Positions 1-64,000 of a DNA stretch of 64,000 nucleotides are shown here, one piece after another. Made by a program: the position numbers and the translations under genes. The number at the start of each line of letters is the position of its first letter. Position 1 is the first letter of the stretch. The notes under the pieces were generated by a model. It was not told the DNA's origin. It saw nothing but the letters and a program-made list of their open reading frames with translations, and did no database searches. Source of the stretch: a virus; the IMG/VR virus record IMGVR_UViG_3300042922_000661, positions 31,174 through 95,173 of that record. One strand, given 5' to 3'.

Positions 1-558
1 CAGCTTGACCATATCCTTCATGCAGAATTTACCGCGGGCGCACCAGACCAGTGCGCCATGGTCTTCTGCCATCTGGCGCAGCACGCCGGACGGCTTCTCG
101 CCCATATTCAGGTGATAGGTCATCGCTTTGCGGAAAGCGTCAGCCTCAATCGTCATTGGACCGGCAAACTCTGTCATCACGTCGCCTGGCTGGCGATCGG
201 CATACAGACGCACGCGGGCTGAAGGAGTTTTGAGGCGCTTTAAATCTGCTGATACGGCGATGATGCGCACTACGTCACCGCTGGCGGGCGCGGACGTCAC
301 GAAAAACGTCTCTTTGTACGCGCCGCGCTGCCCGGTCGGATCGCCCAACTCAGCCACCAGCGTAGCGCCGTGGCGTGCGCCCATTTCATCCACCAGCTTT
401 CCTGCTGGATCGTGTACCTCAAGCACCAGCAGCGGCGCAGTCAGGGAAGTCTTCTCAATGTAGAGTGCCGACGTTACCCAGCTACGCGGCATTTCCCCGC
501 CGTTGATGGTCACGGATTGCAGAAAGTACTGCATGGCTGTTTTTTGCTGATCAGCCAT
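1..558 (-). CDS. Putative baseplate/tail hub protein (3' end outside window)
   Basis: Leftward reading frame that starts with ATG at 558 and runs off the window edge; at least 186 residues (begins MADQQKTAMQYFLQ). It overlaps the stop of the gene before it as TGATG, so the two are translationally coupled. Around residues 160-185 a segment ending in GALVWCARGKFCMKD resembles the short domain of myovirus baseplate hub and late-control-D-like proteins, in which a helix (VLRQMAEDHGA) precedes a strand with W and K. The call rests on that resemblance and on the position at the end of a six-gene tail cluster. It could be another tail protein. Confidence 0.5.
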   Translation of the reverse strand, partial: MADQQKTAMQYFLQSVTINGGEMPRSWVTSALYIEKTSLTAPLLVLEVHDPAGKLVDEMGARHGATLVAELGDPTGQRGAYKETFFVTSAPASGDVVRIIAVSADLKRLKTPSARVRLYADRQPGDVMTEFAGPMTIEADAFRKAMTYHLNMGEKPSGVLRQMAEDHGALVWCARGKFCMKDMVKL

Positions 559-1331
559 CAGTTGCCCTCCGGTGCCAGCTGGGTGTCATGACGGACGCTG
601 CGGGCTGTGACCTCATGCGCGGTCAGCACATCCACCATGACGATCATGGACGCCTGACAGGCGTAAATGCGCTCCTGTGTGAACGGCGGCGACATATCGC
701 TGAACATGATGGATTTAGCATCCTGAATGCTGCAGTTGATCTCAACAGGCCAGCGAACCAGCTTTTCATGTGCAATGAAGTTGGTTGCGAGGCGGGATCG
801 GAAGTTCGCGGCCAGCGTGTTGCACATCAGCGACAGCGTATCCTTGTCGCTGGCCAGCAGCGTGATTGAGTAGTTAAGCGAGGCCTGTGTGGCTTCAATC
901 TCCGCCAGTGGCATATTGTCCTGCGACTGGTCGGTAAAGCTGCCGTACCGGTGGCGGTCAATCTCCTGATCGTTGTTGTCGTAGGTGATATCAAACCCAC
1001 GCGACAGGTTAATCAGCGGCAGGGCATCACGGTTCAGCTCCGGCATGTCCGACGCCTTCACGCTGCGGCGTCCGGCGCCCGCCTGGCGCACGGCGCGCAG
1101 AAACTCCATGACGTCATCAAATTTGCCGACGAAAACCCGATCTTCCGGTTTTCGCGCCAGGAATGAGGCGTAGCGCTGCTCATGCTGGCGCGGTTCCTCC
1201 TTTACGGCGCTGCTGAATACGTCATTCAGCGCCGTTGCTACGGCGGCATCGGCGGCGGTAAAGCCCGTACTCTCCACCTTGCCGGTACGTGTAGTCTTCC
1301 ATTCGCGGGTACGAGCAAGCAGCTGTTTCAT
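558..1331 (-). CDS. Phage structural protein, tail cluster
   Basis: A 257-residue soluble protein without signal peptide or membrane segment. The C-terminal half alternates strand-like hydrophobic patches (LNYSITLLA, VEINCSIQDAKS, ACQASMIVMVDVL), as in tail-terminator or sheath-connector proteins of myoviruses, but I do not recognise the family. The start overlaps the stop of the upstream gene by 4 bases (ATGA) and the stop overlaps the next start by one base, so it belongs to a tight leftward operon. Tail completion or baseplate role is inferred from context only. Confidence 0.55.
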   Translation of the reverse strand: MKQLLARTREWKTTRTGKVESTGFTAADAAVATALNDVFSSAVKEEPRQHEQRYASFLARKPEDRVFVGKFDDVMEFLRAVRQAGAGRRSVKASDMPELNRDALPLINLSRGFDITYDNNDQEIDRHRYGSFTDQSQDNMPLAEIEATQASLNYSITLLASDKDTLSLMCNTLAANFRSRLATNFIAHEKLVRWPVEINCSIQDAKSIMFSDMSPPFTQERIYACQASMIVMVDVLTAHEVTARSVRHDTQLAPEGN

Positions 1332-2089
1332 TCGATTCGTCCGTTGCTGGTGGTGTCAAAGTTGCGGGCAGGAATGCAGTAGTAAAGCGATCCGACGTTC
1401 TGCGTACCGAAGCCGTAAATGCGGTGGACGTACCACCAGCGACGCGCCAGATTGCCGCTGGCCATCTCTTCATTCCACTCAAGGATTGAGCCAACCGGCA
1501 CACCTTCAGCGGCAATACGCAAAATCAGCACGTCGTCGGTCAGCCCGTCCTGTTCGCTATCGGCATCGAGCACCTGGAAGCTCTCGCGCTCGTCCGGACA
1601 ATCCAGCACCGTGACAATGACCGGTTCGGCATCTTCATAGCTCAGGTGGCGCTGGTTATTGTTCAGCTCGGTAAACGACGGCTGTTCAAAACCGGTTTCG
1701 TCGTCAACCTCGCCCACATCGTGCATATCTGGCAGGTACAGCAGCGCCTGAAACGCGCTGAAATCGCTCTCTATCGCCTTAATCCAGTCACGGCGGACCA
1801 TGTTGTTAAATGGGGCGTGACCTTTGTAGCGCGGCTTCAGCGCCGTGCTCTGTTCGCGTGCGGCAAGTGTCTCCGGTAGCGGGGCGCTCAGCGGGTCATA
1901 ATCCTCACGGCTACCGCCGTCAGCGTCATCGGGTGGCGTGGCGGCGGACGTCGGGGCTGTGTCCAGATCGATAACCGCGTTGCTGCTGTCCGGCATATCT
2001 GCGGCGGGAGTGTGTTGCTCAGTTTCACTGCTGGTGGCCTCGTTGATCGTGGGGGGATTGTCAGCCAGAAATTCGTCGTAGCGTCCCAT
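1328..2089 (-). CDS. Phage structural protein with acidic, disordered N-terminus
   Basis: 253 residues. The first 90 are rich in D, E, S, T, P and A and probably disordered; the rest is folded, with aromatic-rich strands near residues 205-245 (ARRWWYVHRIYGFG). It sits between a SWIM-containing protein and another tail gene in the operon, sharing one base with the upstream stop (TAATG) and 4 bases with the next start. The architecture, a flexible leader plus a small beta domain, is common among phage neck and baseplate components. I do not recognise the family. Confidence 0.55.
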   Translation of the reverse strand: MGRYDEFLADNPPTINEATSSETEQHTPAADMPDSSNAVIDLDTAPTSAATPPDDADGGSREDYDPLSAPLPETLAAREQSTALKPRYKGHAPFNNMVRRDWIKAIESDFSAFQALLYLPDMHDVGEVDDETGFEQPSFTELNNNQRHLSYEDAEPVIVTVLDCPDERESFQVLDADSEQDGLTDDVLILRIAAEGVPVGSILEWNEEMASGNLARRWWYVHRIYGFGTQNVGSLYYCIPARNFDTTSNGRIE

Positions 2090-3306
2090 TACTGATTACC
2101 TGCTTTTGTCTGGTTCTTTGCGTATTCAATGAACATCTTTTCAGCCTGGGCGCGGGGTGTGCCGCTCAGCACCAAGACATCAATGAACGTCTGGCGCTGG
2201 ATCTTCGCCTGGTCGGCCAGCTGCTGACGCAGAAGGGCATTTTTAGCCTTTTCGTCCACCAGCTCGGCCTGCTTCTTAGCTGCACGGGCGCGCTCAGCTG
2301 CCGTCACCTTTTTGGCGCGTGTCAGTTGGCCGCGCAGTTTGTCGATCCGCCCGTCGTCGTTATCCAGCCGCTTAGCCAGCGCACCCATGCGCTTCTGATA
2401 CTTCTCATGCTCACGCTTAACGGCCGCGGCATTGGTCTGCGAACTGCGGTTACGGTTGAACTTAGCCTTGTCGGCGTCGGTGAAGTGCTCAGTGGTTTTG
2501 CGCGGATCGTCGCCATAGGCGTTGTTACCGGCGCTTTTGTGCAGTGCCTGGCCTATGCGCACCTGCCATGAGGCCGATTGCAGGCGAGTGAATGCATGAA
2601 TGACGTGCTTACAGGCGACGCCTTTCAGGTTCGGGTTTTTTTCTTTCGGGTAGGCATACTCTTTTGGCGGGGCAAGGGCAAAGTTGCCAGCTGTTGCAAT
2701 GTAGCGATACCAGTACTGGTGACGGCCACAATCGCAATCAAAAGAGACGCGGCCTGCGCAGAGGCGCTTAGCAACTTTGGCTGCGCTGTCTTTGGCATCG
2801 GTAACTTCCTCGATCAGCTGATCCCACTCTTCAAATCGGAATTTCACGCGGTGATGTTTATCCAGCGACACAGAGGACGCTTCCACACTCACCGTCAACA
2901 CGTTGTGTTTGAGCGTGGTGGGCGTGGCGCGCTTAATGCCAGATCCATCGTCTACGCGGTTGTTGGCGCGTTTAATGTCAATCTGCTGACTACTGGCCAC
3001 CAGCTGCGCATACGTGATACCTGCCTGGGAGGAATTGAATTGCTGACGTGCGCCGGCGCGGTTCGCCTCAAACCCTTTCAAATCCTCTTTCGTGTAGAAC
3101 GTGCCGGACTTCTTTTTGCCCAGGGCAATGATGTCGTCCAGCGCCTTGTTCTTCAGAGTCAGCGGATTGAGCGTGCGCCGCGCTATGCGCCGGGATTTAC
3201 GGCGGTCTTTATCGATCTGGTCGAATACGCGGGAGAACTCTTTGGAAGAAAGCCCCCTGGTTGAGTAGCGCCCCGATTCGGTGCGGGTAAACGGAGTATC
3301 AGCCAC
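2089..3306 (-). CDS. Tail-cluster protein with SWIM-type zinc-binding motif
   Basis: 405 residues. Residues 1-80 are basic. Around residues 200-250 lies FDCDCGRHQYW followed about 35 residues later by GVACKHVIHAF, which fits the CxCx(n)CxH pattern of SWIM zinc fingers. Residues 285-370 are a K/R/A-rich predicted coiled coil. SWIM domains bind DNA or proteins and are unusual in a virion-gene cluster. The gene overlaps both neighbours, so it is co-translated with tail genes. It may be a chaperone, tape-measure-like or DNA-ejection protein; the function is unknown. Confidence 0.6.
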   Translation of the reverse strand: MADTPFTRTESGRYSTRGLSSKEFSRVFDQIDKDRRKSRRIARRTLNPLTLKNKALDDIIALGKKKSGTFYTKEDLKGFEANRAGARQQFNSSQAGITYAQLVASSQQIDIKRANNRVDDGSGIKRATPTTLKHNVLTVSVEASSVSLDKHHRVKFRFEEWDQLIEEVTDAKDSAAKVAKRLCAGRVSFDCDCGRHQYWYRYIATAGNFALAPPKEYAYPKEKNPNLKGVACKHVIHAFTRLQSASWQVRIGQALHKSAGNNAYGDDPRKTTEHFTDADKAKFNRNRSSQTNAAAVKREHEKYQKRMGALAKRLDNDDGRIDKLRGQLTRAKKVTAAERARAAKKQAELVDEKAKNALLRQQLADQAKIQRQTFIDVLVLSGTPRAQAEKMFIEYAKNQTKAGNQ

Positions 3307-3631
3307 TGATCAGCTCCGGCTTTCCGCCAGCGAAGTCGCGTATGCGCCCGCGTATCCACGCCATATCCGGCAGGGAAAGCGTCTGGCCAGCTGGCAGCGG
3401 CTCCATTTCTGACTCTATTCCACACAACAGGCGGAATACCCAGCGCAGGTCTGCGTTTCCTTCATAGGCGCGGTATGCCGCCAGGTCAGCACGGAATATC
3501 TCGTCAAGGCGGATGGTGTAGTCGCTATTATCTTCGTGAAATGCGGCAGAGCGTTTGATCACTTCCTGGTGGAAGAGACTGCGCAGCACTACGTCACTGA
3601 TGGAACGATCGTCGAGGCGGTTATAACTCAC
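3299..3631 (-). CDS. gp53-like baseplate wedge protein (LysM-like fold)
   Basis: 110 residues. The stretch from about residue 50 to 100 follows the pattern of T4 gp53-like and LysM-like baseplate proteins: a tyrosine-containing YRAYEGNADLRWVFRLLCGI block (an equivalent of YkvYGdadLwWviaLaNgi), then L-P-A-G-Q-T-L-S-L-P-D, the usual LPaGqtLriP turn. This family links tail tube or wedge components in contractile tails. The start overlaps the upstream gene by 4 bases and the stop overlaps the next gene by 8. Family assignment is by recalled sequence pattern. Confidence 0.6.
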   Translation of the reverse strand: MSYNRLDDRSISDVVLRSLFHQEVIKRSAAFHEDNSDYTIRLDEIFRADLAAYRAYEGNADLRWVFRLLCGIESEMEPLPAGQTLSLPDMAWIRGRIRDFAGGKPELISG

Positions 3632-4281
3632 AGAATGCGTTCCTCGTCGCTGATGCGCTTTCCTGCCAGCGACTCCGGCACGTCCTCAACCGCTTTGAAC
3701 TTCTCATAGCCGATGATGCGTTTAAGGGAGTCCATAACGGACGGCTTCGCCTCAGCGGTCGCTGCTGTCATGGCATTGATGTAGTCCGCTGACGCCACGT
3801 TGTTGTAGCCCACAGCAAAACAGCACAAGATGGTGAGCACCTGCTCCGGGCGAATCTCGCGCCAGTTGATCCTGTAGACCTCTTCGCCGCTGGCGTTGTA
3901 TTCCACTTCAACAATGGTGTCGGGCAGTTCAAATGAACCTTTGTTCTCCACTGGCAGAGCAATATTGTCCTGCAGTAAGAGCTCGTTGTATCGCTCGATG
4001 CCGGTGATCACCGCTGCGCGTCCGTCACTTCCCCGCGTTTTGAGTGACACATGGTTGCCACCCACAGCATTTGCCACCTTGCCGGTGGCTTCATCCACCA
4101 GCACTTTAAAGCCCTGCTTACGCAGCGCTTCAACGTAGGGGGTAAGTTTGACCAGCTGCGCACGCATGCCTTTTGGCAGCTTCTGCGCTTTTGACATAAC
4201 GAGCGTGTGCTCTTCGTAAATGGCAGTGATCGCCATTGGCTGGTTGGTCGAAAGACTGATTACTGCAATTTTCTGTTTCAC
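3628..4281 (-). CDS. Conserved phage protein heading the tail operon
   Basis: 217 residues, first gene of the leftward tail operon that continues to position 1. The N-terminus (KIAVISLSTNQPMAITAIYEE) and the block FKVLVDEATGKVAN look like a small alpha/beta fold, but I cannot name the family. The nearest recognisable upstream signal is a hairpin at 4306-4322. An internal frame overlap with the next gene (4 bases) supports co-translation. Maturation or chaperone function would be a guess. Confidence 0.5.
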   Translation of the reverse strand: MKQKIAVISLSTNQPMAITAIYEEHTLVMSKAQKLPKGMRAQLVKLTPYVEALRKQGFKVLVDEATGKVANAVGGNHVSLKTRGSDGRAAVITGIERYNELLLQDNIALPVENKGSFELPDTIVEVEYNASGEEVYRINWREIRPEQVLTILCCFAVGYNNVASADYINAMTAATAEAKPSVMDSLKRIIGYEKFKAVEDVPESLAGKRISDEERIL

Positions 4282-4305
4282 GTCTGTACCCCTGAAAAGA
4301 CGAAA

Positions 4306-4322
4306 GGCCGCTAATAGCGGCC
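4306..4322 (-). terminator. GGCCGC hairpin, weak terminator
   Basis: GGCCGC-TAATA-GCGGCC stem-loop. Read leftward it is followed by TTTCGTCTTTTC, a broken U tract, so it may end the transcript of the HEPN gene at 4467-5333. It lies only 25 bases before the start of the tail operon. Confidence 0.45.
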
Positions 4323-4466
4323 TCTCTGGCTTTTAACGTTCCCAACCGCGCGTTGCAGATTAGGTAAGTTGTCAAAAATTCCATCAGGGAACCGCTAACA
4401 GCTTGGGGCGACTGTAAGCGGTTTGTACTTTACGAAGTTAGTGTCAATCACTCTTTTAGAATTTTT

Positions 4467-5333
4467 TTAAAAGCCAACTTCCTGCTCTTGTTGAGTCTTC
4501 TCAGCATTGATTTGGTCTACTTTACTACTCACTTTATCAAGCCAGTTGAAAAGCTCACCAACATACTGTTTTATTGCTTCTATGTATTCGTTAATCAAAG
4601 ACTCAGTAATTTTTATTTCCTTCCCATCTTTATCACGACCATTTCTATGAGCCACGTGATGTCTTAAGGCCATGGCTTTATTAATTTTTTTATTTACATC
4701 GTGAGGTATATTAAGTATATGCACGTTATGCACACCTAATATTTTAGCATAGTAAGTATTTACTTTTGGTATATTGTGATACAGCATTTCCGTTAATTGA
4801 TAGTGGATTTTTTCATCTATAAAATCAGTAGAATTTTTTCTTAAAACTTCATTCAGCGTGAATTTTTGAGTAGCCAGTTCATCTATTCCATTAATCGCAT
4901 TTTTCCTAAAGAAATCATCGGATAGAGTGACGTTTTTTAACATATCACCCAAACAAGATTCCATGAGGGTTACTGCATAAGAGAAACGCATCTTTAGGGC
5001 TATATCTATCAGGGTAGGATCTGAAGGTACAGGAAGGCTAAGTAGTTTATCTAGCTGATACTTGAATTCATAATAAAATTCGCTGAAATCATTTTCTTTT
5101 GACCAAACTATGTCATCTTCATAGAAATAACTAGCCTCATCAATATATAACTCTTCGTCTATCTCACCTTGCTCCATTTTTTTGTCATATAGCTCAGCAC
5201 ACTCCGCCCATTCATCAGAATCTTCTAATACTCCTTCAGCTAAATGTGCTTCAATCCAATTTCTTTTTTGTGTTTCTTCTAAATGGTCCATTATTCGATC
5301 TTTCGTTGCACCCATTAAACTATCCTTATCCAA
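4467..5333 (-). CDS. HEPN-domain protein, possible RNase effector
   Basis: 288 residues, mostly alpha-helical and acidic in the first 100 residues. Residues 224-229 read R-H-H-V-A-H, followed by R-N-G: the RX4H signature of HEPN ribonucleases placed in a C-terminal helix, as in RiboL-PSP/MAE-type HEPN proteins used in abortive infection and toxin systems. The gene is clearly more AT-rich than its neighbours, contains no Chi octamer and stands alone between tail genes and ref, which points to horizontal acquisition. No adjacent MNT nucleotidyltransferase partner is visible. Catalysis is inferred from the motif only. Confidence 0.6.
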   Translation of the reverse strand: MDKDSLMGATKDRIMDHLEETQKRNWIEAHLAEGVLEDSDEWAECAELYDKKMEQGEIDEELYIDEASYFYEDDIVWSKENDFSEFYYEFKYQLDKLLSLPVPSDPTLIDIALKMRFSYAVTLMESCLGDMLKNVTLSDDFFRKNAINGIDELATQKFTLNEVLRKNSTDFIDEKIHYQLTEMLYHNIPKVNTYYAKILGVHNVHILNIPHDVNKKINKAMALRHHVAHRNGRDKDGKEIKITESLINEYIEAIKQYVGELFNWLDKVSSKVDQINAEKTQQEQEVGF

Positions 5334-5438
5334 TTATAAAGCCGCATTAGAGCAGTCTATGTAGCTACGACAATATTTAAACATTTGAGTTTTTCTTAAC
5401 ATTACTTTAAGTGATATCACCATAAAGGTCATCGGGAT

Positions 5439-6101
5439 TTAGCTAATGATCTCACTCAATCGAGTGATTCCTGCCAGTACATAGGCTTTAGCCATCAATT
5501 CCCTTTCCGTGCCGTTGTGCTTACTGAACTCTGACTTACCGCCAGTAATGCCGTCTGCATGCACCGGCACCAGCCAAGGGAACTCTGCCCGGATTGCTGC
5601 CGGTGCAGCATGCTGGTGGTGATTATTGCAAAGGGGGATTTGTAGCAAGTGTGCGCCGGGTTTGGTTCTGCCCTCGATGTGATGAAGGCTGATAATCGGT
5701 GATTCCTTTCCGTGTTGTAGGCAGGCAATGCAGGGGAGTTTACCCAAAGCATCCATAACCACTCGTTCCGCTGCGGTCGGTGTGCGTCCTTTAAGGCCTC
5801 TACTGGACGCGCTGACACGTGTTTGCCGCTTCGTTGCTGCTGGTGTGGGCTTTTTCTCTTTCAGACGTTCAGAAGCGCTCACAGCGCGTTTTACTGCTTT
5901 CAGCTTTTGCTCTGCTTTCCACTCCGGGGAGTTGCGGCGCTCAATTTGCCTCGCAAGCATTCTGCTGTTGCTGGCCTGCTGCTTCTCATACTGCTGCTGC
6001 CTATATTCTGGATCTGCCAGTTTGGTTGCGTGCCGCTCGCGCTGGCGCTGTTGCGCTCTGGACTGTTTTTCCCGTGCTACCTGATAATTTGCGGTTTCCA
6101 T
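5439..6101 (-). CDS. ref: Ref, RecA-dependent HNH-type nuclease
   Basis: 220 residues. P1 Ref is a RecA-directed endonuclease that cuts displacement loops and stimulates recombination. Residues 1-115 are a basic, low-complexity tail for DNA binding; the globular part has C124-x2-C127, then H140-H141 followed by EGRTKPGAH, and C158 with H161-H162, matching the zinc-loop HNH-like core I recall for Ref. It is somewhat longer than the P1 protein (about 186 residues). The start at 6101 lies just downstream of two overlapping TCTAA-core sites (6111-6134), consistent with repression by a C1-like protein as in P1. Confidence 0.88.
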   Translation of the reverse strand: METANYQVAREKQSRAQQRQRERHATKLADPEYRQQQYEKQQASNSRMLARQIERRNSPEWKAEQKLKAVKRAVSASERLKEKKPTPAATKRQTRVSASSRGLKGRTPTAAERVVMDALGKLPCIACLQHGKESPIISLHHIEGRTKPGAHLLQIPLCNNHHQHAAPAAIRAEFPWLVPVHADGITGGKSEFSKHNGTERELMAKAYVLAGITRLSEIIS

Positions 6102-6110
6102 GATTTAACC

Positions 6111-6134
6111 AAATCTAAAATATTTTTTAGATTG
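6111..6134. promoter_or_regulatory. Paired inverted C1-type operator candidate upstream of ref
   Basis: TCTAA at 6114-6118 on the plus strand and its inverse TTAGA at 6128-6132, each followed by an A/T-rich tract, form a 24-bp palindromic arrangement 10 bases upstream of the ref start. The core matches a set of similar sites across the window and the TCTAA of the P1 C1 operator as I remember it. Confidence 0.45.
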
Positions 6135-6204
6135 TTGATCACATCCGGTAATCAGTAAAGCACTATGAAATTGTCCACTGGTAATGGCTTATAGCTAATC
6201 TGCT

Positions 6205-6430
6205 CAAGGGGTTATCCACTTATCCACTGGATAGATCATATAAATCGATCCTATAGAGATCATATATAGATCAAATAAGATCACTGTTGCTACAACCCAA
6301 TGATTTTAATAGCAAATAATGCATTTTGCGTTGCTGGTTTCATGGTAAATGTTGTTGGTTTCATGGTAAATGTTGCTGGATTCATGGTGAATGTTGTTGG
6401 TTTCATGGTAGGGTGTTGCTGGTTTCATGG
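6205..6430 (+). other. oriR: oriR-type plasmid replication origin
   Basis: Two tandem DnaA boxes TTATCCACT overlap by one base at 6212-6228. They are followed by an AT-rich segment with five Dam sites (GATC at 6234, 6247, 6258, 6269, 6279, roughly 11 bp apart, facing the same side of the helix). Then come five direct iterons with a 21-bp period (16-bp core GTTGCTGGTTTCATGG) at 6330, 6351, 6372, 6393 and 6414. DnaA boxes, five GATC repeats and five incC iterons directly before repA reproduce the organisation of P1 oriR, although the iteron sequence is different. RepA should bind the iterons; the iterons also overlap the repA promoter region and so give autorepression. Confidence 0.88.
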
Positions 6431-6474
6431 CAGGACCCTAAATTACCCACATTGACCGAGAGAAGGCTCTTTCG

Positions 6475-7356
6475 ATGGAAAATGACGACGAAATCAAGAC
6501 GATAGGTGATGCTCTTGTATACAGCTCTGAGCAAGAAGAAAAAAGTTATACACTGACACCTACCTCTAATCGGACTGTCCAGCCGATCGCGTTGATGCGT
6601 TTGGGTGTATTTGTGCCTGCTGTTCGCAATAAGCCCCAGCGCGGTAATGCCGTTATCGATGCCTCCGCAGATTTCGGGCAGCTTGAAATCGCTAAAGCTG
6701 AGGGTTACACCAATATCATGATCAAGGGCAGCAGACTTGATATGAGCACTGATTTTAAGACATGGATTGGTGCTATCCGGGCGTTCAGCAAATATGGTGC
6801 TGATAGTAATCGCATTAAGTTACCATTTACCGAATTTGCGAAGCTATGCGGAATTGCCGTAGATGATATCAACCAGCGTTCGCGTGATCGCTTCTTCAAC
6901 TCCTTTCTAAGACTGGCCTCGCTTGTTATCTCGTTTAAAAACAAAGACGGCAGCAAGGTGACAATAACGCATCTGCTTAATAGCGCTCATTTTGACACTG
7001 AGAAGGACGTGATTACTTTGGAAGGGGATTCCCGACTATGGGAGCTTTATGCCTTCGATCACAAGGTATTACTGCAGTTAAAGGCTATCCAGGCACTGCC
7101 GCGTAAAGAGTCCGCCCAGGCGCTCTACGTCTACATCGAGAGCCTGCCTACTGGATTCCTTCAAGTGTCTCTGGAGCGCCTTCGTGATCGCCTCAACCTG
7201 AACTCCACTATCAGCACACAGAACAACGTCGTCCGTAAGGCCATGAAAGAGCTGGCTGACATTGGTTACTTGTCGTTTACGGAAGTTAAGAAGAATGGCG
7301 TGGTCTATTTCCAGATTCACTCACGTAAGCCTGACCTTCTGCCTAACAAAGAATAA
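6475..7356 (+). CDS. repA: RepA replication initiator, P1 RepA family
   Basis: 293 residues. Initiates plasmid replication by binding iterons at oriR. The opening segment NRTVQPIALMRLGVFVP and the following LEIAKAEGY...LDMSTDFKTWIGAIRAFSKYG closely match P1 RepA from memory (286 residues there). Two winged-helix domains are expected at about residues 60-160 and 165-280; ALPRKESAQALYVYIESLP is the conserved link. The ATG at 6475 follows an AGAGAAGG ribosome-binding site. It is flanked by iterons on both sides, as in P1 (incC before, incA after), which titrate RepA and handcuff origins to hold copy number low. Confidence 0.93.
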   Translation: MENDDEIKTIGDALVYSSEQEEKSYTLTPTSNRTVQPIALMRLGVFVPAVRNKPQRGNAVIDASADFGQLEIAKAEGYTNIMIKGSRLDMSTDFKTWIGAIRAFSKYGADSNRIKLPFTEFAKLCGIAVDDINQRSRDRFFNSFLRLASLVISFKNKDGSKVTITHLLNSAHFDTEKDVITLEGDSRLWELYAFDHKVLLQLKAIQALPRKESAQALYVYIESLPTGFLQVSLERLRDRLNLNSTISTQNNVVRKAMKELADIGYLSFTEVKKNGVVYFQIHSRKPDLLPNKE

Positions 7357-7358
7357 TC

Positions 7359-7831
7359 ATTGCTGGTTTCATGGCAGGTGTTGTTGGTTTCATGGCAGCA
7401 TTGCTGGAATACCGGCGATTAATGCTGGTGACTTGTGGTTTTAGAGTGTTTTTTGCTCGAAAGCCGCTTGTTACCATGAAACCAACAATATTTACTGTGA
7501 CATAGCCACCGAATTACCATGAAACCAGCAATGTCCCTAAGCACCTGACTAACTCACCATGAAACCAGCAACCGTCTTACTGCAGCGGCTATGTCAGTAA
7601 TAGTATGACGCTATGGCCGTGACTGAAGCAGGGGAAGGAGTATTGATGCCTCATGGTAAATGTTGCTGGTTTCATGGTTGGCGTTGCTGGTTTCATGATA
7701 AGCCCACCAACTGTGGCAGGTATTGAGCTTCATTCGAGGGGATAGGGGCTGTTTACCATGAATAGAGCAACGCCATAACAGGGTTTTTTGGCAACAATGA
7801 TTTAAGCAATATTAGCCATGAAACCAGCAAT
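7359..7831. repeat. incA-like iteron block, mixed orientation
   Basis: Copies of the origin iteron core continue after repA. Direct copies lie at about 7359, 7380, 7400 (degenerate), 7662 and 7683. Inverted copies (CCATGAAACCAGCAA form) lie at about 7474, 7517, 7557, 7756 (degenerate) and 7816. Spacing is 21 bp within direct pairs and about 40 bp between inverted ones. P1 incA is likewise a downstream array that controls copy number. No gene is supported between 7357 and 7934. Confidence 0.85.
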
Positions 7832-7934
7832 AAGCTGGCTTAATTATTCTGATAAAAATAGAGAGCTACTCCCAACAAAAAAGCCTCCGAAAAGACTTTT
7901 TTGTTAGCCGAGAAGAGCAAAAGCGCAGAAGCGA

Positions 7935-8735
7935 CTATCTTGACTTAAAGGGATATCCAAACGGCTGTAATCCAGGCCAAGCTCTACCAGATAGAGAAGG
8001 ATGATCTGACGGATGCTCATCGTCTACCGCATGGATATTTATAGGCTCAATACGGCTCGTCTCAGGATTCTGCACATTCAGCGTCAAGCTGATTTTTGTG
8101 AGGTCAGCACCTTTAGCAATAGCCAGAGTTAGCTGATGTTCCAACTGTGATACAAGCGAATCTTTGGCTGCCATGTTCTCAGTATTGGATGTTGGAACAT
8201 ACGCTGCGGCCATGCGTTCGGCTAGAGTTGGCACGTTTAAAATCTGCCACAGCTTATCAGTTCTCTTTGATCCATATGGTATACCTAGCATGCCGGGCAA
8301 ATGTGCTTGAACACCTCGTAACACTTGAGCTTGACGACGTAGGTCGTCTATATTCAAAAACTGTGTAGTGAAATGATATTCTTCTTTCGAGGTTGCACCT
8401 TCTTCATCCTCTTCGCCTCGTTCGCTGCTCGTTAGGATGGAATACAAAGTTTGTGTGCTTAAAGCGTCAGTGTCGGTAATTAGTAAATCTTCCGGACTGA
8501 TAGTTTTCATCGTGCCAATAGGTATACCGTTAAGATCACTTCCTGATGCAGCATTTAGGGACGCTTCTTCTTTAGAATCAGGTTTAGTAGCCGCATTGAT
8601 CACTACAGCCATCTCGTCCATAGAGCGCTCTGCAGCTCTTTTTACGATATCTTGCGCCTGCGGCGATGCCTCTGGGCCAAACAGGTCCAGAAGCGAATAC
8701 TCATCAGGTGCAAAGGCTTCAGATTCAAATGACAT
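7935..8735 (-). CDS. Hypothetical protein downstream of zeta-type toxin
   Basis: 266 residues, acidic, no membrane segment. Starts with ATG at 8735 after an AGGAG ribosome-binding site, 25 bases after the stop of the zeta-like gene, so the two form an operon. I see no known motif. A helical middle (LRRQAQVLRGVQAHLPGMLG) and a long disordered N-terminal third are visible. It occupies the place of a partner gene, but epsilon antitoxins are short helical proteins, so an antitoxin role is only a possibility. Confidence 0.55.
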   Translation of the reverse strand: MSFESEAFAPDEYSLLDLFGPEASPQAQDIVKRAAERSMDEMAVVINAATKPDSKEEASLNAASGSDLNGIPIGTMKTISPEDLLITDTDALSTQTLYSILTSSERGEEDEEGATSKEEYHFTTQFLNIDDLRRQAQVLRGVQAHLPGMLGIPYGSKRTDKLWQILNVPTLAERMAAAYVPTSNTENMAAKDSLVSQLEHQLTLAIAKGADLTKISLTLNVQNPETSRIEPINIHAVDDEHPSDHPSLSGRAWPGLQPFGYPFKSR

Positions 8736-8760
8736 ATAAACTCCTATAACTGGCTATTAA

Positions 8761-9480
8761 TTATACGCCTATATGTGCCAAGTCATCAATGCAAGTGTAA
8801 GGGCAATGATGGGAGTCAGCCCAGGTATCTTTTGTCACGTTTCGAATTGTCTCAATGCTGAAGCCCGTAGGATTGGCTGGTTCTCTATAACGACGGAAAA
8901 CGTTCAATGTGAATTGACCATCATACTTTTCAAGAACATGCTTTATAACTTTCCTGCCGTTGATAAAGTTATTCTTCAGCACAGCAAGTGGGACAACGCG
9001 TGATCTCTGCTGCGCGTATACCCAAGCAATTGCCGGATCTAGGTATACATAATTTAGGATTAATGTGTAACCAGCTGCGATAGCAGCATCAAAGTTACTA
9101 TCAGCGATACCTTTACTAGCAAACGTTGAGTCCATGATTATCTGATAGCGATTATCAAGAGCGCGAGCGTAAATGGCATTAACCATACTGGATGCAGGCT
9201 TTTGAAAGCAAACAGAATTTGCTTCGTTGTAATAGGGGAACCACCAGCGGAAATCATCGGCGTCAATACGGACAAAGTTCGTCTGCTTACCACCGAGGAT
9301 GACATTATTTATTAATTCAGTCTTTCCGGATGCAGGTGAGCCAGCCATAAAAACTATCCCGCGTGCGCCCTCATTGATAGGCTTTTTTTCTTTAGTCAGA
9401 TGGCTATATAAAACATCTTCTACAGCGTCTTTTACCTGTAGCCCCAGAGGCTCAAGCAAAGTTTTATCCATAAAATCCAT
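8761..9480 (-). CDS. Zeta-toxin family kinase
   Basis: 239 residues from the ATG at 9480, chosen because it follows CAGGATG; an upstream in-frame ATG at 9582 lies inside a terminator hairpin. Zeta/PezT toxins phosphorylate UDP-sugars and block cell-wall synthesis. Residues 47-54 are a Walker A loop GSPASGKT and RIDADDFR follows at 71-78, as in zeta kinases. Later segments (IIMDSTF, LNYVYLDPAIAWVYAQQR) fit the NTPase lid and helix. No epsilon-like antitoxin precedes it; the following gene could be its partner. AT content is higher than in the phage core. Confidence 0.75.
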   Translation of the reverse strand: MDFMDKTLLEPLGLQVKDAVEDVLYSHLTKEKKPINEGARGIVFMAGSPASGKTELINNVILGGKQTNFVRIDADDFRWWFPYYNEANSVCFQKPASSMVNAIYARALDNRYQIIMDSTFASKGIADSNFDAAIAAGYTLILNYVYLDPAIAWVYAQQRSRVVPLAVLKNNFINGRKVIKHVLEKYDGQFTLNVFRRYREPANPTGFSIETIRNVTKDTWADSHHCPYTCIDDLAHIGV

Positions 9481-9552
9481 GATTTCATCCTGACTGTGTG
9501 AATAGCTTAATATCGGCAAAAGTAGATATTTGTTCAAGTCGCTCGATTGAGA

Positions 9553-9576
9553 ATAAAAAAAACCGCCCGAAGGCGG
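9553..9576 (-). terminator. Rho-independent terminator
   Basis: Leftward read: GCCGCC-TTCG-GGCGG stem followed by eight T. It lies directly after the 40-codon frame at 9584-9706 and before the zeta gene, which shows that a separate leftward transcript ends here. Confidence 0.75.
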
Positions 9577-9583
9577 CTTCATA

Positions 9584-9706
9584 TCAGTTGCTATGGATGA
9601 CTGTCACCGGCACGTGGATGTAGGTAATGATGTTCATACCTTCACCTCCGTTTGGGTGCAGTAATGCCACCAGCAACGACACAACGTAAAATGCTTTACG
9701 TGTCAT
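9584..9706 (-). CDS. Small hydrophobic peptide, 40 aa, with nested 17-aa start
   Basis: Short frame MTRKAFYVVSLLVALL followed by HPNGGEG and then an internal ATG (at 9637) with a very strong GGAGGTGAAGGT Shine-Dalgarno of its own. The first half is a single hydrophobic helix with a basic N-terminus, as in small membrane toxins. It is immediately followed by a strong terminator. The transcript could be a type I toxin or a leader peptide; no antisense promoter was identified. The coding claim rests on the ribosome-binding sites and the terminator, so confidence is limited. Confidence 0.4.
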   Translation of the reverse strand: MTRKAFYVVSLLVALLHPNGGEGMNIITYIHVPVTVIHSN

Positions 9707-9829
9707 TGTTTAGGCCTTACAGGTTCTGACCAGTGGCGTTCGGTGCGCCCCGCAAGACATAAAACGCATGCTTGTGTTCGGTCGAAGTTAATCGGGCAAG
9801 TAAGGTACCGAATCGGCTGAGAATCCACC
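9707..9829. other. Intergenic segment with repeated CGCATGCTTGTGTT element
   Basis: Holds the first copy of CGCATGCTTGTGTT (about 9767); a second copy lies at about 10025. No gene seen. The repeat pair flanks a region of short overlapping leftward frames and may be an RNA-pairing or protein-binding site. Confidence 0.35.
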
Positions 9830-10279
9830 TCACTGCTTCGTCTCTACTAAGGATGCCACAACCACACAGGTGGTTTCATTGCCTTTCTTCCCATGCGTGA
9901 ATAATTTGCCGAAAAAAGTATCATTCTGATGTTTTTGGCTTTTCCTACAGCACAACTTTCCTGAAAGAGTTTTTTCAAAAGTCGGGTTGCAAAGGAGGTC
10001 ATGGGACGTATACTGGCGTTGAAAACGCATGCTTGTGTTTGCTGTTTTTAGCAAATCAGCAGTGGTGAAAATTGCCTGAGAACAATTTTCGCCTTCTGGA
10101 GAAATGCCTGAGAACATTTTTCTGGATTCAATAAAGCCGCCTACGGGCGGTTTTTTTGTATCTATAACAAGCATATCGCAACCACGCTTCCCGTTCATAG
10201 CCCTTGAAGGCAGAGCAATATTACTTTGGAAGCTACTACTCAAAATCTCATCCACCAGACGTTTTCGCGCCTGAGTCAT
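9830..10279 (-). CDS. Hypothetical protein, doubtful
   Basis: 149-codon frame starting MTQARKRLVDEIL. Its first 32 bases overlap the end of the upstream 88-codon frame. The middle runs through a hairpin (GCC-TACGG-GCGG at about 10138-10151) and a duplicated CCTGAGAAC segment, which is odd for a coding region, and the composition (many C, S, T, K) is not convincing. The arrangement of short overlapping frames resembles icd/ash-type immunity loci of enterobacterial phages, but I cannot place the product. Confidence 0.3.
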   Translation of the reverse strand: MTQARKRLVDEILSSSFQSNIALPSRAMNGKRGCDMLVIDTKKPPVGGFIESRKMFSGISPEGENCSQAIFTTADLLKTANTSMRFQRQYTSHDLLCNPTFEKTLSGKLCCRKSQKHQNDTFFGKLFTHGKKGNETTCVVVASLVETKQ

Positions 10280-10514
10280 ATCGTAGGTTCAACACGCCAC
10301 ACGCCTCAAACACTATCGCTTCTATTGTGAGTGTTAATACACAAAGCAAAGCAACCTTCTGACGCATTCTACCACGCTGGCTTGCGTGACTCACAATTTT
10401 GAGATGCACGCTTACAGCAAGAATATGTTGGCAATTTCTACATCTTACCTGTGTTTTTTTACAGCTTTCAACTCCATGCAATGAATAGCCTCGCACACCG
10501 TGCATGCCCTTCAT
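10248..10514 (-). CDS. Hypothetical small protein, doubtful
   Basis: 88-codon frame containing a hydrophobic patch (KVALLCVLTLTIEAIVF) preceded by a C- and H-rich basic segment. Overlaps the following frame by 32 bases. It may be a leader of a regulatory RNA region comparable to P1 ImmI; no ribosome-binding site convinces me. Confidence 0.3.
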   Translation of the reverse strand: MKGMHGVRGYSLHGVESCKKTQVRCRNCQHILAVSVHLKIVSHASQRGRMRQKVALLCVLTLTIEAIVFEACGVLNLRYDSGAKTSGG

Positions 10515-10667
10515 ACCGTGGCTTAGCCAGAATCATAGATGTAAAGATTCCCGCTTAACAAGCACACCCTGGTAAGGGTTGTATGATTTGTATTTGCGCA
10601 ACAACTGTAAAGCCAGCAACGCTGGGCCTTGTAGCCCGAAAAAATTTTTTGTAAATGTCACTGGCCA
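10515..10667. other. Intergenic segment, no gene seen
   Basis: Contains a GGGC-CTTGTA-GCCC hairpin near 10623-10637 followed by an A/T tract, and promoter-like AT-rich DNA around 10555-10600. Nothing coding is supported. Confidence 0.4.
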
Positions 10668-10690
10668 GAAAAAGGGCTTAAAAAGCCCCT
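10668..10690 (-). terminator. Terminator after the 71-aa gene
   Basis: Leftward: AGGGGCTTTTTAAGCCCTTTTT, a short GC stem with a T tract on the exit side, lying downstream of the frame at 10776-10991. Confidence 0.5.
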
Positions 10691-10775
10691 AATGATTAGC
10701 CTTGAGGAAGGTAGCGCAAGCTATGAGAGCATGACTTGCGCAGGCAAAGATAAAATGCGGGATGATGGCGGGTTC

Positions 10776-10991
10776 TTAGATATTGTGCTTCAGCAGAGCG
10801 AAGAGCATTGGCCTGCTATCAATGGTGTTTCCCTTCAGGTCTTTACATACCCAATTCTTTTTCAAGAACGTGATATAGCAATCTGTACGGTTTATGCGTA
10901 AGGGTTCGGTTCTACCCGCTTCTACAAAGCCTTTTGCCTTCCAAATGCCGCGCATCTTATCCAATTCGATCTGCTTCAAACCTAATTTCAT
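10776..10991 (-). CDS. Small hypothetical protein
   Basis: 71 residues beginning MKLGLKQIELDKMRG; basic, no known motif, weak ribosome-binding site. It is divergent from the umuDC-type operon and is followed by a terminator at 10668-10690, which supports a real transcript. The 85-bp gap to the LexA box means it might share SOS control. Confidence 0.45.
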   Translation of the reverse strand: MKLGLKQIELDKMRGIWKAKGFVEAGRTEPLRINRTDCYITFLKKNWVCKDLKGNTIDSRPMLFALLKHNI

Positions 10992-11075
10992 AGTGGTGAA
11001 ATTAATAAAATTTTAGAATGTACTTATTCTTATATGAAATCGCCCACTGGTCAATTCCATACTTCTAATCTTATA

Positions 11076-11091
11076 CTGTATTTTTGTACAG
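11076..11091 (+). promoter_or_regulatory. LexA box (SOS operator)
   Basis: CTGTATTTTTGTACAG is a perfect CTGT-N8-ACAG LexA site with an AT-rich centre. It lies 15 bases before the AGGGAGG ribosome-binding site region of the umuD-like gene, so the operon is expected to be DNA-damage inducible. Confidence 0.88.
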
Positions 11092-11106
11092 TAATAGGGA
11101 GGGGCT

Positions 11107-11550
11107 ATGATGCGATTAGAAGTGATAGCAATACCGGACGAAGCCGCGCCACGACAGGCTTTTAAACAATTTCTCGAAACGGTTGCAGCAGGCTTCCCGT
11201 CTCCGGCCATTGGATATGAAGACACACCCCTGGACCTAAATGATTATTGTGTCCGGGCCAAAACGGCGACTTATTTCGTGCGATGTGAGGGTGAGTCGAT
11301 GATAGGGGCCGGTATTTTTGACGGTGATTTGCTGGTGGTGGATAAATCGAAGGCAGCGGCAGACGGGCAGATCGTAATTGCCTCAGTAGACGGAGAATTT
11401 ACGGTAAAAAAGCTGCAGCTTAGGCCGGTGCCGATGCTGCTGGCCATGAACCCGCGCTATAAGCCGATCCCTATCGAGCCTGATTTACTGGAAATTTGGG
11501 GGGTGGTTACTTATGTGATCCACCGTACTGACAATGTTCCTGCACAGTGA
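11107..11550 (+). CDS. UmuD-like protein, polymerase V accessory subunit
   Basis: 147 residues. UmuD-type proteins are cut by RecA-stimulated autoproteolysis to UmuD', which joins UmuC to form translesion DNA polymerase V. The cleavage site A28-G29 (VAAGFPSP), catalytic Ser64 (GESMIGAG) and Lys101 (DGEFTVKK) are all present, so it should be self-cleaving. It follows a perfect LexA box and an AGGGAGGGG ribosome-binding site and overlaps the umuC-like gene by 17 bases. It contrasts with the dead UmuD'-like protein at 25220-25597. Confidence 0.92.
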   Translation: MMRLEVIAIPDEAAPRQAFKQFLETVAAGFPSPAIGYEDTPLDLNDYCVRAKTATYFVRCEGESMIGAGIFDGDLLVVDKSKAAADGQIVIASVDGEFTVKKLQLRPVPMLLAMNPRYKPIPIEPDLLEIWGVVTYVIHRTDNVPAQ

Positions 11551-12799
11551 CGTTAACGCCTTCTACGTTTCGGCGGAGCTGGCATTTAGGCCGGACCTTT
11601 ACGGGCGTCCTGTCGTCGTGGCGACGAACAACGATGGCTGTATTGCGGCACTGAACCGCGAGGCTAATTACGTGGGCCTGAAGCGGGGCGATCCACTGTT
11701 TAAAATTCGAGACACCATCCGGCGCTATAATGTGGTGGTATTCAGCAGCAACTACACGCTGTACGACTCATTCAGTAAGCGTTTCCATACGATTGTGGGT
11801 GAGTATGTCCCTAACCTGGAAGCGTACTCAATTGACGAGGTGTTTGGCTCACTGGACGGCATGGAGAAGCTGGTGGACTTCCAGACATTCGGGGAAGAGA
11901 TCAGGCGCACCGTCATCCAGCACACCACGATGAAGTGTGGCATAGGGATAGCGGAGACCAAGACGCTCTGTAAGGTTGCCACGCACGCGGCAAAGACCTG
12001 GCCTAAAACAGGCGGCGTAGTGGTGCTGACCGATCCGGTGCGGCGCGATAAGCTGCTGTCGCTGCTGGACGTCTCAGAGACGTGGGGTGTCGGCAGAAAG
12101 ATTGGTGCCAGGCTGCAACTGATGAACATCAAGACGATGCTCGACCTTGCCCGTGCCGACACAACCATGATCCGTAAAAACTTCAACGTGATGCTGGAGC
12201 GCACCGTCCGGGAGCTGCGCGGTGAGCGTTGTTTCGAGCTCGAAGAGAACCCGCCCACCAAACAGCAGATTGTCGTAAGCCGTTCATTCGGCAAACGGCT
12301 CACCAGCCTGGATGAAGTGAGCAACGCTGTTTGCTTCTTTGCCACCAGCGCCGGTGAAAAGCTGCGGCGTGAAAAGCAGTATTGCCGGAACATAACGGTA
12401 TTCATCCAGACCAGCAAACATGACTCGCGTCACCCGTATTACTCACGCGGGGCCAGCCACTCGTTTACCACGGCCACACAGGACACGCGTGATCTGATTG
12501 ATGCCGCCGTGCGCGGCCTCAGAGCTATCTGGCGCAATGGCTACGAGTATGCAAAGGCTGGCGTGATGTTGGGGGAGTTCTGCGGCTCGGAGCAGCAGCT
12601 GAACCTGTTTGACGAGGCTCCGCCGCGTCCAGGCAGCGATAAACTGATGGAGTTGATGGATAAGCTGAACAGCTACCAGCGCGGCACGCTATTTATCGCC
12701 GGTCAGGGCGTTAATCCGGCCTATCAGATGAAGCGGGAAATGTTATCTCCGCGCTATCTGACGCGTTGGGAAGAGCTACCTATTGTCAAAATGAAGTGA
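11534..12799 (+). CDS. UmuC-like Y-family DNA polymerase V catalytic subunit
   Basis: 421 residues, normal UmuC length. Carries out error-prone translesion synthesis. Palm motifs are intact: D6 in FLHSDVNAFY and the Y-S-I-D101-E102 metal-binding loop. The little finger and a C-terminal beta-clamp-type peptide (EQQLNLFDEA near residue 357) are visible. It starts inside the umuD-like gene, so translation is coupled and SOS control comes from the LexA box at 11076. It is clearly diverged from the second UmuC at 23955-25217, so it is not a recent duplicate. Confidence 0.93.
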   Translation: MFLHSDVNAFYVSAELAFRPDLYGRPVVVATNNDGCIAALNREANYVGLKRGDPLFKIRDTIRRYNVVVFSSNYTLYDSFSKRFHTIVGEYVPNLEAYSIDEVFGSLDGMEKLVDFQTFGEEIRRTVIQHTTMKCGIGIAETKTLCKVATHAAKTWPKTGGVVVLTDPVRRDKLLSLLDVSETWGVGRKIGARLQLMNIKTMLDLARADTTMIRKNFNVMLERTVRELRGERCFELEENPPTKQQIVVSRSFGKRLTSLDEVSNAVCFFATSAGEKLRREKQYCRNITVFIQTSKHDSRHPYYSRGASHSFTTATQDTRDLIDAAVRGLRAIWRNGYEYAKAGVMLGEFCGSEQQLNLFDEAPPRPGSDKLMELMDKLNSYQRGTLFIAGQGVNPAYQMKREMLSPRYLTRWEELPIVKMK

Positions 12800-12860
12800 G
12801 TGAACGCTGGTGGTGAACGATAAACATCTAAAATGAACGAAATTTAGATACTGGCTATAA

Positions 12861-13580
12861 TTAAAGCTTAGAAAGCTCTTCAATCAATTGTGGGTTCTTT
12901 GACATGAATGTTATATATGATTTTCCCATTGACGTGAGTTTGAAAAAATTATCTTCTTCATAAATAAGCCCATTACTAACTGGATACGCAATATATGTTA
13001 TCCAATCCCAGTCAGCAAAAGCTTTGGCATTTTCATTTTTTATTTTATCGAAATGAGTAATTATATCTTCCTTGCTAATGCAACCACCAATAATTTTTAT
13101 TTTAAAGAATAAATCATATTGTGAGCGGAATAAAACTTTGTTTACATCAAGGTATTTTATAGTGCTTTGATAAAGCGATACTTCACGTGACAAGATATCG
13201 ATTTTTTCTTTATTATCAATATTCAGTGAAAGTGCGTGCTTTAATATTGATTGATATAATTCCTCACTGTATTCAGTTTTAAATCTATCATGTCTTTCTT
13301 TTATGGCTTCAGCGCTTAGATTTTCCGATAAGTACGCTGAGTTGGCGCTAGACATTTCTAATACTTTAGCCGACTCTTGTGCCGTTATAAACTTGGCCGA
13401 TAAGCCAGTTATCGTAGCGGATATCTCTGAAACCGTATTTTTTGTAAAAAAAGAACGAATTACATCAAAGATTCTAATTCGAAAGCTGAGTCCAATGAAA
13501 AGAGCAACAACAGGCCAAGCAATATTTTTCACAAGTTCAACGATCAGGTTTGGTGACCATTCACACACTGAAATCCCCAT
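12861..13580 (-). CDS. Membrane-anchored protein of unknown function
   Basis: 239 residues from the ATG at 13580, selected for its AGGAGT ribosome-binding site; an in-frame ATG at 13613 is less likely. One membrane span near residues 10-32 (LVKNIAWPVVALFIGLSF) is followed by a long helical cytoplasmic part and a C-terminal winged-helix-like end (YPVSNGLIYEEDNFFKLTSMG). The DNA is strongly AT-rich and Chi-free, as in a transferred module. It could be a membrane-linked defence or sensing protein, but no family is recognised. Confidence 0.6.
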   Translation of the reverse strand: MGISVCEWSPNLIVELVKNIAWPVVALFIGLSFRIRIFDVIRSFFTKNTVSEISATITGLSAKFITAQESAKVLEMSSANSAYLSENLSAEAIKERHDRFKTEYSEELYQSILKHALSLNIDNKEKIDILSREVSLYQSTIKYLDVNKVLFRSQYDLFFKIKIIGGCISKEDIITHFDKIKNENAKAFADWDWITYIAYPVSNGLIYEEDNFFKLTSMGKSYITFMSKNPQLIEELSKL

Positions 13581-13873
13581 TGGTACTCCTGTTAAAATTT
13601 TTATCAAAAGCAATGCGCACGTTCAAAGTCGATTCTTTCGTTGCTTCACTTTTGGGGAAGCAGTTTTACATCTGAAAGTTTTGTATGCATGTTGTTGATT
13701 CTAAGCTAATTAATAAAAAATAATTTTCAACAGAGCACTACCTGCTATGAATGAAAGCAGGCAGTTAATGAATGAAAATTAAAAATCTATGGCTAAAATT
13801 AAATTAATTTAATCCACCTCTAATTATGATGAGGTGCAAAACGAAATTAATTTAAATACTGGCATATATGAAC

Positions 13874-14635
13874 CTAGCTCCTTAATCTAGCTGAAACAAC
13901 TTTTTGATAAGAAGATATTGCTTCATCTACAATGGCTAATGGATAGAGGCTTTTAATAGGTGAGCCAGATGGGCATGGCACTTTTTCTGAACCATGTTCA
14001 CTACGCAACTTTTCGCACCATAACCAAATTTCATATTCTGAAAGATCTTGAAGTTTTAGTTCGATCAATCGATCAGTAACATTACTAAAATTGGATAAAT
14101 CGCGAAGGCTTGATAAAGAATTAACCTTTGCTTCAACTTCATTAACTCTACTTTCCAGTGCTTCACGCTTTTCAATTTCCATAACTAAAGCTTGAACTGT
14201 TTGTTGTAGCGAGTTTGCGAAGGCACTAAGTTCTGATCGTTCTTTTCTAATAGGTGCTGGATAAATACCAAACTCACGGATTGCTGGCAAAACACTATGG
14301 AAAAGCCAACGTTGAAATTTTTTACCAGCAGGTGTCGTATCTTGTGCGAGAACACGATAAAGACCAGGTTCTGTAAGAAAAACTTCAGAAGTTTTATTTC
14401 CATCAATAACTAAAGGGATATTCTTAAGCTCATCAGAATCTAATGTTTTAATCACAGCTTGGAGGACTACAGCCATGTTGGCTGTGCTTTTTCCCTCTAT
14501 TTTGCGATTTTCAGCAGCAAGAGTTCTAAGCACGTCTGATAAAGAAACTAAAAGCCCTTCTTGATCGTTCATGCTTCGAATGTAACTTTCGCCGCACTCG
14601 CCCTCATAGCAAAGCTGCAATAGATTTTTGTTCAT
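13874..14635 (-). CDS. BRO-N domain antirepressor-like protein
   Basis: 253 residues. Residues 25-125 have the pattern of the BRO-N domain of phage antirepressors (LSDVLRTLAAEN, then SEVFLTEPGLYRVLAQ, then AGKKFQRWLFHSVLPAIREFG). Residues 135-180 are a coiled coil, followed by a C-terminal domain with LQDLSEYEIWLWCEKLR. Such proteins inactivate phage repressors to trigger lytic growth. An AGGGGAATGT ribosome-binding site precedes the ATG. It stands alone in an AT-rich region, away from the C1-like gene at 30 kb; in P1 the antirepressor sits in ImmI. Confidence 0.8.
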   Translation of the reverse strand: MNKNLLQLCYEGECGESYIRSMNDQEGLLVSLSDVLRTLAAENRKIEGKSTANMAVVLQAVIKTLDSDELKNIPLVIDGNKTSEVFLTEPGLYRVLAQDTTPAGKKFQRWLFHSVLPAIREFGIYPAPIRKERSELSAFANSLQQTVQALVMEIEKREALESRVNEVEAKVNSLSSLRDLSNFSNVTDRLIELKLQDLSEYEIWLWCEKLRSEHGSEKVPCPSGSPIKSLYPLAIVDEAISSYQKVVSARLRS

Positions 14636-14801
14636 ACATTCCCCTTATATTTTTTACAATTATACATTGGGTTTACATGTTGTCATTGATATCTTTCTTG
14701 ATTTATTTCTAGGGGGATTGCACTCTTTTAACTAAAACAGACGTAGCCGATGCACTGAACACCATGCCAAGCTACGATCCTAATTAGGAATAGGAGACCA
14801 T

Positions 14802-14942
14802 ATGCGAAGCGTGTCAGCTGGTTACGAGCATGGCTTACCAGTATCACTGATGAAGTGCGATCATCTGGTGCGCAACCAGCAACACAAAAGTAATATCAGG
14901 CGTGAGCAGCGCGGCGACGTTCGATCAGTCTGGTGGCGATAG
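14802..14942 (+). CDS. Small ORF, 46 aa
   Basis: Begins MRSVSAGYEHGLPVSLMKCD, preceded by TAGGAGACCAT, a good ribosome-binding site. It ends inside the antisense 3' end of the gene at 14896-15453. No known family; basic C-terminus ending VWWR. Just upstream, an in-frame stretch ending TDVADALNTMPSYDPN with no start codon may be the tail of a broken gene. The ribosome-binding site is the only positive evidence. Confidence 0.35.
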   Translation: MRSVSAGYEHGLPVSLMKCDHLVRNQQHKSNIRREQRGDVRSVWWR

Positions 14943-15453
14943 ACTCGACTTCCGCAAAGTCTTTTGAAGCACTGGCTCTTAGTGCCAGATTCCACTTGCT
15001 GAGGGTACGGGCGTTAACAGCCAGTTCACTGCCTGCTTTGAGTCGTCCATTTTCTGCCAGCCATTCAGCAACGTCAGCCCAATCCCAAAGCGGCGACTGA
15101 CCTTTGATGCGCTGGATAGGGCAAGGGAAATCACCGTTACCGCGCTTGCCGTCTTTCAGCATAGCGATGGCCTGGCGGGACATTTCCGTGATATCTGCAA
15201 TGTCACTTAACCCGACTAATGCAGAATCTACAGACGCTACTGTAGCGCCGATACCGGCAGACTCCACGTTATCAATTGCTGATGCAATAGCGTCGTCCAG
15301 TGAGTCAGCTTCACGGTCAAATTCTAAGTAAACAGAGTGACCATATGCGCAAATCAACGCATCGTCACAGCCGCTTTCGAACAGCGCATCTTCCAGTCCT
15401 TCGGTCTCATACGTTACGCCTGAGAGTGTCAGAGTGAAGTTATAAAGCGCCAT
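14896..15453 (-). CDS. HTH protein, putative antitoxin/autoregulator
   Basis: 185 residues. An N-terminal small alpha/beta part is followed at about 90-130 by an AlpA/XRE-like helix-turn-helix: LVGLSDIADITEMSRQAIAM, then a GNGDFPCPIQRI wing and WDWADVAEWLAENG. It is the second gene of a two-gene operon behind a small HicA-like protein. The dyad at 15793-15808 in the operon promoter is its likely operator. Toxin-antitoxin role is inferred from gene order and size. Confidence 0.65.
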   Translation of the reverse strand: MALYNFTLTLSGVTYETEGLEDALFESGCDDALICAYGHSVYLEFDREADSLDDAIASAIDNVESAGIGATVASVDSALVGLSDIADITEMSRQAIAMLKDGKRGNGDFPCPIQRIKGQSPLWDWADVAEWLAENGRLKAGSELAVNARTLSKWNLALRASASKDFAEVESIATRLIERRRAAHA

Positions 15454-15535
15454 AGTACCTCTTCGTTTTTATATGGTTTTACGATGTTTTATGACTCGGT
15501 AAGAAGTGGCGTTAACCACTCCTTACCGGGCAAAA

Positions 15536-15760
15536 TCAAGGGCAGTGACCTACCTTCCGCTTGATTTGCTTGGCGTGGTTCTCCGGACTTCGTGGAGTAG
15601 ACCACACACTCATATGATGATCTCGGTGCTCATCTTCTGGATTACCACAACGCAGCTTGCAAAAGCAGTGGGCTGAATCGCCCGGTGGAACCCAAACCCA
15701 GCCATGCTCTAACGCATAATCAATGGCTGCTTGAATATGCTTGTTCGGATGTTTCTTCAT
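15536..15760 (-). CDS. Small HicA-like protein, putative toxin
   Basis: 74 residues: KHPNKHIQAAIDYALEHGW followed by H-C-F-C-K-L-R-C and MSVWSTPRSPENHAKQIKR. The layout, a helix, a short beta hairpin with SAH, and a terminal basic helix, resembles HicA-type dsRBD-fold mRNA interferases, and similar small proteins are often paired with an HTH partner. It lies 82 bases upstream of the HTH gene and behind a strong promoter with an operator-like dyad. The identity as toxin is inferred. Confidence 0.6.
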   Translation of the reverse strand: MKKHPNKHIQAAIDYALEHGWVWVPPGDSAHCFCKLRCGNPEDEHRDHHMSVWSTPRSPENHAKQIKRKVGHCP

Positions 15761-15777
15761 TCGCCTCCGAGTAATAC

Positions 15778-15808
15778 TATTCTATTCTCTGTGTTGACAA
15801 TCGTCAAC
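15778..15808 (-). promoter_or_regulatory. Promoter and dyad operator of the HicA-like/HTH pair
   Basis: Leftward promoter: TTGACG (15807-15802), 17-bp spacer, TAGAAT. The dyad GTTGAC-AATC-GTCAAC at 15793-15808 overlaps the -35 element, a good place for autorepression by the HTH partner. Confidence 0.65.
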
Positions 15809-15911
15809 GCTGAATGAAATTCATCCGTTGATGCCCGCACCCCTAACTACTTGGTCAGGTACTGTCTACGGCCAGCCCGGACTAAAGATAAGATAATCTA
15901 TTTTGCTTGTA

Positions 15912-15940
15912 TTGACAAACAAAATCACTAACTGTATATT
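15912..15940 (+). promoter_or_regulatory. Consensus sigma-70 promoter
   Basis: TTGACA at 15912-15917, exactly 17 bp, TATATT at 15935-15940, about 60 bp before the gene at 16004. One of the strongest-looking promoters in the window. Confidence 0.75.
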
Positions 15941-16003
15941 GCACTTCATGGCGCTGCTTTAGCGTCACCGCCCTGGCGGCTCCAGGCACTAAGGAATAAT
16001 TTC

Positions 16004-16684
16004 ATGTCTATCTCTTCAATGACCGCTACCGCTGCTATCCAGCACATGTCTTACACCCTCACTGGCCTGATCGAGCAGAGCAATAAGCCTGGTTTTGTCT
16101 CAGCTGAAGCCTATGCGGATATCAAAACCAATTACGAGCTGATTGCCACCAGTTGCACCGACCTGGCGACCGTTGTCTGGCTGCGTAACCACCTCTGCTT
16201 TGGCTACATTGGCGATGAATGCACCTTTGAAGAGATCAACCTGGGCTACCTTGACCACTTCAACTTCATCCTTAAATCAGGCTGGCGTCCAGGCACCGCA
16301 CCAGCGCACAAGGTGACGCTTAACAACATGTTTGAGCTGGACTGGTGGGAACCTCAACAGATCGCGGTGACAGCGCACACTGCTGATACCGTTACCGGCA
16401 CAGCCACCATGACAGATACCGAAGGCGAATATCAGATAGCCTTTGAATGGCAGATGCAGATGGGGGAAAAGGCAGAGCAATATAACCTGCCATTCATGGT
16501 AAACATTACGACAGCGCGGTTTACGCTGCCATATGAGTTCTCACTGTATGAGTGCGATGGAAGCCCGCTCGATGCACTGGAAGCCATTCAGGAAATGGAT
16601 TGCGCCCTGGGATTTTGCATCGAGTTTTTCACCGATGTTTACAACAAATATGCCCCGGCAGAAGGGGCAGTTAACCGAGGCTAA
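16004..16684 (+). CDS. Hypothetical phage protein
   Basis: 226 residues, acidic, no membrane segment; helical N-terminus and a beta-rich middle with D/W-rich patches. Expressed from a consensus promoter at 15912-15940 and followed 2 bases later by an RHH-like gene, so it leads a four-gene rightward operon (16004-17574). I do not recognise the family. Confidence 0.6.
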   Translation: MSISSMTATAAIQHMSYTLTGLIEQSNKPGFVSAEAYADIKTNYELIATSCTDLATVVWLRNHLCFGYIGDECTFEEINLGYLDHFNFILKSGWRPGTAPAHKVTLNNMFELDWWEPQQIAVTAHTADTVTGTATMTDTEGEYQIAFEWQMQMGEKAEQYNLPFMVNITTARFTLPYEFSLYECDGSPLDALEAIQEMDCALGFCIEFFTDVYNKYAPAEGAVNRG

Positions 16685-16686
16685 TT

Positions 16687-16911
16687 ATGACCGATAAAGC
16701 ACGCGATCCACGGGCTTTAAACTCAGTTAAACGAGCCGCCCCCGCGACGGCTCAGATTCAGATGCGTGTTGTTCCTGAAGTTAAAAACCGCTATGTCGTG
16801 CAGGCACGGCGGGAAGGGATGAAGCTGTCAGAGTGGATTCAGCATCACCTTGATGCGGTTTGCCAGTCGGCAGGTGACGCAAAGCTACAGGACAAGAACA
16901 CCAGTGATTAA
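16687..16911 (+). CDS. Small Arc/MetJ-type (ribbon-helix-helix) DNA-binding protein
   Basis: 74 residues. The segment QIQMRVVPEVKNRYV followed by A-R-R-E-G-M-K-L-S-E-W-I has the strand, helix, turn, helix profile of ribbon-helix-helix repressors or antitoxins (strand IQMRVV, SEW as helix 2 start). Tails on either side are polar and disordered. Second gene of the rightward operon; it overlaps the GTG start of the next gene. It may regulate the operon. Confidence 0.6.
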   Translation: MTDKARDPRALNSVKRAAPATAQIQMRVVPEVKNRYVVQARREGMKLSEWIQHHLDAVCQSAGDAKLQDKNTSD

Positions 16912-17212
16912 ACAGGAAATCAGGGCGCTGTTTTTGGCGCACGGCTTCAAAATGCAGCAGCAGCCTGATGGAAGTACAGATTTAGATCCCGCTTGCTACA
17001 GCATCGCTCAGGCGCTTGCAGAGCGATTCAGTGATATTTACGGGCAACCGGCAGGAATTGTTGAGATCGCCGCTGCTGGTGGCGCAGAGGCACGCAAAAT
17101 GCCGCGGTTTCACGATAAGGCTGCGAGTATTGAGTTTCCGACCTACATCATTCGCCAGCCATCGCAAACCCCCGCGCTGGCCACCAGCAATAAGCAGGCA
17201 TCCGGGCGCTGA
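16904..17212 (+). CDS. Small hypothetical protein
   Basis: About 102 residues from a GTG at 16904, placed 11 bases after AGGA; an ATG at 16850 further inside the previous gene is possible. Helical N-terminus and the segment ACYSIAQALAERFSDIYG; no recognised family. Its end overlaps the ATG of the next gene by one base. Part of the 16-17.6 kb operon. Confidence 0.5.
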   Translation: MIKQEIRALFLAHGFKMQQQPDGSTDLDPACYSIAQALAERFSDIYGQPAGIVEIAAAGGAEARKMPRFHDKAASIEFPTYIIRQPSQTPALATSNKQASGR

Positions 17213-17574
17213 TGGACGACCGGCTAAGACAATATGGCTGGCACTCATTTGAGAACTGGCCGGAGAGTGAAGTACACGACTATCTCACCACTAAATGCGG
17301 CATAATCCATGCCCGCCAGTTACCGGACGGAAGCTGGGCTGGTCTTATGCAGCTGCTGTACACGCTAAGTGTCTGTATGGGTATCAGCCCTACAGACTCT
17401 TATCAGTATCGCTGGTGTTTTGAAGATCCGGCTGAGGCAGTTCACCTGTATAAAACCGCCGTGGAGTTTGACGAGATACCGGATCGCCGGGATTCACTGG
17501 TGGGGCATCGGCACAGCACCGGCACTCCGCTTTACGTAGAGTTTGATCAGCTGGGCCTGCCAAAATGGCGTTAA
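17212..17574 (+). CDS. Small hypothetical protein
   Basis: 120 residues with many W, Y and H. Starts on the last base of the previous gene. Segments such as LMQLLYTLSVCMGISPTDSY suggest a compact helical fold. A Chi-containing hairpin (17592-17613) follows the stop. Function unknown. Confidence 0.5.
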   Translation: MDDRLRQYGWHSFENWPESEVHDYLTTKCGIIHARQLPDGSWAGLMQLLYTLSVCMGISPTDSYQYRWCFEDPAEAVHLYKTAVEFDEIPDRRDSLVGHRHSTGTPLYVEFDQLGLPKWR

Positions 17575-17590
17575 GACTTCTCATAGACTG

Positions 17591-17614
17591 ACCACCAGCT
17601 ATCCGGCTGGTGGC
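17591..17614. repeat. Hairpin made of two opposed Chi octamers
   Basis: CCACCAGC at 17592-17599 and GCTGGTGG at 17606-17613 form a perfect 8-bp stem around a 6-base loop directly after a stop codon. Two Chi sites in opposite orientation would stop RecBCD from either side. There is no T tract, so it is not a classical terminator. Confidence 0.6.
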
Positions 17615-17649
17615 CGGTTATCAATTTAAGCAATTCAGAACGACAGAAA

Positions 17650-18075
17650 ATGGAAATCAGGATTAAATGCCCGCACTGCGGATCGGGAAGCGTTAAGAGC
17701 AGCAGGGCGGTCTATGAGCAGGGAACCTTAAACACGCACAGCGTCAGCCACACAGGATGGATATCGAATCGCGGATCGGGTGGCAACAGGCGGCAGGGCA
17801 AATCAACGCGCCAGTCGGTTGCTGCTTCACGCAATGCGCCAGCTGGCCGCAAGCTTGAGTGGCTTACATTCGTCGCCTCATTTGTGCTGTCTAGCTGGCT
17901 GATACTCGATATACCGGCAACTACAGTTACTGGATCGGTAATAGCAGGCGTAATCATTGCATTGCTGATAACCGCGCTGGTGGCGCACCTCAACCGGCAC
18001 AACCGGCGCAGAGCACGGGAGAATTACCACAGGCAATGGTATTGCATTAAGTGTGGTAATAATTTCATTCACTGA
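17650..18075 (+). CDS. Zinc-ribbon membrane protein
   Basis: 141 residues. CPHCG at residues 8-12 and CIKCG near the C-terminus (about 131-135) form a split zinc ribbon; between them are a basic linker and two membrane spans (about residues 72-88 and 92-112, LTFVASFVLSSWLIL and VIAGVIIALLITALVAHL). Phage superinfection-exclusion and stress proteins may look like this, but no family is assigned. Confidence 0.55.
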   Translation: MEIRIKCPHCGSGSVKSSRAVYEQGTLNTHSVSHTGWISNRGSGGNRRQGKSTRQSVAASRNAPAGRKLEWLTFVASFVLSSWLILDIPATTVTGSVIAGVIIALLITALVAHLNRHNRRRARENYHRQWYCIKCGNNFIH

Positions 18076-18100
18076 GAATGGTAGTTAGTTTTCTTTAAAA

Positions 18101-18901
18101 ATGAAGGCAATTAAGAAGGGGAGTATTGTGCTTTATAAATACATAGGAAATAAAGACCCTGTTAAGACAGTTGATTATCTTAAGCGGTTTGTAAAAGATG
18201 GTACGATTAAAGCTACTATTCCAATTGAGTTTAATGATCCCGCTGAATTTAAAGTTAAGTTTGAGTTTGATGCTACTGAACAGGAGAAAGCAAACAGATT
18301 TTGTCAACTCTGGCCTAATCATATTGAAGAATGTGATGATTGGGTAAGAAATAGAACCGCGCACGCTGAGTCCTATGATTCCTTGCTGTTACGTGCAGGG
18401 CTTCTGCGTAAAGCCGGGGTTATATGCCTAACTCTAAATCCATCTGATTTCTTGATGTGGTCACATTATGCTCATTCTCACACTGGTTTTTGTATTGGAT
18501 TTCATGCGACATTGTTAAATGATTTGGTTTCAAGAGATTGTGTTGGTTATGACTATGTTATATATACAAAAGAACCGGCAACGGTGAATTTCTATAAAGC
18601 GAGTGAAGAAGAAATTGGGCGAGCTATATTTTCGCACAAAAGCCCTGTGTGGGAATATGAAAAGGAGTATCGCTTAATATTCGAAAATTCTGGCGTCAGG
18701 AAATTCGACACTTCATCAATAAAAGAGGTTGTAATTGGTTGTCGAGCAAGTAAAGAATTAAGAGATTATGCCAGAGGTTTAGTTGGAACAGGGATTCGTA
18801 TCTTTGAAATGAGAGAATCACAACATGATTATGAGCAAGTAAAAATAGAATTGCTGGAAGATGGACGCGAGGTGCCCGTTGTCATAACAAGCGCCTTATG
18901 A
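18101..18901 (+). CDS. DUF2971 protein
   Basis: 266 residues. Matches my recollection of DUF2971: an opening LYKYI segment, FNDPAEF near residue 45, MWSHYAHSHTGFCIGF at about 123-138 and WEYEKEYRLIF at about 186. Proteins of this family are common in defence islands and mobile elements; the biochemical role is unknown. The DNA is distinctly AT-rich and Chi-free, as in other accessory inserts. It has its own terminator at 18993-19019, shared with the convergent glycosyltransferase gene. Confidence 0.75.
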   Translation: MKAIKKGSIVLYKYIGNKDPVKTVDYLKRFVKDGTIKATIPIEFNDPAEFKVKFEFDATEQEKANRFCQLWPNHIEECDDWVRNRTAHAESYDSLLLRAGLLRKAGVICLTLNPSDFLMWSHYAHSHTGFCIGFHATLLNDLVSRDCVGYDYVIYTKEPATVNFYKASEEEIGRAIFSHKSPVWEYEKEYRLIFENSGVRKFDTSSIKEVVIGCRASKELRDYARGLVGTGIRIFEMRESQHDYEQVKIELLEDGREVPVVITSAL

Positions 18902-18992
18902 TTATTATCAGTTGTAGGAAAGTAAATGTTTTTGAGTTGTAGTCATGATAAAGCTGGTGGCCCTAACTTCGCCAGCACATTAGGAAATCCAT

Positions 18993-19019
18993 AAAATAAA
19001 ACCCGCATTGAGCGGGCTT
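18993..19019. terminator. Bidirectional terminator
   Basis: ACCCGC-ATTGA-GCGGGCT stem flanked by an A tract and TTTATTTTG; lies between two convergent genes (ends at 18901 and 19032). Confidence 0.75.
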
Positions 19020-19031
19020 TATTTTGTGTGC

Positions 19032-19919
19032 TTAACGCTTTATGAAATCATCAAACCGGGCCTGATTAACCACTAGCCAGGCGGGCATGTATTCACGCGT
19101 AATTGGCCGGATAACCATCTTCCGCGGCCGGTTCCAGATATCAATATTCTGCTCAACACAGCGACGGATGTGATCCGGATTGTTGAACTCCGGAAGATTG
19201 TTCTCTGTGTGAGATATGGTCTCCATCTTCTCGCTGATCCGGGTGTCTGTCATTACCCATGAAAAGTGCCAGCCAGCGTCTTCAACTATCTTGGTGCGCA
19301 TCTTCAGCAGCTTCCAGCGCCACCAGCTATCCCTGATTGGCGTACCTCTGCGCTTAACGTTACGCAGCAGCTCTGGCTGGCCGTAGAAGAAGCCTTTCAG
19401 GTTTTTCATAGTGGTCATCTTTGGAAGTCGGCAAAGACGCGCAGAACCATCGTCATTAAGCACCTGGACGTTGAACTTATAGTTATAGAAATTCAGGTAA
19501 AGCGTAGTGCAGAGGTGACGTGGGCTGTACTGCTTCAGGGCTTCCGGGCGTGGGATTTCATCAACGTCCGATACCATGATGATATCGTCGTCCTGGGCGA
19601 AATTTAAGCCACGCATAATGGAGTTACGCGCTATCGTTTCGTTTTCCCACGGGTCTGACTCACCGGCTTTTACTACTGAACTGCCGGAAACGAACTCATT
19701 CTGATAAATGGTCGGTATCGAGTCATTAACGACGTAGATAATCTTGTCACGAAACGCCGCAAACTTTTCGATATCAAAGTTGAGTTTATCGCGGAGTTTG
19801 CCGGTAAAGGTGTAGAGGGATTCTACGATCACGAACCGATCAACATGCTCATAAAGCGTATTGAGGCGGAGCTCTAAAAGCATGTCTTCATCGTAGTACA
19901 GGAAACAGTCGTAAATCAT
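19032..19919 (-). CDS. GT17-family glycosyltransferase
   Basis: 295 residues, full length. The N-terminus MIYDCFLYYDEDMLLELRLN, then FVIVESLYTFTG, and the D-x-D-rich DDDIIMVSDVDEIPRPE near residues 110-126 match the N-acetylglucosaminyltransferase-III-like GT17 family. It would transfer a sugar to a glycan or lipid in the cytoplasm. In a phage-plasmid this suggests modification of host surface polysaccharide (seroconversion or receptor masking). It is a lone gene next to the bacteriocin island. Confidence 0.8.
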   Translation of the reverse strand: MIYDCFLYYDEDMLLELRLNTLYEHVDRFVIVESLYTFTGKLRDKLNFDIEKFAAFRDKIIYVVNDSIPTIYQNEFVSGSSVVKAGESDPWENETIARNSIMRGLNFAQDDDIIMVSDVDEIPRPEALKQYSPRHLCTTLYLNFYNYKFNVQVLNDDGSARLCRLPKMTTMKNLKGFFYGQPELLRNVKRRGTPIRDSWWRWKLLKMRTKIVEDAGWHFSWVMTDTRISEKMETISHTENNLPEFNNPDHIRRCVEQNIDIWNRPRKMVIRPITREYMPAWLVVNQARFDDFIKR

Positions 19920-20023
19920 TGGCGGGAAAACCTTTCTGGCATCATTTTTAAAAGCTATATGGCTGAATTGTACCGTATGCTTAAGCCAGTTTTTACAATT
20001 TCCTTACGATTTCCGTAAGTGCC

Positions 20024-20050
20024 ATAAAAAAGCCTGCCATGACAGGCTTA
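20024..20050 (-). terminator. Terminator of the bacteriocin genes
   Basis: Leftward: AAGCCTG-TCATGG-CAGGCTT followed by TTTTATGG, 20 bases after the stop of the first colicin M-like gene. Confidence 0.8.
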
Positions 20051-20069
20051 ACATAAACTCAGAATGACA

Positions 20070-20882
20070 TTAATGGCCTGACATCGTGACAGGTAAGTCG
20101 CCATTAATATTGATTGGGAATGGCATACTTCCACCAGTCAGTGATTCCAGGAATCGCCCTGCAGTAGTGAGCTGTTCCGCTGCTTTTGTACGATGGGTAC
20201 TGGCGTTAAAATCGTAAGTGTCCTGGAATCCCCGAACATTAGCATTAAGCGTCCAGGTTCCATCCGCTGCACGATTCAATGTTCCTTCAATTTTCAGCGT
20301 AATATTCCCCAGGTACAGGTTAGCCGCTACACTGTCGTTTCCAGTGTTATATGCAAATTGATGGGTGAAGTTATAAACGCCGGGAGCACTCATACTGGCT
20401 AACTGGTCCTGGAAGCCATTAATACCCGCAGGCTGGAGATTGAGGCCAATCTTGTTGATATCGACATTCATCGGGCGTCCATTTCCCCAGAGGAAATTAG
20501 CCATAGCGGAGAATGGACTCCACATGCTGCCACTCAGCTGATCGCCCATATCGCTAATTTGATAGGATTTTCTCACTTGCGGTGTTGATAGCCAGTCCAT
20601 AACTCCGGCTGGATTATTATTGGCAAGACACTGATCGAAGTAGATGCTCTGGCGGAAGTTGTTCAGCACGACATCTGCATTTTTTTCATTCGAATAGCGT
20701 TCAATAATGTCGCAAGTGCCGTCAAAACCTCCGCCATTAATGATACTCGTAGCTTGCATTGCCATAGCCTGACCGGGAGGAACGCCCGTTGCGCCACCTG
20801 GGTTATAAGAGCCGAATGCTCCACCAGCTCCCGCATCGCCTGTTCCCACAGGTGCTGTTACGACCATAGTGCCTTCACTCAT
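20070..20882 (-). CDS. Colicin M-like lipid II-degrading bacteriocin (copy 1)
   Basis: 270 residues, colicin M size. Colicin M hydrolyses undecaprenyl-linked peptidoglycan precursors in the periplasm. The active-site signature D-x-Y-D-x5-H-R is intact (D221, Y223, D224, H230, R231, a constant offset of 5 from colicin M D226/H235). Upstream ANFLWGNG and LYLGNITLKIEGTL also match colicin M closely. Residues 4-10 (GTMVVTA) make a plausible TonB box. The Gly/Ala-rich residues 12-45 are a flexible leader; residues 50-115, the expected receptor-binding part, differ strongly from copy 2. No lysis gene is seen. Confidence 0.93.
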   Translation of the reverse strand: MSEGTMVVTAPVGTGDAGAGGAFGSYNPGGATGVPPGQAMAMQATSIINGGGFDGTCDIIERYSNEKNADVVLNNFRQSIYFDQCLANNNPAGVMDWLSTPQVRKSYQISDMGDQLSGSMWSPFSAMANFLWGNGRPMNVDINKIGLNLQPAGINGFQDQLASMSAPGVYNFTHQFAYNTGNDSVAANLYLGNITLKIEGTLNRAADGTWTLNANVRGFQDTYDFNASTHRTKAAEQLTTAGRFLESLTGGSMPFPININGDLPVTMSGH

Positions 20883-20989
20883 AACCTTCTCCTTAATAAA
20901 AAATGATGTTGATTTGCTCGCACAACAGACTGACCCCCTATAGTTAGCCGTCAGAATTAAGGGGTGCAGTCCGTTTAAAAGATTGTTTA

Positions 20990-21793
20990 TTACTGGCCGG
21001 AGAAAGAACTATTTAAGTCGCCATTGATATTGATTGGGTAATTAACACCCTGGAAGTGTTGACCAAGGAAGTTGCCAATCGTCGTCATATCTTCATTAGT
21101 CTTAGTGCGGTGAGTGGATGCATTGAAGTCATAGTTATCCTGATAACCGCGAACAACGCCGTTGAATGTCCACTGTCCAGAAGCATCACGATTCAACGTA
21201 CCTTCCATCTGAAGCGTGATGTTGCCGAGGTAGTAATTAGAAACCAGGCTATCGATGCCTGTGTCATAAGCAAACTTTAGGCTGAAGTTGTAACTGCCTG
21301 GTGCGCTCATAGCCATTAACTGATCATTAAATCCAGCGATTTTCTGCGGTGCGAGCTGAAGACCAATTTTGTTGATATCAACATTCATTGGACGACCGTT
21401 ACCCCAAAAGAAATTAGCCAGGGCAGAAACAACACTGTAAGGGCCACCGCTTAACTGATCGCTCATGTTGTTAAGCTGCCAGTTTTTAAATGAATCTCGA
21501 TGTTCAAACATATCGGTCATACCACGGCTATTGTTTGAAGAAACACAATTATCGAGATACACACAGTTTTTAAACCAACCTAAAAGATCATCCAGGTTGT
21601 TTTTATTAACTGCATCAACTCCCTCAGCACTGTTGAATGTCTGGCCTGCGAAGATTTGTTGCATGAGCATTGCTTGTGCTTGACCGACCGGCACCCCTGT
21701 TGCTCCGCCTGGGTTATAACTACCATATCCAGTAGGTGCTGAATTTCCGAAGCTGACCGGAGGTGCTGTTACAACCATAGTGCCTTCACTCAT
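20990..21793 (-). CDS. Colicin M-like lipid II-degrading bacteriocin (copy 2)
   Basis: 267 residues, paralogue of the neighbouring gene, 107 bases upstream of it in the same direction. Catalytic residues D219, Y221, D222, H228 and R229 are intact. The TonB-box-like N-terminus (residues 1-10) and the GSYNPGGATGVP leader are identical or nearly so in the two copies, and the catalytic domain is highly similar, but residues 45-120 diverge. That pattern suggests diversified receptor specificity with a shared killing domain and shared immunity. A degenerate LexA half-site lies upstream at 21872-21887. Confidence 0.93.
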   Translation of the reverse strand: MSEGTMVVTAPPVSFGNSAPTGYGSYNPGGATGVPVGQAQAMLMQQIFAGQTFNSAEGVDAVNKNNLDDLLGWFKNCVYLDNCVSSNNSRGMTDMFEHRDSFKNWQLNNMSDQLSGGPYSVVSALANFFWGNGRPMNVDINKIGLQLAPQKIAGFNDQLMAMSAPGSYNFSLKFAYDTGIDSLVSNYYLGNITLQMEGTLNRDASGQWTFNGVVRGYQDNYDFNASTHRTKTNEDMTTIGNFLGQHFQGVNYPININGDLNSSFSGQ

Positions 21794-21871
21794 ATGTATC
21801 TCCTTATGTTTATCATTGTGTTAACGCGGTATAGAGGATAACAATTCAGACTTAATACCGGCCAGAAACAT

Positions 21872-21887
21872 ATGGTTTTTTATACAG
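21872..21887 (-). promoter_or_regulatory. Degenerate LexA-like site upstream of the bacteriocins
   Basis: Leftward CTGTATAAAAAACCAT: a perfect CTGT half-site and AT centre but only two of four bases in the second half. Colicin promoters often carry overlapping imperfect SOS boxes (CTGTATATAAAACCAG type), which this resembles. Confidence 0.4.
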
Positions 21888-22058
21888 TATTAATTAGCAT
21901 ATTTAACTGCTTGCAAAGCGAGGCGACAAGCTTTGATAATTCTAAAAATAATTTAATCATTAAATACAGTTGGTTATAGCAGTGCTTTTGTCTGCAATTG
22001 ATAACGATTGCTATTTGTATATAATGTTGCCTAATGAATATCCGTGAGCGAGGGCGTT

Positions 22059-22442
22059 ATGGCAGGAAGAGCAGCAAAAGTGATCGCTTTGGTATTAGCT
22101 GGTGGCGTTATATTGGCCCTGGGTGGCGTCGGTACGCTGGTTTATCTCAGAACTGGCGCTCAGTATTACAGCGTTTCAAATCTGGAAGAGTGTGAAAAAT
22201 ACACAAATGACCAGGCAAAAGAAGCCGTACTAAGCGCACGACTCAAACAGCCCAATGCTTGGAAAAACTGGAGTGAAGCCTCTGAAGTCGCCAATAAAAA
22301 TGGCATAAGATTCGTTGATAGCGAAATCCAAGGTCCGGATAAGATCTGGCTGGTTCCGTTCTACGAAGCAAAAGCGCCTGATAAAAAGCAGTTCGGTATG
22401 CTGGATTGTGGAACATTAACAGTCGAGTTTGCGTCAGAATAA
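22059..22442 (+). CDS. Colicin M immunity protein (Cmi-like)
   Basis: 127 residues from the ATG at 22059 with a GAGGG ribosome-binding site; a GTG at 22044 is an alternative. One N-terminal membrane anchor (about residues 8-29) places the rest in the periplasm. C45 and C117 could form the disulphide seen in Cmi, and the C-terminal block W-L-V-P-F-Y-E-A-K-A-P-D-K-K followed by FGMLDCGTLTVEF matches Cmi as I recall it. It is divergent from the two bacteriocins and is the only visible immunity gene, so it should protect against both. Confidence 0.85.
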   Translation: MAGRAAKVIALVLAGGVILALGGVGTLVYLRTGAQYYSVSNLEECEKYTNDQAKEAVLSARLKQPNAWKNWSEASEVANKNGIRFVDSEIQGPDKIWLVPFYEAKAPDKKQFGMLDCGTLTVEFASE

Positions 22443-22507
22443 TGCGCTTTCGTCCCAAATCACAAACCCCTTACCCTGGCCGTCACGTTTACTAAGAGGC
22501 CACCAGC

Positions 22508-22858
22508 ATGACTACCCAAACCGACTCAAACACCACTACCGCTGATGCGGCCGCACCCACGACAACTGCGAACGCCGGGGAATTGATCGTTTTCGCCGGC
22601 GCGACATTTTCCCTGCCGATTATCCCGGCGCCACTGGTGGTCACATTCAACGGTTCGGACGGTACGCGGGCGCAGCTTACAGTGAATAAGGGCAAGGTGA
22701 CGTTTGAGGGCGATCCGGACGCAGCAGCAGAAATGTTTATCGAAGTGATGACACGAAAGCATGCGCAGCAATGGGGCGCACTGCAGGCGCAACTGGAGAA
22801 GGCAGAAGCCCAGCTGGCGGCATACTCACATCATAACGGCCTGATGATGCTTTCATAG
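22508..22858 (+). CDS. Small phage protein ending at an in-frame amber codon
   Basis: 116 residues: a T/A-rich disordered N-terminus, a beta-rich middle (LIVFAGATFSLP, PLVVTFNGSDGTRAQL) and a helical end (LQAQLEKAEAQLAAYSHH). The frame continues past the TAG at 22856-22858 for 21 more sense codons (RLVDAEKECDALRREVNRLRG) to a TAA at 22924; the extension carries on the heptad pattern. Either the TAG is a recent nonsense mutation or it is read through. I see no known family. Confidence 0.55.
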   Translation: MTTQTDSNTTTADAAAPTTTANAGELIVFAGATFSLPIIPAPLVVTFNGSDGTRAQLTVNKGKVTFEGDPDAAAEMFIEVMTRKHAQQWGALQAQLEKAEAQLAAYSHHNGLMMLS

Positions 22859-23181
22859 CGGCTGGTGGACGCAGAGAAGGAGTGCGACGCATTGCGCCGG
22901 GAAGTTAACCGGCTGCGGGGATAAATTAACCGTAGTGTGGACATGTTATAACAGTTCACTGTAATCAGCTGTTTTCAAGCCGTATGGATCGACTCTTTGC
23001 GGCTGAAAAACACCCTCTAAAAAAAAGGGGGTAAAATTTGTAATAAATATTGCACCCCATCCGGACTTTTGATACCTTATTCACTGAGAGCTTGTGTAGC
23101 TGCCATTCTGGCTGGCTGACAATGTTAAGGAGATGGCAAACAGTCCGCTCTCACTGGGTTGCCAACACTGGAGTAAAAAAG

Positions 23182-23451
23182 ATGACGACGATTTCTCAGA
23201 AGTCGGCCCGCGAAATGCTCGGAACACCTGAGCAGTTTAGAGGCGGAGTCTTTGTGACAAAAAATGGTGCAGCTGAACTGTTTATCCAGACCGCCGCAGA
23301 ACGTGAAGCGGAACTGGTAGAACGCGAACAGCAGCAGCAGGTAAACGCGATGCTGAAACTGGTTAGCCTGTCTCAGCGTGATTATGAACAAGGTCGCTTT
23401 AGCTCAGCCCGAGACCTACTGGCGCGGAGGCGTGCGGAGCAAATAAAATAG
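23182..23451 (+). CDS. Antitoxin of a RelE/ParE-type pair
   Basis: 89 residues from the ATG at 23182, which follows a GGAGT ribosome-binding site; a longer frame from 23050 has no such support. MTTISQKSAREMLGTPEQF resembles the DNA-binding N-terminus of Phd/YefM-like antitoxins, and the C-terminal half is helical and charged (REQQQQVNAMLKL), suited to wrap the toxin. It precedes the toxin gene by 14 bases, the usual antitoxin-first order with autoregulation. Confidence 0.75.
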   Translation: MTTISQKSAREMLGTPEQFRGGVFVTKNGAAELFIQTAAEREAELVEREQQQQVNAMLKLVSLSQRDYEQGRFSSARDLLARRRAEQIK

Positions 23452-23465
23452 AATAGGAGTTATAA

Positions 23466-23804
23466 ATGGCAAAAGCTTTCACAACTTATACAACTGAACT
23501 TACCCTTGATATTATCTGGGCTTACAAAGAAAAACGGATGTCAAAATCCGAGGCGCAGGCTTTTGCCAATGACCTTCTTGAACAAGCTATCGAAGCTATT
23601 GAAGAAAATCCCCTCCAATACCGTGAAGACATTGACGCATTAGAGCGTGGTGTGCGCTTGCGTCGCTGGTTGAATCCAACCGGTGAATACATTTGTCTTT
23701 ACCGCTACAACGAAGCCACTGACGAGGCGATACTGGATATTTTCGCCAGCACGCGTCAGGACTGGCAATCACTTCTCTATCTCGTCCAGATTTCCCATCC
23801 ATAG
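23466..23804 (+). CDS. RelE/ParE-family toxin
   Basis: 112 residues. The C-terminal half has the RelE/ParE pattern: VRLRRWLNPTGEYICLYRYN, an aliphatic strand AILDIFAS and TRQDWQSLL. RelE-type members cut mRNA in the ribosome; ParE-type members poison gyrase; the sequence alone does not decide. Paired with the antitoxin at 23182-23451. It probably stabilises the plasmid, comparable in role to P1 phd-doc, which I do not find here. Confidence 0.75.
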   Translation: MAKAFTTYTTELTLDIIWAYKEKRMSKSEAQAFANDLLEQAIEAIEENPLQYREDIDALERGVRLRRWLNPTGEYICLYRYNEATDEAILDIFASTRQDWQSLLYLVQISHP

Positions 23805-23954
23805 GATGTAAAACCACCAGTAAATAACGTGCCTCCTGAAAACCGGATACCCGGTGATAAGGGGGGTTGAATACGTTATTGCAGGATAATGTAACTGCTG
23901 CCAAAAAAGCCCTGCTAAGGGGCTTGGTAGCTGTAATGACCATGCGATGTAACG

Positions 23955-25217
23955 TTACTTTATACGTGGGATATCTTTCAGACGTGTTGTGTAACGGGGC
24001 GACAGCATTTCCCTTTTCATCTGCCATGCGCTGTCCCGCTCTCCCTGGCCCGCGAAAAACACTTTTCCTCGCCCAGAACGATTGATGCCGTCCAGTGCTG
24101 CCATTAGCGCGTCAGCGTTTGCACGCGGCTGCTGCTCACTAAACATGTCAAACTGCGCCACTCCAGACTGGTAAAAATCCCCCAGCATTACGCCTGCTTT
24201 TGCATACCGGTAGCCGTCGCGCCAGATGGTGCTCAGCCCGCGCAAGGCTGATTCGATAATGTCCCGCGTGTCGCTGGTAGGATAGTCGCAGATACACGAT
24301 GCAGTATTCGAATACTGTGGCTCATCCGCGTGCCTGGCGGTGGAAACTGACACGCTGATATGACGACAACGCGAGTTTTGTTCTCTTAGCTTTTCTGCTG
24401 CACGGGTGGCATACAGCACTATGGCCTGCTTCATGTCCTCCAGCTCTGTGATCCTCTCCCCAAATGACCGCGAGTTTAAAATGTTCTGCTTTGGCGGCGG
24501 GGCGTCTTCCAGGGCAATGCAGGACTCACCATTGAGTTCGCGGGTGGTGCGCTCAACGATGACGTCAAAGTTTTTCCGGATCAAGCTGATATTGCTGTCA
24601 GCCAGCTGTAGAGCCGTGGTGATACCCAGTTGTTGCATACGCTTGGTAATACGCGGACCGATACCCCATATATCGCCGACGTCGGTCAGGTGAAGTAGCT
24701 TTCGCTGCCGTGTGCGGCTGGAAAGGTCTACCACACCCCTTGTCTGCGTCCACTTCTTCGCAGCATGGTTAGCCAGCTTGGCCAGTGTCTTCGTTGGGCC
24801 AAATCCCACGCCAATTATCAGCCCGGTTTCACGCCGGACTCGCTCACGCATCTGGTGTCCGAATGTCTCAAGCGGGATCAGATTGCCAATGCCGGTGACG
24901 TCCAGAAATGACTCATCAATGGAGTAAACCTCCTGTCCAGCAGCCATCTCGCCCAGTATGGCCATCATGCGTGCAGACATATCGCCGTACAGCTCGTAAT
25001 TGGAACTGAACACATGCACGCCGTTCTGCCTGAAAAAACGCTCATTCAGAAACAGCGGCGCCGCCATCTTGATCCCCAGGCGCTTTGCCTCTGCCGAACG
25101 TGCGATCACGCAGCCGTCGTTGTTCGAAACAACGACGATAGGCTTACCGCGCAGATCGGGCCTGAATACGGTTTCACAGGAGGCATAAAAGTTATTGGCA
25201 TCGGCCAGCGCAAACAT
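23955..25217 (-). CDS. Second UmuC-like DNA polymerase V subunit
   Basis: 420 residues, complete. Y-family motifs D6 (FALADANNFYASCE) and S-I-D101-E102 are intact and NNDGCVIARS is conserved as in chromosomal UmuC. A C-terminal clamp-binding-like QFDMF appears near residue 367. It lies 2 bases downstream of a UmuD'-like gene, an operon equivalent to P1 humD plus a full umuC. It is closer to enterobacterial UmuC than the copy at 11534-12799. Confidence 0.92.
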   Translation of the reverse strand: MFALADANNFYASCETVFRPDLRGKPIVVVSNNDGCVIARSAEAKRLGIKMAAPLFLNERFFRQNGVHVFSSNYELYGDMSARMMAILGEMAAGQEVYSIDESFLDVTGIGNLIPLETFGHQMRERVRRETGLIIGVGFGPTKTLAKLANHAAKKWTQTRGVVDLSSRTRQRKLLHLTDVGDIWGIGPRITKRMQQLGITTALQLADSNISLIRKNFDVIVERTTRELNGESCIALEDAPPPKQNILNSRSFGERITELEDMKQAIVLYATRAAEKLREQNSRCRHISVSVSTARHADEPQYSNTASCICDYPTSDTRDIIESALRGLSTIWRDGYRYAKAGVMLGDFYQSGVAQFDMFSEQQPRANADALMAALDGINRSGRGKVFFAGQGERDSAWQMKREMLSPRYTTRLKDIPRIK

Positions 25218-25219
25218 GC

Positions 25220-25597
25220 TTATTCTCCAGCGGGTCCGTTAAAGCCGATCCCGGCCACATCCGTTAAGGCATAAGCCACCACACCCCACACGGGTAGTGC
25301 CTGGCTCACATCAAGCAGCGTTACTGTCTCGTCCGCGTCTAGCGCCTGCAGGGCGGGAACTGGATTGAGCAGTAGCCGCCTTAACGTAAGCTCGCCGTCG
25401 AACTCAGCAACGATAAGCTGGCCGTGTGCCGGTGTCAGGGCGCGATCGATGGACAGCACCGAGCCTTTGACGATACCGGCACTGGGGCAGTCGGACTCGC
25501 TGCGCATCAGATATGTAGAGTAGGGGGAAAGGTATACCAGATCGCCCAGGTTCAGGCGCGTTTCAGTGTAGTTCTGGGCGGGGCTCTGAAAGGCCAT
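25220..25597 (-). CDS. humD: UmuD'-like (HumD-like) protein without catalytic dyad
   Basis: 125 residues. Equivalent to mature UmuD': the self-cleavage arm is missing. Aligning the conserved AGI and GEFTVKK blocks puts Asp36 where the catalytic serine should be (SESDCPSAGI) and Arg73 in place of the lysine (DGELTLRRL), so it cannot self-process and is made in active form. P1 encodes such a protein, HumD. No convincing LexA box is present in the 90 bases upstream. Likely a structural subunit for the UmuC encoded 2 bases downstream. Confidence 0.82.
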   Translation of the reverse strand: MAFQSPAQNYTETRLNLGDLVYLSPYSTYLMRSESDCPSAGIVKGSVLSIDRALTPAHGQLIVAEFDGELTLRRLLLNPVPALQALDADETVTLLDVSQALPVWGVVAYALTDVAGIGFNGPAGE

Positions 25598-25686
25598 TGC
25601 AATGCTCCATTCTCATCTGCGCTATATAGCTCCTGACTTGAGTATAAGACGCAACAGACGTTATGCCTGCCGGGTATCAACAGGCA

Positions 25687-25712
25687 TAAAAAAAGCCCCG
25701 GTTAAGGGGCTT
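25687..25712 (-). terminator. Rho-independent terminator
   Basis: Leftward: AAAGCCCC-TTAACC-GGGGCTTTTTTT. It ends the operon whose last gene is 25851-26645. Confidence 0.85.
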
Positions 25713-25850
25713 TGGAAAGCAAAGGCTAATGGCAACATCAATCAAGATACATCCGATTGTTAAATTACCAAACCCTTAGATTTATACAATACATATCAGC
25801 GCTGGCCTGAAGCATCTTTACCTACTAATTCTGGCAGGTACTAACGCCTT

Positions 25851-26645
25851 TTATTCCGTTTTCTGCGGCTCTGCCGCTGCCGCTGCGGCCACCAGCTCCG
25901 GCTCAGGCTGTGGGGCGTCGGTTTTCACCTTGGCCAGCAGGATAGTGCGCTGCAGTTGCGCCTTTTCGATGGCATTTTTTACCAGATCTTCATCCAGACC
26001 AACGACGGCGTATTTATCCAGGCTTTCCATACGGAACAGGCTTGTTTCAGGCACTAACTGCTTCAGGCCTTTTTCGTTTTCAGCCGTCACATAGAGCAGC
26101 TGCGGCTCACTCTCCGCACTATCCGCGATGTACACATAAGCACGCTGGCCAACGCCAATTGCCTGGAGGAACAGGACGCTTACCGCCAGTGGCAGAGAAG
26201 TATGCGCATAGCTCATTGGCTGCAGCTTACCGGCCAGAATGCCATGGGCTTTAACGTCATACGGATTGTGCCGGGTGATGTTCTCTACACGCCACTGGCC
26301 TGTCAGGGAGCCTGCTACAAACGCCTCGCCGGTGACACTCATAGGCAACTGACGCATCAGCACTTGAGAGAAGCTGTTATCCAGTGTCGGTGCCAGAGGG
26401 AGTGCGCCGGTTTTCTGGTTGATCGCGGTGATCGCCTGGTTACGCTCGGCTTCGTCCTGCGGCAGATCCTGCTGATGCAGCAGCCAGAAACGCTCATCTT
26501 TATTAGCCCATACAGTCACGCCTTCAGCGTCCTGTGGCTCAAAACCCAGTGCGGCCACCAGCGCAACTTCAATGTCTTCTGGACGGATTTCGTTTTTCTC
26601 GTTCAGCTCAATCGTTGTTTTGCTGCTGATAATGTATTTAGTCAT
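25851..26645 (-). CDS. Hypothetical phage protein
   Basis: 264 residues, acidic, with an A/E/P-rich C-terminal tail (about residues 240-264) and a mixed alpha/beta body. Starts 8 bases after the dUTPase stop and ends before a strong terminator, so it is the last gene of a leftward operon 28601-25851. No family recognised; in P1 this area holds pmg genes of unknown function. Confidence 0.55.
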   Translation of the reverse strand: MTKYIISSKTTIELNEKNEIRPEDIEVALVAALGFEPQDAEGVTVWANKDERFWLLHQQDLPQDEAERNQAITAINQKTGALPLAPTLDNSFSQVLMRQLPMSVTGEAFVAGSLTGQWRVENITRHNPYDVKAHGILAGKLQPMSYAHTSLPLAVSVLFLQAIGVGQRAYVYIADSAESEPQLLYVTAENEKGLKQLVPETSLFRMESLDKYAVVGLDEDLVKNAIEKAQLQRTILLAKVKTDAPQPEPELVAAAAAAEPQKTE

Positions 26646-26653
26646 GACAGGCC

Positions 26654-27253
26654 TTATTTGCTGGTGGTTTTCTTGCTAACAGTGGTGGTGGTTTCAGTCG
26701 CCGCTACAGGTTCGTCTACCGGAACTGGCTCCTGTGAAACAGCGGCAGTGGTGTCGTCGGTCGTGCGGTCAGCTTCTGGCGTAGGGTCGGCCTGTACCGC
26801 CTTAGTGGAGCCAAAACCGTTATTGCCGCGACTGGTCTCGGACAGCTCATCGACTTCTTTCCAGGTGACTGTTTCCACCTTCTCGATCATCGCCTGCGCA
26901 ATGACCATGCCAGATCTCGGCTCAATGAACTGGCCACCTTCATCGGCAATCATGCGCAATTTGATCTCGCCGCGGTAATCGCTGTCGATAATGGCCACGT
27001 CATTTGCCAGGCGCAGGAAATTAGTCGTAGCCAGGCCGGAACGGGCATAAATCTTCATGCAGTAGCCTGACGGGATCTCCACGGCCAGCCCGGTTGTAAT
27101 CCACCATGCACGGGGCTGGCGTGCGCCGCCTTGGGTCGGGACAACGTTCAGTTTCACGTCCAGCGCGGTGATATCCCACGCTGCAGCACCGTCCGAACCA
27201 CGGAACGGGAGAACGGCGTCAGGGGTAAGGCGTTTGATCTTAACTTGGGGCAT
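26654..27253 (-). CDS. dut: dUTP diphosphatase (dUTPase)
   Basis: 199 residues. Hydrolyses dUTP to dUMP, keeping uracil out of phage DNA. Trimeric dUTPase motifs are present in order: AAAWDITA (residues 23-30, with W for the usual Y), ARSGLA (70-75), IDSDYRGEI (89-97), a MVIAQAM strand (116-122) and the C-terminal RGNNGFGST (142-150). A 50-residue T/E/P-rich tail follows, longer than typical bacterial enzymes. It overlaps the upstream gene by 14 bases. Signalling by phage dUTPases is known elsewhere but not indicated here. Confidence 0.92.
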   Translation of the reverse strand: MPQVKIKRLTPDAVLPFRGSDGAAAWDITALDVKLNVVPTQGGARQPRAWWITTGLAVEIPSGYCMKIYARSGLATTNFLRLANDVAIIDSDYRGEIKLRMIADEGGQFIEPRSGMVIAQAMIEKVETVTWKEVDELSETSRGNNGFGSTKAVQADPTPEADRTTDDTTAAVSQEPVPVDEPVAATETTTTVSKKTTSK

Positions 27254-27731
27254 GATTTAACTCCGGGGATTTAAAGGTGTAGTGGCGACGCTTGCGGACA
27301 GAGTTTTCATACAGAGGGACGTCTGTGTATTCCACCAGCCCGCGTGCCATAAGGCTTTTGACGGACATAAGGAACAGAGAGTGGCTTACGTCAAACTCAT
27401 CGCGCACATTCTTGGCGGTGATGAATTTGCGATCGTTGAGTAGCATCAGAATGTACTCTTCGATCTTCCCCATTTTCAGGGGAGTCAGGCTGGTGGCATA
27501 CGCGGCAGACACAGCCAGGGAGTACTCGCCGTCAATGGAGAGTTTGAGCAGCCCGTTTTTTTGCAGGTCCAGCAGCGTTCCCCGGATAACGTGCGACGGG
27601 GTGCCGGGAAGGGTGCGGGTAAAGCGTCGGCGCGTGGCTGTCCGCTCTGCCTTCAGCAGCTCCAGTACCGCTGCCGCCGTTTCCGGATACCGGGCGCGGA
27701 AAATTTTAAGTTTTGGTAAAAGGCGCTTCAA
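27240..27731 (-). CDS. Winged-helix-like protein
   Basis: 163 residues, basic. Two similar halves (residues about 15-65 and 85-140) each have helix, helix and a hairpin (HVIRGTLLDLQKNGLLKLS; LFLMSVKSLMARGLVEY), suggesting tandem winged-helix DNA-binding domains. It overlaps the dut gene. A regulator or DNA-binding architectural protein is plausible; the family is not recognised. Confidence 0.5.
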   Translation of the reverse strand: MKRLLPKLKIFRARYPETAAAVLELLKAERTATRRRFTRTLPGTPSHVIRGTLLDLQKNGLLKLSIDGEYSLAVSAAYATSLTPLKMGKIEEYILMLLNDRKFITAKNVRDEFDVSHSLFLMSVKSLMARGLVEYTDVPLYENSVRKRRHYTFKSPELNHAPS

Positions 27732-27784
27732 AGTCTGTTATCCTTGCCAGTGGTTTATTTCATAAGCCGAACAGAACAGAATGA

Positions 27785-27809
27785 GGGGGCCAGGATGGCC
27801 CCCTTTTTC
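27785..27809 (+). terminator. GC-rich hairpin with T tract on the plus side
   Basis: GGGGGCC-AGGAT-GGCCCCC followed by TTTTTCTTT when read rightward. All nearby genes run leftward, so this would stop antisense transcription, or act as a processing hairpin between 27811 and 27731. Confidence 0.5.
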
Positions 27810-27810
27810 T

Positions 27811-28269
27811 TTAGCCCTGCGTCCACTTCTCGCCCGTATCTACGCATACCACGCCGTGACACACGCGCCCCTGATCCAGCCTGAAAGCCATGCCGCCCAG
27901 CTTGCTGCGCCTGCGGTAGAACTGCGCGCCGGACAGGTAGGCATGCGGTACGCCAGAATCAATCGCGCCTTCCTCTGTACACAGCCCGTCCTCTGCGTCG
28001 CCATAGCCACGCTCAAACTCGCTAAGCACTTCGCGCCGGTCTTCAAAGCGGATGATCTCGCCGTGGTCCGGGTCGCGGTCGTACTCGATCGCGCCGTATT
28101 TAACGAGTGATGCGATGGTTTTGGGGTGCCTGAATATTTCCTCACCCCAGTACTGGCCGGTGCAGGAATCAACGTAGGAGCCGCTGGAGTAAGTGCCGAT
28201 AGGGTTAGAGACGTCGTGCGCCATTGCCACTGCTACAAAGAAGTTAACGACGTTGCCGGTAACAGACAT
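27811..28269 (-). CDS. Hypothetical phage protein
   Basis: 152 residues with an uncharged N-terminal stretch (VVNFFVAVAMAHD), then an acidic middle and C/G-rich end (GRVCHGVVCVDTGEKW). No motif recognised. It shares one base with the upstream gene's stop, so it is co-translated with 28269-28601. Confidence 0.45.
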   Translation of the reverse strand: MSVTGNVVNFFVAVAMAHDVSNPIGTYSSGSYVDSCTGQYWGEEIFRHPKTIASLVKYGAIEYDRDPDHGEIIRFEDRREVLSEFERGYGDAEDGLCTEEGAIDSGVPHAYLSGAQFYRRRSKLGGMAFRLDQGRVCHGVVCVDTGEKWTQG

Positions 28270-28601
28270 TATTTCCCCGCAAATAGCCGTTCACGGCTGC
28301 TTAAGGTGTTTGTTTCCTGCCGGGTAAAAGCGTCGTCCACCAGCCCGACAAAAGCGGCAAATTCCTTCCTGTAATACTCCAGTAGTTTATTTGCGGCTCT
28401 GTCGGTGATGTTTTCCACGTAGTAGCAGGCGCTGTGTCGGTCGCTCCACGGTTTATCGAGGGTAAGCAGGGGAACTGCTTCTGACAGGGTACTGACACAA
28501 AACTCCACCAGCACAACTCCGCCGCGCTCGATGGCGGTGAAGTTCAGCTGGTGGGCGTCAACGTTAAACGTTCGGTTCAGTAAAATCTGTTGCTTGGCCA
28601 T
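28269..28601 (-). CDS. Hypothetical phage protein
   Basis: 110 residues, first gene of the leftward operon downstream of cre. Mixed alpha/beta, no membrane segment. A TCTAA-core operator candidate lies about 70 bp upstream (28671-28675), at the end of cre. Confidence 0.45.
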   Translation of the reverse strand: MAKQQILLNRTFNVDAHQLNFTAIERGGVVLVEFCVSTLSEAVPLLTLDKPWSDRHSACYYVENITDRAANKLLEYYRKEFAAFVGLVDDAFTRQETNTLSSRERLFAGK

Positions 28602-28665
28602 CGGTATTCGCAGGATGCGGGACGGCCTGAATTGTGGGGGATAAATGATATCGTTACAATTATTA

Positions 28666-28682
28666 TTTCTTTAGATTTCTAT
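28666..28682 (-). promoter_or_regulatory. C1-type operator candidate
   Basis: Leftward AAATCTAAAGAAATAAT; matches the TCTAA-core family of the window. Lies between cre and the next leftward gene. Confidence 0.35.
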
Positions 28683-28694
28683 AAACTTAAATCT

Positions 28695-29726
28695 CTATTC
28701 TCCGTCCAGTATTCCCGACATTTTACCCTTCTGACTTTCCGAACGGCGCAGGTAGCGCATGACTGTTTTCGGATCCTGCCAGGTGCCTTCCTGCATAATC
28801 TGCGTAATAGTCGCGTCGCGCTCCGCCATATCCATAGCCGCACCCACGCGTGCGCTGTGACCGGACCATTTGGCATAGCGGCCTTTATTGTCCTGTACAG
28901 GCTCTTTACCCAGTAGATCCCATGCGTCTTTGAAAATCTTTTCGGTAGCCGGTGCTGACATAGGCTTTTCCGATACGCCAGCCGTGTTGTTATGGCGAAC
29001 CGGCCCAAACACCATGGCATCCGGATGGTGGATCAGGCCGGACACATCCAGCCACCGCAGCAGATGACTGGCAGCGGCGCGGCTGAGGTGCTTTATCACG
29101 CCTGCAGCAGTGACCATCGTTTTAGTGTGTGACAGGTTAATCACTACATGGCCATTGTCGCTGATATCGAGATCGCGCACCCGGATGCGGCTGAGCTCGG
29201 ACATTCGGCAGAGTGTGTTGTAGGCAACAAACAGGAATGCCAGGTTGCGTTGATCGGTCAGCTTTTCGGAGCGTCCCATCAGGTGCGTCAGCAGTTGCAG
29301 ATCTGGAAGGCGGAACGGGATCGCCTGGCCGGTACGTTCACCCTGCAAAACGGCCTCGCGCCGGATGCGTTTCATGGCACGTTTCAGGTCCACGCTTCCT
29401 CTGAGATCCGGGAGTCCGCTTTCCCGGCATAACATGTTCATCATGGCGTAATGTTTGTCGATCGTGCTCGATGCGAGACCGCTCTCCGCCATCTCCAGAA
29501 AGTAATCCCGCGCCAGCTCAGGCTCTATCGGCAGATAGGCAACGGCACGGTCGTTACACCAGAAAGCCCAGCGCCGGATAACTGCCAGCAGGTCACGGAA
29601 AGTATTCTCGGAATAAGCGGCCTTATCCGCGATGAATCTGCGCAGATTATTAGCGATATCTTCCGGCGTTAATTTGGTTAATTCAGCTGGAAGCGCGCCG
29701 GTCTTTATTTGGGCCAGATGTTTCAT
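28695..29726 (-). CDS. cre: Cre-family tyrosine recombinase
   Basis: 343 residues, the length of P1 Cre. Resolves plasmid dimers and circularises terminally redundant DNA at lox. Catalytic residues by alignment: R174 (TLCRMSELSRIRV), K202 (SHTKTMV), H290 and R293 (WSGHSARVG), W316 (GTWQDP) and nucleophile Y325 (VMRYLRRS). Long stretches match Cre as I recall it, including GHSARVGAAMDMA. The start at 29726 is about 190 bp from a lox-like site. Three TGATCA Dam sites lie between them, reminiscent of Dam-sensitive cre promoters in P1. Confidence 0.94.
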   Translation of the reverse strand: MKHLAQIKTGALPAELTKLTPEDIANNLRRFIADKAAYSENTFRDLLAVIRRWAFWCNDRAVAYLPIEPELARDYFLEMAESGLASSTIDKHYAMMNMLCRESGLPDLRGSVDLKRAMKRIRREAVLQGERTGQAIPFRLPDLQLLTHLMGRSEKLTDQRNLAFLFVAYNTLCRMSELSRIRVRDLDISDNGHVVINLSHTKTMVTAAGVIKHLSRAAASHLLRWLDVSGLIHHPDAMVFGPVRHNNTAGVSEKPMSAPATEKIFKDAWDLLGKEPVQDNKGRYAKWSGHSARVGAAMDMAERDATITQIMQEGTWQDPKTVMRYLRRSESQKGKMSGILDGE

Positions 29727-29757
29727 TTATATATTCCTTCCAAAATCAGCGAGACAA

Positions 29758-29814
29758 CGCTACGCGAAATCTACAAAAAAAGCAGGGGTCTGGTACGCCA
29801 GATTTCACGTAGCG
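29758..29814. repeat. 15-bp inverted repeat with 27-bp spacer between cre and lox
   Basis: CGCTACGCGAAATCT (29758-29772) and AGATTTCACGTAGCG (29800-29814) pair with one mismatch. It overlaps the expected cre leader, so it may be an RNA hairpin hiding the start or an accessory protein site. Confidence 0.6.
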
Positions 29815-29916
29815 ACGCCTGATGCAAAACCGCTCACAAAGTACGCAGATTGCCAGCAGCTTCGCTAATCTGATCATTTGATCATCAAACACTGATCAAG
29901 CATACATGAAACAGGG

Positions 29917-29950
29917 GAAACTTTATATAAGGCTTATTATTTAAAGTTTC
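29917..29950. other. lox: lox-like recombination site
   Basis: Exact lox architecture: left arm GAAACTTTATATA (29917-29929), 8-bp spacer AGGCTTAT, right arm TATTTAAAGTTTC (29938-29950), arms pairing at 12 of 13 positions. Nine of 13 arm positions equal the loxP arm ATAACTTCGTATA, including the inner TATA. The asymmetric spacer gives direction. I recall the Panto/pox arms from Pantoea to be similar. Confidence 0.82.
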
Positions 29951-30227
29951 ATTTTTTGACATAAAACAGGCGTCATCTGCCTTATGGCTAGAAAAATCGA
30001 AAAATTTATAAATTACTTACATGAATGTTGATGATCGGTTGACTGCCTTCATATATGATCAATTGGCATTCATTTTGATTGCGGACTGAAACTGTTAGCA
30101 TCGGCAATCTTTGGGCTGTTCGCTTAGTCCCGGCTAACAGACGCTGATTTACACACACACTTTCGTTAATGAGCGTGTACAGCAGATATATCTGACAGAG
30201 GCAGAATACGGACTATTCTTATTATTG

Positions 30228-30247
30228 TAATTCTAAGGATATCTAAT
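30228..30247 (+). promoter_or_regulatory. Tandem C1-type operator candidates before the C1-like gene
   Basis: TCTAA at 30232-30236 and again at 30242-30246, 10 bp apart on the same strand, about 90-100 bp upstream of the C1-like start: a position suited to autoregulation. Confidence 0.45.
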
Positions 30248-30334
30248 TTTACATCCCTTCTTTTTCTGTCTATATTCGCGTGCATTAAGTCCAGAGAGAC
30301 TTGTACCGCTCATTAATATTTTTGGAATACATAT

Positions 30335-31408
30335 ATGCCTAACTTTAGCGACGTGGAATTTGAGAAGCGTTATAAACAATTTCTACAGGTACAAACTGAG
30401 TGGCTGACTCTCATCACGGACAACAAAATTTTCTCTGACAAGAATGCCCTGGGTGAAGAATGCCGTCCTATCGGTTTCATCACTGACAAGACCCTTTTCC
30501 TGCGCGCCGAACATCTGCTGAGCGAATGGCAGAAGTTTGCCGATCTGGCTGAAGAGAAACGCAAAGAGCGCTCTATTGCGATCACCACGAACCTCTATCT
30601 GCCGGTTCCAACAATGGTGGTTAACCCGAAGCACGTTACCGTAAACCGCTTCCGCGCCACGGCCACTTCTAACCATACCCGCGAAGACATCATCAAGCGT
30701 TATGAAAAGCAGATCGGTAAGCTGAAGAAAGTCCCGTTTGCTGCCGGTGCCATCATGTCACTGGAAGATGAAATGAAGGTATTTGAAGAGGCTGCGCCTG
30801 GTAAGATGTACCGCGCTCGCACCAGCAACTATTCAGATATTCAGGTCACAGCACGTTACACCGACGATAAGAAAGAGGAAGGCGATAGCTTCCGTTACGG
30901 CGCACACGGCCTGCTCATCTTTGGCGAGACCCTGAACAAGGATCGTGATATCAAGTTGAACGTATCCCGTGGCGGAACCTACACCTCGTCTTACGATGTT
31001 ATCTCGCCAGTTCCGTGCTCTATCCTGCCAAATGCGAAGCTCTATACGCTGGAGGATGTGGAGTACAGCAAAACGCTGGCCGCGCAGCGTGCCGCAGTGG
31101 CATACACCGTACAGACGCGTCGTTCACAGTTTGAACTCCGTTCAAAAACGAAGGTAGCGAAGGCCAAAAACTCGGAAGAAGCCCGCGCATTGAAGGCGGA
31201 AATCGCCGCCTCGCGTGATTTGCTGGCCAGACTGGAAGCCTACGACTGGGCGCTGCTTGATAAGAAGGTAGCAGCTGGCGATACCGAGCAACTGACCATG
31301 CCGGAAATCCGCAAGCGTTACGGCAACGAAGAGCCTCGCGCCGGTAAAAACATGCGTAACATGTATGATCTGCTGCGCGAGTTAGAGAACAATCAGAGCA
31401 AAGATTAA
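30335..31408 (+). CDS. C1-like master repressor of lytic functions (distant P1 C1 homologue)
   Basis: 357 residues; P1 C1 has 283. P1 C1 has no standard HTH and binds asymmetric 17-bp operators. Shared features from memory are LPVPTMVV...HVTVNRFRATATSNHT against YPVPNILR...VTTYQTEAVNSVNMT, and a C-terminal region ending S-V-P-like I-L-P-N-A-K-L-Y-T-L-E-D-V-E against W-P-Q-A-K-I-Y-R-L-A-D-I-E. The gene sits between cre/lox and pacB, as c1 does in P1, is monocistronic, has favourable codons and its own terminator. Identity is weak enough that this must be tested structurally. Confidence 0.62.
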   Translation: MPNFSDVEFEKRYKQFLQVQTEWLTLITDNKIFSDKNALGEECRPIGFITDKTLFLRAEHLLSEWQKFADLAEEKRKERSIAITTNLYLPVPTMVVNPKHVTVNRFRATATSNHTREDIIKRYEKQIGKLKKVPFAAGAIMSLEDEMKVFEEAAPGKMYRARTSNYSDIQVTARYTDDKKEEGDSFRYGAHGLLIFGETLNKDRDIKLNVSRGGTYTSSYDVISPVPCSILPNAKLYTLEDVEYSKTLAAQRAAVAYTVQTRRSQFELRSKTKVAKAKNSEEARALKAEIAASRDLLARLEAYDWALLDKKVAAGDTEQLTMPEIRKRYGNEEPRAGKNMRNMYDLLRELENNQSKD

Positions 31409-31440
31409 TCGGTATTCTGCCACCAGCAGAGCAAAGAGAA

Positions 31441-31462
31441 GGGCGCATAAGCGCCCTTTTTT
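31441..31462 (+). terminator. Rho-independent terminator of the C1-like gene
   Basis: GGGCGC-ATAA-GCGCCC followed by six T, 32 bases after the stop codon. Confidence 0.88.
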
Positions 31463-31520
31463 ATTGTCTGGCTAACACTGAACTGGCCCGATTCTCTCTA
31501 TAGTGGTTGGCTGCTGGTGG

Positions 31521-33032
31521 TCATCCCAGCAGCGCGTCCAGCTCCGACAGCTCTTTCAGCTTGCTCTCGGTGAAGTCGGCCATATCTTCGCTTAACTCTG
31601 CCTCTGCTGGACGGTAGCCAATCAGGAAGATAAAGCAGTAGGTATCCCAACGGTCAGGCGACTTGATGTTGAGTTTCTGACGCATCTGCGGCTTAGGCAC
31701 CATCATGATCCGCCCCATTTCATCCATAAAATATGGAATCTTAGCGGCCTGCTCTGCCGTCTGCTGCGACATATCAATGCGCATCCTGCCCGACCGGATA
31801 GCGTCAGCGGCCATGATGTTAGCCCAGGCGCGCTGATTCTTGAATCGCTCCCTCACCTTCTTACTGAATGGCGGCTGGCCCCATCGGATACTGACCGCAT
31901 TCACGCCTCTGCGCTCCAGCTGCTTGAGCGTACCCGAGCCCACGCCATCACCATCAACCGCTATCGTAATGCCCGGATAGCGCTCTTGGGTGCATTCGTT
32001 GGCGATGAAGTCACCGAACGTGATCGGGTCCATTGTGCCTGGCATTTCCAGCAGCTTAAACGACACGACGCGGCGTGCATCACCGTACCCGCTTACCTTA
32101 CAGATATTGAGGATCGACTTATCCCGACCGTTACCGACGTCGGCGGTGGCCACCCAGCCCCAGCCCTTCTCCAGATACACACGGCGACGCGCTGCGCGGT
32201 CCATTTCGTCACGCCCCAGCAGATAGCCGCTGACGTTACGCGGGAAGCGCCCCAACACCTTCACCATGTATTCCAGCGAATCGCGCCCGCCGTACTCCAC
32301 CAGCTTCTCCCGGATAAACTTCAGGGTAACGTGTGGCGCTTCCTCGGAGTTGAGCACAATGGCATTCCAGAAGCCGTTGGGGTTATCCGGGTTTTTGGCT
32401 AACGAATGGTGCGAATCATAGAAATAACCACTGGGGCGAGTAGGCTGCGACATCATCAGCATGCGGTTATCGTTCTCTGTCAGCGCACCACGCATGATAG
32501 CGATCGCTTTATCAGAGATACCCGACGCTTCATCCAGGATAAGCAGGATGTGAGCGGCGTGCTCACCGGCCAGCGCTTCTTCATTACCCAGGCGGAAGCC
32601 TTTACACAGCACTTCCCAGATGCCCTTACGCGACTTCTCATAGAACATGGTATCGGTAAGGGTGAAGTAGTTCTGAAGCCATGGGTGACGTCTGGCGGCG
32701 TTCGCCCAGTAGGTTTTGACATACTTGAATACGCCGGTCTTAACCTGACCGATTTTGTTGGCCACGATGATTACGCGGGCATCCGGGTACATGATCATGT
32801 AGATCAGCAGCATCATGGCCGTCAGGGATGATTTACCGGTACCGTGTCCGGACGTGACGGTAGTCTGGCTCCCCGTTTCCTGTACAGAGTTAAGTATCTC
32901 TTCCTGCTGCCAGGTGGGAATCATGCCAAACAGCTCAACAACCGCCGTCGCCCAGTCATAGCGGTATCGCACCACCATATCGCGCCAACGCGGGTCCGTG
33001 GTGACGCTCTTAATGCGCTTCTGACCGCCCAT
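31521..33032 (-). CDS. pacB: PacB, terminase large subunit
   Basis: 503 residues, close to P1 PacB. ATP-driven packaging motor and nuclease. Walker A SGHGTGKSS (61-69), Walker B ILLILDEAS (163-171), nuclease acidic residues D299 (ATADVGNGRDKS) and D361 (AVDGDGVGSG), and a late D near SPDRWDTYCF. Overlaps the pacA stop by one base, forming the pacAB operon. The arginine/adenine-binding N-terminus (WQQEEIL) also fits. Confidence 0.92.
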   Translation of the reverse strand: MGGQKRIKSVTTDPRWRDMVVRYRYDWATAVVELFGMIPTWQQEEILNSVQETGSQTTVTSGHGTGKSSLTAMMLLIYMIMYPDARVIIVANKIGQVKTGVFKYVKTYWANAARRHPWLQNYFTLTDTMFYEKSRKGIWEVLCKGFRLGNEEALAGEHAAHILLILDEASGISDKAIAIMRGALTENDNRMLMMSQPTRPSGYFYDSHHSLAKNPDNPNGFWNAIVLNSEEAPHVTLKFIREKLVEYGGRDSLEYMVKVLGRFPRNVSGYLLGRDEMDRAARRRVYLEKGWGWVATADVGNGRDKSILNICKVSGYGDARRVVSFKLLEMPGTMDPITFGDFIANECTQERYPGITIAVDGDGVGSGTLKQLERRGVNAVSIRWGQPPFSKKVRERFKNQRAWANIMAADAIRSGRMRIDMSQQTAEQAAKIPYFMDEMGRIMMVPKPQMRQKLNIKSPDRWDTYCFIFLIGYRPAEAELSEDMADFTESKLKELSELDALLG

Positions 33033-34300
33033 CAGGCTTCATCCTCGCCTGGCATGACGTTTATCTCTGGCGGTAAGTCGTCGTCGTACAGCTCCGCTGT
33101 GGCCTCATAATCAAAGTCAGCGCCTTGATGCGCGTCGCCGGCAGTCTCGCCGGCGCGGTGTTCTCCGTTCGCCTGGACGTCACCAAAGCCGCCACTATCC
33201 ACCAGCGCCGCCACTGCAGCACGGCGTTCCTCAACAAAGGCCGCGCTGGTGGCCTGCTGCTGGCGGAATTTACGCGCATCACTGTCCAGCTGTTCATCAC
33301 TGACCTGCCCGCGTTCATCAACTGGCGGCTCAGCATTCTTGAGCTCATTTTCGAGGCGCTTCGATAGCGACTCTGGCAGTTTGATACCGTGCCGCTCGAT
33401 GTATTCTGCCGTCTGCAGTAAATCCCAGTCATGCTCTTCGCGCAGTGCATAGGCCTGGCTGATCACTTCACCGGCGTTATGCGTAAGTGCGTGCTTTTCG
33501 TTGTCGCGCCGGTTCTTGTCGGTACCGCTGGCGATCGCGGCTACCCGCGTGGCGTGGTCATTGACCAGGTAACCGACCTCAATCATCAGCTTGGTCATCT
33601 TCAGGATTGGATGTGGCCCGCCGCCACCTTCGTCATCATCCTTCTTTTTGCCGTTGGCCATGTTCTCGGCCTCAAGCTCAAACAGCTCGACCGCACGCGC
33701 CGTGGTGCGCTTCAGCAGGTCCATATGCGCCAGTGAGTCAAAGAGCACCGTCATGGCGCTGGCTTCCACGCCCTCACCCAGCACTTCTAATGCTGCCTCA
33801 TAATCCTGCGGCCGCGGGAAGCCGCGCCGGTTAGCTACCAGCTTTGTTTCATGCGCTTCCTCAAAGGGTTTGCCCTCTCCACGGGGCTTTGCGGTGTGCT
33901 TCGGGCGCCCGGATTCCTGATCACCTTCATTTCTGATCATTTTGGCATGTGAAGCATTTGGCTTTTTCTTTGCACCAGGCTGCGCTGCTGTGTCAGCGCG
34001 TGGTTCCAGAACCCCCTCTAAAGCCTCGCTGTGCCTGACTTTTCGCCCGTTTCGGCGGATGATTAAATCGTCTTTACCGGCATGATCATTTTGATGATCA
34101 GAAGCGTGATCACCAGAATGATCATGATTGTGATCACCAGCCTGATCACTCATAGCAGCCAGCGCTTTGCCGTTCAGCTCCCGGCGTGCGGTGTTAAACG
34201 GCAGACCGTAGTACTCACAGTACTCTTTGACGGTTATCCCGCTCTGCGCCTTCTGCTCAATGAAGGCTTTTCTGTGGTCATCCCAGTTAACTTTGGACAT
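33032..34300 (-). CDS. pacA: PacA, terminase small subunit (contains pac)
   Basis: 422 residues. In P1, PacA recognises pac, which lies inside its own gene. Here residues 50-75 are an H/D-rich repeat (GDHNHDHSGDHA) encoded by the TGATCA array, so the protein repeat is a by-product of the DNA site. The N-terminal VKEYCEYYGLPFNTARREL is a terminase-type HTH. Residues 180-300 are helical and the tail is acidic. The start at 34300 follows a weak ribosome-binding site. Confidence 0.88.
   Translation of the reverse strand: MSKVNWDDHRKAFIEQKAQSGITVKEYCEYYGLPFNTARRELNGKALAAMSDQAGDHNHDHSGDHASDHQNDHAGKDDLIIRRNGRKVRHSEALEGVLEPRADTAAQPGAKKKPNASHAKMIRNEGDQESGRPKHTAKPRGEGKPFEEAHETKLVANRRGFPRPQDYEAALEVLGEGVEASAMTVLFDSLAHMDLLKRTTARAVELFELEAENMANGKKKDDDEGGGGPHPILKMTKLMIEVGYLVNDHATRVAAIASGTDKNRRDNEKHALTHNAGEVISQAYALREEHDWDLLQTAEYIERHGIKLPESLSKRLENELKNAEPPVDERGQVSDEQLDSDARKFRQQQATSAAFVEERRAAVAALVDSGGFGDVQANGEHRAGETAGDAHQGADFDYEATAELYDDDLPPEINVMPGEDEA
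33918..34148. other. pac: pac site: phased TGATCA array
   Basis: Six TGATCA hexamers at 34083, 34095, 34107, 34119, 34131 and 34143, exactly 12 bp apart, plus two at 33918 and 33934 about 150 bp away in pacA. P1 pac likewise has clustered hexamers on both sides of a central segment inside pacA and needs Dam methylation for cutting. Two further copies, 12 bp apart, lie at 34359 and 34371 outside the gene. Confidence 0.85.
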
Positions 34301-34505
34301 GGTTTATCGTTCAAATGAGGCCAATAAACGGGGATGGTATGGAGTCTGTAATTTTCAGTGATCACATTAATGATCACTAACTCAGCAACCAGATTAAGGG
34401 GGTGCCTTTTCGGGTCTTTTTCGGGCCTTTTTAGTGGACTTAATCGCGCTATATGGTAAATTTCAGGTTCTGTTCGAGACCCGAAATAAACCAATGGACT
34501 ATTAA
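34301..34505 (+). promoter_or_regulatory. Divergent pacA / partition control region, candidate centromere
   Basis: About 205 bp. Contains TGATCA at 34359 and 34371, then short repeats TTTTCGGGTC, TTTTTCGGGCC and an inverted GACCCGAAATAAACC near 34474-34490 just before the ParM-like gene. ParR/StbB-type adaptors bind repeats directly upstream of parM, so this is the likely centromere. Confidence 0.5.
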
Positions 34506-35630
34506 ATGACTAAGAACAAAGCAGTTTTAGTAGCAGTGGATGCAGGCTCCGGCAACATCGCTCTTACCTTCACTGACGAAACCTCTGGAAAGCGCGTAAC
34601 CAGCGTTATTCCAGCACTTGTCCTTGAAGGCAATCAGCAGTCTTTTGCTTCTGAATCATCATCAACCTGGCTGACAACTGACGCACAAGGCAAGGAGCGC
34701 GCCTACACCGTCATGAAGAAAGGCTATGACCTGTATGATACCTGTGACCCTGATTATCAGGTCTCTGCTGCTCACCGCGTCCTGATTACCGATGCGCTGT
34801 TCCGCGCTGGCCTGGGTGGCCGTGATGTGATCATTGGTGAAACCCTGCCAGTAAATCAGTTCTATAGCGCTGTCGGCGTCATTAACGAAAAACGTATCCA
34901 GCAAAAAACTGACAGTCTGAAGACGCCGGTGACCAACGTAAACTCCAGCGAACCAGCGAATATCATTCACGTTGAAGTCTTCCCTGAAGCCGTTCCTGCT
35001 GTTGTTTCTGCGCAGTCTGATAATCCTGACCTCGCTAAAGCTGAATCTACCCTTGTCATCGACCTTGGCCGCTTCACCTGTGATATCGCTGTGGTAGACG
35101 CAGAACTTATGCCAGTGAAGAAGGCGAGCTATGAGCATGGCGTACAGAAGATGATTGAACGTGTACATGCCCTGTTGCCGCAGTTTGAAGCGAAGCTGGG
35201 TAAATCGTTCGGTGCCAGCGATCTCAGCGTTGACAGCATTGATGCAATTATTCGCCAGGGTTATATCGGTTCACGTCTCGAAAGCGCTAAATCCAAGCGT
35301 ATCGATATCACTGAAGTCATTGATCAGGCGGCGTCAGAGCTGGCAGATAAAATCTGGCAGGATGTGCGTGCGCTTCACCGCAATACCCGTGATATCGATG
35401 TTGTACTGGTTGTGGGCGGCGGTGCCAACTACATCGCTGGCAAACTGGCTGGCCTGACAGACCATACTGCTGACTGGCATGACGTGGTAGTTGTGCCTGA
35501 TAACCCTGAAATGGCTATCGTGCGCGGCGTGCATCTGGCCATGATGGCATCAGAAGATGAAATTCGTGCTGAAATCAGCGCATCTGCATCCGTAAGCGAT
35601 ATTCGCAGCCGGACCAGCGATAAGGGCTGA
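34506..35630 (+). CDS. ParM/StbA-like actin-type partition ATPase
   Basis: 374 residues. Polymerises to push plasmid copies apart. Actin-fold motifs are visible: VAVDAGSGNIAL (residues 8-19, phosphate 1), VIDLGRFTCDIAVVD (about 184-198, phosphate 2) and VVLVVGGGANYIAG (about 299-312, adenosine loop). It is followed 1 base later by an StbB-like adaptor, the classical two-gene type II partition operon. P1 itself uses ParA/ParB; none is found here, so this module replaces it. Confidence 0.9.
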   Translation: MTKNKAVLVAVDAGSGNIALTFTDETSGKRVTSVIPALVLEGNQQSFASESSSTWLTTDAQGKERAYTVMKKGYDLYDTCDPDYQVSAAHRVLITDALFRAGLGGRDVIIGETLPVNQFYSAVGVINEKRIQQKTDSLKTPVTNVNSSEPANIIHVEVFPEAVPAVVSAQSDNPDLAKAESTLVIDLGRFTCDIAVVDAELMPVKKASYEHGVQKMIERVHALLPQFEAKLGKSFGASDLSVDSIDAIIRQGYIGSRLESAKSKRIDITEVIDQAASELADKIWQDVRALHRNTRDIDVVLVVGGGANYIAGKLAGLTDHTADWHDVVVVPDNPEMAIVRGVHLAMMASEDEIRAEISASASVSDIRSRTSDKG

Positions 35631-35631
35631 T

Positions 35632-36162
35632 ATGACTAAGCTGATCAAACTAACCGGGCTGGAAGAAGGCGGCGCACTTAGCGCCAACTTTCTGAAGGAC
35701 TACGAAAAACTTACGACACGGGCGCAGCGTCGCAATCTTCTGCATTCCGTTGTCCGCTCTGGCTATGCTGCCGAACTTATGGGGCTTACCCCGATGATCG
35801 CCATACTGGAAGAAAGTTTAGGCCCGAAGTTCCTGAAAATGCCAAAGCGTGAGCGCCTGCAAAGGCTGCTGGCTTTAATCAGTGCCGTTATGGGCGATGA
35901 ACTGGATTTGCCTGCTCAGTCAGCGCCACCAGCAGCGGGACAATCTGGTGCAGTACCACCAGCAGCAGCGGCAACACAACCAGCTGAAAATGCTCAGCCG
36001 GTGCAGGATGAAAATCAGCAGGAAGTCGCCAATGAGCGCGCCGTGGTAACGCGCAACGAGGATGATAACTCTACTCTTCTGGTTGAGGATGCGCCCGCTA
36101 AAGCCGTTACTGCTGGCGCGCTGAAGCTGCAGCGTCACAGAGTTAGCCGAACCCCAAGCTAA
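35632..36162 (+). CDS. StbB/ParR-like partition adaptor
   Basis: 176 residues. Residues 1-95 are helical and basic (TRAQRRNLLHSVVRSGYAAEL), suited to DNA binding; residues 95-176 are a P/A/Q-rich disordered linker with an amphipathic end (GALKLQRHRVSRTPS), which in ParR-type proteins caps the ParM filament. Co-translated with the ParM-like gene. Identity rests mainly on context and size. Confidence 0.72.
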   Translation: MTKLIKLTGLEEGGALSANFLKDYEKLTTRAQRRNLLHSVVRSGYAAELMGLTPMIAILEESLGPKFLKMPKRERLQRLLALISAVMGDELDLPAQSAPPAAGQSGAVPPAAAATQPAENAQPVQDENQQEVANERAVVTRNEDDNSTLLVEDAPAKAVTAGALKLQRHRVSRTPS

Positions 36163-36167
36163 ACCCG

Positions 36168-36196
36168 ATACCCCGTTCACATGAGCGGGGTATTTT
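36168..36196. terminator. Bidirectional terminator
   Basis: ATACCCCG / CGGGGTAT 8-bp stem with T tract on the plus side, between the rightward partition operon and the stop of the leftward gene at 36177. Confidence 0.8.
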
Positions 36197-36584
36197 CTAT
36201 TCTTCCTCGCCTGCACATATCCATCAGTTCCCTCGCCATAACGCAAACAGAGCGATGCTCCAGTTCTTTCGACTGACGATGGCGTTTAGTCGCACTCTCA
36301 ACACACAAAGAGCCATAGTCTATGTCCTGACGCCCACGCACTTTGAAGATATAGCCGTTAATGGCCTCTAATCGGTACTGGCGGGGATATGCGTCAGGAT
36401 GCACCCGGCATTGAGCGAATGGCGATCGGACAAAAGAGCGCAGAATATTGGAGATGATACCGGTGTTAACGATTAACTGCGGGTACTCTGTTTCCACCAG
36501 CTTTGTCACTTCTGCCACCGTCATGTAGTCACGCCTGCGTATTAACAGATCGGCCACCTCAATACTGCTCACCTTTTTGTCCAT
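36177..36584 (-). CDS. Small DNA-binding-like protein, candidate late promoter activator
   Basis: 135 residues, basic. Residues 5-60 look like a winged helix (VAEVTKLVETEYPQLIVNTGIISNILRSF). In P1 the late promoter activator lpa stands directly before pacA and is C1-controlled; here the partition operon intervenes, but the gene has the right neighbourhood and a TCTAA-core site 34 bp upstream (36618-36622). The identification is positional only. Confidence 0.45.
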   Translation of the reverse strand: MDKKVSSIEVADLLIRRRDYMTVAEVTKLVETEYPQLIVNTGIISNILRSFVRSPFAQCRVHPDAYPRQYRLEAINGYIFKVRGRQDIDYGSLCVESATKRHRQSKELEHRSVCVMARELMDMCRRGRIENTPLM

Positions 36585-36613
36585 GAACTGCTCCGCTTTG
36601 AATTAAGAGTAAG

Positions 36614-36632
36614 CAATTCTAAGGATTGTATA
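36614..36632 (+). promoter_or_regulatory. C1-type operator candidate upstream of 36177-36584
   Basis: AATTCTAAGGATTGTATA; core TCTAA at 36618-36622, identical over ATTCTAAGGAT to the site before the C1-like gene. Confidence 0.45.
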
Positions 36633-36935
36633 ATTAGGACAAGTATCAACGGCGTGCATTTCGCCGATATTGACAGGTATAAAACTGGCTTCCGGATGAA
36701 TCTGACGGTGAGCGGTAGGTAGCTTTACTGGCTGGTGGTTGTGCCAAAGAATGGTGTTTGCAGGGCTGATACGGCTTGTCGCTTATCGCTATGGGTATAA
36801 GCAGGACCAAATATAATTAAAGATCTCATTGTCGCAGTGATGTAAAAGCCGGGTATTCCGCTTAGATTTTCAATGCCAGAGGGGCATTTGGTATGCCAGA
36901 TGGCTACTTTCACCTGGCACATTGCTGTATTGCAG
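36633..36935. other. Intergenic region with weak 65-codon frame
   Basis: Contains a Chi octamer (36731-36738), a TTAGA element at 36862-36866 and a leftward frame 36725-36922 that lacks a ribosome-binding site. I do not support a gene here. Confidence 0.4.
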
Positions 36936-37334
36936 TCAGCGCAGGCTCTTCAGGTAATGGCTAACTGTAGCGGACCATAGCGTTACTGTGTCACTTCCCA
37001 GCCGATGAATGATGTGGTTATAGTGAGCCTCTGATAGGCTTTCACCGGCGTCATCCTCAAACACCAGCCCTTGTGTTGTCACTCCCCGGTTAACATCAAC
37101 ACTGTACTCAAACTTACCCGACGATCCGGTAGCCTCCACCAGCTCCTGCGCCTTCCAGGCGAAGCGCACGCCACAGTTTTTGCCGAGCTCCAGCGTGATA
37201 ATGCCGTCTACTGCCAGGGCTGTCTGTATCTGGCCCGTCAGCAAAGTGTAGCTATTGCATTTCACTGAGGTGATTTTGCAATAACCTGCCTGCCAGTCCA
37301 ACAGGTTCAGGCCTTTAGTTTTCAGGGCTTTCAT
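36936..37334 (-). CDS. Hypothetical phage protein
   Basis: 132 residues, beta-rich (ITSVKCNSYTLLTGQ, GIITLELGKNCGVRFAW), ending in a helix. Start overlaps the stop of the Tad2-like gene, so the two are co-translated. No family recognised. Confidence 0.5.
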   Translation of the reverse strand: MKALKTKGLNLLDWQAGYCKITSVKCNSYTLLTGQIQTALAVDGIITLELGKNCGVRFAWKAQELVEATGSSGKFEYSVDVNRGVTTQGLVFEDDAGESLSEAHYNHIIHRLGSDTVTLWSATVSHYLKSLR

Positions 37335-37918
37335 TACACCAGCTTCCAGTCATTCGCTAACAGGTCTATCGAAGCTGGCGCCCAGTCAGAGGTGGTCAGC
37401 TGCTGTGCGTTGGTGAGGATGAGTTGCGGCATCTGTGTAACCGAGACTTCCGGGCAGTGATCAAAGTAGCGCGCCGGTACACCGTACATATCAGTGTCTT
37501 TCAGCTCTGTACGTCTCAGGCCTCTGTTGAGTCGCAGATATACACCCTTCCCCCACGCTTCCCGCGCCACTTTGCAGCCTTCTGAAAGCCACAGCTGCGC
37601 CACGGCCAGCGGTGCGTGGTCCTGTCTGAAGTTCAGCTCACCCTTATCGATCAATTGTTCATTGCGCAGGATCAGATCGTTCAGCTTAATCAGCGCCATA
37701 CAGGCCGCGTGGTTCAGCGTTTCGCCAAAACCGGTCATAGTCAGGCCGCTTTTACTGATAACGGCAGCATATCCGGTGTTTTTGGTCTCTGAAGTGTCTG
37801 TAATGGTAAATCCGAGACGTTCAATCACGGCCAGCAACGCCATATAGTCGCCAGCGTAGTCGGCGTCTGCCTCTGCGATCATCGAAATGGTGGCGTTTAA
37901 CTGTTGAGCGGTCATCAT
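37334..37918 (-). CDS. Protein with C-terminal DUF2829/Tad2-like domain
   Basis: 194 residues. The C-terminal 95 residues follow the DUF2829 pattern: AVAQLWLSEGCKVAREAWGK, then PQLILTNAQ...W-x-P and IDLLANDWKLV. DUF2829 includes Tad2, an anti-Thoeris protein that sequesters the cyclic ADPR-type signal. The N-terminal 95 residues are a second small domain not seen in stand-alone Tad2. It lies in a region rich in early-type genes. Anti-Thoeris activity is inferred. Confidence 0.7.
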   Translation of the reverse strand: MMTAQQLNATISMIAEADADYAGDYMALLAVIERLGFTITDTSETKNTGYAAVISKSGLTMTGFGETLNHAACMALIKLNDLILRNEQLIDKGELNFRQDHAPLAVAQLWLSEGCKVAREAWGKGVYLRLNRGLRRTELKDTDMYGVPARYFDHCPEVSVTQMPQLILTNAQQLTTSDWAPASIDLLANDWKLV

Positions 37919-37920
37919 TA

Positions 37921-38148
37921 TCAGTATCCTCGTTTCTGTTTGCGCTTCTGTGCGGCCAGGCGCTGTTGCTTTGCTTCTGCACTACTTGTGGCCAAACGAT
38001 GTATTTGCCGTTCGATCTCTTCCTGCACGGGTGGTTTTGACTCTCCCACCAGCAATGTTCTTACCTGCGGCACGGGAACGGTCGGCGGACGGCGTGCAAT
38101 CCAGCTGAGACCTCCCATCAATGCGCCCATCAGTGCGATCTTCTTCAT
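37921..38148 (-). CDS. Small membrane-anchored basic protein
   Basis: 75 residues from the ATG at 38148 (GAAGAGAGAAAGC ribosome-binding site). A short hydrophobic N-terminus (KKIALMGALMGGLSWIA) is followed by a P/V-rich and then a K/Q/R-rich helical tail. It could be a small inner-membrane protein or spanin-like factor. No family assigned. Confidence 0.5.
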   Translation of the reverse strand: MKKIALMGALMGGLSWIARRPPTVPVPQVRTLLVGESKPPVQEEIERQIHRLATSSAEAKQQRLAAQKRKQKRGY

Positions 38149-38288
38149 GCTTTCTCTCTTCGTGCAGGCGTGCAGAATCACCGGCTTGTGCCGGCGTTCG
38201 AAGTTCACCTGGTTAATTCCGGCGTCGGATGCGCACGGGGGAAATACTGAGGCCTGCCCCGGCGTGGGGCCGGGTGGCTATGTAGGCA

Positions 38289-38387
38289 TTGTGCTGCCCG
38301 GATTTGAACCGGTACCGTCCGCTTGTCCCCATCAGGCCTTACGGCTATTCAATGGAGCGGCGGTTGCTTCCGTTAAGCGACAACACA
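38289..38387 (-). ncRNA. tRNA-like RNA without an anticodon arm
   Basis: 99 nt. Acceptor stem TGTGTTG/CAGCACA (7 bp, one G-U) with an A at position 73; a 3-bp D-like hairpin with a TAACGGA loop; T arm ACCGG-TTCAAAT-CCGGG with a canonical T loop. Where the anticodon arm should be there is a 9-bp bulged stem (38356-38364 with 38314-38323) closing a 30-nt internal hairpin, and I find no 7-nt loop with U33. It is either a decayed type II tRNA or a deliberate tRNA mimic. Confidence 0.5.
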
Positions 38388-38429
38388 ACGGTAAAGGCAC
38401 ACGTAAGCGCTCTTACCTGTTGTCCTGTA

Positions 38430-38558
38430 TCAGCCTGCCACCAGCTGCGCCATGAGCCACTTATGACCAGCAAACAGTCCGGCATTCAACAGCAGATGGA
38501 ACGTGGCAAACTCAATGACTTTCAGCGTCGTTTTATAGAGTCCGGGCTTTTGGTGCAT
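38430..38558 (-). CDS. Tiny membrane-type protein, 42 aa
   Basis: Begins MHQKPGLYKTTLKVIEFATF and has a central hydrophobic helix (FATFHLLLNAGLFAG). A clear CAGGAAGTTAT ribosome-binding site precedes the ATG at 38558. It lies directly downstream of folded RNA element A, whose hairpin ends 26 nt before the start codon, so translation may be RNA-controlled. Confidence 0.5.
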   Translation of the reverse strand: MHQKPGLYKTTLKVIEFATFHLLLNAGLFAGHKWLMAQLVAG

Positions 38559-38584
38559 ATAACTTCCTGAAAACGTTGTTGGTG

Positions 38585-38638
38585 GCCGGTGCCATACCCG
38601 GCAAGTAACCTCTCAAGCGACTGGTCAACATGGTTACT
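38585..38638 (-). ncRNA. Structured RNA element A
   Basis: Leftward: 7-bp stem AGTAACC/GGTTACT enclosing a 21-nt loop with GTTGACCAG, then a GCCGGG-TATG-GCACCGGC hairpin. Same layout, loop core and hairpin as element B at 39750-39800, with a compensatorily changed outer stem. Confidence 0.6.
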
Positions 38639-38725
38639 GGCGGCTAAAACCCCTTTGTACGCAAAATATGAAGCGGGGGCCAGTCTTGCGATCGCAGCAG
38701 CAACTGCGAATGCACCACAACGGAG

Positions 38726-38779
38726 AGAGCACTGATCGTTCCTAGTCCAACGACACTTTGCGCAAAGCGTCAATGCTCT
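38726..38779 (-). ncRNA. Three-way-junction RNA element
   Basis: A 10-bp closing stem (38726-38735 with 38770-38779, 9 of 10 identical pairs plus one G-U) encloses two hairpins that tile the interior with no linker: TCGTT...AACGA (38736-38753) and CACTTTGCGCAAAGCG (38754-38769). No coding evidence. Confidence 0.5.
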
Positions 38780-38795
38780 TTCCTGTTGGTGTGCC

Positions 38796-38924
38796 TTATT
38801 TGCGGCGGTGCTTCTTCATGCCGCCTCTCGCCGCTTTGATGAACGTCTCAATACCGTAGATAGCCACCAGCGCGTAAATCACGGTGAGAAACGGGTGTTC
38901 TGCAGCAAACTCTGATAACGACAT
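38796..38924 (-). CDS. Tiny single-span membrane protein, 42 aa
   Basis: Begins MSLSEFAAEHPFLTVIYALV; one membrane span (about residues 10-27) and a basic tail ending GGMKKHRRK. The ATG at 38924 follows ACAGGACGCGAT. A longer frame upstream has no ribosome-binding site. Resembles phage holin-like or regulator peptides in shape only. Confidence 0.5.
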   Translation of the reverse strand: MSLSEFAAEHPFLTVIYALVAIYGIETFIKAARGGMKKHRRK

Positions 38925-38991
38925 ATCGCGTCCTGTCGTGGGGGAATGAGGTTGTTGTGATCGTTTTCCGTTAGCGCGATTGTTCAATGAG

Positions 38992-39114
38992 GCGGGACTT
39001 AAACCCGCTTTGCCTTCGCAGCCCATCGCTGACCGCCTGTGTCGATTCACAGGCAGGGCTTTCGCCCCGTGGATTCCGGATCCACAACTCCTACGGTGTG
39101 TTAAAGCGATCACC
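38992..39114. ncRNA. Array of five hairpins, one with a tRNA T-arm sequence
   Basis: GCGGG...CCCGC (38992-39008, leftward loop TTTAAGT as in a T arm), GCCTGTG...CACAGGC (39035-39054), GGGC-TTTC-GCCC (39056-39067), GTGGA-TTCCGGA-TCCAC (39069-39085) and GGTG...CACC (39095-39114). No complete cloverleaf could be built on either strand. Probably rearranged tRNA DNA or a structured RNA. Confidence 0.5.
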
Positions 39115-39116
39115 AC

Positions 39117-39186
39117 AACGGTCGAGAACACTGAGCAACCACGCGCCGGATGTTCTTTTCAATCACCCTTCAGTGTTCTCGCCGTT
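39117..39186. repeat. Near-perfect 17-bp inverted repeat
   Basis: 39117-39134 pairs with 39170-39186 over 17 bases with one bulge; 35-nt loop. Starts 2 bases after the hairpin array, so the structured region is continuous. Confidence 0.6.
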
Positions 39187-39380
39187 ATGGGCTGGTCTTT
39201 CCCGGCTGTCACGAACTGTTAAGGTCTGCCGCTGACCTGCTCTGCCACCAGCCAAATTAGCCGGTAGACAGGGCATCGCCTGGTGTTGGCGTGTAGTGCA
39301 TGGGGGGCTGGTGCCTCCAGCTGTCCGATACGGAATCTACGGACGGGTCTTGTAAAGGAATTTGCAAAACGTCAGGTAAC

Positions 39381-39524
39381 TGTTCCGTCCCGCGTGCGCA
39401 TAGCCGCATTCCCCCATTTGTGAGCGCGCTGACAGAGGTAATCTTTCGCCAAACGCCAGGTAAAACGATAGAAACACCAGCACGCTCACAAATAGTGATC
39501 CCTTACGAGGATCAGGCGGGAACA
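39381..39524. ncRNA. Branched RNA element with 16-bp stem
   Basis: Outer TGTTCC/GGAACA pairing (39381-39386, 39519-39524), a 16-bp stem with one mismatch (39416-39431 with 39478-39493) and a TGATCC-CTTACGA-GGATCA hairpin (39496-39514). No gene is seen between 39187 and 39667. Confidence 0.45.
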
Positions 39525-39667
39525 TGTTTAAGCCTCATGGGGCATTCTTTGCGCGGGTTTAGTCCATCAACCGCGTTCACTGCCATGACAGGAGGGGCTA
39601 CTTGCCGTTCACCCTTCTCATAACACGCCTGGAAAAGGTAATTAACCAGGGGCGGCCCGTTACGAAC

Positions 39668-39740
39668 TGGTGCATGGGGTCGGATTTGAACCGACGGCGG
39701 ACTTAACAACTTCTGCGTTCGGCCTCTTCGCTACCCATGC
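39668..39740 (-). tRNA. tRNA or tRNA-like gene with encoded CCA
   Basis: Acceptor GCATGGG/CCCATGC is a perfect 7-bp stem, the T arm GTCGG-TTCAAAT-CCGAC is canonical and ACCA is encoded at the 3' end. D arm GCG...CGC with AGAGGCCGAA loop. The anticodon region contains TTGTTAA, which would give anticodon GUU (Asn), but the stem around it pairs badly and the gene is about 4 nt short. P1 phages carry an Asn tRNA. It may be decayed or atypical. Confidence 0.55.
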
Positions 39741-39749
39741 TGAATACTT

Positions 39750-39800
39750 GCCGGTGCATAACCCGGCGCGGACACTTAGGCATCTGGTCAACCTGCCCGC
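39750..39800 (-). ncRNA. Structured RNA element B
   Basis: Leftward: outer stem GCGGGCA/TGTCCGC (7 bp with one G-U) enclosing a 19-nt loop with GTTGACCAG, then GCCGGG-TTAT-GCACCGGC. It ends 9 nt before the tRNA-like gene. Shares layout with element A. Confidence 0.6.
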
Positions 39801-39919
39801 TTGCGTAAAAAATGGATAGCTTTACACCCAGCCAGATTTGCATTGCGTCTGCCTCGCAACTGAAACGTTTTCCCCGATCCAGCCGTCAACACACCTTAAT
39901 GCGTTCACGGCTGAGCCTG

Positions 39920-39996
39920 AAAAAAAGCCCGGAAACTACCGGGCATAAAAGACTACACACAGCAAAACCAGCTCGTAAACCGGTTTTGCTCTGTGG
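39920..39996 (-). ncRNA. Candidate two-hairpin small RNA with terminator
   Basis: Leftward: a 14-bp stem with one mismatch (39982-39995 with 39956-39969) followed by GCCCGG-TAGTTT-CCGGGC and seven T (about 39921-39944), a strong rho-independent terminator. Either the 3' end of the operon ending at 40180 or an independent sRNA. Confidence 0.5.
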
Positions 39997-40119
39997 GTAA
40001 AACCTCGATTAAACAATTAACTATGAATAACCCACAAAAAAACCTATCGGATTTTTAGCAGCACTTCTCTGTGCTGCCAGCGAGGGGAAATGTACACAAA
40101 GCAGAGTTATGAATCAATG

Positions 40120-40146
40120 AAAATCTAAGAAATCTCTTAGATTTTC
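40120..40146. promoter_or_regulatory. Palindromic C1-type operator candidate
   Basis: AAATCTAAGAAATCTCTTAGATTT: two TCTAA cores (40124-40128 and the inverse 40137-40141) facing each other, as at 6111 and 41529. Lies between the alpha-CTD-like gene and the RNA island. Confidence 0.45.
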
Positions 40147-40179
40147 AAAGCTAAATAATGAAGGTGAATTGCGGGGGTA

Positions 40180-41469
40180 TCAGCGGCGTTTGATGTTCGG
40201 GTTTTTGATGTTCTCAATGTCACCGTTTGCTTTAGACCAGTTGATACACCAGCTATTTATGGCAGCTCGAATCTCAGCTTCCGAGGCTTCACTCAGCCCC
40301 TTCATTAGGGCCAGTTTGCCCGGTAACTCGCCAGCTACGTTTGCCACACACTCATAACCCGCTTTAGTCAGTACGTTGAGGATGCGTGTTGGTATGGCCA
40401 GCTCTGACAATGGCGCAGCCTGCCCGTCCAGAATGCGCTGGTGGAGACGTGGGAAGTCAATTACCAGGCGCTTCATGATGCGTGTATGCAGCTCATCGTT
40501 GATGGCTGTGTCCCACATAGGCAAAAGGTCAGGCAGGAGACGGAATACAGGATTGCCCCACACACCCGGCACAACGTCCATCGCCAGCATCATCGCAGTG
40601 CGGATCTGGAAGTGGAAATCTGCCGTCTCAATGGAAACATCACGGATGCCATGGAAGACGCTCAGTCCGAAATGGAAGTTATAGATGTAACAGCCCACGT
40701 CGCCGGTGCCGTCCGGCAACTGAAGCAGAAACTGCTGCACGTCTTCCCGGCCATCGTGAAAATCAACGCGCTCTTTAATGTGATTGTACAGTGCAGTCGT
40801 CTTCAGCAGATCGTTGGCCGTCTCAGCGCGCAGACGGCGCTCAGTGCCGACAACCTTATCTGCGATATTCAGTTTGCTCTGCAACTCCTGACGCTTTGCG
40901 CTTTCTTTCTTGCGGTCGGCGCGCATCTGCGAAATGGTCTTATCACGCTCGTTAAGGTCAAGCGCCAGACGTTCAGGGTGCTTGCGCCGGTATTGGGCAT
41001 GCTCTTGAGTAAGCGTGGCCAGCGCCAGCTGTGCGGTGGTCAGTGCGGACTTCACACCATCACGGGCGTTTTCTGCGTTGATCACGCGGTTCTCAGCCTC
41101 TGAAACCTTTGCTTCTGCTGCTTCTCTGGCTTCTTCAATGGCGTTCTGCGCATCGAGGCGGATTTTCGTTATCTCGCCGTGCAGCGCTGAATGCGAGCTC
41201 AGCTGCTCTTCCGCCTGCTCCAGGGCGTCTGCCATCAGATTATAGGTGTCGGCTTCATGGTTGAGGCGCAGGCCAATATCGATCTGGATCTGCTCCAGCG
41301 CGTTCGTGCAGTTGTTTAAGAGTCGCAATTCCAGGTCATCGAGCGTGAGGCGCTTTCTGATCGAATTAAGCTGGCCGTAAGCGGTGACAAAGGACTGGTG
41401 CAATACGTCGTCGTCAACGGTGCATTCTGGAAGTTGTTGCAGCTGCTGGATTGGGGCGAGTGTAGTCAT
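40180..41469 (-). CDS. Coiled-coil protein with RNA polymerase alpha-CTD-like tail
   Basis: 429 residues. About residues 85-215 are a long coiled coil (ENRVINAENARDGVKSALTTAQ). Residues 225-350 form a globular middle. The end, ELAIPTRILNVLTKAGYECVA followed by ELPGKLALMKGLSEASEAEIRAAINSW, has the helix-hairpin-helix profile of the RNA polymerase alpha C-terminal domain. Three TCTAA operators lie 40-80 bp upstream, so it is probably an early lytic gene. It might alter host transcription; not recognised as a named P1 gene. Confidence 0.65.
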   Translation of the reverse strand: MTTLAPIQQLQQLPECTVDDDVLHQSFVTAYGQLNSIRKRLTLDDLELRLLNNCTNALEQIQIDIGLRLNHEADTYNLMADALEQAEEQLSSHSALHGEITKIRLDAQNAIEEAREAAEAKVSEAENRVINAENARDGVKSALTTAQLALATLTQEHAQYRRKHPERLALDLNERDKTISQMRADRKKESAKRQELQSKLNIADKVVGTERRLRAETANDLLKTTALYNHIKERVDFHDGREDVQQFLLQLPDGTGDVGCYIYNFHFGLSVFHGIRDVSIETADFHFQIRTAMMLAMDVVPGVWGNPVFRLLPDLLPMWDTAINDELHTRIMKRLVIDFPRLHQRILDGQAAPLSELAIPTRILNVLTKAGYECVANVAGELPGKLALMKGLSEASEAEIRAAINSWCINWSKANGDIENIKNPNIKRR

Positions 41470-41510
41470 AAGGTGGTATCAGATCCGCGAGTTATTTGCG
41501 GCGGATGATA

Positions 41511-41548
41511 ACTCTAAATTAACCACTATCTAAGAGTTTTCTTAGAAT
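41511..41548. promoter_or_regulatory. Cluster of three C1-type operator candidates
   Basis: TCTAA at 41513-41517 and 41529-41533 and the inverse at 41542-41546; the last two form TCTAAGAGTTTTCTTAGA. Directly upstream of the start at 41469. Confidence 0.5.
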
Positions 41549-41609
41549 TTATTAAACGATTTAGGAGGGGTAATAGTGGCTGAGTCGTTTCTCAGCCACC
41601 AGCAGGAGG

Positions 41610-41900
41610 CTAAGCCAGCTTGAGGGTGATCAAAACACAGGCGACTGCTGTGACCAGCAGCAGTGCATGCAACAGTATCGACGGCTTTTTGATCTCACCA
41701 CTCTCATACTCTGCCTGCGACATGCGCCCCAAGTAACTATGAGACACCAACACGGCGTTTTCATCAAAGCTCAGCGTCTGCCGAACTTCCTCCAGCGCAG
41801 GACGTGGAATCTGGCGTGTAGCCAGCTGGACAACGGCGGATCGCATCTTGCCGTTGTCGCCCATGTAGCAGACCGAATGGTAATGAAGCGGTGCAGCCAT
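41610..41900 (-). CDS. Small tail-anchored membrane protein
   Basis: 96 residues. The soluble N-terminal 70 residues are followed by a C-terminal membrane span (LLHALLLVTAVACVLITLKLA). Its start overlaps the stop of the Tad2-like gene by one base, so it is co-expressed with 41900-43117. Function unknown. Confidence 0.55.
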   Translation of the reverse strand: MAAPLHYHSVCYMGDNGKMRSAVVQLATRQIPRPALEEVRQTLSFDENAVLVSHSYLGRMSQAEYESGEIKKPSILLHALLLVTAVACVLITLKLA

Positions 41901-42418
41901 TAGTGAATAACCACCCAGTCATTTACCCGCATATCGTCAATGCTCAGGTCGTGCATTTCCATACCGCCGTCCGGACGGGCCAGTATAAGTACGTCGTCAC
42001 CTTCATGCTCCTGCTCCAGAGACACGAAATACCCCGTCTCCCATGCCTCACGACGCATCAGCATTTCAGGGTTTTCTTTCATTTTCAGCATGGCCTGACG
42101 ATAGCAGCACGTAATGGCACCGATTCCAATTTTATTTAAACCCTCAATCTGTGCCGTCGTCATGCGTGCTCGTCCTTCTGTAAATGATTTTCGTAAGATG
42201 TAACTGACACCCTTTACGCCGCCGAAGTAATTCAGCTGGCGACTACTCATGCCGCTCTGCGCCATAAGTTCCCCTTTCGGTACCCTGAACATGCCGACTT
42301 CCAAAGCCAGTTCGGCAAACACTGAAAGCCCCCGCCCTAAGCTAATACGCGTTTTGGTTCGACGCGCATACTGCTCAAACGTGGGGCATCCAGTAAAAAA
42401 TTGCGCATCAAAAAGCAC
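41900..42418 (-). CDS. Protein with C-terminal DUF2829/Tad2-like domain
   Basis: 172 residues. Residues 105-172 match the DUF2829 outline: YRQAMLKMKENPEMLMRREAWETG, then GGMEMHDLSIDDMRVNDWVVI. The N-terminal 100 residues (GRGLSVFAELALEVGMFRVP) are unrelated to the N-terminal part of the other two-domain copy at 37334. Candidate anti-Thoeris factor or regulator of similar fold. Confidence 0.6.
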   Translation of the reverse strand: MLFDAQFFTGCPTFEQYARRTKTRISLGRGLSVFAELALEVGMFRVPKGELMAQSGMSSRQLNYFGGVKGVSYILRKSFTEGRARMTTAQIEGLNKIGIGAITCCYRQAMLKMKENPEMLMRREAWETGYFVSLEQEHEGDDVLILARPDGGMEMHDLSIDDMRVNDWVVIH

Positions 42419-42421
42419 TCG

Positions 42422-43117
42422 TTAACTCCAGAATCCGTCATTTTCATGCGCTGGCATTATTTCGCCCGCCTTCAGAACTGCGTACTGCTCCATCATCCTG
42501 ATAGTCTCTTCAGGTGAAAATGATAAAAGAACGTAAAACCCCTGTGCCTTAAGGCGGCGCATCCACGCCACCTGATGCTCTGAGGGCATACGCTTGCCGT
42601 GTTTCTGCTCTACTCGCATCCCGTGATAGACGCCTGCCGGTATTTCCAGGGACATATCCGGAACGCCCCGCTTTGCGCCTTCAGCCTCTATCGCTGCTGC
42701 GGTTGATTTAAGGCGAAACCCTCCGTTAGGTACGGCAAAAAGATGGTCGTAAATAACCCTGTTCGTGCGGTAGAAATAATCAAATATTCGAACCTGATCG
42801 TAATGCTCATGCCTGCCTTTGCGCAGGTCGGGATTTTTGACGAGAGCGGCCAGCGCCTTAGCGTGAACCGATATTTCAATTACTGCCGCTAACCAGGTAG
42901 ACGCTTTGCCAGATTTTACCGACTTAGCGCCAGCAGTTTTATCTGCTGTCTTGCTGCGGGTTTTTTGGTTTTTTTTATAGGAGTGCAACCACTCTTCACT
43001 GAAGCGCATATCCGAAATTGCCAACCGATGATTAAGTATTCTAAAAGGTGGATTCGCGTCGGGGGTATTTTTAACGCTGGGACGGGAAAAAACAAGCCTG
43101 TAATTTATATCTTTCAA
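42422..43117 (-). CDS. VRR-NUC domain nuclease
   Basis: Up to 231 residues. C-terminal part has the VRR-NUC pattern of PD-D/ExK nucleases: FAVPNGGFRLKSTAAAIEAEG, then GAKRGVPDMSLEIP, then MRVEQKHGK with the E-x-K pair, and SEHQVAWMRRLKAQG. The first codon would be TTG at 43117, inside a large palindrome; an ATG at 43009 is the alternative (195 residues). It probably processes branched DNA in recombination or replication. Confidence 0.8.
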   Translation of the reverse strand: MKDINYRLVFSRPSVKNTPDANPPFRILNHRLAISDMRFSEEWLHSYKKNQKTRSKTADKTAGAKSVKSGKASTWLAAVIEISVHAKALAALVKNPDLRKGRHEHYDQVRIFDYFYRTNRVIYDHLFAVPNGGFRLKSTAAAIEAEGAKRGVPDMSLEIPAGVYHGMRVEQKHGKRMPSEHQVAWMRRLKAQGFYVLLSFSPEETIRMMEQYAVLKAGEIMPAHENDGFWS

Positions 43118-43144
43118 AGATAAAGATTACAGGCCTTTATCAGC

Positions 43145-43309
43145 TTACTGGTGAGCGATCCACATCAGCATGAGGCTGTAGACGAGGCCGATTGTGCTCA
43201 GACAAAGTGTGATGAATTTGCCAATTACATTAGCCAGAGGCGCATTTGACGCCTCGGTTTCTTTGATTTGGGTGGTATTAACAAAATCACGCTGCGCAAA
43301 ATGTTTCAT
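43145..43309 (-). CDS. Small single-span membrane protein, 54 aa
   Basis: Starts at the ATG at 43309 (ACGAAGAGAATATAAC precedes). Polar N-terminal 30 residues, then one membrane span (VIGKFITLCLSTIGLVYSLMLMWI). An operator-like TCTAA site lies at 43430-43434 and a hairpin at 43372-43396. Function unknown. Confidence 0.5.
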   Translation of the reverse strand: MKHFAQRDFVNTTQIKETEASNAPLANVIGKFITLCLSTIGLVYSLMLMWIAHQ

Positions 43310-43371
43310 GTTATATTCTCTTCGTTGTGTGCAGGGGTGTACGTCGCCAAACAGAACCCCTGCAATATGCG

Positions 43372-43402
43372 AAAGCCCGGCCATATGGTCGGGCTTTTTC
43401 TT
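43372..43402 (+). terminator. Terminator-like hairpin
   Basis: AAAGCCCG-GCCATATGG-TCGGGCTTTTTC, T tract on the plus side although nearby genes run leftward; it may act as an attenuator or stop antisense transcription. Confidence 0.5.
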
Positions 43403-43425
43403 GGGCGCCACCTAAGCGGCTTAAG

Positions 43426-43443
43426 AGAATCTAAGGGTTTTCT
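43426..43443 (+). promoter_or_regulatory. C1-type operator candidate
   Basis: GAATCTAAGGGTTTTCTA, core TCTAA 43430-43434, between the genes starting at 43309 and ending at 43460. Confidence 0.45.
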
Positions 43444-43459
43444 AGTTTTCAGTCAACGA

Positions 43460-43747
43460 TTAAGAAAAGTTTTTGTTACTTTTCACGTGTGGCAAGGCTT
43501 CATCGGTGCTTTTCAGGCGCGAAAGCGCGTCATCAAGTGCATTCAGCCAGCTGGTTTTATCCAGCTCTCGCACTTTCATAACTCTCTGCTTTGTATAGGG
43601 ATTTATCACCCATACCCATATTTCTTTGTCCTGCCGGTCACGCATCGTAAAAACTCCTGTGGGGGAGTAAAATTCCAGCTCTGCGCCCGCGGCAAATGCA
43701 TAGGCTTCGAGTTCCTCCAGCTTCAGGTATTTGTTTTCTCGTGGCAC
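43460..43747 (-). CDS. Small hypothetical protein
   Basis: 95 residues, beta-rich (EFYSPTGVFTMRDRQDKEIWVWVINP) with a helical end. Starts 8 bases after the stop of the upstream gene. No family recognised. Confidence 0.5.
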   Translation of the reverse strand: MPRENKYLKLEELEAYAFAAGAELEFYSPTGVFTMRDRQDKEIWVWVINPYTKQRVMKVRELDKTSWLNALDDALSRLKSTDEALPHVKSNKNFS

Positions 43748-43755
43748 GATGTCTC

Positions 43756-44184
43756 CTAAAATCTTCTTTTCTCTATTGATTCATCATAGCTGACGTAAGT
43801 GTATGGTTCCGTATCGTCAGCTGATGGCATAACGGGCAGCAGGTGAGTTGCACTGTATATGGCGTCATTTTCTATACGCTCATCGGCATACAGATGCGCT
43901 GCAACTACCGTGAGTGCTGGCCGCGAGAGCGAGTATATTTCGGCTACGTCACTTTCTACTACCTGACCGAATTTAGTAACAGAACTTTCCAGTAATAGCG
44001 TTTTAATTGCAGGCCACCATGGGCCAAAGGCGCGGTATGCAAGCCTTGCACTGCTGGCGCGCTTTACTAAGTTTTCCAGATAATGCTTTAAAAACGCCTC
44101 TTCGGTGCGTCCGTCCAGCGCCAGGGGCAGCAGGCTTTCAATGTACGTCTCGGTTGGCTTGATGGTATCAATCAGTGTCGTCAT
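43756..44184 (-). CDS. Hypothetical protein downstream of darB (ulx position)
   Basis: 142 residues, mostly helical. It follows darB in the same direction after a GGCCC-TTGC-GGGCC hairpin (44188-44203). In P1 the gene next to darB at this end is ulx; I cannot confirm homology. Confidence 0.5.
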   Translation of the reverse strand: MTTLIDTIKPTETYIESLLPLALDGRTEEAFLKHYLENLVKRASSARLAYRAFGPWWPAIKTLLLESSVTKFGQVVESDVAEIYSLSRPALTVVAAHLYADERIENDAIYSATHLLPVMPSADDTEPYTYVSYDESIEKRRF

Positions 44185-44214
44185 GTTATACGGCCCTTGC
44201 GGGCCGCTCCTGAA

Positions 44215-47200
44215 TTAAGCGTTTACAATATCGTTGCGCAACGCATCGAGATCGTGTGAGGAAGGGATAAGCCAGGCGGCTTGTGTGAACTCGTTTCCGG
44301 CTACCGGGTCTTCTTCAAAGTTCCAGAATTTCGCGCCATATTTCTCTTTGATCAGGTCGCGCACCGCTTTGCGCTTGAGTACCGGCTTATCGCTGGTATC
44401 CGTCAGTACGTAGGCACCACCAGCAGGGAAGTCGATTTTAAAGGTGCGGTTTTTCCACTTACGCGAAGCCACCAGCTCCAGCTCGTTTTTCATGACCTGG
44501 AAGCCATCGGATTGCTTCTGTGCCTGCTCAGTGCGCACTGTTGTTGCCGCGGCCGCCGCACGCTGACTTGCCTCTTCGCGGCGTGCCTTAACTTCTTCAG
44601 CAGACAGCTTACCGGTCATTAGCGCCTTGTAGTCGTCCCACGTTGTTGCATAATCCCGGTATTCCCCCCGCTCTATCCGCTCCAGATACGCGTACACCTC
44701 ACTCACCAGCCTTTTGATTGTGCTGGAGGAAGTAAACGTATCTGCACTGATCCCTGATTCATCCAGCGCGCCCAGCGAAACGCCGGCGCGCAGATAAACT
44801 GCCGCAGGAGACTCGGTGACGGTGGCAGCACTATCAACCCCGGTGAATGCGTCAAACTTCGATTTCACCAACAGCGTCGCTATGCCTGCCTGAATATCGC
44901 TTTCTTCCAGCTGATGGAACTGCTGCAGTGCGGCGGCGGCGTACTGCTCTGTGAGTGTCTTGATAGCCTGTACCTTGCCGTCAGCCATTGCATCACGCAG
45001 CTGATCAAACATTCCTTCGTATTCTTTACGGTTGGAGAAGCCTTCCATGCCATTACGGAACTGACGCACGCTGATGCTGTTGCTCCAGTAGTACCGGTCA
45101 CTCTGCGCGCCCAGGAAGGCTGAATGGGCCTCTTTATCCGTTGCGCCAGTGACTTTTCGCCCTGCCGGATCGTTCGCTTCAAACTCTGCCACCAGCTTAT
45201 TGAAGACTTTAACCACGTCCTCCATCCCTGCCTGCTTCCCGTAAGCCTGCAATGCCGTATCGTAATTGCGGCCAAACATCGCCTTAAAGAATCCCTGTGC
45301 CGCGTAAATGTTGTTATCGACGCTGTACTGGTAAAGCTCACGTTTCATCTGCTCATCGCTATGATCCGGATAAAGCCATGTTTCTGCCGGTCGCTCTTCG
45401 CTGGCACTGATCACGCCACTCAGATAAGCCAGTTTCAGCCTGCCGTCATTGTCACGGTACAGCCATCCGTCTGTGCGAACGTTCAGAACGCCCGCGTGAA
45501 TGGCGGCGTAGAAGTCAGCACGGCTCAGCGTGTCCGCAAGGTCTGCCGGTTCGATGCCCTTCGCTGCTTTCTGTAGTGCTTTAGCCTGATCAGTGGTGAT
45601 ATCCACCCGATCGCCCACCAGCGCGGACGGCATTTCAGTAAAGCCCCCCACATTCGGACCGGTATAGCAGCGCAGCGGCTTGTGGATCAGCTCAACTTCA
45701 ACGGTATTTTTCTCCGGGAAGAATTTACGGATCTGAAATACGCCCTTTTCCTGCTTATCGTCACTCATCCAGATTTCATAGCACGCCCCGATACGCACCA
45801 GCTGGCCGTCTGGCAGCTTCATGTACTGTTCAGGTGCGCGCAGCACGTCCGGATCGACTTCCAGTACGCCGGACTTAATCGCACGCTCAACTTCACCGCG
45901 TGAGCGCTTAATGGTGCTGGCGGCACTTTTAGAGCGTGTCAGCGCCTTACGTGCGCCGTTCAGCTCCTGCTCCAGCTTCTTCTGCTTCGCCAGGCCGTCT
46001 CGCAGTTCTGCTCGCGCCACGCGACGATCCTGCCCGCGCCAGTTATCAGCAGATCGCTTGCCGTACTTCTCAACCTCAAGGTTATATGCCGCCTCGGCTT
46101 CGGTGACTGTTTCGCGCAAGCCGTCGATATCGCCGTTAATTTCATCAAAAGCGGCTGACAGTCGGGTAATATTCTCTTCAAGCACTTCCGCTGGCGTGGC
46201 GGCGGCCACGCTTGCCTTCAGGTAGATATCCAGCGCGGCGGTCGCTTCACGCTCGGCCTGCTGGCGCTCGGCGTCACGCTTAGCTTTAAGCTGTGCATCA
46301 ACACGGGCGCGGCGCTCTTCCGGGTTAGCGGCCAGCAGTAGGCTTTGTTCTTCTTTCGACTCTACATCGCCGTTTTTGATGCTGGAAACGTCGGACTTCA
46401 TGACGTCGTTGATCCAGTTTTTCTTACGCTGCAGCGTCTCCAGGCGGAACTCGTCAAATGACCCTTTGCCGCAGTAGTAATGCACGCGCATGGTGTCGCG
46501 CTCAGAACCGACACGGGCGCCGCGTCCGTTACGCTGATCGATACTCGCTGGCGTCCAGGGAAGAGTCAGATGGTGCGTATCGGCGGTGCCTTTGTGCAGG
46601 TTGATCCCCACCTCGGCCTTTTTGTTGCAGATGATGATCGGCGTGCGGCCTTCGTTATAGTCGGCGGCGATACCTTCCATCCCGGCCAGTGACGCATCGC
46701 TCAGTGCGGCCTGATAGTCCTCATAACGCGCCAGCTCCTGATAGTACTTATCCCACGCGCCGTCTTTGAAACTGCCGTCCGCCTTCTCCACCGGCTCAAC
46801 CGGTTTCTTCACGGGCTTCACCTTCACCCCGGACGCTTTGGCAACGGTCGTGGCGTTGATAACTCCGATCTGCTGTTCCTTCAAACCCAGGGCGCTTGCG
46901 ATAATGCGGCGCAGCTTGTTGTGCTGCGACTTTTCATCCATGAAGATGATTTGCTTACCGTCCGGCATGCCTGCCTTCAGGTTCTCAATCAGCGCGGCAT
47001 ACTTCGGCGGTACCGGGTGTGAGACGTTTTGCATACTGATACCGGCAGCAGCGATCGCAGACAGTACCTGCTGTTCCAGCGTGTCGCTCACCACCAGTTC
47101 CACGACGCCGCCGCGATTTTTCAGTGTAGTTTTGACTACCTTGCTTGTGCTTGTGTCGGTCAGGCCGGTTTCTGCATCTTCTGCCGTCTCTTCATCGTCA

Positions 47201-50200
47201 GCCGCCAGCAGCTCACCGCCCGCCTCACCCGGCAGCGCATGGGCCACCTGCTTCGCAAGCTCCAGATCTTCTTCGCGGAAACGGAACGTGATAGCGGAGC
47301 GATACAGGTCAGGATCGATAACCACCTTATCCATATCGCGGATAACGGAGAAAATGAAATCCTCTTCCTGCTGCACGATGGACATGGTGCCGTCGCCGTT
47401 ATCCTGCACGGTCTCCTTCTGCCCGATCCGGCTGGCACGCAGGCGAAGCTCTTCATAGAGTTCCTTCTGGTCACGCGTCATCGGCACGCCCACGGTTTTC
47501 TCGTCGAGACCTGGGATTTTCACGCTGTCTTTAACGTCAGCGGCAGACTTAAGCGTGGTCCAGCGGTGGAAGATGCCGCGCAGGCCATCAAGGTTTTTAA
47601 AGCCCACCAGCCCTTGCTTATCCTCGAGCTCGCCGGAAATTTTCTGCACCGTCACGGATTCGGTTTCGCCAAACACCCGCACGAAATCATCCGGCGTCAG
47701 GATCCCCATGGCCTTCCATTCATCCAGCGACACGACGTGTGACAGCATGTTGAAGGCGTCAATCGGGGAGTTAACCAGCGGGGTTGCAGTCAGCATAACG
47801 ACGCCGCGGCCGTTGTACTTTTTCATCATGTACTGGCTTTTGACGGCCATATCGCGGGCAATTTTGGATACGGAAGGATTAGGCAGGTAAGCCAGCTGGC
47901 CAGCCTCACGTCCGGCGCTGTGTGAGTTGCGGTAGTTATGCCCTTCATCTGCGATCACGCTGTCAAAGTGCATATCCTCAAAGTAGGGGATCTGGCTCTT
48001 TTTCTTCGTGCCGGTATCAGCAGCTTTGTCGCGGAGTTTATTACGGGACGTGGCGGCGCGGTGCGTGGACTTCATCAGATCCGTGCGGCCATTCTCAATC
48101 TGGTTAAAGACCGCCTGGCTGGAGTTTTCTTCAATCGTCTCCGGCCGCATCGGGATATCACCAAACTGCTCTTTGGTCATTACCACGGCGCGGTAGTTGG
48201 AGACCGGGATCATGTTCATCCGCTCAAGCACGGTTGCGGCCGCGGACTCTTTCACCACGTTACGCATCACCGGCTGGCCATCTTTATCCAGTTTCGGCTC
48301 GTTGTTCTCGTCGCGTTCCTGAGCCTGCATGATCTGGCCATCTTCGCCGCGCACTTCATCCAGGCCCACAAACAAGATGTTCTGGAAGGCCTCTGCGCTG
48401 TAGAAGCCCTGGGCTTCGTGATACCAGTTCTGGAGGACCGCTTTTGGCACGACATAGACGGTGCGCTTACTGCGGCCAACCTCATAGTTGTAGGCTTCCA
48501 GCGCCAGCGCCGTTGTGGTTTTACCCAGCCCTGTGCCAAAACCCATGATGCCGCGGCCGTCTTCAGACAGGCGCCGGACTTCCGCATTCTGGTAGCTCAG
48601 TGGGATGCGCTTACCGCTGATCTGCTGCAGTTGAAGCGAGGCAGACGAATGCTCAAATGGGACATAGCCGTTAAAGGCGTCGTTGTAGTCACTGACAACG
48701 CTTTCAACGTCCGGGTGCGTACGCAGCCAGTCATTGAAATGTGTCTCCAGCTCACTGATACGCTTCAGGTAGACGTTGGCATTAACCCCGCGAGGCTTTA
48801 CGCCGTTGAGGTAGTTTTCCAGCTGGTTGTAATAGCCGTCTTTGAAGCTGGCGCGCTTAAACTCGGTGACGCCACCCTTGCTGGTAACAGAGCGCACCTG
48901 ATAGCCAGAGAAAACGCCGTCTTTGCCTGAATAGTTATCTTCAGCCGTCAGGTAGCCGTTCTCGTTTTCCAGATCCTGGGTGTACTTAAAATCATCAAAG
49001 CCCTGCTCGATCAGGAACTCTTTGATCAGGCGACGGTCCAGCCAGCGGGCATTCAGGTTTACAGTAATGTCTTCAATCGGCGTGTGATTGCGCTTCTCTT
49101 TGATGGTCTCCAGCTGGCGGACATAGTTCGCCTTTACCGGACCGTCCGGCGCGTCGTCGATCAGCGCCGCCAGGCGGGAGACTTTACCGCGCACGTTTCC
49201 GCTGGTGGCTCGTGCCATCGGCATGATATTGCCGTTGCCATCGAGCGCAATCTCCGGGAAGCTCGCCAGGTGCGCCAGTAGCGCCTCGTCATCTTCCGGC
49301 AGCTGGCCAGTAAAAGCGGCACGGAAAGCGGCCAGCGCTACAGGAACCAGATCCACGTCGCTGAAAAGATGGGAAACAACTTGCTCCGGGCTGGCGAAAT
49401 CAACCGCAACGGCCTCGCTGCGGTCGATGGTGCCGTTAAGCAGCGCCGACAGATCGCCCTCGCGGCTGACATTAGCCTGGAAGCTCAGCCAGCCTTTCGC
49501 GCTGGCGTCTGACAGCCCTACCAGCTTCAGGCCTTTCGGCGTGCCGTACTGGCCCACTTCTTCGCTCACCAGACGCGCAGCGTCAGCAATAATGCCGCTG
49601 GCGTCACCGCCCAGCATCTGCGTATTAAGTGCATCATTGATGCGCAGGCCGATGATCGAGGCACGCATAACCCGCCAGCGGTGACCAGGCTTTTGCTGCA
49701 TGGCAAAGCGGATTGCCGCATGCGTGCGATCGTCAAACAGTTGGGGGTATTCCACGCTGGCGGCGTACAGGGCGCGGCTGTCCAGCGACAGCATGCCGTT
49801 GATGGTGCGCGTTTTCGTCTGCAGGTCGCCAAACGTGGCCGCGCCAAACCGATCCGCGTCGATACCGCTCGATGCCGTGGTGGCATCTTTAATAAACCGG
49901 GTGCCATCGTAGGTGTGCCAGACGCCTGCCATGAGACGCTTATCCCCCTCAACCGGCGACTGCCAGACGGCGGCAGGCGTACCCAACCGATCCCAGTCAA
50001 TACGGCTGTCAAAGCGGCGCGACAGCGCGGCCTTCATTGCCGCATTGGTCAGCTGGCCATCTTTCTTCACCACCAGAATGTTGTTGAAGTCAGATCGCTC
50101 AGTTTCACCGTGAACAAAGCGACGGCCTTCTGTTTCGAACCACTTACCGCGTATGAACGTTGGCCACAGCACGCTTGCCGCCTCAAGCGACTGTTCATCG

Positions 50201-51084
50201 CTATCATGCACCAGCTGCGTTAGTGCTTCGGTGTGCTTTCGCAGCACCCACACATCCACCACCGTTGCGGTACCGCTTTCGGCAAACGTGCCGGACGGCA
50301 TGCGGTGCGCGCCCAGGAACTCCGCCACGCGGGAAACGCGATCGCGCAGCTTTTTGTTGCCGCCGCCGCCGTCGGTCATGCCGTTGGGAACCACCAGCAC
50401 CACCAGCCCGCCATACTTCACCTTGTCGATGGTGCGCATCACAAAGTAATGGCCGACGTTGGTTTCATCACGGTAAGCAGGGTCGAGCTCCGCAAATCCG
50501 GTACGCGAGTCGCCAAACGGCACATTGCCAACGGCATGGTCATAGCTGTTATCCGGCACCGATGCCGCCAGCTTCTCGAACGCGCCCAGGCGAACATCAT
50601 CCTCCGGGTGCAGCAGCTTATTAATGCGCCCTGACGTGTCAGAGATCTCCGCTGACGTCATCATTGCGCCAGCTGGCTTAGTCTCCTGAAAAACGCCGGT
50701 ACCAGCGGACGGCTCCAGTACGTGACCACTGGTAATGCCGTAGTCGGAAAACAGATCCCAAATACCCTCTGCCATAAAAGGCGGCGTGTAATATTCGTAC
50801 TGACTGCCGCCGCTACCCTCTAGTCCGCCCTCACCGCTGTAACCCGCCAGTATCCGGCGCTGTTCGTCGGTCAGTTTGTTGCCGTCGAAACCCTGCGGCA
50901 GCGAATTAAGCAACTTGATCGCGTTATCGTTTGCACTACGGCGCTCACGCTGCAAGCTGACGCCTTCCCGCTTGGTTACGCCAAACGCCACGACGGTTCG
51001 CTGTTTGTGAAGGCGCATAACAAGCCTGATCAGCTCTTCAACCGATCCCGCCTCCTGTACCGCCCTGTTTCCTGGATTTTCCAC
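44215..51084 (-). CDS. darB: DarB, giant methyltransferase-helicase antirestriction protein
   Basis: 2289 residues (P1 DarB about 2255). Packaged in the head and injected with the DNA to protect it from type I restriction. N-terminal N6-adenine methyltransferase: EPSAGTG (124-130, AdoMet binding) and N-V-P-F-G-D (187-192, a variant of NPPF). SF2 helicase: Walker A FGTGLGKTT near residue 850, D-E-G-H near 1046, MLTATPLVNSP, and Q-R-N-G-R-G-A-R (motif VI) near 1518. Residues about 1580-1750 are coiled coil. A typical polyvalent protein. Confidence 0.93.
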   Translation of the reverse strand: MENPGNRAVQEAGSVEELIRLVMRLHKQRTVVAFGVTKREGVSLQRERRSANDNAIKLLNSLPQGFDGNKLTDEQRRILAGYSGEGGLEGSGGSQYEYYTPPFMAEGIWDLFSDYGITSGHVLEPSAGTGVFQETKPAGAMMTSAEISDTSGRINKLLHPEDDVRLGAFEKLAASVPDNSYDHAVGNVPFGDSRTGFAELDPAYRDETNVGHYFVMRTIDKVKYGGLVVLVVPNGMTDGGGGNKKLRDRVSRVAEFLGAHRMPSGTFAESGTATVVDVWVLRKHTEALTQLVHDSDEQSLEAASVLWPTFIRGKWFETEGRRFVHGETERSDFNNILVVKKDGQLTNAAMKAALSRRFDSRIDWDRLGTPAAVWQSPVEGDKRLMAGVWHTYDGTRFIKDATTASSGIDADRFGAATFGDLQTKTRTINGMLSLDSRALYAASVEYPQLFDDRTHAAIRFAMQQKPGHRWRVMRASIIGLRINDALNTQMLGGDASGIIADAARLVSEEVGQYGTPKGLKLVGLSDASAKGWLSFQANVSREGDLSALLNGTIDRSEAVAVDFASPEQVVSHLFSDVDLVPVALAAFRAAFTGQLPEDDEALLAHLASFPEIALDGNGNIMPMARATSGNVRGKVSRLAALIDDAPDGPVKANYVRQLETIKEKRNHTPIEDITVNLNARWLDRRLIKEFLIEQGFDDFKYTQDLENENGYLTAEDNYSGKDGVFSGYQVRSVTSKGGVTEFKRASFKDGYYNQLENYLNGVKPRGVNANVYLKRISELETHFNDWLRTHPDVESVVSDYNDAFNGYVPFEHSSASLQLQQISGKRIPLSYQNAEVRRLSEDGRGIMGFGTGLGKTTTALALEAYNYEVGRSKRTVYVVPKAVLQNWYHEAQGFYSAEAFQNILFVGLDEVRGEDGQIMQAQERDENNEPKLDKDGQPVMRNVVKESAAATVLERMNMIPVSNYRAVVMTKEQFGDIPMRPETIEENSSQAVFNQIENGRTDLMKSTHRAATSRNKLRDKAADTGTKKKSQIPYFEDMHFDSVIADEGHNYRNSHSAGREAGQLAYLPNPSVSKIARDMAVKSQYMMKKYNGRGVVMLTATPLVNSPIDAFNMLSHVVSLDEWKAMGILTPDDFVRVFGETESVTVQKISGELEDKQGLVGFKNLDGLRGIFHRWTTLKSAADVKDSVKIPGLDEKTVGVPMTRDQKELYEELRLRASRIGQKETVQDNGDGTMSIVQQEEDFIFSVIRDMDKVVIDPDLYRSAITFRFREEDLELAKQVAHALPGEAGGELLAADDEETAEDAETGLTDTSTSKVVKTTLKNRGGVVELVVSDTLEQQVLSAIAAAGISMQNVSHPVPPKYAALIENLKAGMPDGKQIIFMDEKSQHNKLRRIIASALGLKEQQIGVINATTVAKASGVKVKPVKKPVEPVEKADGSFKDGAWDKYYQELARYEDYQAALSDASLAGMEGIAADYNEGRTPIIICNKKAEVGINLHKGTADTHHLTLPWTPASIDQRNGRGARVGSERDTMRVHYYCGKGSFDEFRLETLQRKKNWINDVMKSDVSSIKNGDVESKEEQSLLLAANPEERRARVDAQLKAKRDAERQQAEREATAALDIYLKASVAAATPAEVLEENITRLSAAFDEINGDIDGLRETVTEAEAAYNLEVEKYGKRSADNWRGQDRRVARAELRDGLAKQKKLEQELNGARKALTRSKSAASTIKRSRGEVERAIKSGVLEVDPDVLRAPEQYMKLPDGQLVRIGACYEIWMSDDKQEKGVFQIRKFFPEKNTVEVELIHKPLRCYTGPNVGGFTEMPSALVGDRVDITTDQAKALQKAAKGIEPADLADTLSRADFYAAIHAGVLNVRTDGWLYRDNDGRLKLAYLSGVISASEERPAETWLYPDHSDEQMKRELYQYSVDNNIYAAQGFFKAMFGRNYDTALQAYGKQAGMEDVVKVFNKLVAEFEANDPAGRKVTGATDKEAHSAFLGAQSDRYYWSNSISVRQFRNGMEGFSNRKEYEGMFDQLRDAMADGKVQAIKTLTEQYAAAALQQFHQLEESDIQAGIATLLVKSKFDAFTGVDSAATVTESPAAVYLRAGVSLGALDESGISADTFTSSSTIKRLVSEVYAYLERIERGEYRDYATTWDDYKALMTGKLSAEEVKARREEASQRAAAAATTVRTEQAQKQSDGFQVMKNELELVASRKWKNRTFKIDFPAGGAYVLTDTSDKPVLKRKAVRDLIKEKYGAKFWNFEEDPVAGNEFTQAAWLIPSSHDLDALRNDIVNA

Positions 51085-51127
51085 TGTGTAACTTTTCCCC
51101 TGATTGCATAAAGCGAATAAGATTTAG

Positions 51128-51146
51128 TGGATTCTAAAGGTTTATT
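51128..51146 (+). promoter_or_regulatory. C1-type operator candidate between darB and portal
   Basis: GATTCTAAAGGTTTATTA, core TCTAA 51133-51137, in the 79-bp gap between divergent starts at 51084 and 51164; one site could govern both. Confidence 0.45.
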
Positions 51147-51163
51147 AAATAGGACGTGTAACT

Positions 51164-52861
51164 TTGGCTACTGAAAAAAAGGCGTTGTCCGTTTTAGGCG
51201 CATTGAGGCAGGCATTCAGGGGTGCAGCCGCTGACACTACCCAAAGCCTCGCCTGGACTAACGGGCAAAATGTTGTGGTGTCCCGCTCCGGGCTGGCGGC
51301 TATGGCGTATAACGAAGGAAAGGCGGGAGAAATGACAACCGCCGGCGACAGTCTTTACCTGGGCGCGGAGCTGCCGCTGGACCGCCTGCAGCGTTACGCC
51401 ATTCTTGAGGAAATGGCTAACAGCCCAACATGCTCTGCCGCACTGAATATCCACATTGGCCACGCACTCGCCCCGGACAAAAAAACAGGGCTGGCGTTCT
51501 CTATCGTGCCTGTTGATCCATCGGACAAAGAAGGCGCAGCGCGAGCTAAAGAGTTGCAGGATGATTTGGGGGCGATGATCAACCGGCACCTGCCGTCACT
51601 CGCAATGACCATGGCTATTTTCGGCGTCTCCTACGTGCGCCCCTATGCCCGCTCCGGGAAAGGGATCACCAGTCTGGAAAACAGCTATTACTCGCTGCCT
51701 TACTTTGTGCAGGAGTTTTACAAAGGTGATCAGCTGGTAGGCTTTGGCGGGGATTACGTGCTGTCTCCGGATACGCATACCCGAACCCTATCAACGCCGT
51801 GGTCCCTGGTTCCAATGAAAAACCCGTACTGGACGCCCACGCGCAACGTGATGCCGGTGACGTCCGGAAACCGTGGTTATTCACTGCTTACAGAGGAAGA
51901 AGATAAGGAAGTAACGGAAACGCAGAATTACGGTACCAGCTTTCTCGCGCACGCTTACGAGCCCTTCCTCAATCTGGTAGGCGCACTGAATGCGCTAAAG
52001 GCCACGCGCTACAACGCCGCAAAAATTGACCGCCTGATTGCCCTCACCACCAATTCACTCGATCCCGTGGTAGGTGCAAATTACACCCGCACCGTGTCGC
52101 AGACGCTTAAACGCCACGGCGAAGCACTCCAGAAAAAAGCGGTGAACGGCAACACCATGCCAACCGTGATGAACCATGTGATACCAGTGATGGGCGACGG
52201 CAAAAATGGTATTACGATCGATACGCAGTCGATACCCGCTGACATTACCGGCATTGAAGATGTGATGTTCCACCTGCGCCAGCTGTGCGCCGCGCTCGGT
52301 ATTGATTCCACTATGCTTGGCTGGGCTGACCAAATGGCTGGCGGACTGGGAGAAGGCGGCTGGATACAGACGGCCATACAAGCGGCACTCCGGGCGCAGT
52401 GGCTGCGCCAGGGCGCGCAGGAAATGATTTATCGCCTGATCGATATCCACCTGGCCTTCAAATACGGCAAGGTGTATCCCGTAAATGATCGGCCCTACGC
52501 AGTGCAATTTAACTCCATGAACACCGCGATTCAGGAAGAAGAAAGCCGTGAACTGGACGCACGAGCCAACTTTATTACCCTGATGGTGCAGGTTATGGAT
52601 GCGTTACAGGCAAACAATAAGCTGGCTGAAAACGAAACGTTCATGCGCTACCTATTCAGCGATCAGCTGAAGATGGACGGCGGCACGCTGGATAAGATGC
52701 TTGCGGAGTTTGAGAAGGGCAGAAAGAAGGCGGACGCACAGCAAAATGAAGGTGGTGGCGGTGAGATGATGAATGAATCTGCACCTGACGCCGCCGATCC
52801 GGCCAGCTGGACGCATGATGAATTAGTTGAATTTGCCCGTTATGTAACATTTCCGAATTGA
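51164..52861 (+). CDS. prt: Portal protein
   Basis: 565 residues. Forms the dodecameric DNA channel of the head vertex. Start is TTG at 51164, after AGGACGTGTAAC. Features of large-portal families: long N-terminal helical part, YAILEEMANSPTCSAALNIHIGHAL, then VMFHLRQLCAALGIDSTMLGWADQ, and a helical stem and crown ending in an acidic Q/E/G tail (DAQQNEGGGGE). Order darB-prt-pro is that of P1. Divergent from darB. Confidence 0.85.
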   Translation: MATEKKALSVLGALRQAFRGAAADTTQSLAWTNGQNVVVSRSGLAAMAYNEGKAGEMTTAGDSLYLGAELPLDRLQRYAILEEMANSPTCSAALNIHIGHALAPDKKTGLAFSIVPVDPSDKEGAARAKELQDDLGAMINRHLPSLAMTMAIFGVSYVRPYARSGKGITSLENSYYSLPYFVQEFYKGDQLVGFGGDYVLSPDTHTRTLSTPWSLVPMKNPYWTPTRNVMPVTSGNRGYSLLTEEEDKEVTETQNYGTSFLAHAYEPFLNLVGALNALKATRYNAAKIDRLIALTTNSLDPVVGANYTRTVSQTLKRHGEALQKKAVNGNTMPTVMNHVIPVMGDGKNGITIDTQSIPADITGIEDVMFHLRQLCAALGIDSTMLGWADQMAGGLGEGGWIQTAIQAALRAQWLRQGAQEMIYRLIDIHLAFKYGKVYPVNDRPYAVQFNSMNTAIQEEESRELDARANFITLMVQVMDALQANNKLAENETFMRYLFSDQLKMDGGTLDKMLAEFEKGRKKADAQQNEGGGGEMMNESAPDAADPASWTHDELVEFARYVTFPN

Positions 52862-52914
52862 ATATGCTACTCCACCAGATATCAACTGGTGGAGTTAAGT
52901 TAAAATTAAATTTT

Positions 52915-53772
52915 TCAAAATCGCCCGTTACAAACATCTGAATTTTCCGCAATTGCTTTATACATAGCTCTTAGCGTTGAATTTGGAGGCACTTCGTTAG
53001 CCATGCTTGAATAATACTCAATGACTTCATCAGCATCGCCACTTTTCAATAACGTCCGAATATTTAATACAATCGAGGTAACAAATTGTGCAGCATTAAG
53101 TTTATACTTACTTTCTAAGTCATAACTTGAAAAGTGGATAATTGCGCGTCTTTTTTCAACATCAAGCCATCTATCCGGAGGGCTTGGAAAGAAGTGGAAA
53201 TTTAAAATCCCGTATTTTGATGTAATCGTAGCTTCAATCCAGTCTGATTTATAAAACTTGAGATCATCACCATAAGGGTATAGTGGTAGATCAGATGCTG
53301 ATGTGAATACTGGGTCTGATTTTCCGGTATTACAATCCTTACAGGCAGGAACAAGATTCCATGGATAAACAGAAAGAATAGGATAGTGGGCTTTTGGCAG
53401 ATAGTGATCTAGAGTAGTTGCTTGATTTATCCCACATAATGGGCACAGCCCGTGAGAGGATGCACGTAATTTATCGTAGATTTTTCTTGCATCTCTTCTG
53501 CCTTTAACCATATACCTTGTATAAAGCAATTTAAAATCACCTTTAGTGGCATTACCGGCAACTTTATACTGATCTAAAGGCGAAGGACATGGATTAAATA
53601 AATGAAAATGCATTGGATTTTTGCGCTCGTTAAAAATAACCCATTCTCTGTTCACTATATGTGAAACACTCAATAATCTATTTTTGTATGGTAGATCTCT
53701 ATCACCTATTGATAAAATACAGGTAGAAAACGCATCAGCCCCACCTAATGCCGGGAAATTTACTCTTTTCAT
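52915..53772 (-). CDS. HNH endonuclease, PtuB-like component of a Septu-like system
   Basis: 285 residues. HNH core near residues 107-152: CPLC (C110, C113), LDHYLPK with D122-H123, N139 in YPWNLVPACKDCN and C144/C147, then K151. In Septu, PtuB is the DNA nuclease guided by the ATPase PtuA. It starts on the base next to the PtuA-like stop, so the pair is one operon. The pair is AT-rich, Chi-free and runs against portal and protease, marking an insertion. Confidence 0.8.
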   Translation of the reverse strand: MKRVNFPALGGADAFSTCILSIGDRDLPYKNRLLSVSHIVNREWVIFNERKNPMHFHLFNPCPSPLDQYKVAGNATKGDFKLLYTRYMVKGRRDARKIYDKLRASSHGLCPLCGINQATTLDHYLPKAHYPILSVYPWNLVPACKDCNTGKSDPVFTSASDLPLYPYGDDLKFYKSDWIEATITSKYGILNFHFFPSPPDRWLDVEKRRAIIHFSSYDLESKYKLNAAQFVTSIVLNIRTLLKSGDADEVIEYYSSMANEVPPNSTLRAMYKAIAENSDVCNGRF

Positions 53773-55314
53773 TTAGATATCCTTTTTATTCTTTTTATTA
53801 TCCCTTAAATTCACCATGCTCATTAAAACTGCTTTTCCTTCAAATCCTATCTGCCCCTTAAAAGCCTTGATTATTTGCTCAAAGGATAAACCATCACTGA
53901 CAAACTTCTTAAATAACTTATGGTATCCGGAGCTCTCCATTTCAAGCTTAAATACTTCTTTTGTTAGCATACCAACGTTTTCGGCAAACGTTTCAATGGA
54001 AGGCCTTGAATAATCAGTAAAATCGCCATACCGAGTTAGAACCCAGCAACAACTTTTAGGAACCTCTTGGACGACGACAGGAGAATGTGTCGCGATAATT
54101 GCCACCCCGTTACGCCTGATTAGCAGATTACTCATTATTCTAACTAGAGCAGACAGCAAGGGCGGGTGCAAATGACTTTCAGGTTCATCAAACAATACTA
54201 AAGTTTTTTCTTGGAGTTTTTCAATTAGCATTGTAATAGTAATGAATACAATCGCATGGCCCGAACTCATTGACCGTAAGATAGTCAAGCATTCGTTGAC
54301 CAACTCTTTTGCAGGCAAGTTTACAAGACCTGTAATGCTAAGTTCTTTAAAGTTTTCATCGGACTCTAAATCAGTTATTGCTTCTATCCACATATCTTTT
54401 TTGGAGTCGTCAGCAAAACATTCATAAATCGACACTGAGCATTTAACATAGAGAGCCTCCATAAAGTCATGATATGAGGGCCTTATGGTTTCACCTGACG
54501 GTTTAAGCCCAATATAGTAAAAGCAAGTTCCTTTTGTTGGGTCATTTTGTTCTTTCAACGGATTGAAAGGATCAAATGCGCTGAATGCTATCGAAACAAC
54601 CGTACTGAAATAATCGTTAGATATCCTTTTTTCATTGAAGACATCATCAAAATAGCCTCCTTTAGAAATATCGCCCTTCATTATTGAGTCTATCATTTCA
54701 TTTAACAAGGTGGTTTTCCCCAACCCATTTCTGCCGATAATTGCATGTATATTTGTTGGCGGAAAAGATTCAGGCTCGACACTAAAGTCCAAATATAAAT
54801 CAGAATATCTCTTGCCCAGGCGCAAGAAACGAAAGTTGAATTCAGTCAACGGGCTATGACCGCTTAATATCCTCTTGAAATGATTCATAATGGTATTTAT
54901 ATTAACGTGCCTTAATAAAGACTTTATGAAAACGGGTTCATCTTGTGCAATTGCCATTGCCTTTTCATTTACAACAACACAATTAAGACTCTGCAACACG
55001 GTATTAGCAAAATCCCTACCCAACGCATAAAGATTGCTATAAAAATCAGGACTTTCTGCAAGACTGAAGAATTTTTCATCAAGCCTAACTGTTTGAGTCT
55101 GCATCTTACTCAGCGTTGGAGTATTTTCGTCTTGTCCTACAAATCCTATTTTTATTTGGCCTATTTCATGTATATTTCGATTCTCATCCATGTAAACCAT
55201 ATTAAAAAGAGTACGATAAGAATAGTCATTCCATTTTGAAAAGTTAAGATATATTGTATCTTCACTTTTAGTCCAATCTGCCATCCTTGTATCGGAGATA
55301 ATAAATCTAGCCAA
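53773..55314 (-). CDS. AAA/ABC-type ATPase, PtuA-like component of a Septu-like system
   Basis: 513 residues. Walker A GRNGLGKTT (194-202), ABC-like signature SMSSGHA (348-354), Walker B LVLFDEPESHLHPP (372-385) and switch ATHSP (408-412), with a long lid between the Walker motifs. This SMC/OLD-like layout next to an HNH gene defines Septu (PtuAB). The N-terminal 180 residues are an extra beta-rich domain. No TOPRIM is visible, against an OLD nuclease. No reverse transcriptase is nearby, so not a retron-type Septu. Confidence 0.82.
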   Translation of the reverse strand: MARFIISDTRMADWTKSEDTIYLNFSKWNDYSYRTLFNMVYMDENRNIHEIGQIKIGFVGQDENTPTLSKMQTQTVRLDEKFFSLAESPDFYSNLYALGRDFANTVLQSLNCVVVNEKAMAIAQDEPVFIKSLLRHVNINTIMNHFKRILSGHSPLTEFNFRFLRLGKRYSDLYLDFSVEPESFPPTNIHAIIGRNGLGKTTLLNEMIDSIMKGDISKGGYFDDVFNEKRISNDYFSTVVSIAFSAFDPFNPLKEQNDPTKGTCFYYIGLKPSGETIRPSYHDFMEALYVKCSVSIYECFADDSKKDMWIEAITDLESDENFKELSITGLVNLPAKELVNECLTILRSMSSGHAIVFITITMLIEKLQEKTLVLFDEPESHLHPPLLSALVRIMSNLLIRRNGVAIIATHSPVVVQEVPKSCCWVLTRYGDFTDYSRPSIETFAENVGMLTKEVFKLEMESSGYHKLFKKFVSDGLSFEQIIKAFKGQIGFEGKAVLMSMVNLRDNKKNKKDI

Positions 55315-55439
55315 AGCAAACTCCTTTTATGTTAATTTTAAAACACTCATTAAATATATGTCTACCGTAAGAGCTTTTTATATATAAACTATGCGCTAGA
55401 TTTACGCACTCTTTTTAGAGCGAATTTAAGTAAGCAGTT

Positions 55440-55697
55440 TTATAAGTGTAAAACTATCCAATCACTGGCCCTTAGTTCTTCAATAGAGGGCATGAAAAAT
55501 GATAAACCGCCGCTTTCATCAATAATCAGAAGGTGTTCTTCTTCGATGTAAATGTGCCTAACTGTTTCACCCCACGTTTCTCTACGGCACATAACATTAT
55601 TTGAACCGCTAAGAAGTAACAATGCACGACTAAACTGCATAGTACTTTGTGGACTTGAAATAGAAAAATCATTACGAGTTAGGTCATTAATAACCAT
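55440..55697 (-). CDS. Stand-alone DUF2829/Tad2-like protein
   Basis: 85 residues from the ATG at 55697; a longer frame to 55835 would run into the folded GC-rich element. The layout fits DUF2829 of Tad2 size: MQFSRALLLLSGSNNVMCRRETWGE, a HIYIEEEHLLIIDESGG hairpin, then SIEELRASDWIVL. Tad2 binds the signalling molecule of Thoeris. Located beside the Septu-like operon, in the same direction. Confidence 0.65.
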   Translation of the reverse strand: MVINDLTRNDFSISSPQSTMQFSRALLLLSGSNNVMCRRETWGETVRHIYIEEEHLLIIDESGGLSFFMPSIEELRASDWIVLHL

Positions 55698-55727
55698 CTT
55701 AAAATAGCCCCTTGTACAGTAAAGAAG

Positions 55728-55913
55728 CGTCACTACTGGAGGTTCCAATCTCCGGGTGGTGACGTTGACAGGGTTGGAACTACCGGCGTACGAGGAAACC
55801 GGCCTACCCGAAGGTAGCCCCGCCAACGCCACCATTGAAACATCTGGTAAATTCCAGACGTGGTGGCGCCGGAGGCACTAAGTGCCTCCTCGTACGTTCG
55901 GGGTTCCAATCCC
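55728..55913. ncRNA. Folded GC-rich element, multibranch RNA or DNA structure
   Basis: A hairpin CGTCACTAC/GTGGTGACG (55728-55736, 55756-55764) is followed by a domain closed by 55771-55780 with 55903-55913. Inside are a 9-bp stem CGTACGAGG/CCTCGTACG (55787-55795, 55888-55896), CTACC-CGAA-GGTAG (55804-55817), CGCCACCA/TGGTGGCG (55827-55834, 55861-55868) enclosing TCTGG...CCAGA, and GGAGGCAC-TAA-GTGCCTCC (55871-55889). GGTTCCAATCYCC occurs at 55741 and 55902. It lies in otherwise AT-rich DNA. Confidence 0.7.
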
Positions 55914-56125
55914 GGCCACTGTTTATGCAGCGGCGCGCACACTATATCCCCGACGCGGATAAATTCAATATTTCTAATATGAAATTATCCACTGGACATT
56001 AGTTCCAGCCAAAAAAAAGAATCGCTACCCCCCTAAATTACAACGTGTCTACCATCCGTCCGCGCAGGCAACCGCCAGCGCTGCCGCCGCTTTGCGGGGT
56101 ATCACACAGCGATTACGAGGAAGAC

Positions 56126-57130
56126 ATGAAAGCACTCCGCACAGTAACGGATCGTTTTTCACTCATTGATAAGATTCGCCGCTATACGCCGCAGAATGAT
56201 CGCAATTATCTACTGCGCTCTGTACGCGAAACGTTCAGAAGTCCTGAGACCCAGGAGCGTATTCAGCTGGGGGAAATGTTCGGCTATTACGGCCACGGAC
56301 GACGCGCAGCCTACTACGCCAAAACTGGTCGGCTTAACCTGCCAGAATTTGCAGTTGTCACGATTGACGGTAAGCCAGTAACGCTGGAAAACGTGCCGTC
56401 AAACCGTACGCTCGATGTAGAAGTTGATGATAACGGCATTGTTACCCACGTTCAGGAGATTCTGGATACCGAACCCGGCAACATTGTTGATGGCATGAAC
56501 CGCTCCCGTGCTGGTGGCTGGTCATGGGCGACAGGCGGCGATGATAATGCCATATCTAAAGTTACGAGCTTTCACGGCTTCGATTACGTGACCAATCCAA
56601 ACTATATCAGCCAGGATCACCCGGCTCTGTTACTGGAATCGGCCACTGAACGCGCCGACATGATGCACGCGGGCTTGCTGGAAAAGGGATATTCAGAGAA
56701 CCAGGCGGCTGACATTATCCAGCACTTTGAGTCGATGCGCAGCCAGTCGGCAATGCTGGAGTCTGGCGATTCTGCCGTACTGGAGTCGGCGCTTCACATT
56801 GAGCACGGCAAGCGTCTGGAGGTGGAGGAACGTCTGAGGAACGCGCAGCTGATGATCGAGAGTGCAGGCACCGTGGCAAAAGCCCGCCGCCGCATCATGA
56901 AAGACGCGCTGGCCAACATGCCGCTATTTTTAAGTAAATCCCAGCAGGCCGCATTGTGCCGGATGGATACGCCGGAAGACGCGCAGATCGTCGCTGCAAT
57001 GCTGGAATCCATTGGTTCAAACGTCACGGCAACACTGCCAATCGGCGTTGGCCACCAGCACACGTTGCCTCAGACACGGCCTGCCGTAGTCGATGACATT
57101 CCGCTTCTATGGATTAATCCAAAAAAATAA
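56126..57130 (+). CDS. pro: Prohead protease
   Basis: 334 residues from the ATG at 56126 (ACGAGGAAGAC before it); a GTG at 56045 without good ribosome-binding site would add 27 residues. Cleaves head proteins during maturation. Pattern of S80/U9-type proteases: catalytic H57 in LGEMFGYYGHGRR (usual GHP) and S133 in RAGGWSWA (usual GvSSR), after EILDTEPGNIVDG. The C-terminal half is helical, scaffold-like. Position after portal as in P1. Confidence 0.78.
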   Translation: MKALRTVTDRFSLIDKIRRYTPQNDRNYLLRSVRETFRSPETQERIQLGEMFGYYGHGRRAAYYAKTGRLNLPEFAVVTIDGKPVTLENVPSNRTLDVEVDDNGIVTHVQEILDTEPGNIVDGMNRSRAGGWSWATGGDDNAISKVTSFHGFDYVTNPNYISQDHPALLLESATERADMMHAGLLEKGYSENQAADIIQHFESMRSQSAMLESGDSAVLESALHIEHGKRLEVEERLRNAQLMIESAGTVAKARRRIMKDALANMPLFLSKSQQAALCRMDTPEDAQIVAAMLESIGSNVTATLPIGVGHQHTLPQTRPAVVDDIPLLWINPKK

Positions 57131-57146
57131 AGGGGCATGAAAGACC

Positions 57147-57167
57147 GTGCCCGAAAATTGGGCACGC
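57147..57167 (+). terminator. Terminator after the protease gene
   Basis: CGTGCCC-GAAAATT-GGGCACG followed by CTTT; weak T tract. Confidence 0.55.
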
Positions 57168-57190
57168 TTTAGAATAATCTAAAAATTAAG
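57168..57190. promoter_or_regulatory. Divergent pair of C1-type operator candidates
   Basis: TTAGA at 57169-57173 and TCTAA at 57178-57182 (TTAGAATAATCTAA), upstream of the RepL-like gene. Confidence 0.4.
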
Positions 57191-57466
57191 AAAAACCTGA
57201 GTATTGATCCGGAACGGGATCGCGTTTATCATCCGCGCTCTGACACAGTTTAGCGGCTGGATCAGAGAACGAAAAAAAATCGCCTGTTAGCGCAGACGAT
57301 TTTTTATCAACTTTGTGTGGTTATCGAGACCACACCGGCGTTGAGCCGAACAGCTTCTTTCACTGGAAGTTGCAACCCACTGTCAGTAACTGCAATACAA
57401 GATGTTTTTTAGCGGAACACCTTGTGGGACAGGAGTACAACAGTGTCTGTAGCAAGGAACTAAGAC
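57191..57466 (+). other. Leader of the RepL-like gene
   Basis: Holds a terminator-like hairpin (AATCGCCTG...CAGACGATT with T tract, about 57277-57308), a 7-bp hairpin GTGTGGT/ACCACAC (57314-57335) and a six-codon mini-ORF (GTG at 57442, MSVARN) with its own AGGAG, ending 7 bases before the gene's GTG. Suggests attenuation and translational coupling. Confidence 0.5.
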
Positions 57467-58354
57467 GTGTCTATAGTAGCTAATAGCGCCGATCCCGGCA
57501 ACACTTTTCCCTCATTCCGCTCAAATAATGAGCACAGATCTATCCGAATTACAGGCTTCGATTTAACTCACATCATCGAACTTTCCCCCTTACCAAAAAG
57601 CATTACCCGCGTTTTGAAATTTGCCTGCAATCTGGCGGGTTCAACGACCGACTTCATCATCATCAAGTCACTTAGAAATTTGGCTGAAGAAGCTGGATGC
57701 AGCATTTCTACCGTTCAGCGTGCTTACCGTGAAGCAGTCAAGCTGGGAATACTCAGTTATGAAGAGCAGCGTGACGAGAAGAATCACAGTATCAGCAAGC
57801 CGAGTAAGTACACGTTTACCAGCAAAACGCTGTCCTTTGTCCGGGCAAGTCTGGACGCTTTAAAAGAAGCAAATCTGAAACCGTCAGGACGTCAGAATAT
57901 TGTCCGGAGGGTTATCGCTAAAGCATTCTTTAAAAACGATTTTATCCACAGCGCCCCTAGTCAGAATGAACAGGCCTCCCTTGGTCAAAATGACCAACAA
58001 GAAGTAAGAGATCACACCAGAAAAAGAAAAATAAAAAATAGGAAGCCAATAATTTCTGAGGTTAAGAAATCAGCAGAACAATCACCAGCACCTGTGAAGA
58101 AGTTCGGGTTTTACCAGGATACGCAGAAGCAATTGGCTGCAGCATCATCAGCTGCGCAGAATGAGCGGCACGCAGCAGAGTTTCAGCGCAAAGGCCGAAT
58201 ACTGCATGAAGCGTACCGGTCTCTGAAGTCCACGTTTAAAAACAAGCCAGCTGGTGGCCAGAAGCAAAAAAGCCGCCGCTACGTTGTATCGTTAAACGGC
58301 GACTGCACGAAGGGAATGGACTACTCGATCCCCGAAGGATTTCGCGGCTATTAA
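57467..58354 (+). CDS. HTH replication-protein-like, candidate lytic initiator (RepL-like)
   Basis: 295 residues from GTG at 57467 with AAGGA 10 bases before. Residues 60-115 are a clear helix-turn-helix (LRNLAEEAGCSISTVQRAYREAVKLGILSYEEQ), as in plasmid and phage initiators; the rest is basic and partly disordered (HTRKRKIKNRK). P1 RepL is 281 residues, C1-controlled and carries its origin within the gene area. Operator-like sites and a long leader fit. Identity with RepL is inferred. Confidence 0.6.
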   Translation: MSIVANSADPGNTFPSFRSNNEHRSIRITGFDLTHIIELSPLPKSITRVLKFACNLAGSTTDFIIIKSLRNLAEEAGCSISTVQRAYREAVKLGILSYEEQRDEKNHSISKPSKYTFTSKTLSFVRASLDALKEANLKPSGRQNIVRRVIAKAFFKNDFIHSAPSQNEQASLGQNDQQEVRDHTRKRKIKNRKPIISEVKKSAEQSPAPVKKFGFYQDTQKQLAAASSAAQNERHAAEFQRKGRILHEAYRSLKSTFKNKPAGGQKQKSRRYVVSLNGDCTKGMDYSIPEGFRGY

Positions 58355-58842
58355 TCCACTAAGGTGCCACCAGCGTTCTTGTAGGCAGTCAGCAGCATTT
58401 CAATTGGGTGCGTTTTCTGACCATACGGCGATCCGGTGAGTGACGCCCAAATGTCATTGATTTTGCCAATAGCCGTGCGGATCCGTCCAGCCAGGACGTC
58501 TGCGTAAGCACCCTGCTCTTTCAGCAGCTGATCGAGTAAACGCTCCTGTGAGGCAGGACTGAAGTCAGGCAGGCACAGCTGATTTTTGTAGGCAGGCCAG
58601 TAGCGGTAAAGCTGCTGATAACGTCCGGCTGCGGTAGAGGCTAGGCCATTACTGTTAAGCGCTTTTGGACGGCGATTTGCAAACGGATGATCGCTGAAGT
58701 CGGTAAAGATTTCGCCCTGCTTTTCGCCCAGTCCAGTAACGATGACGTCATAGCCATGCATACGGGTTAACGGGTGAGTACTGGTGCCTTCTGAAAAGGC
58801 CAGCATATCGCCAAATGCTTTGCGGTTTGCGGATTGCTCCAT
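58351..58842 (-). CDS. lyz: Endolysin, lambda R-like lytic transglycosylase
   Basis: 163 residues from the ATG at 58842. Degrades peptidoglycan at lysis. Closely follows lambda gpR: RKAFGDMLAFSEGT with catalytic E18, GYDVIVTG, EIFTDFSDHPF, STAAGRYQQL and NIWASLTGSPYGQ. No signal peptide or anchor, so it needs a holin; none is adjacent, though tiny membrane proteins lie at 38-43 kb. Overlaps the RepL-like gene by 4 bases at the 3' ends (convergent). Confidence 0.9.
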   Translation of the reverse strand: MEQSANRKAFGDMLAFSEGTSTHPLTRMHGYDVIVTGLGEKQGEIFTDFSDHPFANRRPKALNSNGLASTAAGRYQQLYRYWPAYKNQLCLPDFSPASQERLLDQLLKEQGAYADVLAGRIRTAIGKINDIWASLTGSPYGQKTHPIEMLLTAYKNAGGTLVD

Positions 58843-58905
58843 TTTGTTTCCACTCTCTTTTTTGATGAAGAGCGGCAATGTATGGAGTTTGTAATTTCCG
58901 ATGGG

Positions 58906-58927
58906 AAAAAGGCCGCATTGCGCGGCC
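58906..58927 (-). terminator. Terminator of the ddrB-like gene
   Basis: Leftward: GGCCGCG-CAAT-GCGGCC followed by TTTTTCCC. Confidence 0.7.
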
Positions 58928-58944
58928 TCTGTAATTATGAGGAA

Positions 58945-60327
58945 TTACTCTGTAACGGTTGCCAGTGGAGCGGCGGACTCAAACATGGCGAAACTAATTC
59001 CTTTCCCTTCGCCAAATTCATCTTCAATTTCCCCGGATACAGCTGTAAGAACATCGGTTAACGACAGTTCACCGCCGCCGAACATATCCCCCAGCGCCTG
59101 CTGCTGATGTAGAAGCTCATCGTTGATCTTCTGCGCCATCTTTTTAAACGCAGCCCCGATGCGTTTCGCACTACGGTTGTTTGCCACGATAAACAGCGCC
59201 AGAGCTTCTGCCTCTTTGCTGGATTCCTCAAACAGCCCCTGCTGTGCCAGCACTTCCTGTATGGCCTGCCCGCTGTCTTTTGCCTGGCGAACCAGCTTGA
59301 TAGCATCCTGCAGCGCGGCAATTGCCTGCTGATCGAGACCATCAACTGACTGCACCCCGTCCACCAGCCCGGTGACGGCCTGCCGGTGAACGTCTCCGGA
59401 CAGCATCTGCATCTGTGCAAACTCACTTGCCGCCGTATTGAGCGCCGTCAGGATGTTGCGCATTTCCGGGTCCGGCTCTTCGGATACCAGCTTAACCAGC
59501 CGCTCGTCTTTATAGGCGCGGGCAAAGATCGCATTCTGCATGCGGTCAATCAGCTGCTTCGTCGGGCGCCCATCTTCGGTCAGCAGGCCTGCTGTCGCCG
59601 TGTCGCCAATCTCTTTCATGAATGCCCGGATAAAGCCGTCATTTGAGCGCGCCAGAGGATTGCCGTCATCGGACGGATTGAAGATGGCCATTAGCCGCTC
59701 GTCGAGCATTTCAGCATCAACGAAAGCCTTTTCACTCGCCGCCATTTCCTGCAAATCAGAGAGATTGGAGTCTTTCGCAAACTGCGCCCGGTCAACATCC
59801 GTAATGCGCTCACGCACCAGTACCGGCATATCCATCTGTGCGATATCCGACGCTTTAAGGCCGTAGTCTTTTGCGTGGTCAATCAGGTACTGCCGGTACT
59901 CATCGGCCTGTCCCTGCTCATAGGCACGGGTGATCCCCATTGAGCGGCCATTGCCCGACTCCACCACATTATCAGCGCCCACGATTGGCGCGCCGTGGCT
60001 GCTCATGCCTGAATCAGTCAGCTTCGCCGGTCGGAGGTTTCCCGCGATTTTAGAGACCTGCACTTTACTGGTCAGGCGGGTGCGGTCGCGCGGCTGCAAC
60101 TCAGCCGGGAAAAGTGGGTTAATGGTGCCGTCGAGATTGTTGGAGATAATCAGGTGCCGTACATCCACCACTTTAAATGCGGTCTTTACTTCCTGCCCTT
60201 TGCCGGTGACGACATATGACGATCGCCCGGTTGTGGTCTGCGCCTTACGCAATGAGCCCACCAGCCCGATCAGGGCAAATATGCTGCCAGCGTCGCTCAG
60301 CAGATTTCGAATTTTCTCGTTCAGCAT
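58945..60327 (-). CDS. ddrB: DdrB-like protein with ParB-superfamily domain
   Basis: 460 residues. Residues 60-160 match the ddrB-ParB domain: IISNNLDGTINPLFPAELQPRDR, then VVESGNGRSMGITRAYEQGQADEYRQYLIDHA, with the G-N-G-R nucleotide-binding loop. P1 DdrB is a much larger head protein of the Dar antirestriction system; this is a shorter version. Helical C-terminal half. It has its own terminator and starts just after the terminator of the upstream operon. Confidence 0.8.
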   Translation of the reverse strand: MLNEKIRNLLSDAGSIFALIGLVGSLRKAQTTTGRSSYVVTGKGQEVKTAFKVVDVRHLIISNNLDGTINPLFPAELQPRDRTRLTSKVQVSKIAGNLRPAKLTDSGMSSHGAPIVGADNVVESGNGRSMGITRAYEQGQADEYRQYLIDHAKDYGLKASDIAQMDMPVLVRERITDVDRAQFAKDSNLSDLQEMAASEKAFVDAEMLDERLMAIFNPSDDGNPLARSNDGFIRAFMKEIGDTATAGLLTEDGRPTKQLIDRMQNAIFARAYKDERLVKLVSEEPDPEMRNILTALNTAASEFAQMQMLSGDVHRQAVTGLVDGVQSVDGLDQQAIAALQDAIKLVRQAKDSGQAIQEVLAQQGLFEESSKEAEALALFIVANNRSAKRIGAAFKKMAQKINDELLHQQQALGDMFGGGELSLTDVLTAVSGEIEDEFGEGKGISFAMFESAAPLATVTE

Positions 60328-60342
60328 TTTGATTCCGGGAAT

Positions 60343-60366
60343 AAAAAAACCCCGCCGAAACGGGGT
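60343..60366 (-). terminator. Rho-independent terminator
   Basis: Leftward: ACCCCG-TTTCGG-CGGGGT followed by seven T, just after the stop at 60372 and before ddrB. Confidence 0.85.
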
Positions 60367-60371
60367 GATGA

Positions 60372-60767
60372 TTAAGCAGCGAGGCCGCTGGCGGCTATCC
60401 AGCTGGCGGTCTGCTCTTTCGCATCGTCCAACTCCAGATAGACGCCGATGTAGTCACCGACACGGCGTAGGGTTTCGACAAAATCCAGCTGCGCCTGGTG
60501 CATGAACTTCCCGGCCAGAAAGTCTGTAACCACTTCAGGAACGGGCTGATCTTCTTTCACGGGTTCCGGCTGTTGTTCCGGTGCTGGTGCCGGTACCGGA
60601 TCGCTGGTGGCGGGTGCTGGCGCAGCGCCATAACCCAGCTGGAGCATGATTGCCTCCATCTGGTCATTGAGATCCAGAAGGTCCAGTCCCTTAACGGTCG
60701 GGGCTTTGACAATCAACTCGTCCAGCTGGTCGGCTAAATCCAGCTTTTGCAGTGCGGTTAACGTCAT
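60372..60767 (-). CDS. Small acidic protein of the dar operon
   Basis: 131 residues: helical N-terminus (LTALQKLDLADQLDELI), P/A/E-rich linker at 55-85 and helical end. It overlaps the previous gene by 4 bases. In P1 small genes (iddA, iddB) alternate with the ddr genes; this may be an equivalent. Confidence 0.55.
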   Translation of the reverse strand: MTLTALQKLDLADQLDELIVKAPTVKGLDLLDLNDQMEAIMLQLGYGAAPAPATSDPVPAPAPEQQPEPVKEDQPVPEVVTDFLAGKFMHQAQLDFVETLRRVGDYIGVYLELDDAKEQTASWIAASGLAA

Positions 60768-63295
60768 GCCGCCACCCCATTACGTTGCACGGCCACCAGC
60801 AGATCGCTCAGGTGTTGCACGGCGTCATTGACCAGGGATTCGTTTTCATCGAACACACCAGCTGCCGTCAGTGCGGCAATGGCGTCGCGCACCTGGTTTC
60901 GGCCAGCGCGGATCACGTCCATATCGTCGGTTTCAAGCGAGGTCAGCCCTTGAAGGTAATCAATTGCCTTCTTCGCTTCGGTATCAGCTTCTGGCTCCGG
61001 TTCCGGCTGTGGTTCGGGTACTGGCTCCGACTGCGGTACCGGTACCGGCTCTGGTACTGGTTGCGGCCCGATTAACTCTTCAACCTGCGGGATACGCTTG
61101 CCAGTTATCATGGCTGCGTTTACTGCGGCCAGATATTCAGGACTCTGGTTTGCCGTCACGTAGTCAGCTATCTGGATCATCTGCTCACTGTCGTAGCCCA
61201 GCGTTTCGGCCCAGGTATTTACCAGCTCTGACGTCCAGCCAACCAAGTCGCCCAAGCGTTTAGCGGCAATCCAGAAAGGGTCCGTAATTTCACGATCGTC
61301 AGTTACTGAAGGTTCTCCCTGTCCTGCTTCACCTGCTGCCAGGGTCTGCAATCTGGCATTAATCGCGTTGTTGAAATAGGTCAGGTCGTCGCCTTCCGGA
61401 TAAGCCACGCCGGTAAGATTTTTACGGGCAACCATGCGCACCTGTTTTGCGTAGGTGTCTGGATCCTCAGCTGACATTTCCAGATACTGCGCGGCGTAGT
61501 CACTCATCTTTTCCGCCACGGTTGCGGCCAATGCATCAAGATCCGCATGTGTCGGGATCAGCTTCAGCTCAAAGTCAGCAACCTCTTTGTCAGTTAGTGG
61601 CCGGTCATAAGAAATGATGCCATTACGGGCAATGCCGCTATACGGTTCACCCGCTGCCGGCTGGTCTGCGACGGATGCATATTCAGGCGGTACAGCGCCA
61701 ATACCCACGGGCCTGTTTACAAGCGCATAACGCCAGACGGTTGCTGGTGTGACGGCTTCAGGCTGTGGCTGTGGCTGTGGCTGTGGCTGTGGCTGTGGCT
61801 GTGGCTGTGGTTCAGGTTGTGGCTCTGTCGCTGGTTCTTCTGCAGGCAATTCAGCGCCGTTCATCCAGTCGGTTTTGATCTGCTTCCAGGCTGCCATAAA
61901 GACCGACTTATCGCCTCGATCTACTCCGTAGAACAACGCGATGTCACCCTCTTTTTCGCCAGCTTCTTCGGTCTGAGAATTAGTGAAGTCTTTGTCTAAC
62001 TGCTTCTCAGCGTAACGCATGAAGTCTTCCGGCCCCTCAACTGACATAAGAAGGCGCCCGTCACGTTCCGCGCCATCGCCTTTGGTCATTTCAGTAGCAC
62101 GCGCTGACAGCTTGCGTTGCCCCGGAGTTGGCTCTGGTTCTACCGGCGCTACTGGTTCTGGCGCATGTGCCTTGACGCGATATTGCTCCGCCGCGCCGGA
62201 GCGGTAGGCTTTCAGCAGTTTGGTAGCCGTTTTACCCATTTCTGCGCCCTGGCTGGATTTAGACGGCATTTCATACGTGGCGCCGTCAGCTTCAGTGATG
62301 ATCACCTTGCCTTCCAGTTCACCGTTCTGGTCAAAGGTATGGTAACGAACAGTCGCGCCATTACTTAACGTGGCTTTACCGTCCATGCTCATGCGTGCCT
62401 TTACCTGAATAGTGCGATCGCTGAAGGTGTCCGTATTTGCTGGCTCACTGGTTTTTGACTGCTGCAGCGCCGACAGCTGCTCGGTAAGATCAGCATTAAT
62501 CTGACGTTGGTTTGCCACCTTTTCGCGCAGCGTCTGCTCATTGCTCTGCTGCACCTGTACGCGTGCCGTCTGTGCGTCCACCACTTCAAGTAGTGCTGAC
62601 TGCTGTTCTGCCAGCTGATCGGTCTCCGCCTGCGTGGTTTCCACTTCAGCGCGCAACTTTGTCTGTGCGTCCTTCTGCTTCGTGAATTTGCCGCTGTTCT
62701 TCTCAATCAGGTTCGAAAGCGCCTGTGTAACCTGCAGCAGCGATACGTCACGTCCACCAATCGGCGCAACGATGTGCGTCACGTCGCGCTTGTTGATCAG
62801 GAACTGGAAAGCCACCAGCGTATCCTGATTGCGGATTTTGCCGTTGTCCGCGGTTGGTGAGTGGAACACCAGTGACACGGTTTGTCCGTCCGATAATGGG
62901 ATCAGCGCGCTCATAACCGGTATGCTGGCCACACGGCGCACCTTGCCAATCACCGCGCCGCCCACGGTCTTCTGACCGGTAATATCCACGCCAGCGTCGT
63001 CCGTGCCTGCGCTGATATTGGTACCGTTCAGGCCACGGTTTAAGGCTTTAACAAAGGCGCGCATAGTTTGCGCCAGGCGCATACGCTCCGTGCTGATCGC
63101 CTCAAACATCGCACCCGGTAGAACGGTTTCTTCACCCAGATATGTCTGATCGATATCATCGATCGTGGCGCTTTCCAGCATCATATCCGCGCTGCTGCCG
63201 GTCATCAGGCCGTCATATACTGCCTGCGCCAGCATCGCGCCCGGTGTACGGCTCTGAAAGTCCAGCACCATACGGTTGCTTAAAATCTCACTCAT
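60764..63295 (-). CDS. Large dar-operon head protein with PQ-repeat linker
   Basis: 843 residues. Residues 1-200 form a conserved domain (MLAQAVYDGLMTGSSADMMLESA; SIPVMSALIPLSDG; THIVAPIGGRDVSLL), possibly the DarA_N-type domain of internal head proteins. Residues 200-285 are coiled coil. Residues 500-525 are a pure PQ repeat, and a second P/E/Q linker lies near 760. The patchwork with disordered linkers suits an injected polyvalent protein acting in antirestriction. Exact P1 counterpart (DdrA or DarA) uncertain. Confidence 0.65.
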   Translation of the reverse strand: MSEILSNRMVLDFQSRTPGAMLAQAVYDGLMTGSSADMMLESATIDDIDQTYLGEETVLPGAMFEAISTERMRLAQTMRAFVKALNRGLNGTNISAGTDDAGVDITGQKTVGGAVIGKVRRVASIPVMSALIPLSDGQTVSLVFHSPTADNGKIRNQDTLVAFQFLINKRDVTHIVAPIGGRDVSLLQVTQALSNLIEKNSGKFTKQKDAQTKLRAEVETTQAETDQLAEQQSALLEVVDAQTARVQVQQSNEQTLREKVANQRQINADLTEQLSALQQSKTSEPANTDTFSDRTIQVKARMSMDGKATLSNGATVRYHTFDQNGELEGKVIITEADGATYEMPSKSSQGAEMGKTATKLLKAYRSGAAEQYRVKAHAPEPVAPVEPEPTPGQRKLSARATEMTKGDGAERDGRLLMSVEGPEDFMRYAEKQLDKDFTNSQTEEAGEKEGDIALFYGVDRGDKSVFMAAWKQIKTDWMNGAELPAEEPATEPQPEPQPQPQPQPQPQPQPQPEAVTPATVWRYALVNRPVGIGAVPPEYASVADQPAAGEPYSGIARNGIISYDRPLTDKEVADFELKLIPTHADLDALAATVAEKMSDYAAQYLEMSAEDPDTYAKQVRMVARKNLTGVAYPEGDDLTYFNNAINARLQTLAAGEAGQGEPSVTDDREITDPFWIAAKRLGDLVGWTSELVNTWAETLGYDSEQMIQIADYVTANQSPEYLAAVNAAMITGKRIPQVEELIGPQPVPEPVPVPQSEPVPEPQPEPEPEADTEAKKAIDYLQGLTSLETDDMDVIRAGRNQVRDAIAALTAAGVFDENESLVNDAVQHLSDLLVAVQRNGVAA
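61760..61812. repeat. Hexanucleotide tandem repeat (GGCTGT)n
   Basis: About eight to nine GGCTGT units inside the 843-residue gene, coding for the PQ linker. Prone to slippage in whole codon pairs, so linker length may vary between isolates without frameshift. Confidence 0.85.
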
Positions 63296-63912
63296 TACGC
63301 TGCCTCTTCCAGTTGGGCGATCTGCTCTTTCAGCTGGCGGGTGAGCGCCTGCTCCTGATTTAGCTCGGTCTGTAAGCTGTCCGCGTTTTTCTGTGCCGCG
63401 TTGGCATCCCGCGTCAGTTGATCTGCCTTCGCTTTAGTTTCCGTAATCCCCGCTTTGTAGGCGTCACGCTGCTGGCGCACTTCTGCCAGCAGCTGTACGG
63501 AAGATTTCACGCCGCGTTTCGGCTGCGGCGTATCGTCTTTACTGGCAGCAGCACGGGCCATCTTGCGCGCCAGCGCCTTCTGAAACGCCGTCGAGCCTTT
63601 CTTAAACAGAGCGGCCAGCGTGCGGCCCAATTCAGCAATCGTGGTTACGTGGGTAAAAGGTGCGTTTTTACCGTTCAGCTTCAGGCCAGAAATGTCGCCG
63701 CTGTCATTGACCTGCACGGTCATAACCTGCTCGTCCATACCGGTAAGGTTGAAGGTTTTAGTGGGTACGCCATCCTTTTTGCGCGCTGTGCCGGCGCCGG
63801 TGATTTTGGCTATCTCATAGCCGCTGGTGACGATCGCCTTTTTCAGCTTCGCCAGTCCTTTCTCGTTGAGCTCGTCAAAGTTCAGCAGGACATAGGTTTT
63901 AGGATTAGACAC
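63295..63912 (-). CDS. Dar-operon protein with coiled-coil tail
   Basis: 205 residues from a GTG at 63912, which overlaps the stop of the upstream gene by several bases. Residues 1-100 are a small alpha/beta domain (KTYVLLNFDELNEKGLAKLKK); residues 140-205 a coiled coil (TRDANAAQKNADSLQTEL). Probably partner or split N-terminal part of the downstream 843-residue protein. Family not named. Confidence 0.55.
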   Translation of the reverse strand: MSNPKTYVLLNFDELNEKGLAKLKKAIVTSGYEIAKITGAGTARKKDGVPTKTFNLTGMDEQVMTVQVNDSGDISGLKLNGKNAPFTHVTTIAELGRTLAALFKKGSTAFQKALARKMARAAASKDDTPQPKRGVKSSVQLLAEVRQQRDAYKAGITETKAKADQLTRDANAAQKNADSLQTELNQEQALTRQLKEQIAQLEEAA

Positions 63913-64000
63913 TGTATTCCCCCTGTTCTGACTTCTTCAGGTGGTACTTTTTGGACACGGTGTCCTCCAGCGGGAAGATGCGATAAAGAGGATTCAGGCG
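63905..64000 (-). CDS. C-terminal end of a further dar-operon gene (partial)
   Basis: The last 31 codons of a leftward gene enter from the right edge and stop at TAA 63905-63907 (ends KKSEQGEYSV). By order it could be darA. Too short to identify. Confidence 0.5.
   Translation of the reverse strand, partial: RLNPLYRIFPLEDTVSKKYHLKKSEQGEYSV

Follow-up and report, generated by a model that had tools for sequence, protein, structure and literature searches.

The window analysed here is a 64,000-nucleotide stretch of a 95,173-base virus record (IMGVR_UViG_3300042922_000661, positions 31,174 to 95,173). Judging by its PmgS (phrog_1660), a P1-type late promoter activator encoded by the same element and a C4 antisense RNA at 55752-55839 (Rfam RF01695, 84 bits), of which P1 also has one, the source element is a 95-kb phage-plasmid of the D6/P1 type. 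Between pmgS (40180-41469, minus strand) and a Tad2-like gene (37334-37918) lies an island of structured RNA modules and very small genes. It starts at about 40120, upstream of the range 38289-39996 delimited in the original prediction, and everything in it reads leftward, as had been proposed for most of it; apart from one strandless palindrome, all features of the island given below are on the minus strand. The Tad2-like gene immediately downstream matches PF11195 (Thoeris anti-defence 2-like domain) with 42 bits, and its RefSeq label is MW1434 type I TA toxin. The nearest relatives are Pantoea plasmids (82-86% over the region) and 21 IMG/VR loci recovered via pmgS, and the closest named phage reached by the latter route is D6 (29% amino-acid identity); at the DNA level, no named phage of the INPHARED collection carries the window region or module B, one of the RNA modules described below. 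Homologous array modules are found, reordered, in P1, D6 and phage-plasmids of Enterobacter, Leclercia and E. coli, as well as in prophages beside a repressor gene and in the Qin prophage of K-12 between dicF and dicB.

At the upstream edge of the island, the operator-like palindrome AAATCTAAGAGATTTCTTAGATTT (40121-40144) is present in nearly all aligned relatives. With 0-3 mismatches to the form AAATCTAAG-N6-CTTAGATTT, the genome contains three copies versus 0.01 expected. The other two have three mismatches each; one (41526-41549) precedes pmgS, and one (6110-6133) immediately precedes a Ref-like gene. In P1, C1 operators are present at the equivalent places, Pban and pmgR. The three palindromes probably mark a phage regulon and count in favour of the reading preferred below. 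A candidate promoter, TTGATT-N17-TACATT (40089-40117), was picked out by eye; its match to the consensus is not strong, and a stricter consensus scan missed it. Downstream lies an sRNA or leader candidate (39917-40023) with an RprA-like 3' end (Rfam RprA match of 30.6 bits, under the cut-off of 70) and an intrinsic terminator, GCCCGG..CCGGGC-T7, which was recovered in the terminator scan and is conserved in relatives; this is the terminator-bearing sRNA candidate of the original prediction. By eye, no consistent boxA or put-like antitermination motif is apparent.

The array continues with a 17-position hairpin of 15 pairs (39878-39915), two of them with double changes in the consensus fold, which accounts for the 17-bp inverted repeat noted earlier, and with a dicBF-operon-type hairpin pair (39750-39800) recognized by the shared motif CAGGTTGACCAGATGCCTAAGTG, which also occurs in the P1 'dicF-like region' and in K-12 Qin just upstream of dicF. 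Next come a tRNA-like element, slot 1 (39668-39740), and module B (39495-39666), which comprises a leader stem (39666-39617), a core (39589-39532) and a terminal hairpin. The core stems of module B are 100% paired in 12 diverse sequences, with one double-changed pair. The module was detected in 32 IMG/VR contig stretches, in lambdoid prophages beside a repressor gene and in Pectobacterium and Pantoea genomes, and yielded no Rfam match in the searches made. It is followed by a long inverted repeat of 18 pairs with a variable loop (39414-39495, consensus fold), the arms of which (39495-39478 and 39431-39414) show no broken pair in 306 cells and one double-changed pair; the 16-bp inverted repeat reported previously is recovered here as one of 16-18 bp.

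Module C (39300-39417) has the closing stem ATGGGGG/CCCCCAT and a GCTGG-AGGCA-CCAGC hairpin, and at least 120 stretches of viral contigs contain its core. Among 36 diverse sequences, joined via the AATGCNGCT..GCGCANGCGG core, the closing stem is 96.6% canonical, whereas shuffling gives 81.5% at most, and as many as five pair types occur at a position. The window stem and GTTGCGGTG/CACCGCAAC of P1 are one and the same stem in different letters. Module C has a homologous core inside a covarying closing stem, a feature by which we judged kinship to STnc100 (RF02076). Relatives of module C share the core and the GGAGGCACC hairpin with this RNA, which is also phage-borne, whereas the closing stem of the window copy is of another sequence with the same pairing. 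The Rfam STnc100 matches of the D6, P1, K-12 Qin and E. coli ET210 copies reach 33.4-39.6 bits, all tested copies remaining below the gathering score of 47, and the window copy has no match up to E = 5. As the Rfam matches of the relatives are STnc100-like, the notion of module C as a brand-new RNA family was dropped. Prophage copies of STnc100 are transcribed in EHEC according to RNA-seq, one of them being confirmed by Northern blot (PMC5331693), and PasD and STnc100 have a common ancestry (PMC13192938). Given the STnc100-like module C and the RprA-like terminator, the array might consist of trans-acting base-pairing sRNAs, akin to STnc100/PasD or DicF, that are freed by processing. Although compatible with the reading that we prefer below, this explanation appears very unlikely, given that seeds are not identifiable in the array and that conservation peaks in stems and junctions rather than in single-stranded seeds.

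Further downstream, a GGAAAGACC hairpin module (39191-39206), the motif of which is repeated in lambdoid prophages, and a 20-bp hairpin with two double-changed pairs (39114-39189), both delineated from the consensus fold, lead to a nearly invariant multi-branched junction RNA of 169 nt and 59 pairs (38951-39119), which corresponds to the junction or multi-hairpin element of the original prediction. The alignment of 16 junction RNA sequences is 96% identical and 98.9% paired, with two double-changed pairs; the RNA was seen only in Pantoea-type phage-plasmids and gave no Rfam match in the searches made. At its 3' edge, positions 38948-38950 are a recurrent cargo insertion point, occupied in relatives by genes for TerB, DUF3927 or an SPFH/Band 7 protein, or by a tRNA-like. 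A second long hairpin with a GTTGTGGTG module (38640-38782, outer limits approximate) was recognized by its likeness to D6, which amounts to 81% over 38739-38688. The repeated structured motif of the original prediction is recovered in the form of GTTGTGGTG-bounded modules at 39118 and 38720. Many phages (loci L008, L010-L013, L035 and L037 of our set) contain long hairpins with CACAAC and GTTGTGGTG as their boundaries, and the middle GTTGTG strand of these hairpins could pair in two ways, a possible structural switch. At the far end of the island, a hairpin, ACAACAGGTAA..TTACCGTTGT (38384-38424, from the alignment), abuts another tRNA-like element, slot 3 (38288-38388).

Of the tiny membrane proteins claimed for the region, two look real. 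For the 42-aa single-span protein encoded at 38796-38924, 13 homologues display 101 synonymous versus 78 non-synonymous codon differences, with neither frameshifts nor stops; for the 42-aa protein at 38430-38558, which is annotated in Pantoea plasmids, the changes look mostly synonymous by eye in the alignment. A third ORF (39337-39525) was rejected as a membrane protein gene because frame-breaking gaps are present in 8 of 13 homologues. Neither was the ORF that overlaps slot 3 (38213-38332) accepted as coding, the window copy being shifted by one base compared to most relatives.

The long conserved non-coding block with its multi-branch junctions might also be viewed as a single ornate RNA of about 1 kb, akin to GOLLD or ROOL, with embedded tRNA-like domains. 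GOLLD and ROOL are likewise large structured phage RNAs near tRNAs: both adjoin phage tRNA islands, and GOLLD linkers sometimes contain tRNAs (PMC12286853). However, the covariance models of the two RNAs have no match in the window, either at gathering score or up to E = 5, and the array differs from them in being modular and interrupted by genes. Among the relatives, modules are reordered or absent and cargo genes intervene, as expected of independent cassettes. Despite the long-range pairs in the consensus fold, the single giant RNA was not adopted, because the module order differs between phages, and we regard it as quite unlikely.

The support for structure in the array is comparative. The segment 39915-38951 of the window is 82-94% identical to nine relatives, versus 73-81% for the adjacent pmgS in the same nine, and over the junction RNA the identity to these relatives increases to 92-98%. 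In the alignments, the named stems are 97.5-100% paired, and this value falls to 12-57% when the partners are slid by 1-3 columns. The acceptor, D and T helices of the tRNA-likes retain 94-100% standard pairs per helix with a few compensatory changes, only one to three double-changed pairs being present per tRNA-like alignment. Compensatory changes were found in module C, slot 3, the junction RNA, module B and both slot-1 alleles. Most weight is given to the double-changed pairs and to the slid controls, since the shuffle control may be inflated by kinship among the sequences. Thermodynamic folding was rejected as proof of structure, since the excess is only modest: the single-sequence fold energy has a mean z of -1.12 versus -0.47 (Mann-Whitney p = 0.03), which is weak evidence. 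By the comparative measures, the structure exceeds chance expectation. Conservation of the stems in homologous regions was part of the test set by the original prediction, and the stems proved to be conserved.

These data also bear on the possibility that the island is what remains of a tRNA cluster under decay, located in a hot spot of recombination, and that common descent and insertion explain its structure. The lack of any ARAGORN tRNA call in the window, the normal tRNAs in this region of P1 and D6, and the cargo breakpoints within the array (38948, 38734-38771 and 38512-38571) are all in line with such decay. Yet the non-coding block is more conserved than the flanking protein gene, compensatory changes are present, and the CCA is kept in nearly all slot-1 alleles. 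Decay is disfavoured because of this conservation and appears highly improbable. The original suggestion that decayed tRNA genes alone do not account for the structure holds up in that the tRNA arms persist, what replaces the anticodon arm is itself conserved, and the tRNA-likes have further conserved RNAs on their flanks.

The two tRNA-like elements of the original prediction are both matched by the Rfam tRNA model (RF00005) above its gathering score of 29: 39671-39740(-) with 40.9 bits and 38289-38387(-) with 30.2 bits. The window carries allele A of slot 1, which measures 73 nt including an encoded CCA and keeps the acceptor, D and T arms (99% paired among 7 alleles) without an anticodon stem. 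In relatives, the slot may instead hold allele B, 64 nt including the CCA and lacking any anticodon arm, with a tRNA score of 41.8-49 bits. The 3' end of both alleles is a discriminator followed by CCA (TCA in locus L027), and their flanks are fixed. In slot 3, a conserved 7-bp helix sits in the anticodon-stem position, a long hairpin takes the place of the anticodon arm, and no CCA is encoded; the 17 aligned sequences are 97.5% paired, and three pairs of the replacement helix are double-changed. The canonical 5-bp anticodon stem with a 7-nt loop is absent from allele A, allele B and slot 3. With their intact acceptor, D and T arms and an anticodon arm that is absent or replaced, these alignments indicate that, in slots 1 and 3, the tRNA body has been preserved and the decoding part has not. 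By eye, the tRNA-Phe and tRNA-Stop calls made by ARAGORN in relatives are odd anticodon arms that have been misread. One Pantoea subgroup has, at the 38948 cargo point, a third tRNA-like (L006 5120-5203; L026 8512-8595), the anticodon arm of which is likewise odd and which ARAGORN calls 'tRNA-Stop (tta)'.

What fills slot 1 varies among relatives. Its 3' edge is CCA followed by GTTCG, in front of module B. Members of the Pantoea group have mimic A or B in this position, and the two alleles alternate on the pmgS tree; the count of changes is six, including one that stems from an unlabelled tip. In a Pectobacterium polonicum prophage, the flank, CCA followed by GTTCGGAACGGG, is preceded by a canonical tRNA-Ile(CAU) of 71.8 bits, which ARAGORN labels tRNA-Met from its CAU anticodon. 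In the Leclercia and E. coli phage-plasmids, the slot is a long hairpin, with compensatory differences between loci L010 and L011. Locus L011 also carries, at 3084-3169, a degenerate relative of the slot-1 tRNA of the window, which is tRNA-Arg in RefSeq and tRNA-Val in ARAGORN. In two further loci, L043 and L047, module B comes directly after what seems to be the 3' part of a protein-coding gene, and module B therefore does not depend on having a tRNA-like next to it.

Since the slot takes a working tRNA or a plain hairpin, a role in cis, as a boundary or processing element, is suggested for its occupants. Such a role is further favoured because the slot-1 tRNA-likes, with their RNase P and 3'-end features, lie exactly at cassette edges and are replaceable. 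Contrary evidence comes from slot 3, which has no encoded CCA, and from the module B copies that lack a tRNA-like neighbour. Alternatively, the tRNA-likes would be trans-acting decoys or competitors, directed at proteins with affinity for the acceptor end or the elbow, for instance CCA-modifying toxins, the remainder of the array being a carrier. In favour of this, the acceptor, T and D arms have been retained, in slot 1 together with the CCA, and decoding is lost; the two alleles swap repeatedly, as an arms race might give; a Tad2-like counter-defence gene lies downstream; and toxSAS toxins target the 3' CCA end of tRNA (PMC11559606). Against this stand the working tRNA and the plain hairpin in the same slot and the missing CCA of slot 3. 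Overall, action in trans seems possible but rather unlikely. The more specific proposal of a decoy for tRNA-targeting defences fares worse in the case of anticodon nucleases: such a decoy would need the anticodon loop, and it is disfavoured because the anticodon arm is precisely the missing part, while the slot exchange points to a role in cis. A generalization is unlikely as well: tRNA mimics that bear CCA and have the anticodon arm removed or replaced would form a class maintained by temperate phages, would replace one another as alleles in a fixed slot where a working tRNA is found elsewhere, and would have as their trans targets enzymes or defence proteins gripping the acceptor end or elbow.

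The reading that we prefer, with a probability of roughly one half, is that of a non-coding RNA array transcribed in the lytic phase and then processed, its tRNA-like domains being cis-acting boundary or processing elements. The comparisons show that the modules are homologous and structurally conserved, that slot 1 is exchanged, that the palindromes are present and that the anticodon arm has been lost; from there we infer promoter, transcription, processing and function as follows. A leftward, mostly non-coding transcript, a mosaic of independently folding RNA cassettes from a pool on which the early operons of lambdoid prophages also draw, would start after pmgS at its own operator-flanked promoter once repression is lifted, by analogy with dicBF. 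It would pass the intrinsic terminator, where partial stopping could release a short leader RNA, and continue through the cassettes into the small-protein genes, the TerB/DUF3927 genes in relatives, and the Tad2-like gene. RNase III, which processes the related dicBF operon, would most likely cleave the long hairpins, and the tRNA-likes retain the features relevant for RNase P and 3' processing (the acceptor-T stack, the discriminator and, in slot 1, the CCA) and have lost those needed for decoding.

By sequence comparison, several modules are related to known prophage RNAs, namely STnc100, the dicBF operon and an RprA-like terminator, a kinship that the original prediction had missed along with the operator-like site at the upstream edge. 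The dicBF operon of Qin, a precedent for repression and RNase III/E processing (PMC10448788), shares with the window the CAGGTTGACCA..TAAGTG hairpin and module C. It is a repressor-controlled, structured and processed segment, to which the array is likened, control and processing of the latter being predicted by analogy. Unlike this operon, the window has tRNA-likes and the junction RNA, no DicB was found, and DicF RNA (53 nt, RF00039) has no Rfam match in the window, whereas the K-12 control was detected with 76.7 bits. In the tRNA-Asn/Thr region of P1 and D6, upstream of tciA, the phage type is the same, CACAAC..GTTGTGGTG modules are repeated, tRNAs abut module edges, and a terminator precedes the array. 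However, the tRNAs there are decoding ones, those of the window are exclusively non-decoding mimics, and the set and order of modules differ. With respect to tRNAs proper, the mimics are alike in the acceptor, D and T arms, the discriminator and, in slot 1, the CCA, and differ in lacking a usable anticodon arm.

Phage tRNAs, STnc100 and dicBF-type operons are kinds already known. Three findings appear to be new, no description of them having been found in the open-access literature searched: phage-plasmids and prophages are linked by a mosaic of modules, two of the RNAs are unnamed, and tRNA-likes unable to decode recur in a slot whose occupants are exchanged. The usual explanations of phage tRNAs are codon supply and the replacement of cleaved tRNAs; the interchangeability of a working tRNA, a tRNA without an anticodon arm and a plain hairpin in one slot argues that the tRNA fold has a role other than decoding. 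Two conserved structured RNAs without an Rfam family in these searches, module B and the junction RNA, are added, and unannotated RNA modules of P1/D6-type elements become linked to those of ordinary E. coli prophages, among them the one in the dicF-dicB gap of K-12. In that gap (Qin, L038 3433-3642), a sub-threshold STnc100-like RNA is unannotated in the RefSeq table. In the D6 record (L035 8033-8183), tRNA-Asn and tRNA-Thr are annotated on the strand opposite to the Rfam model matches.
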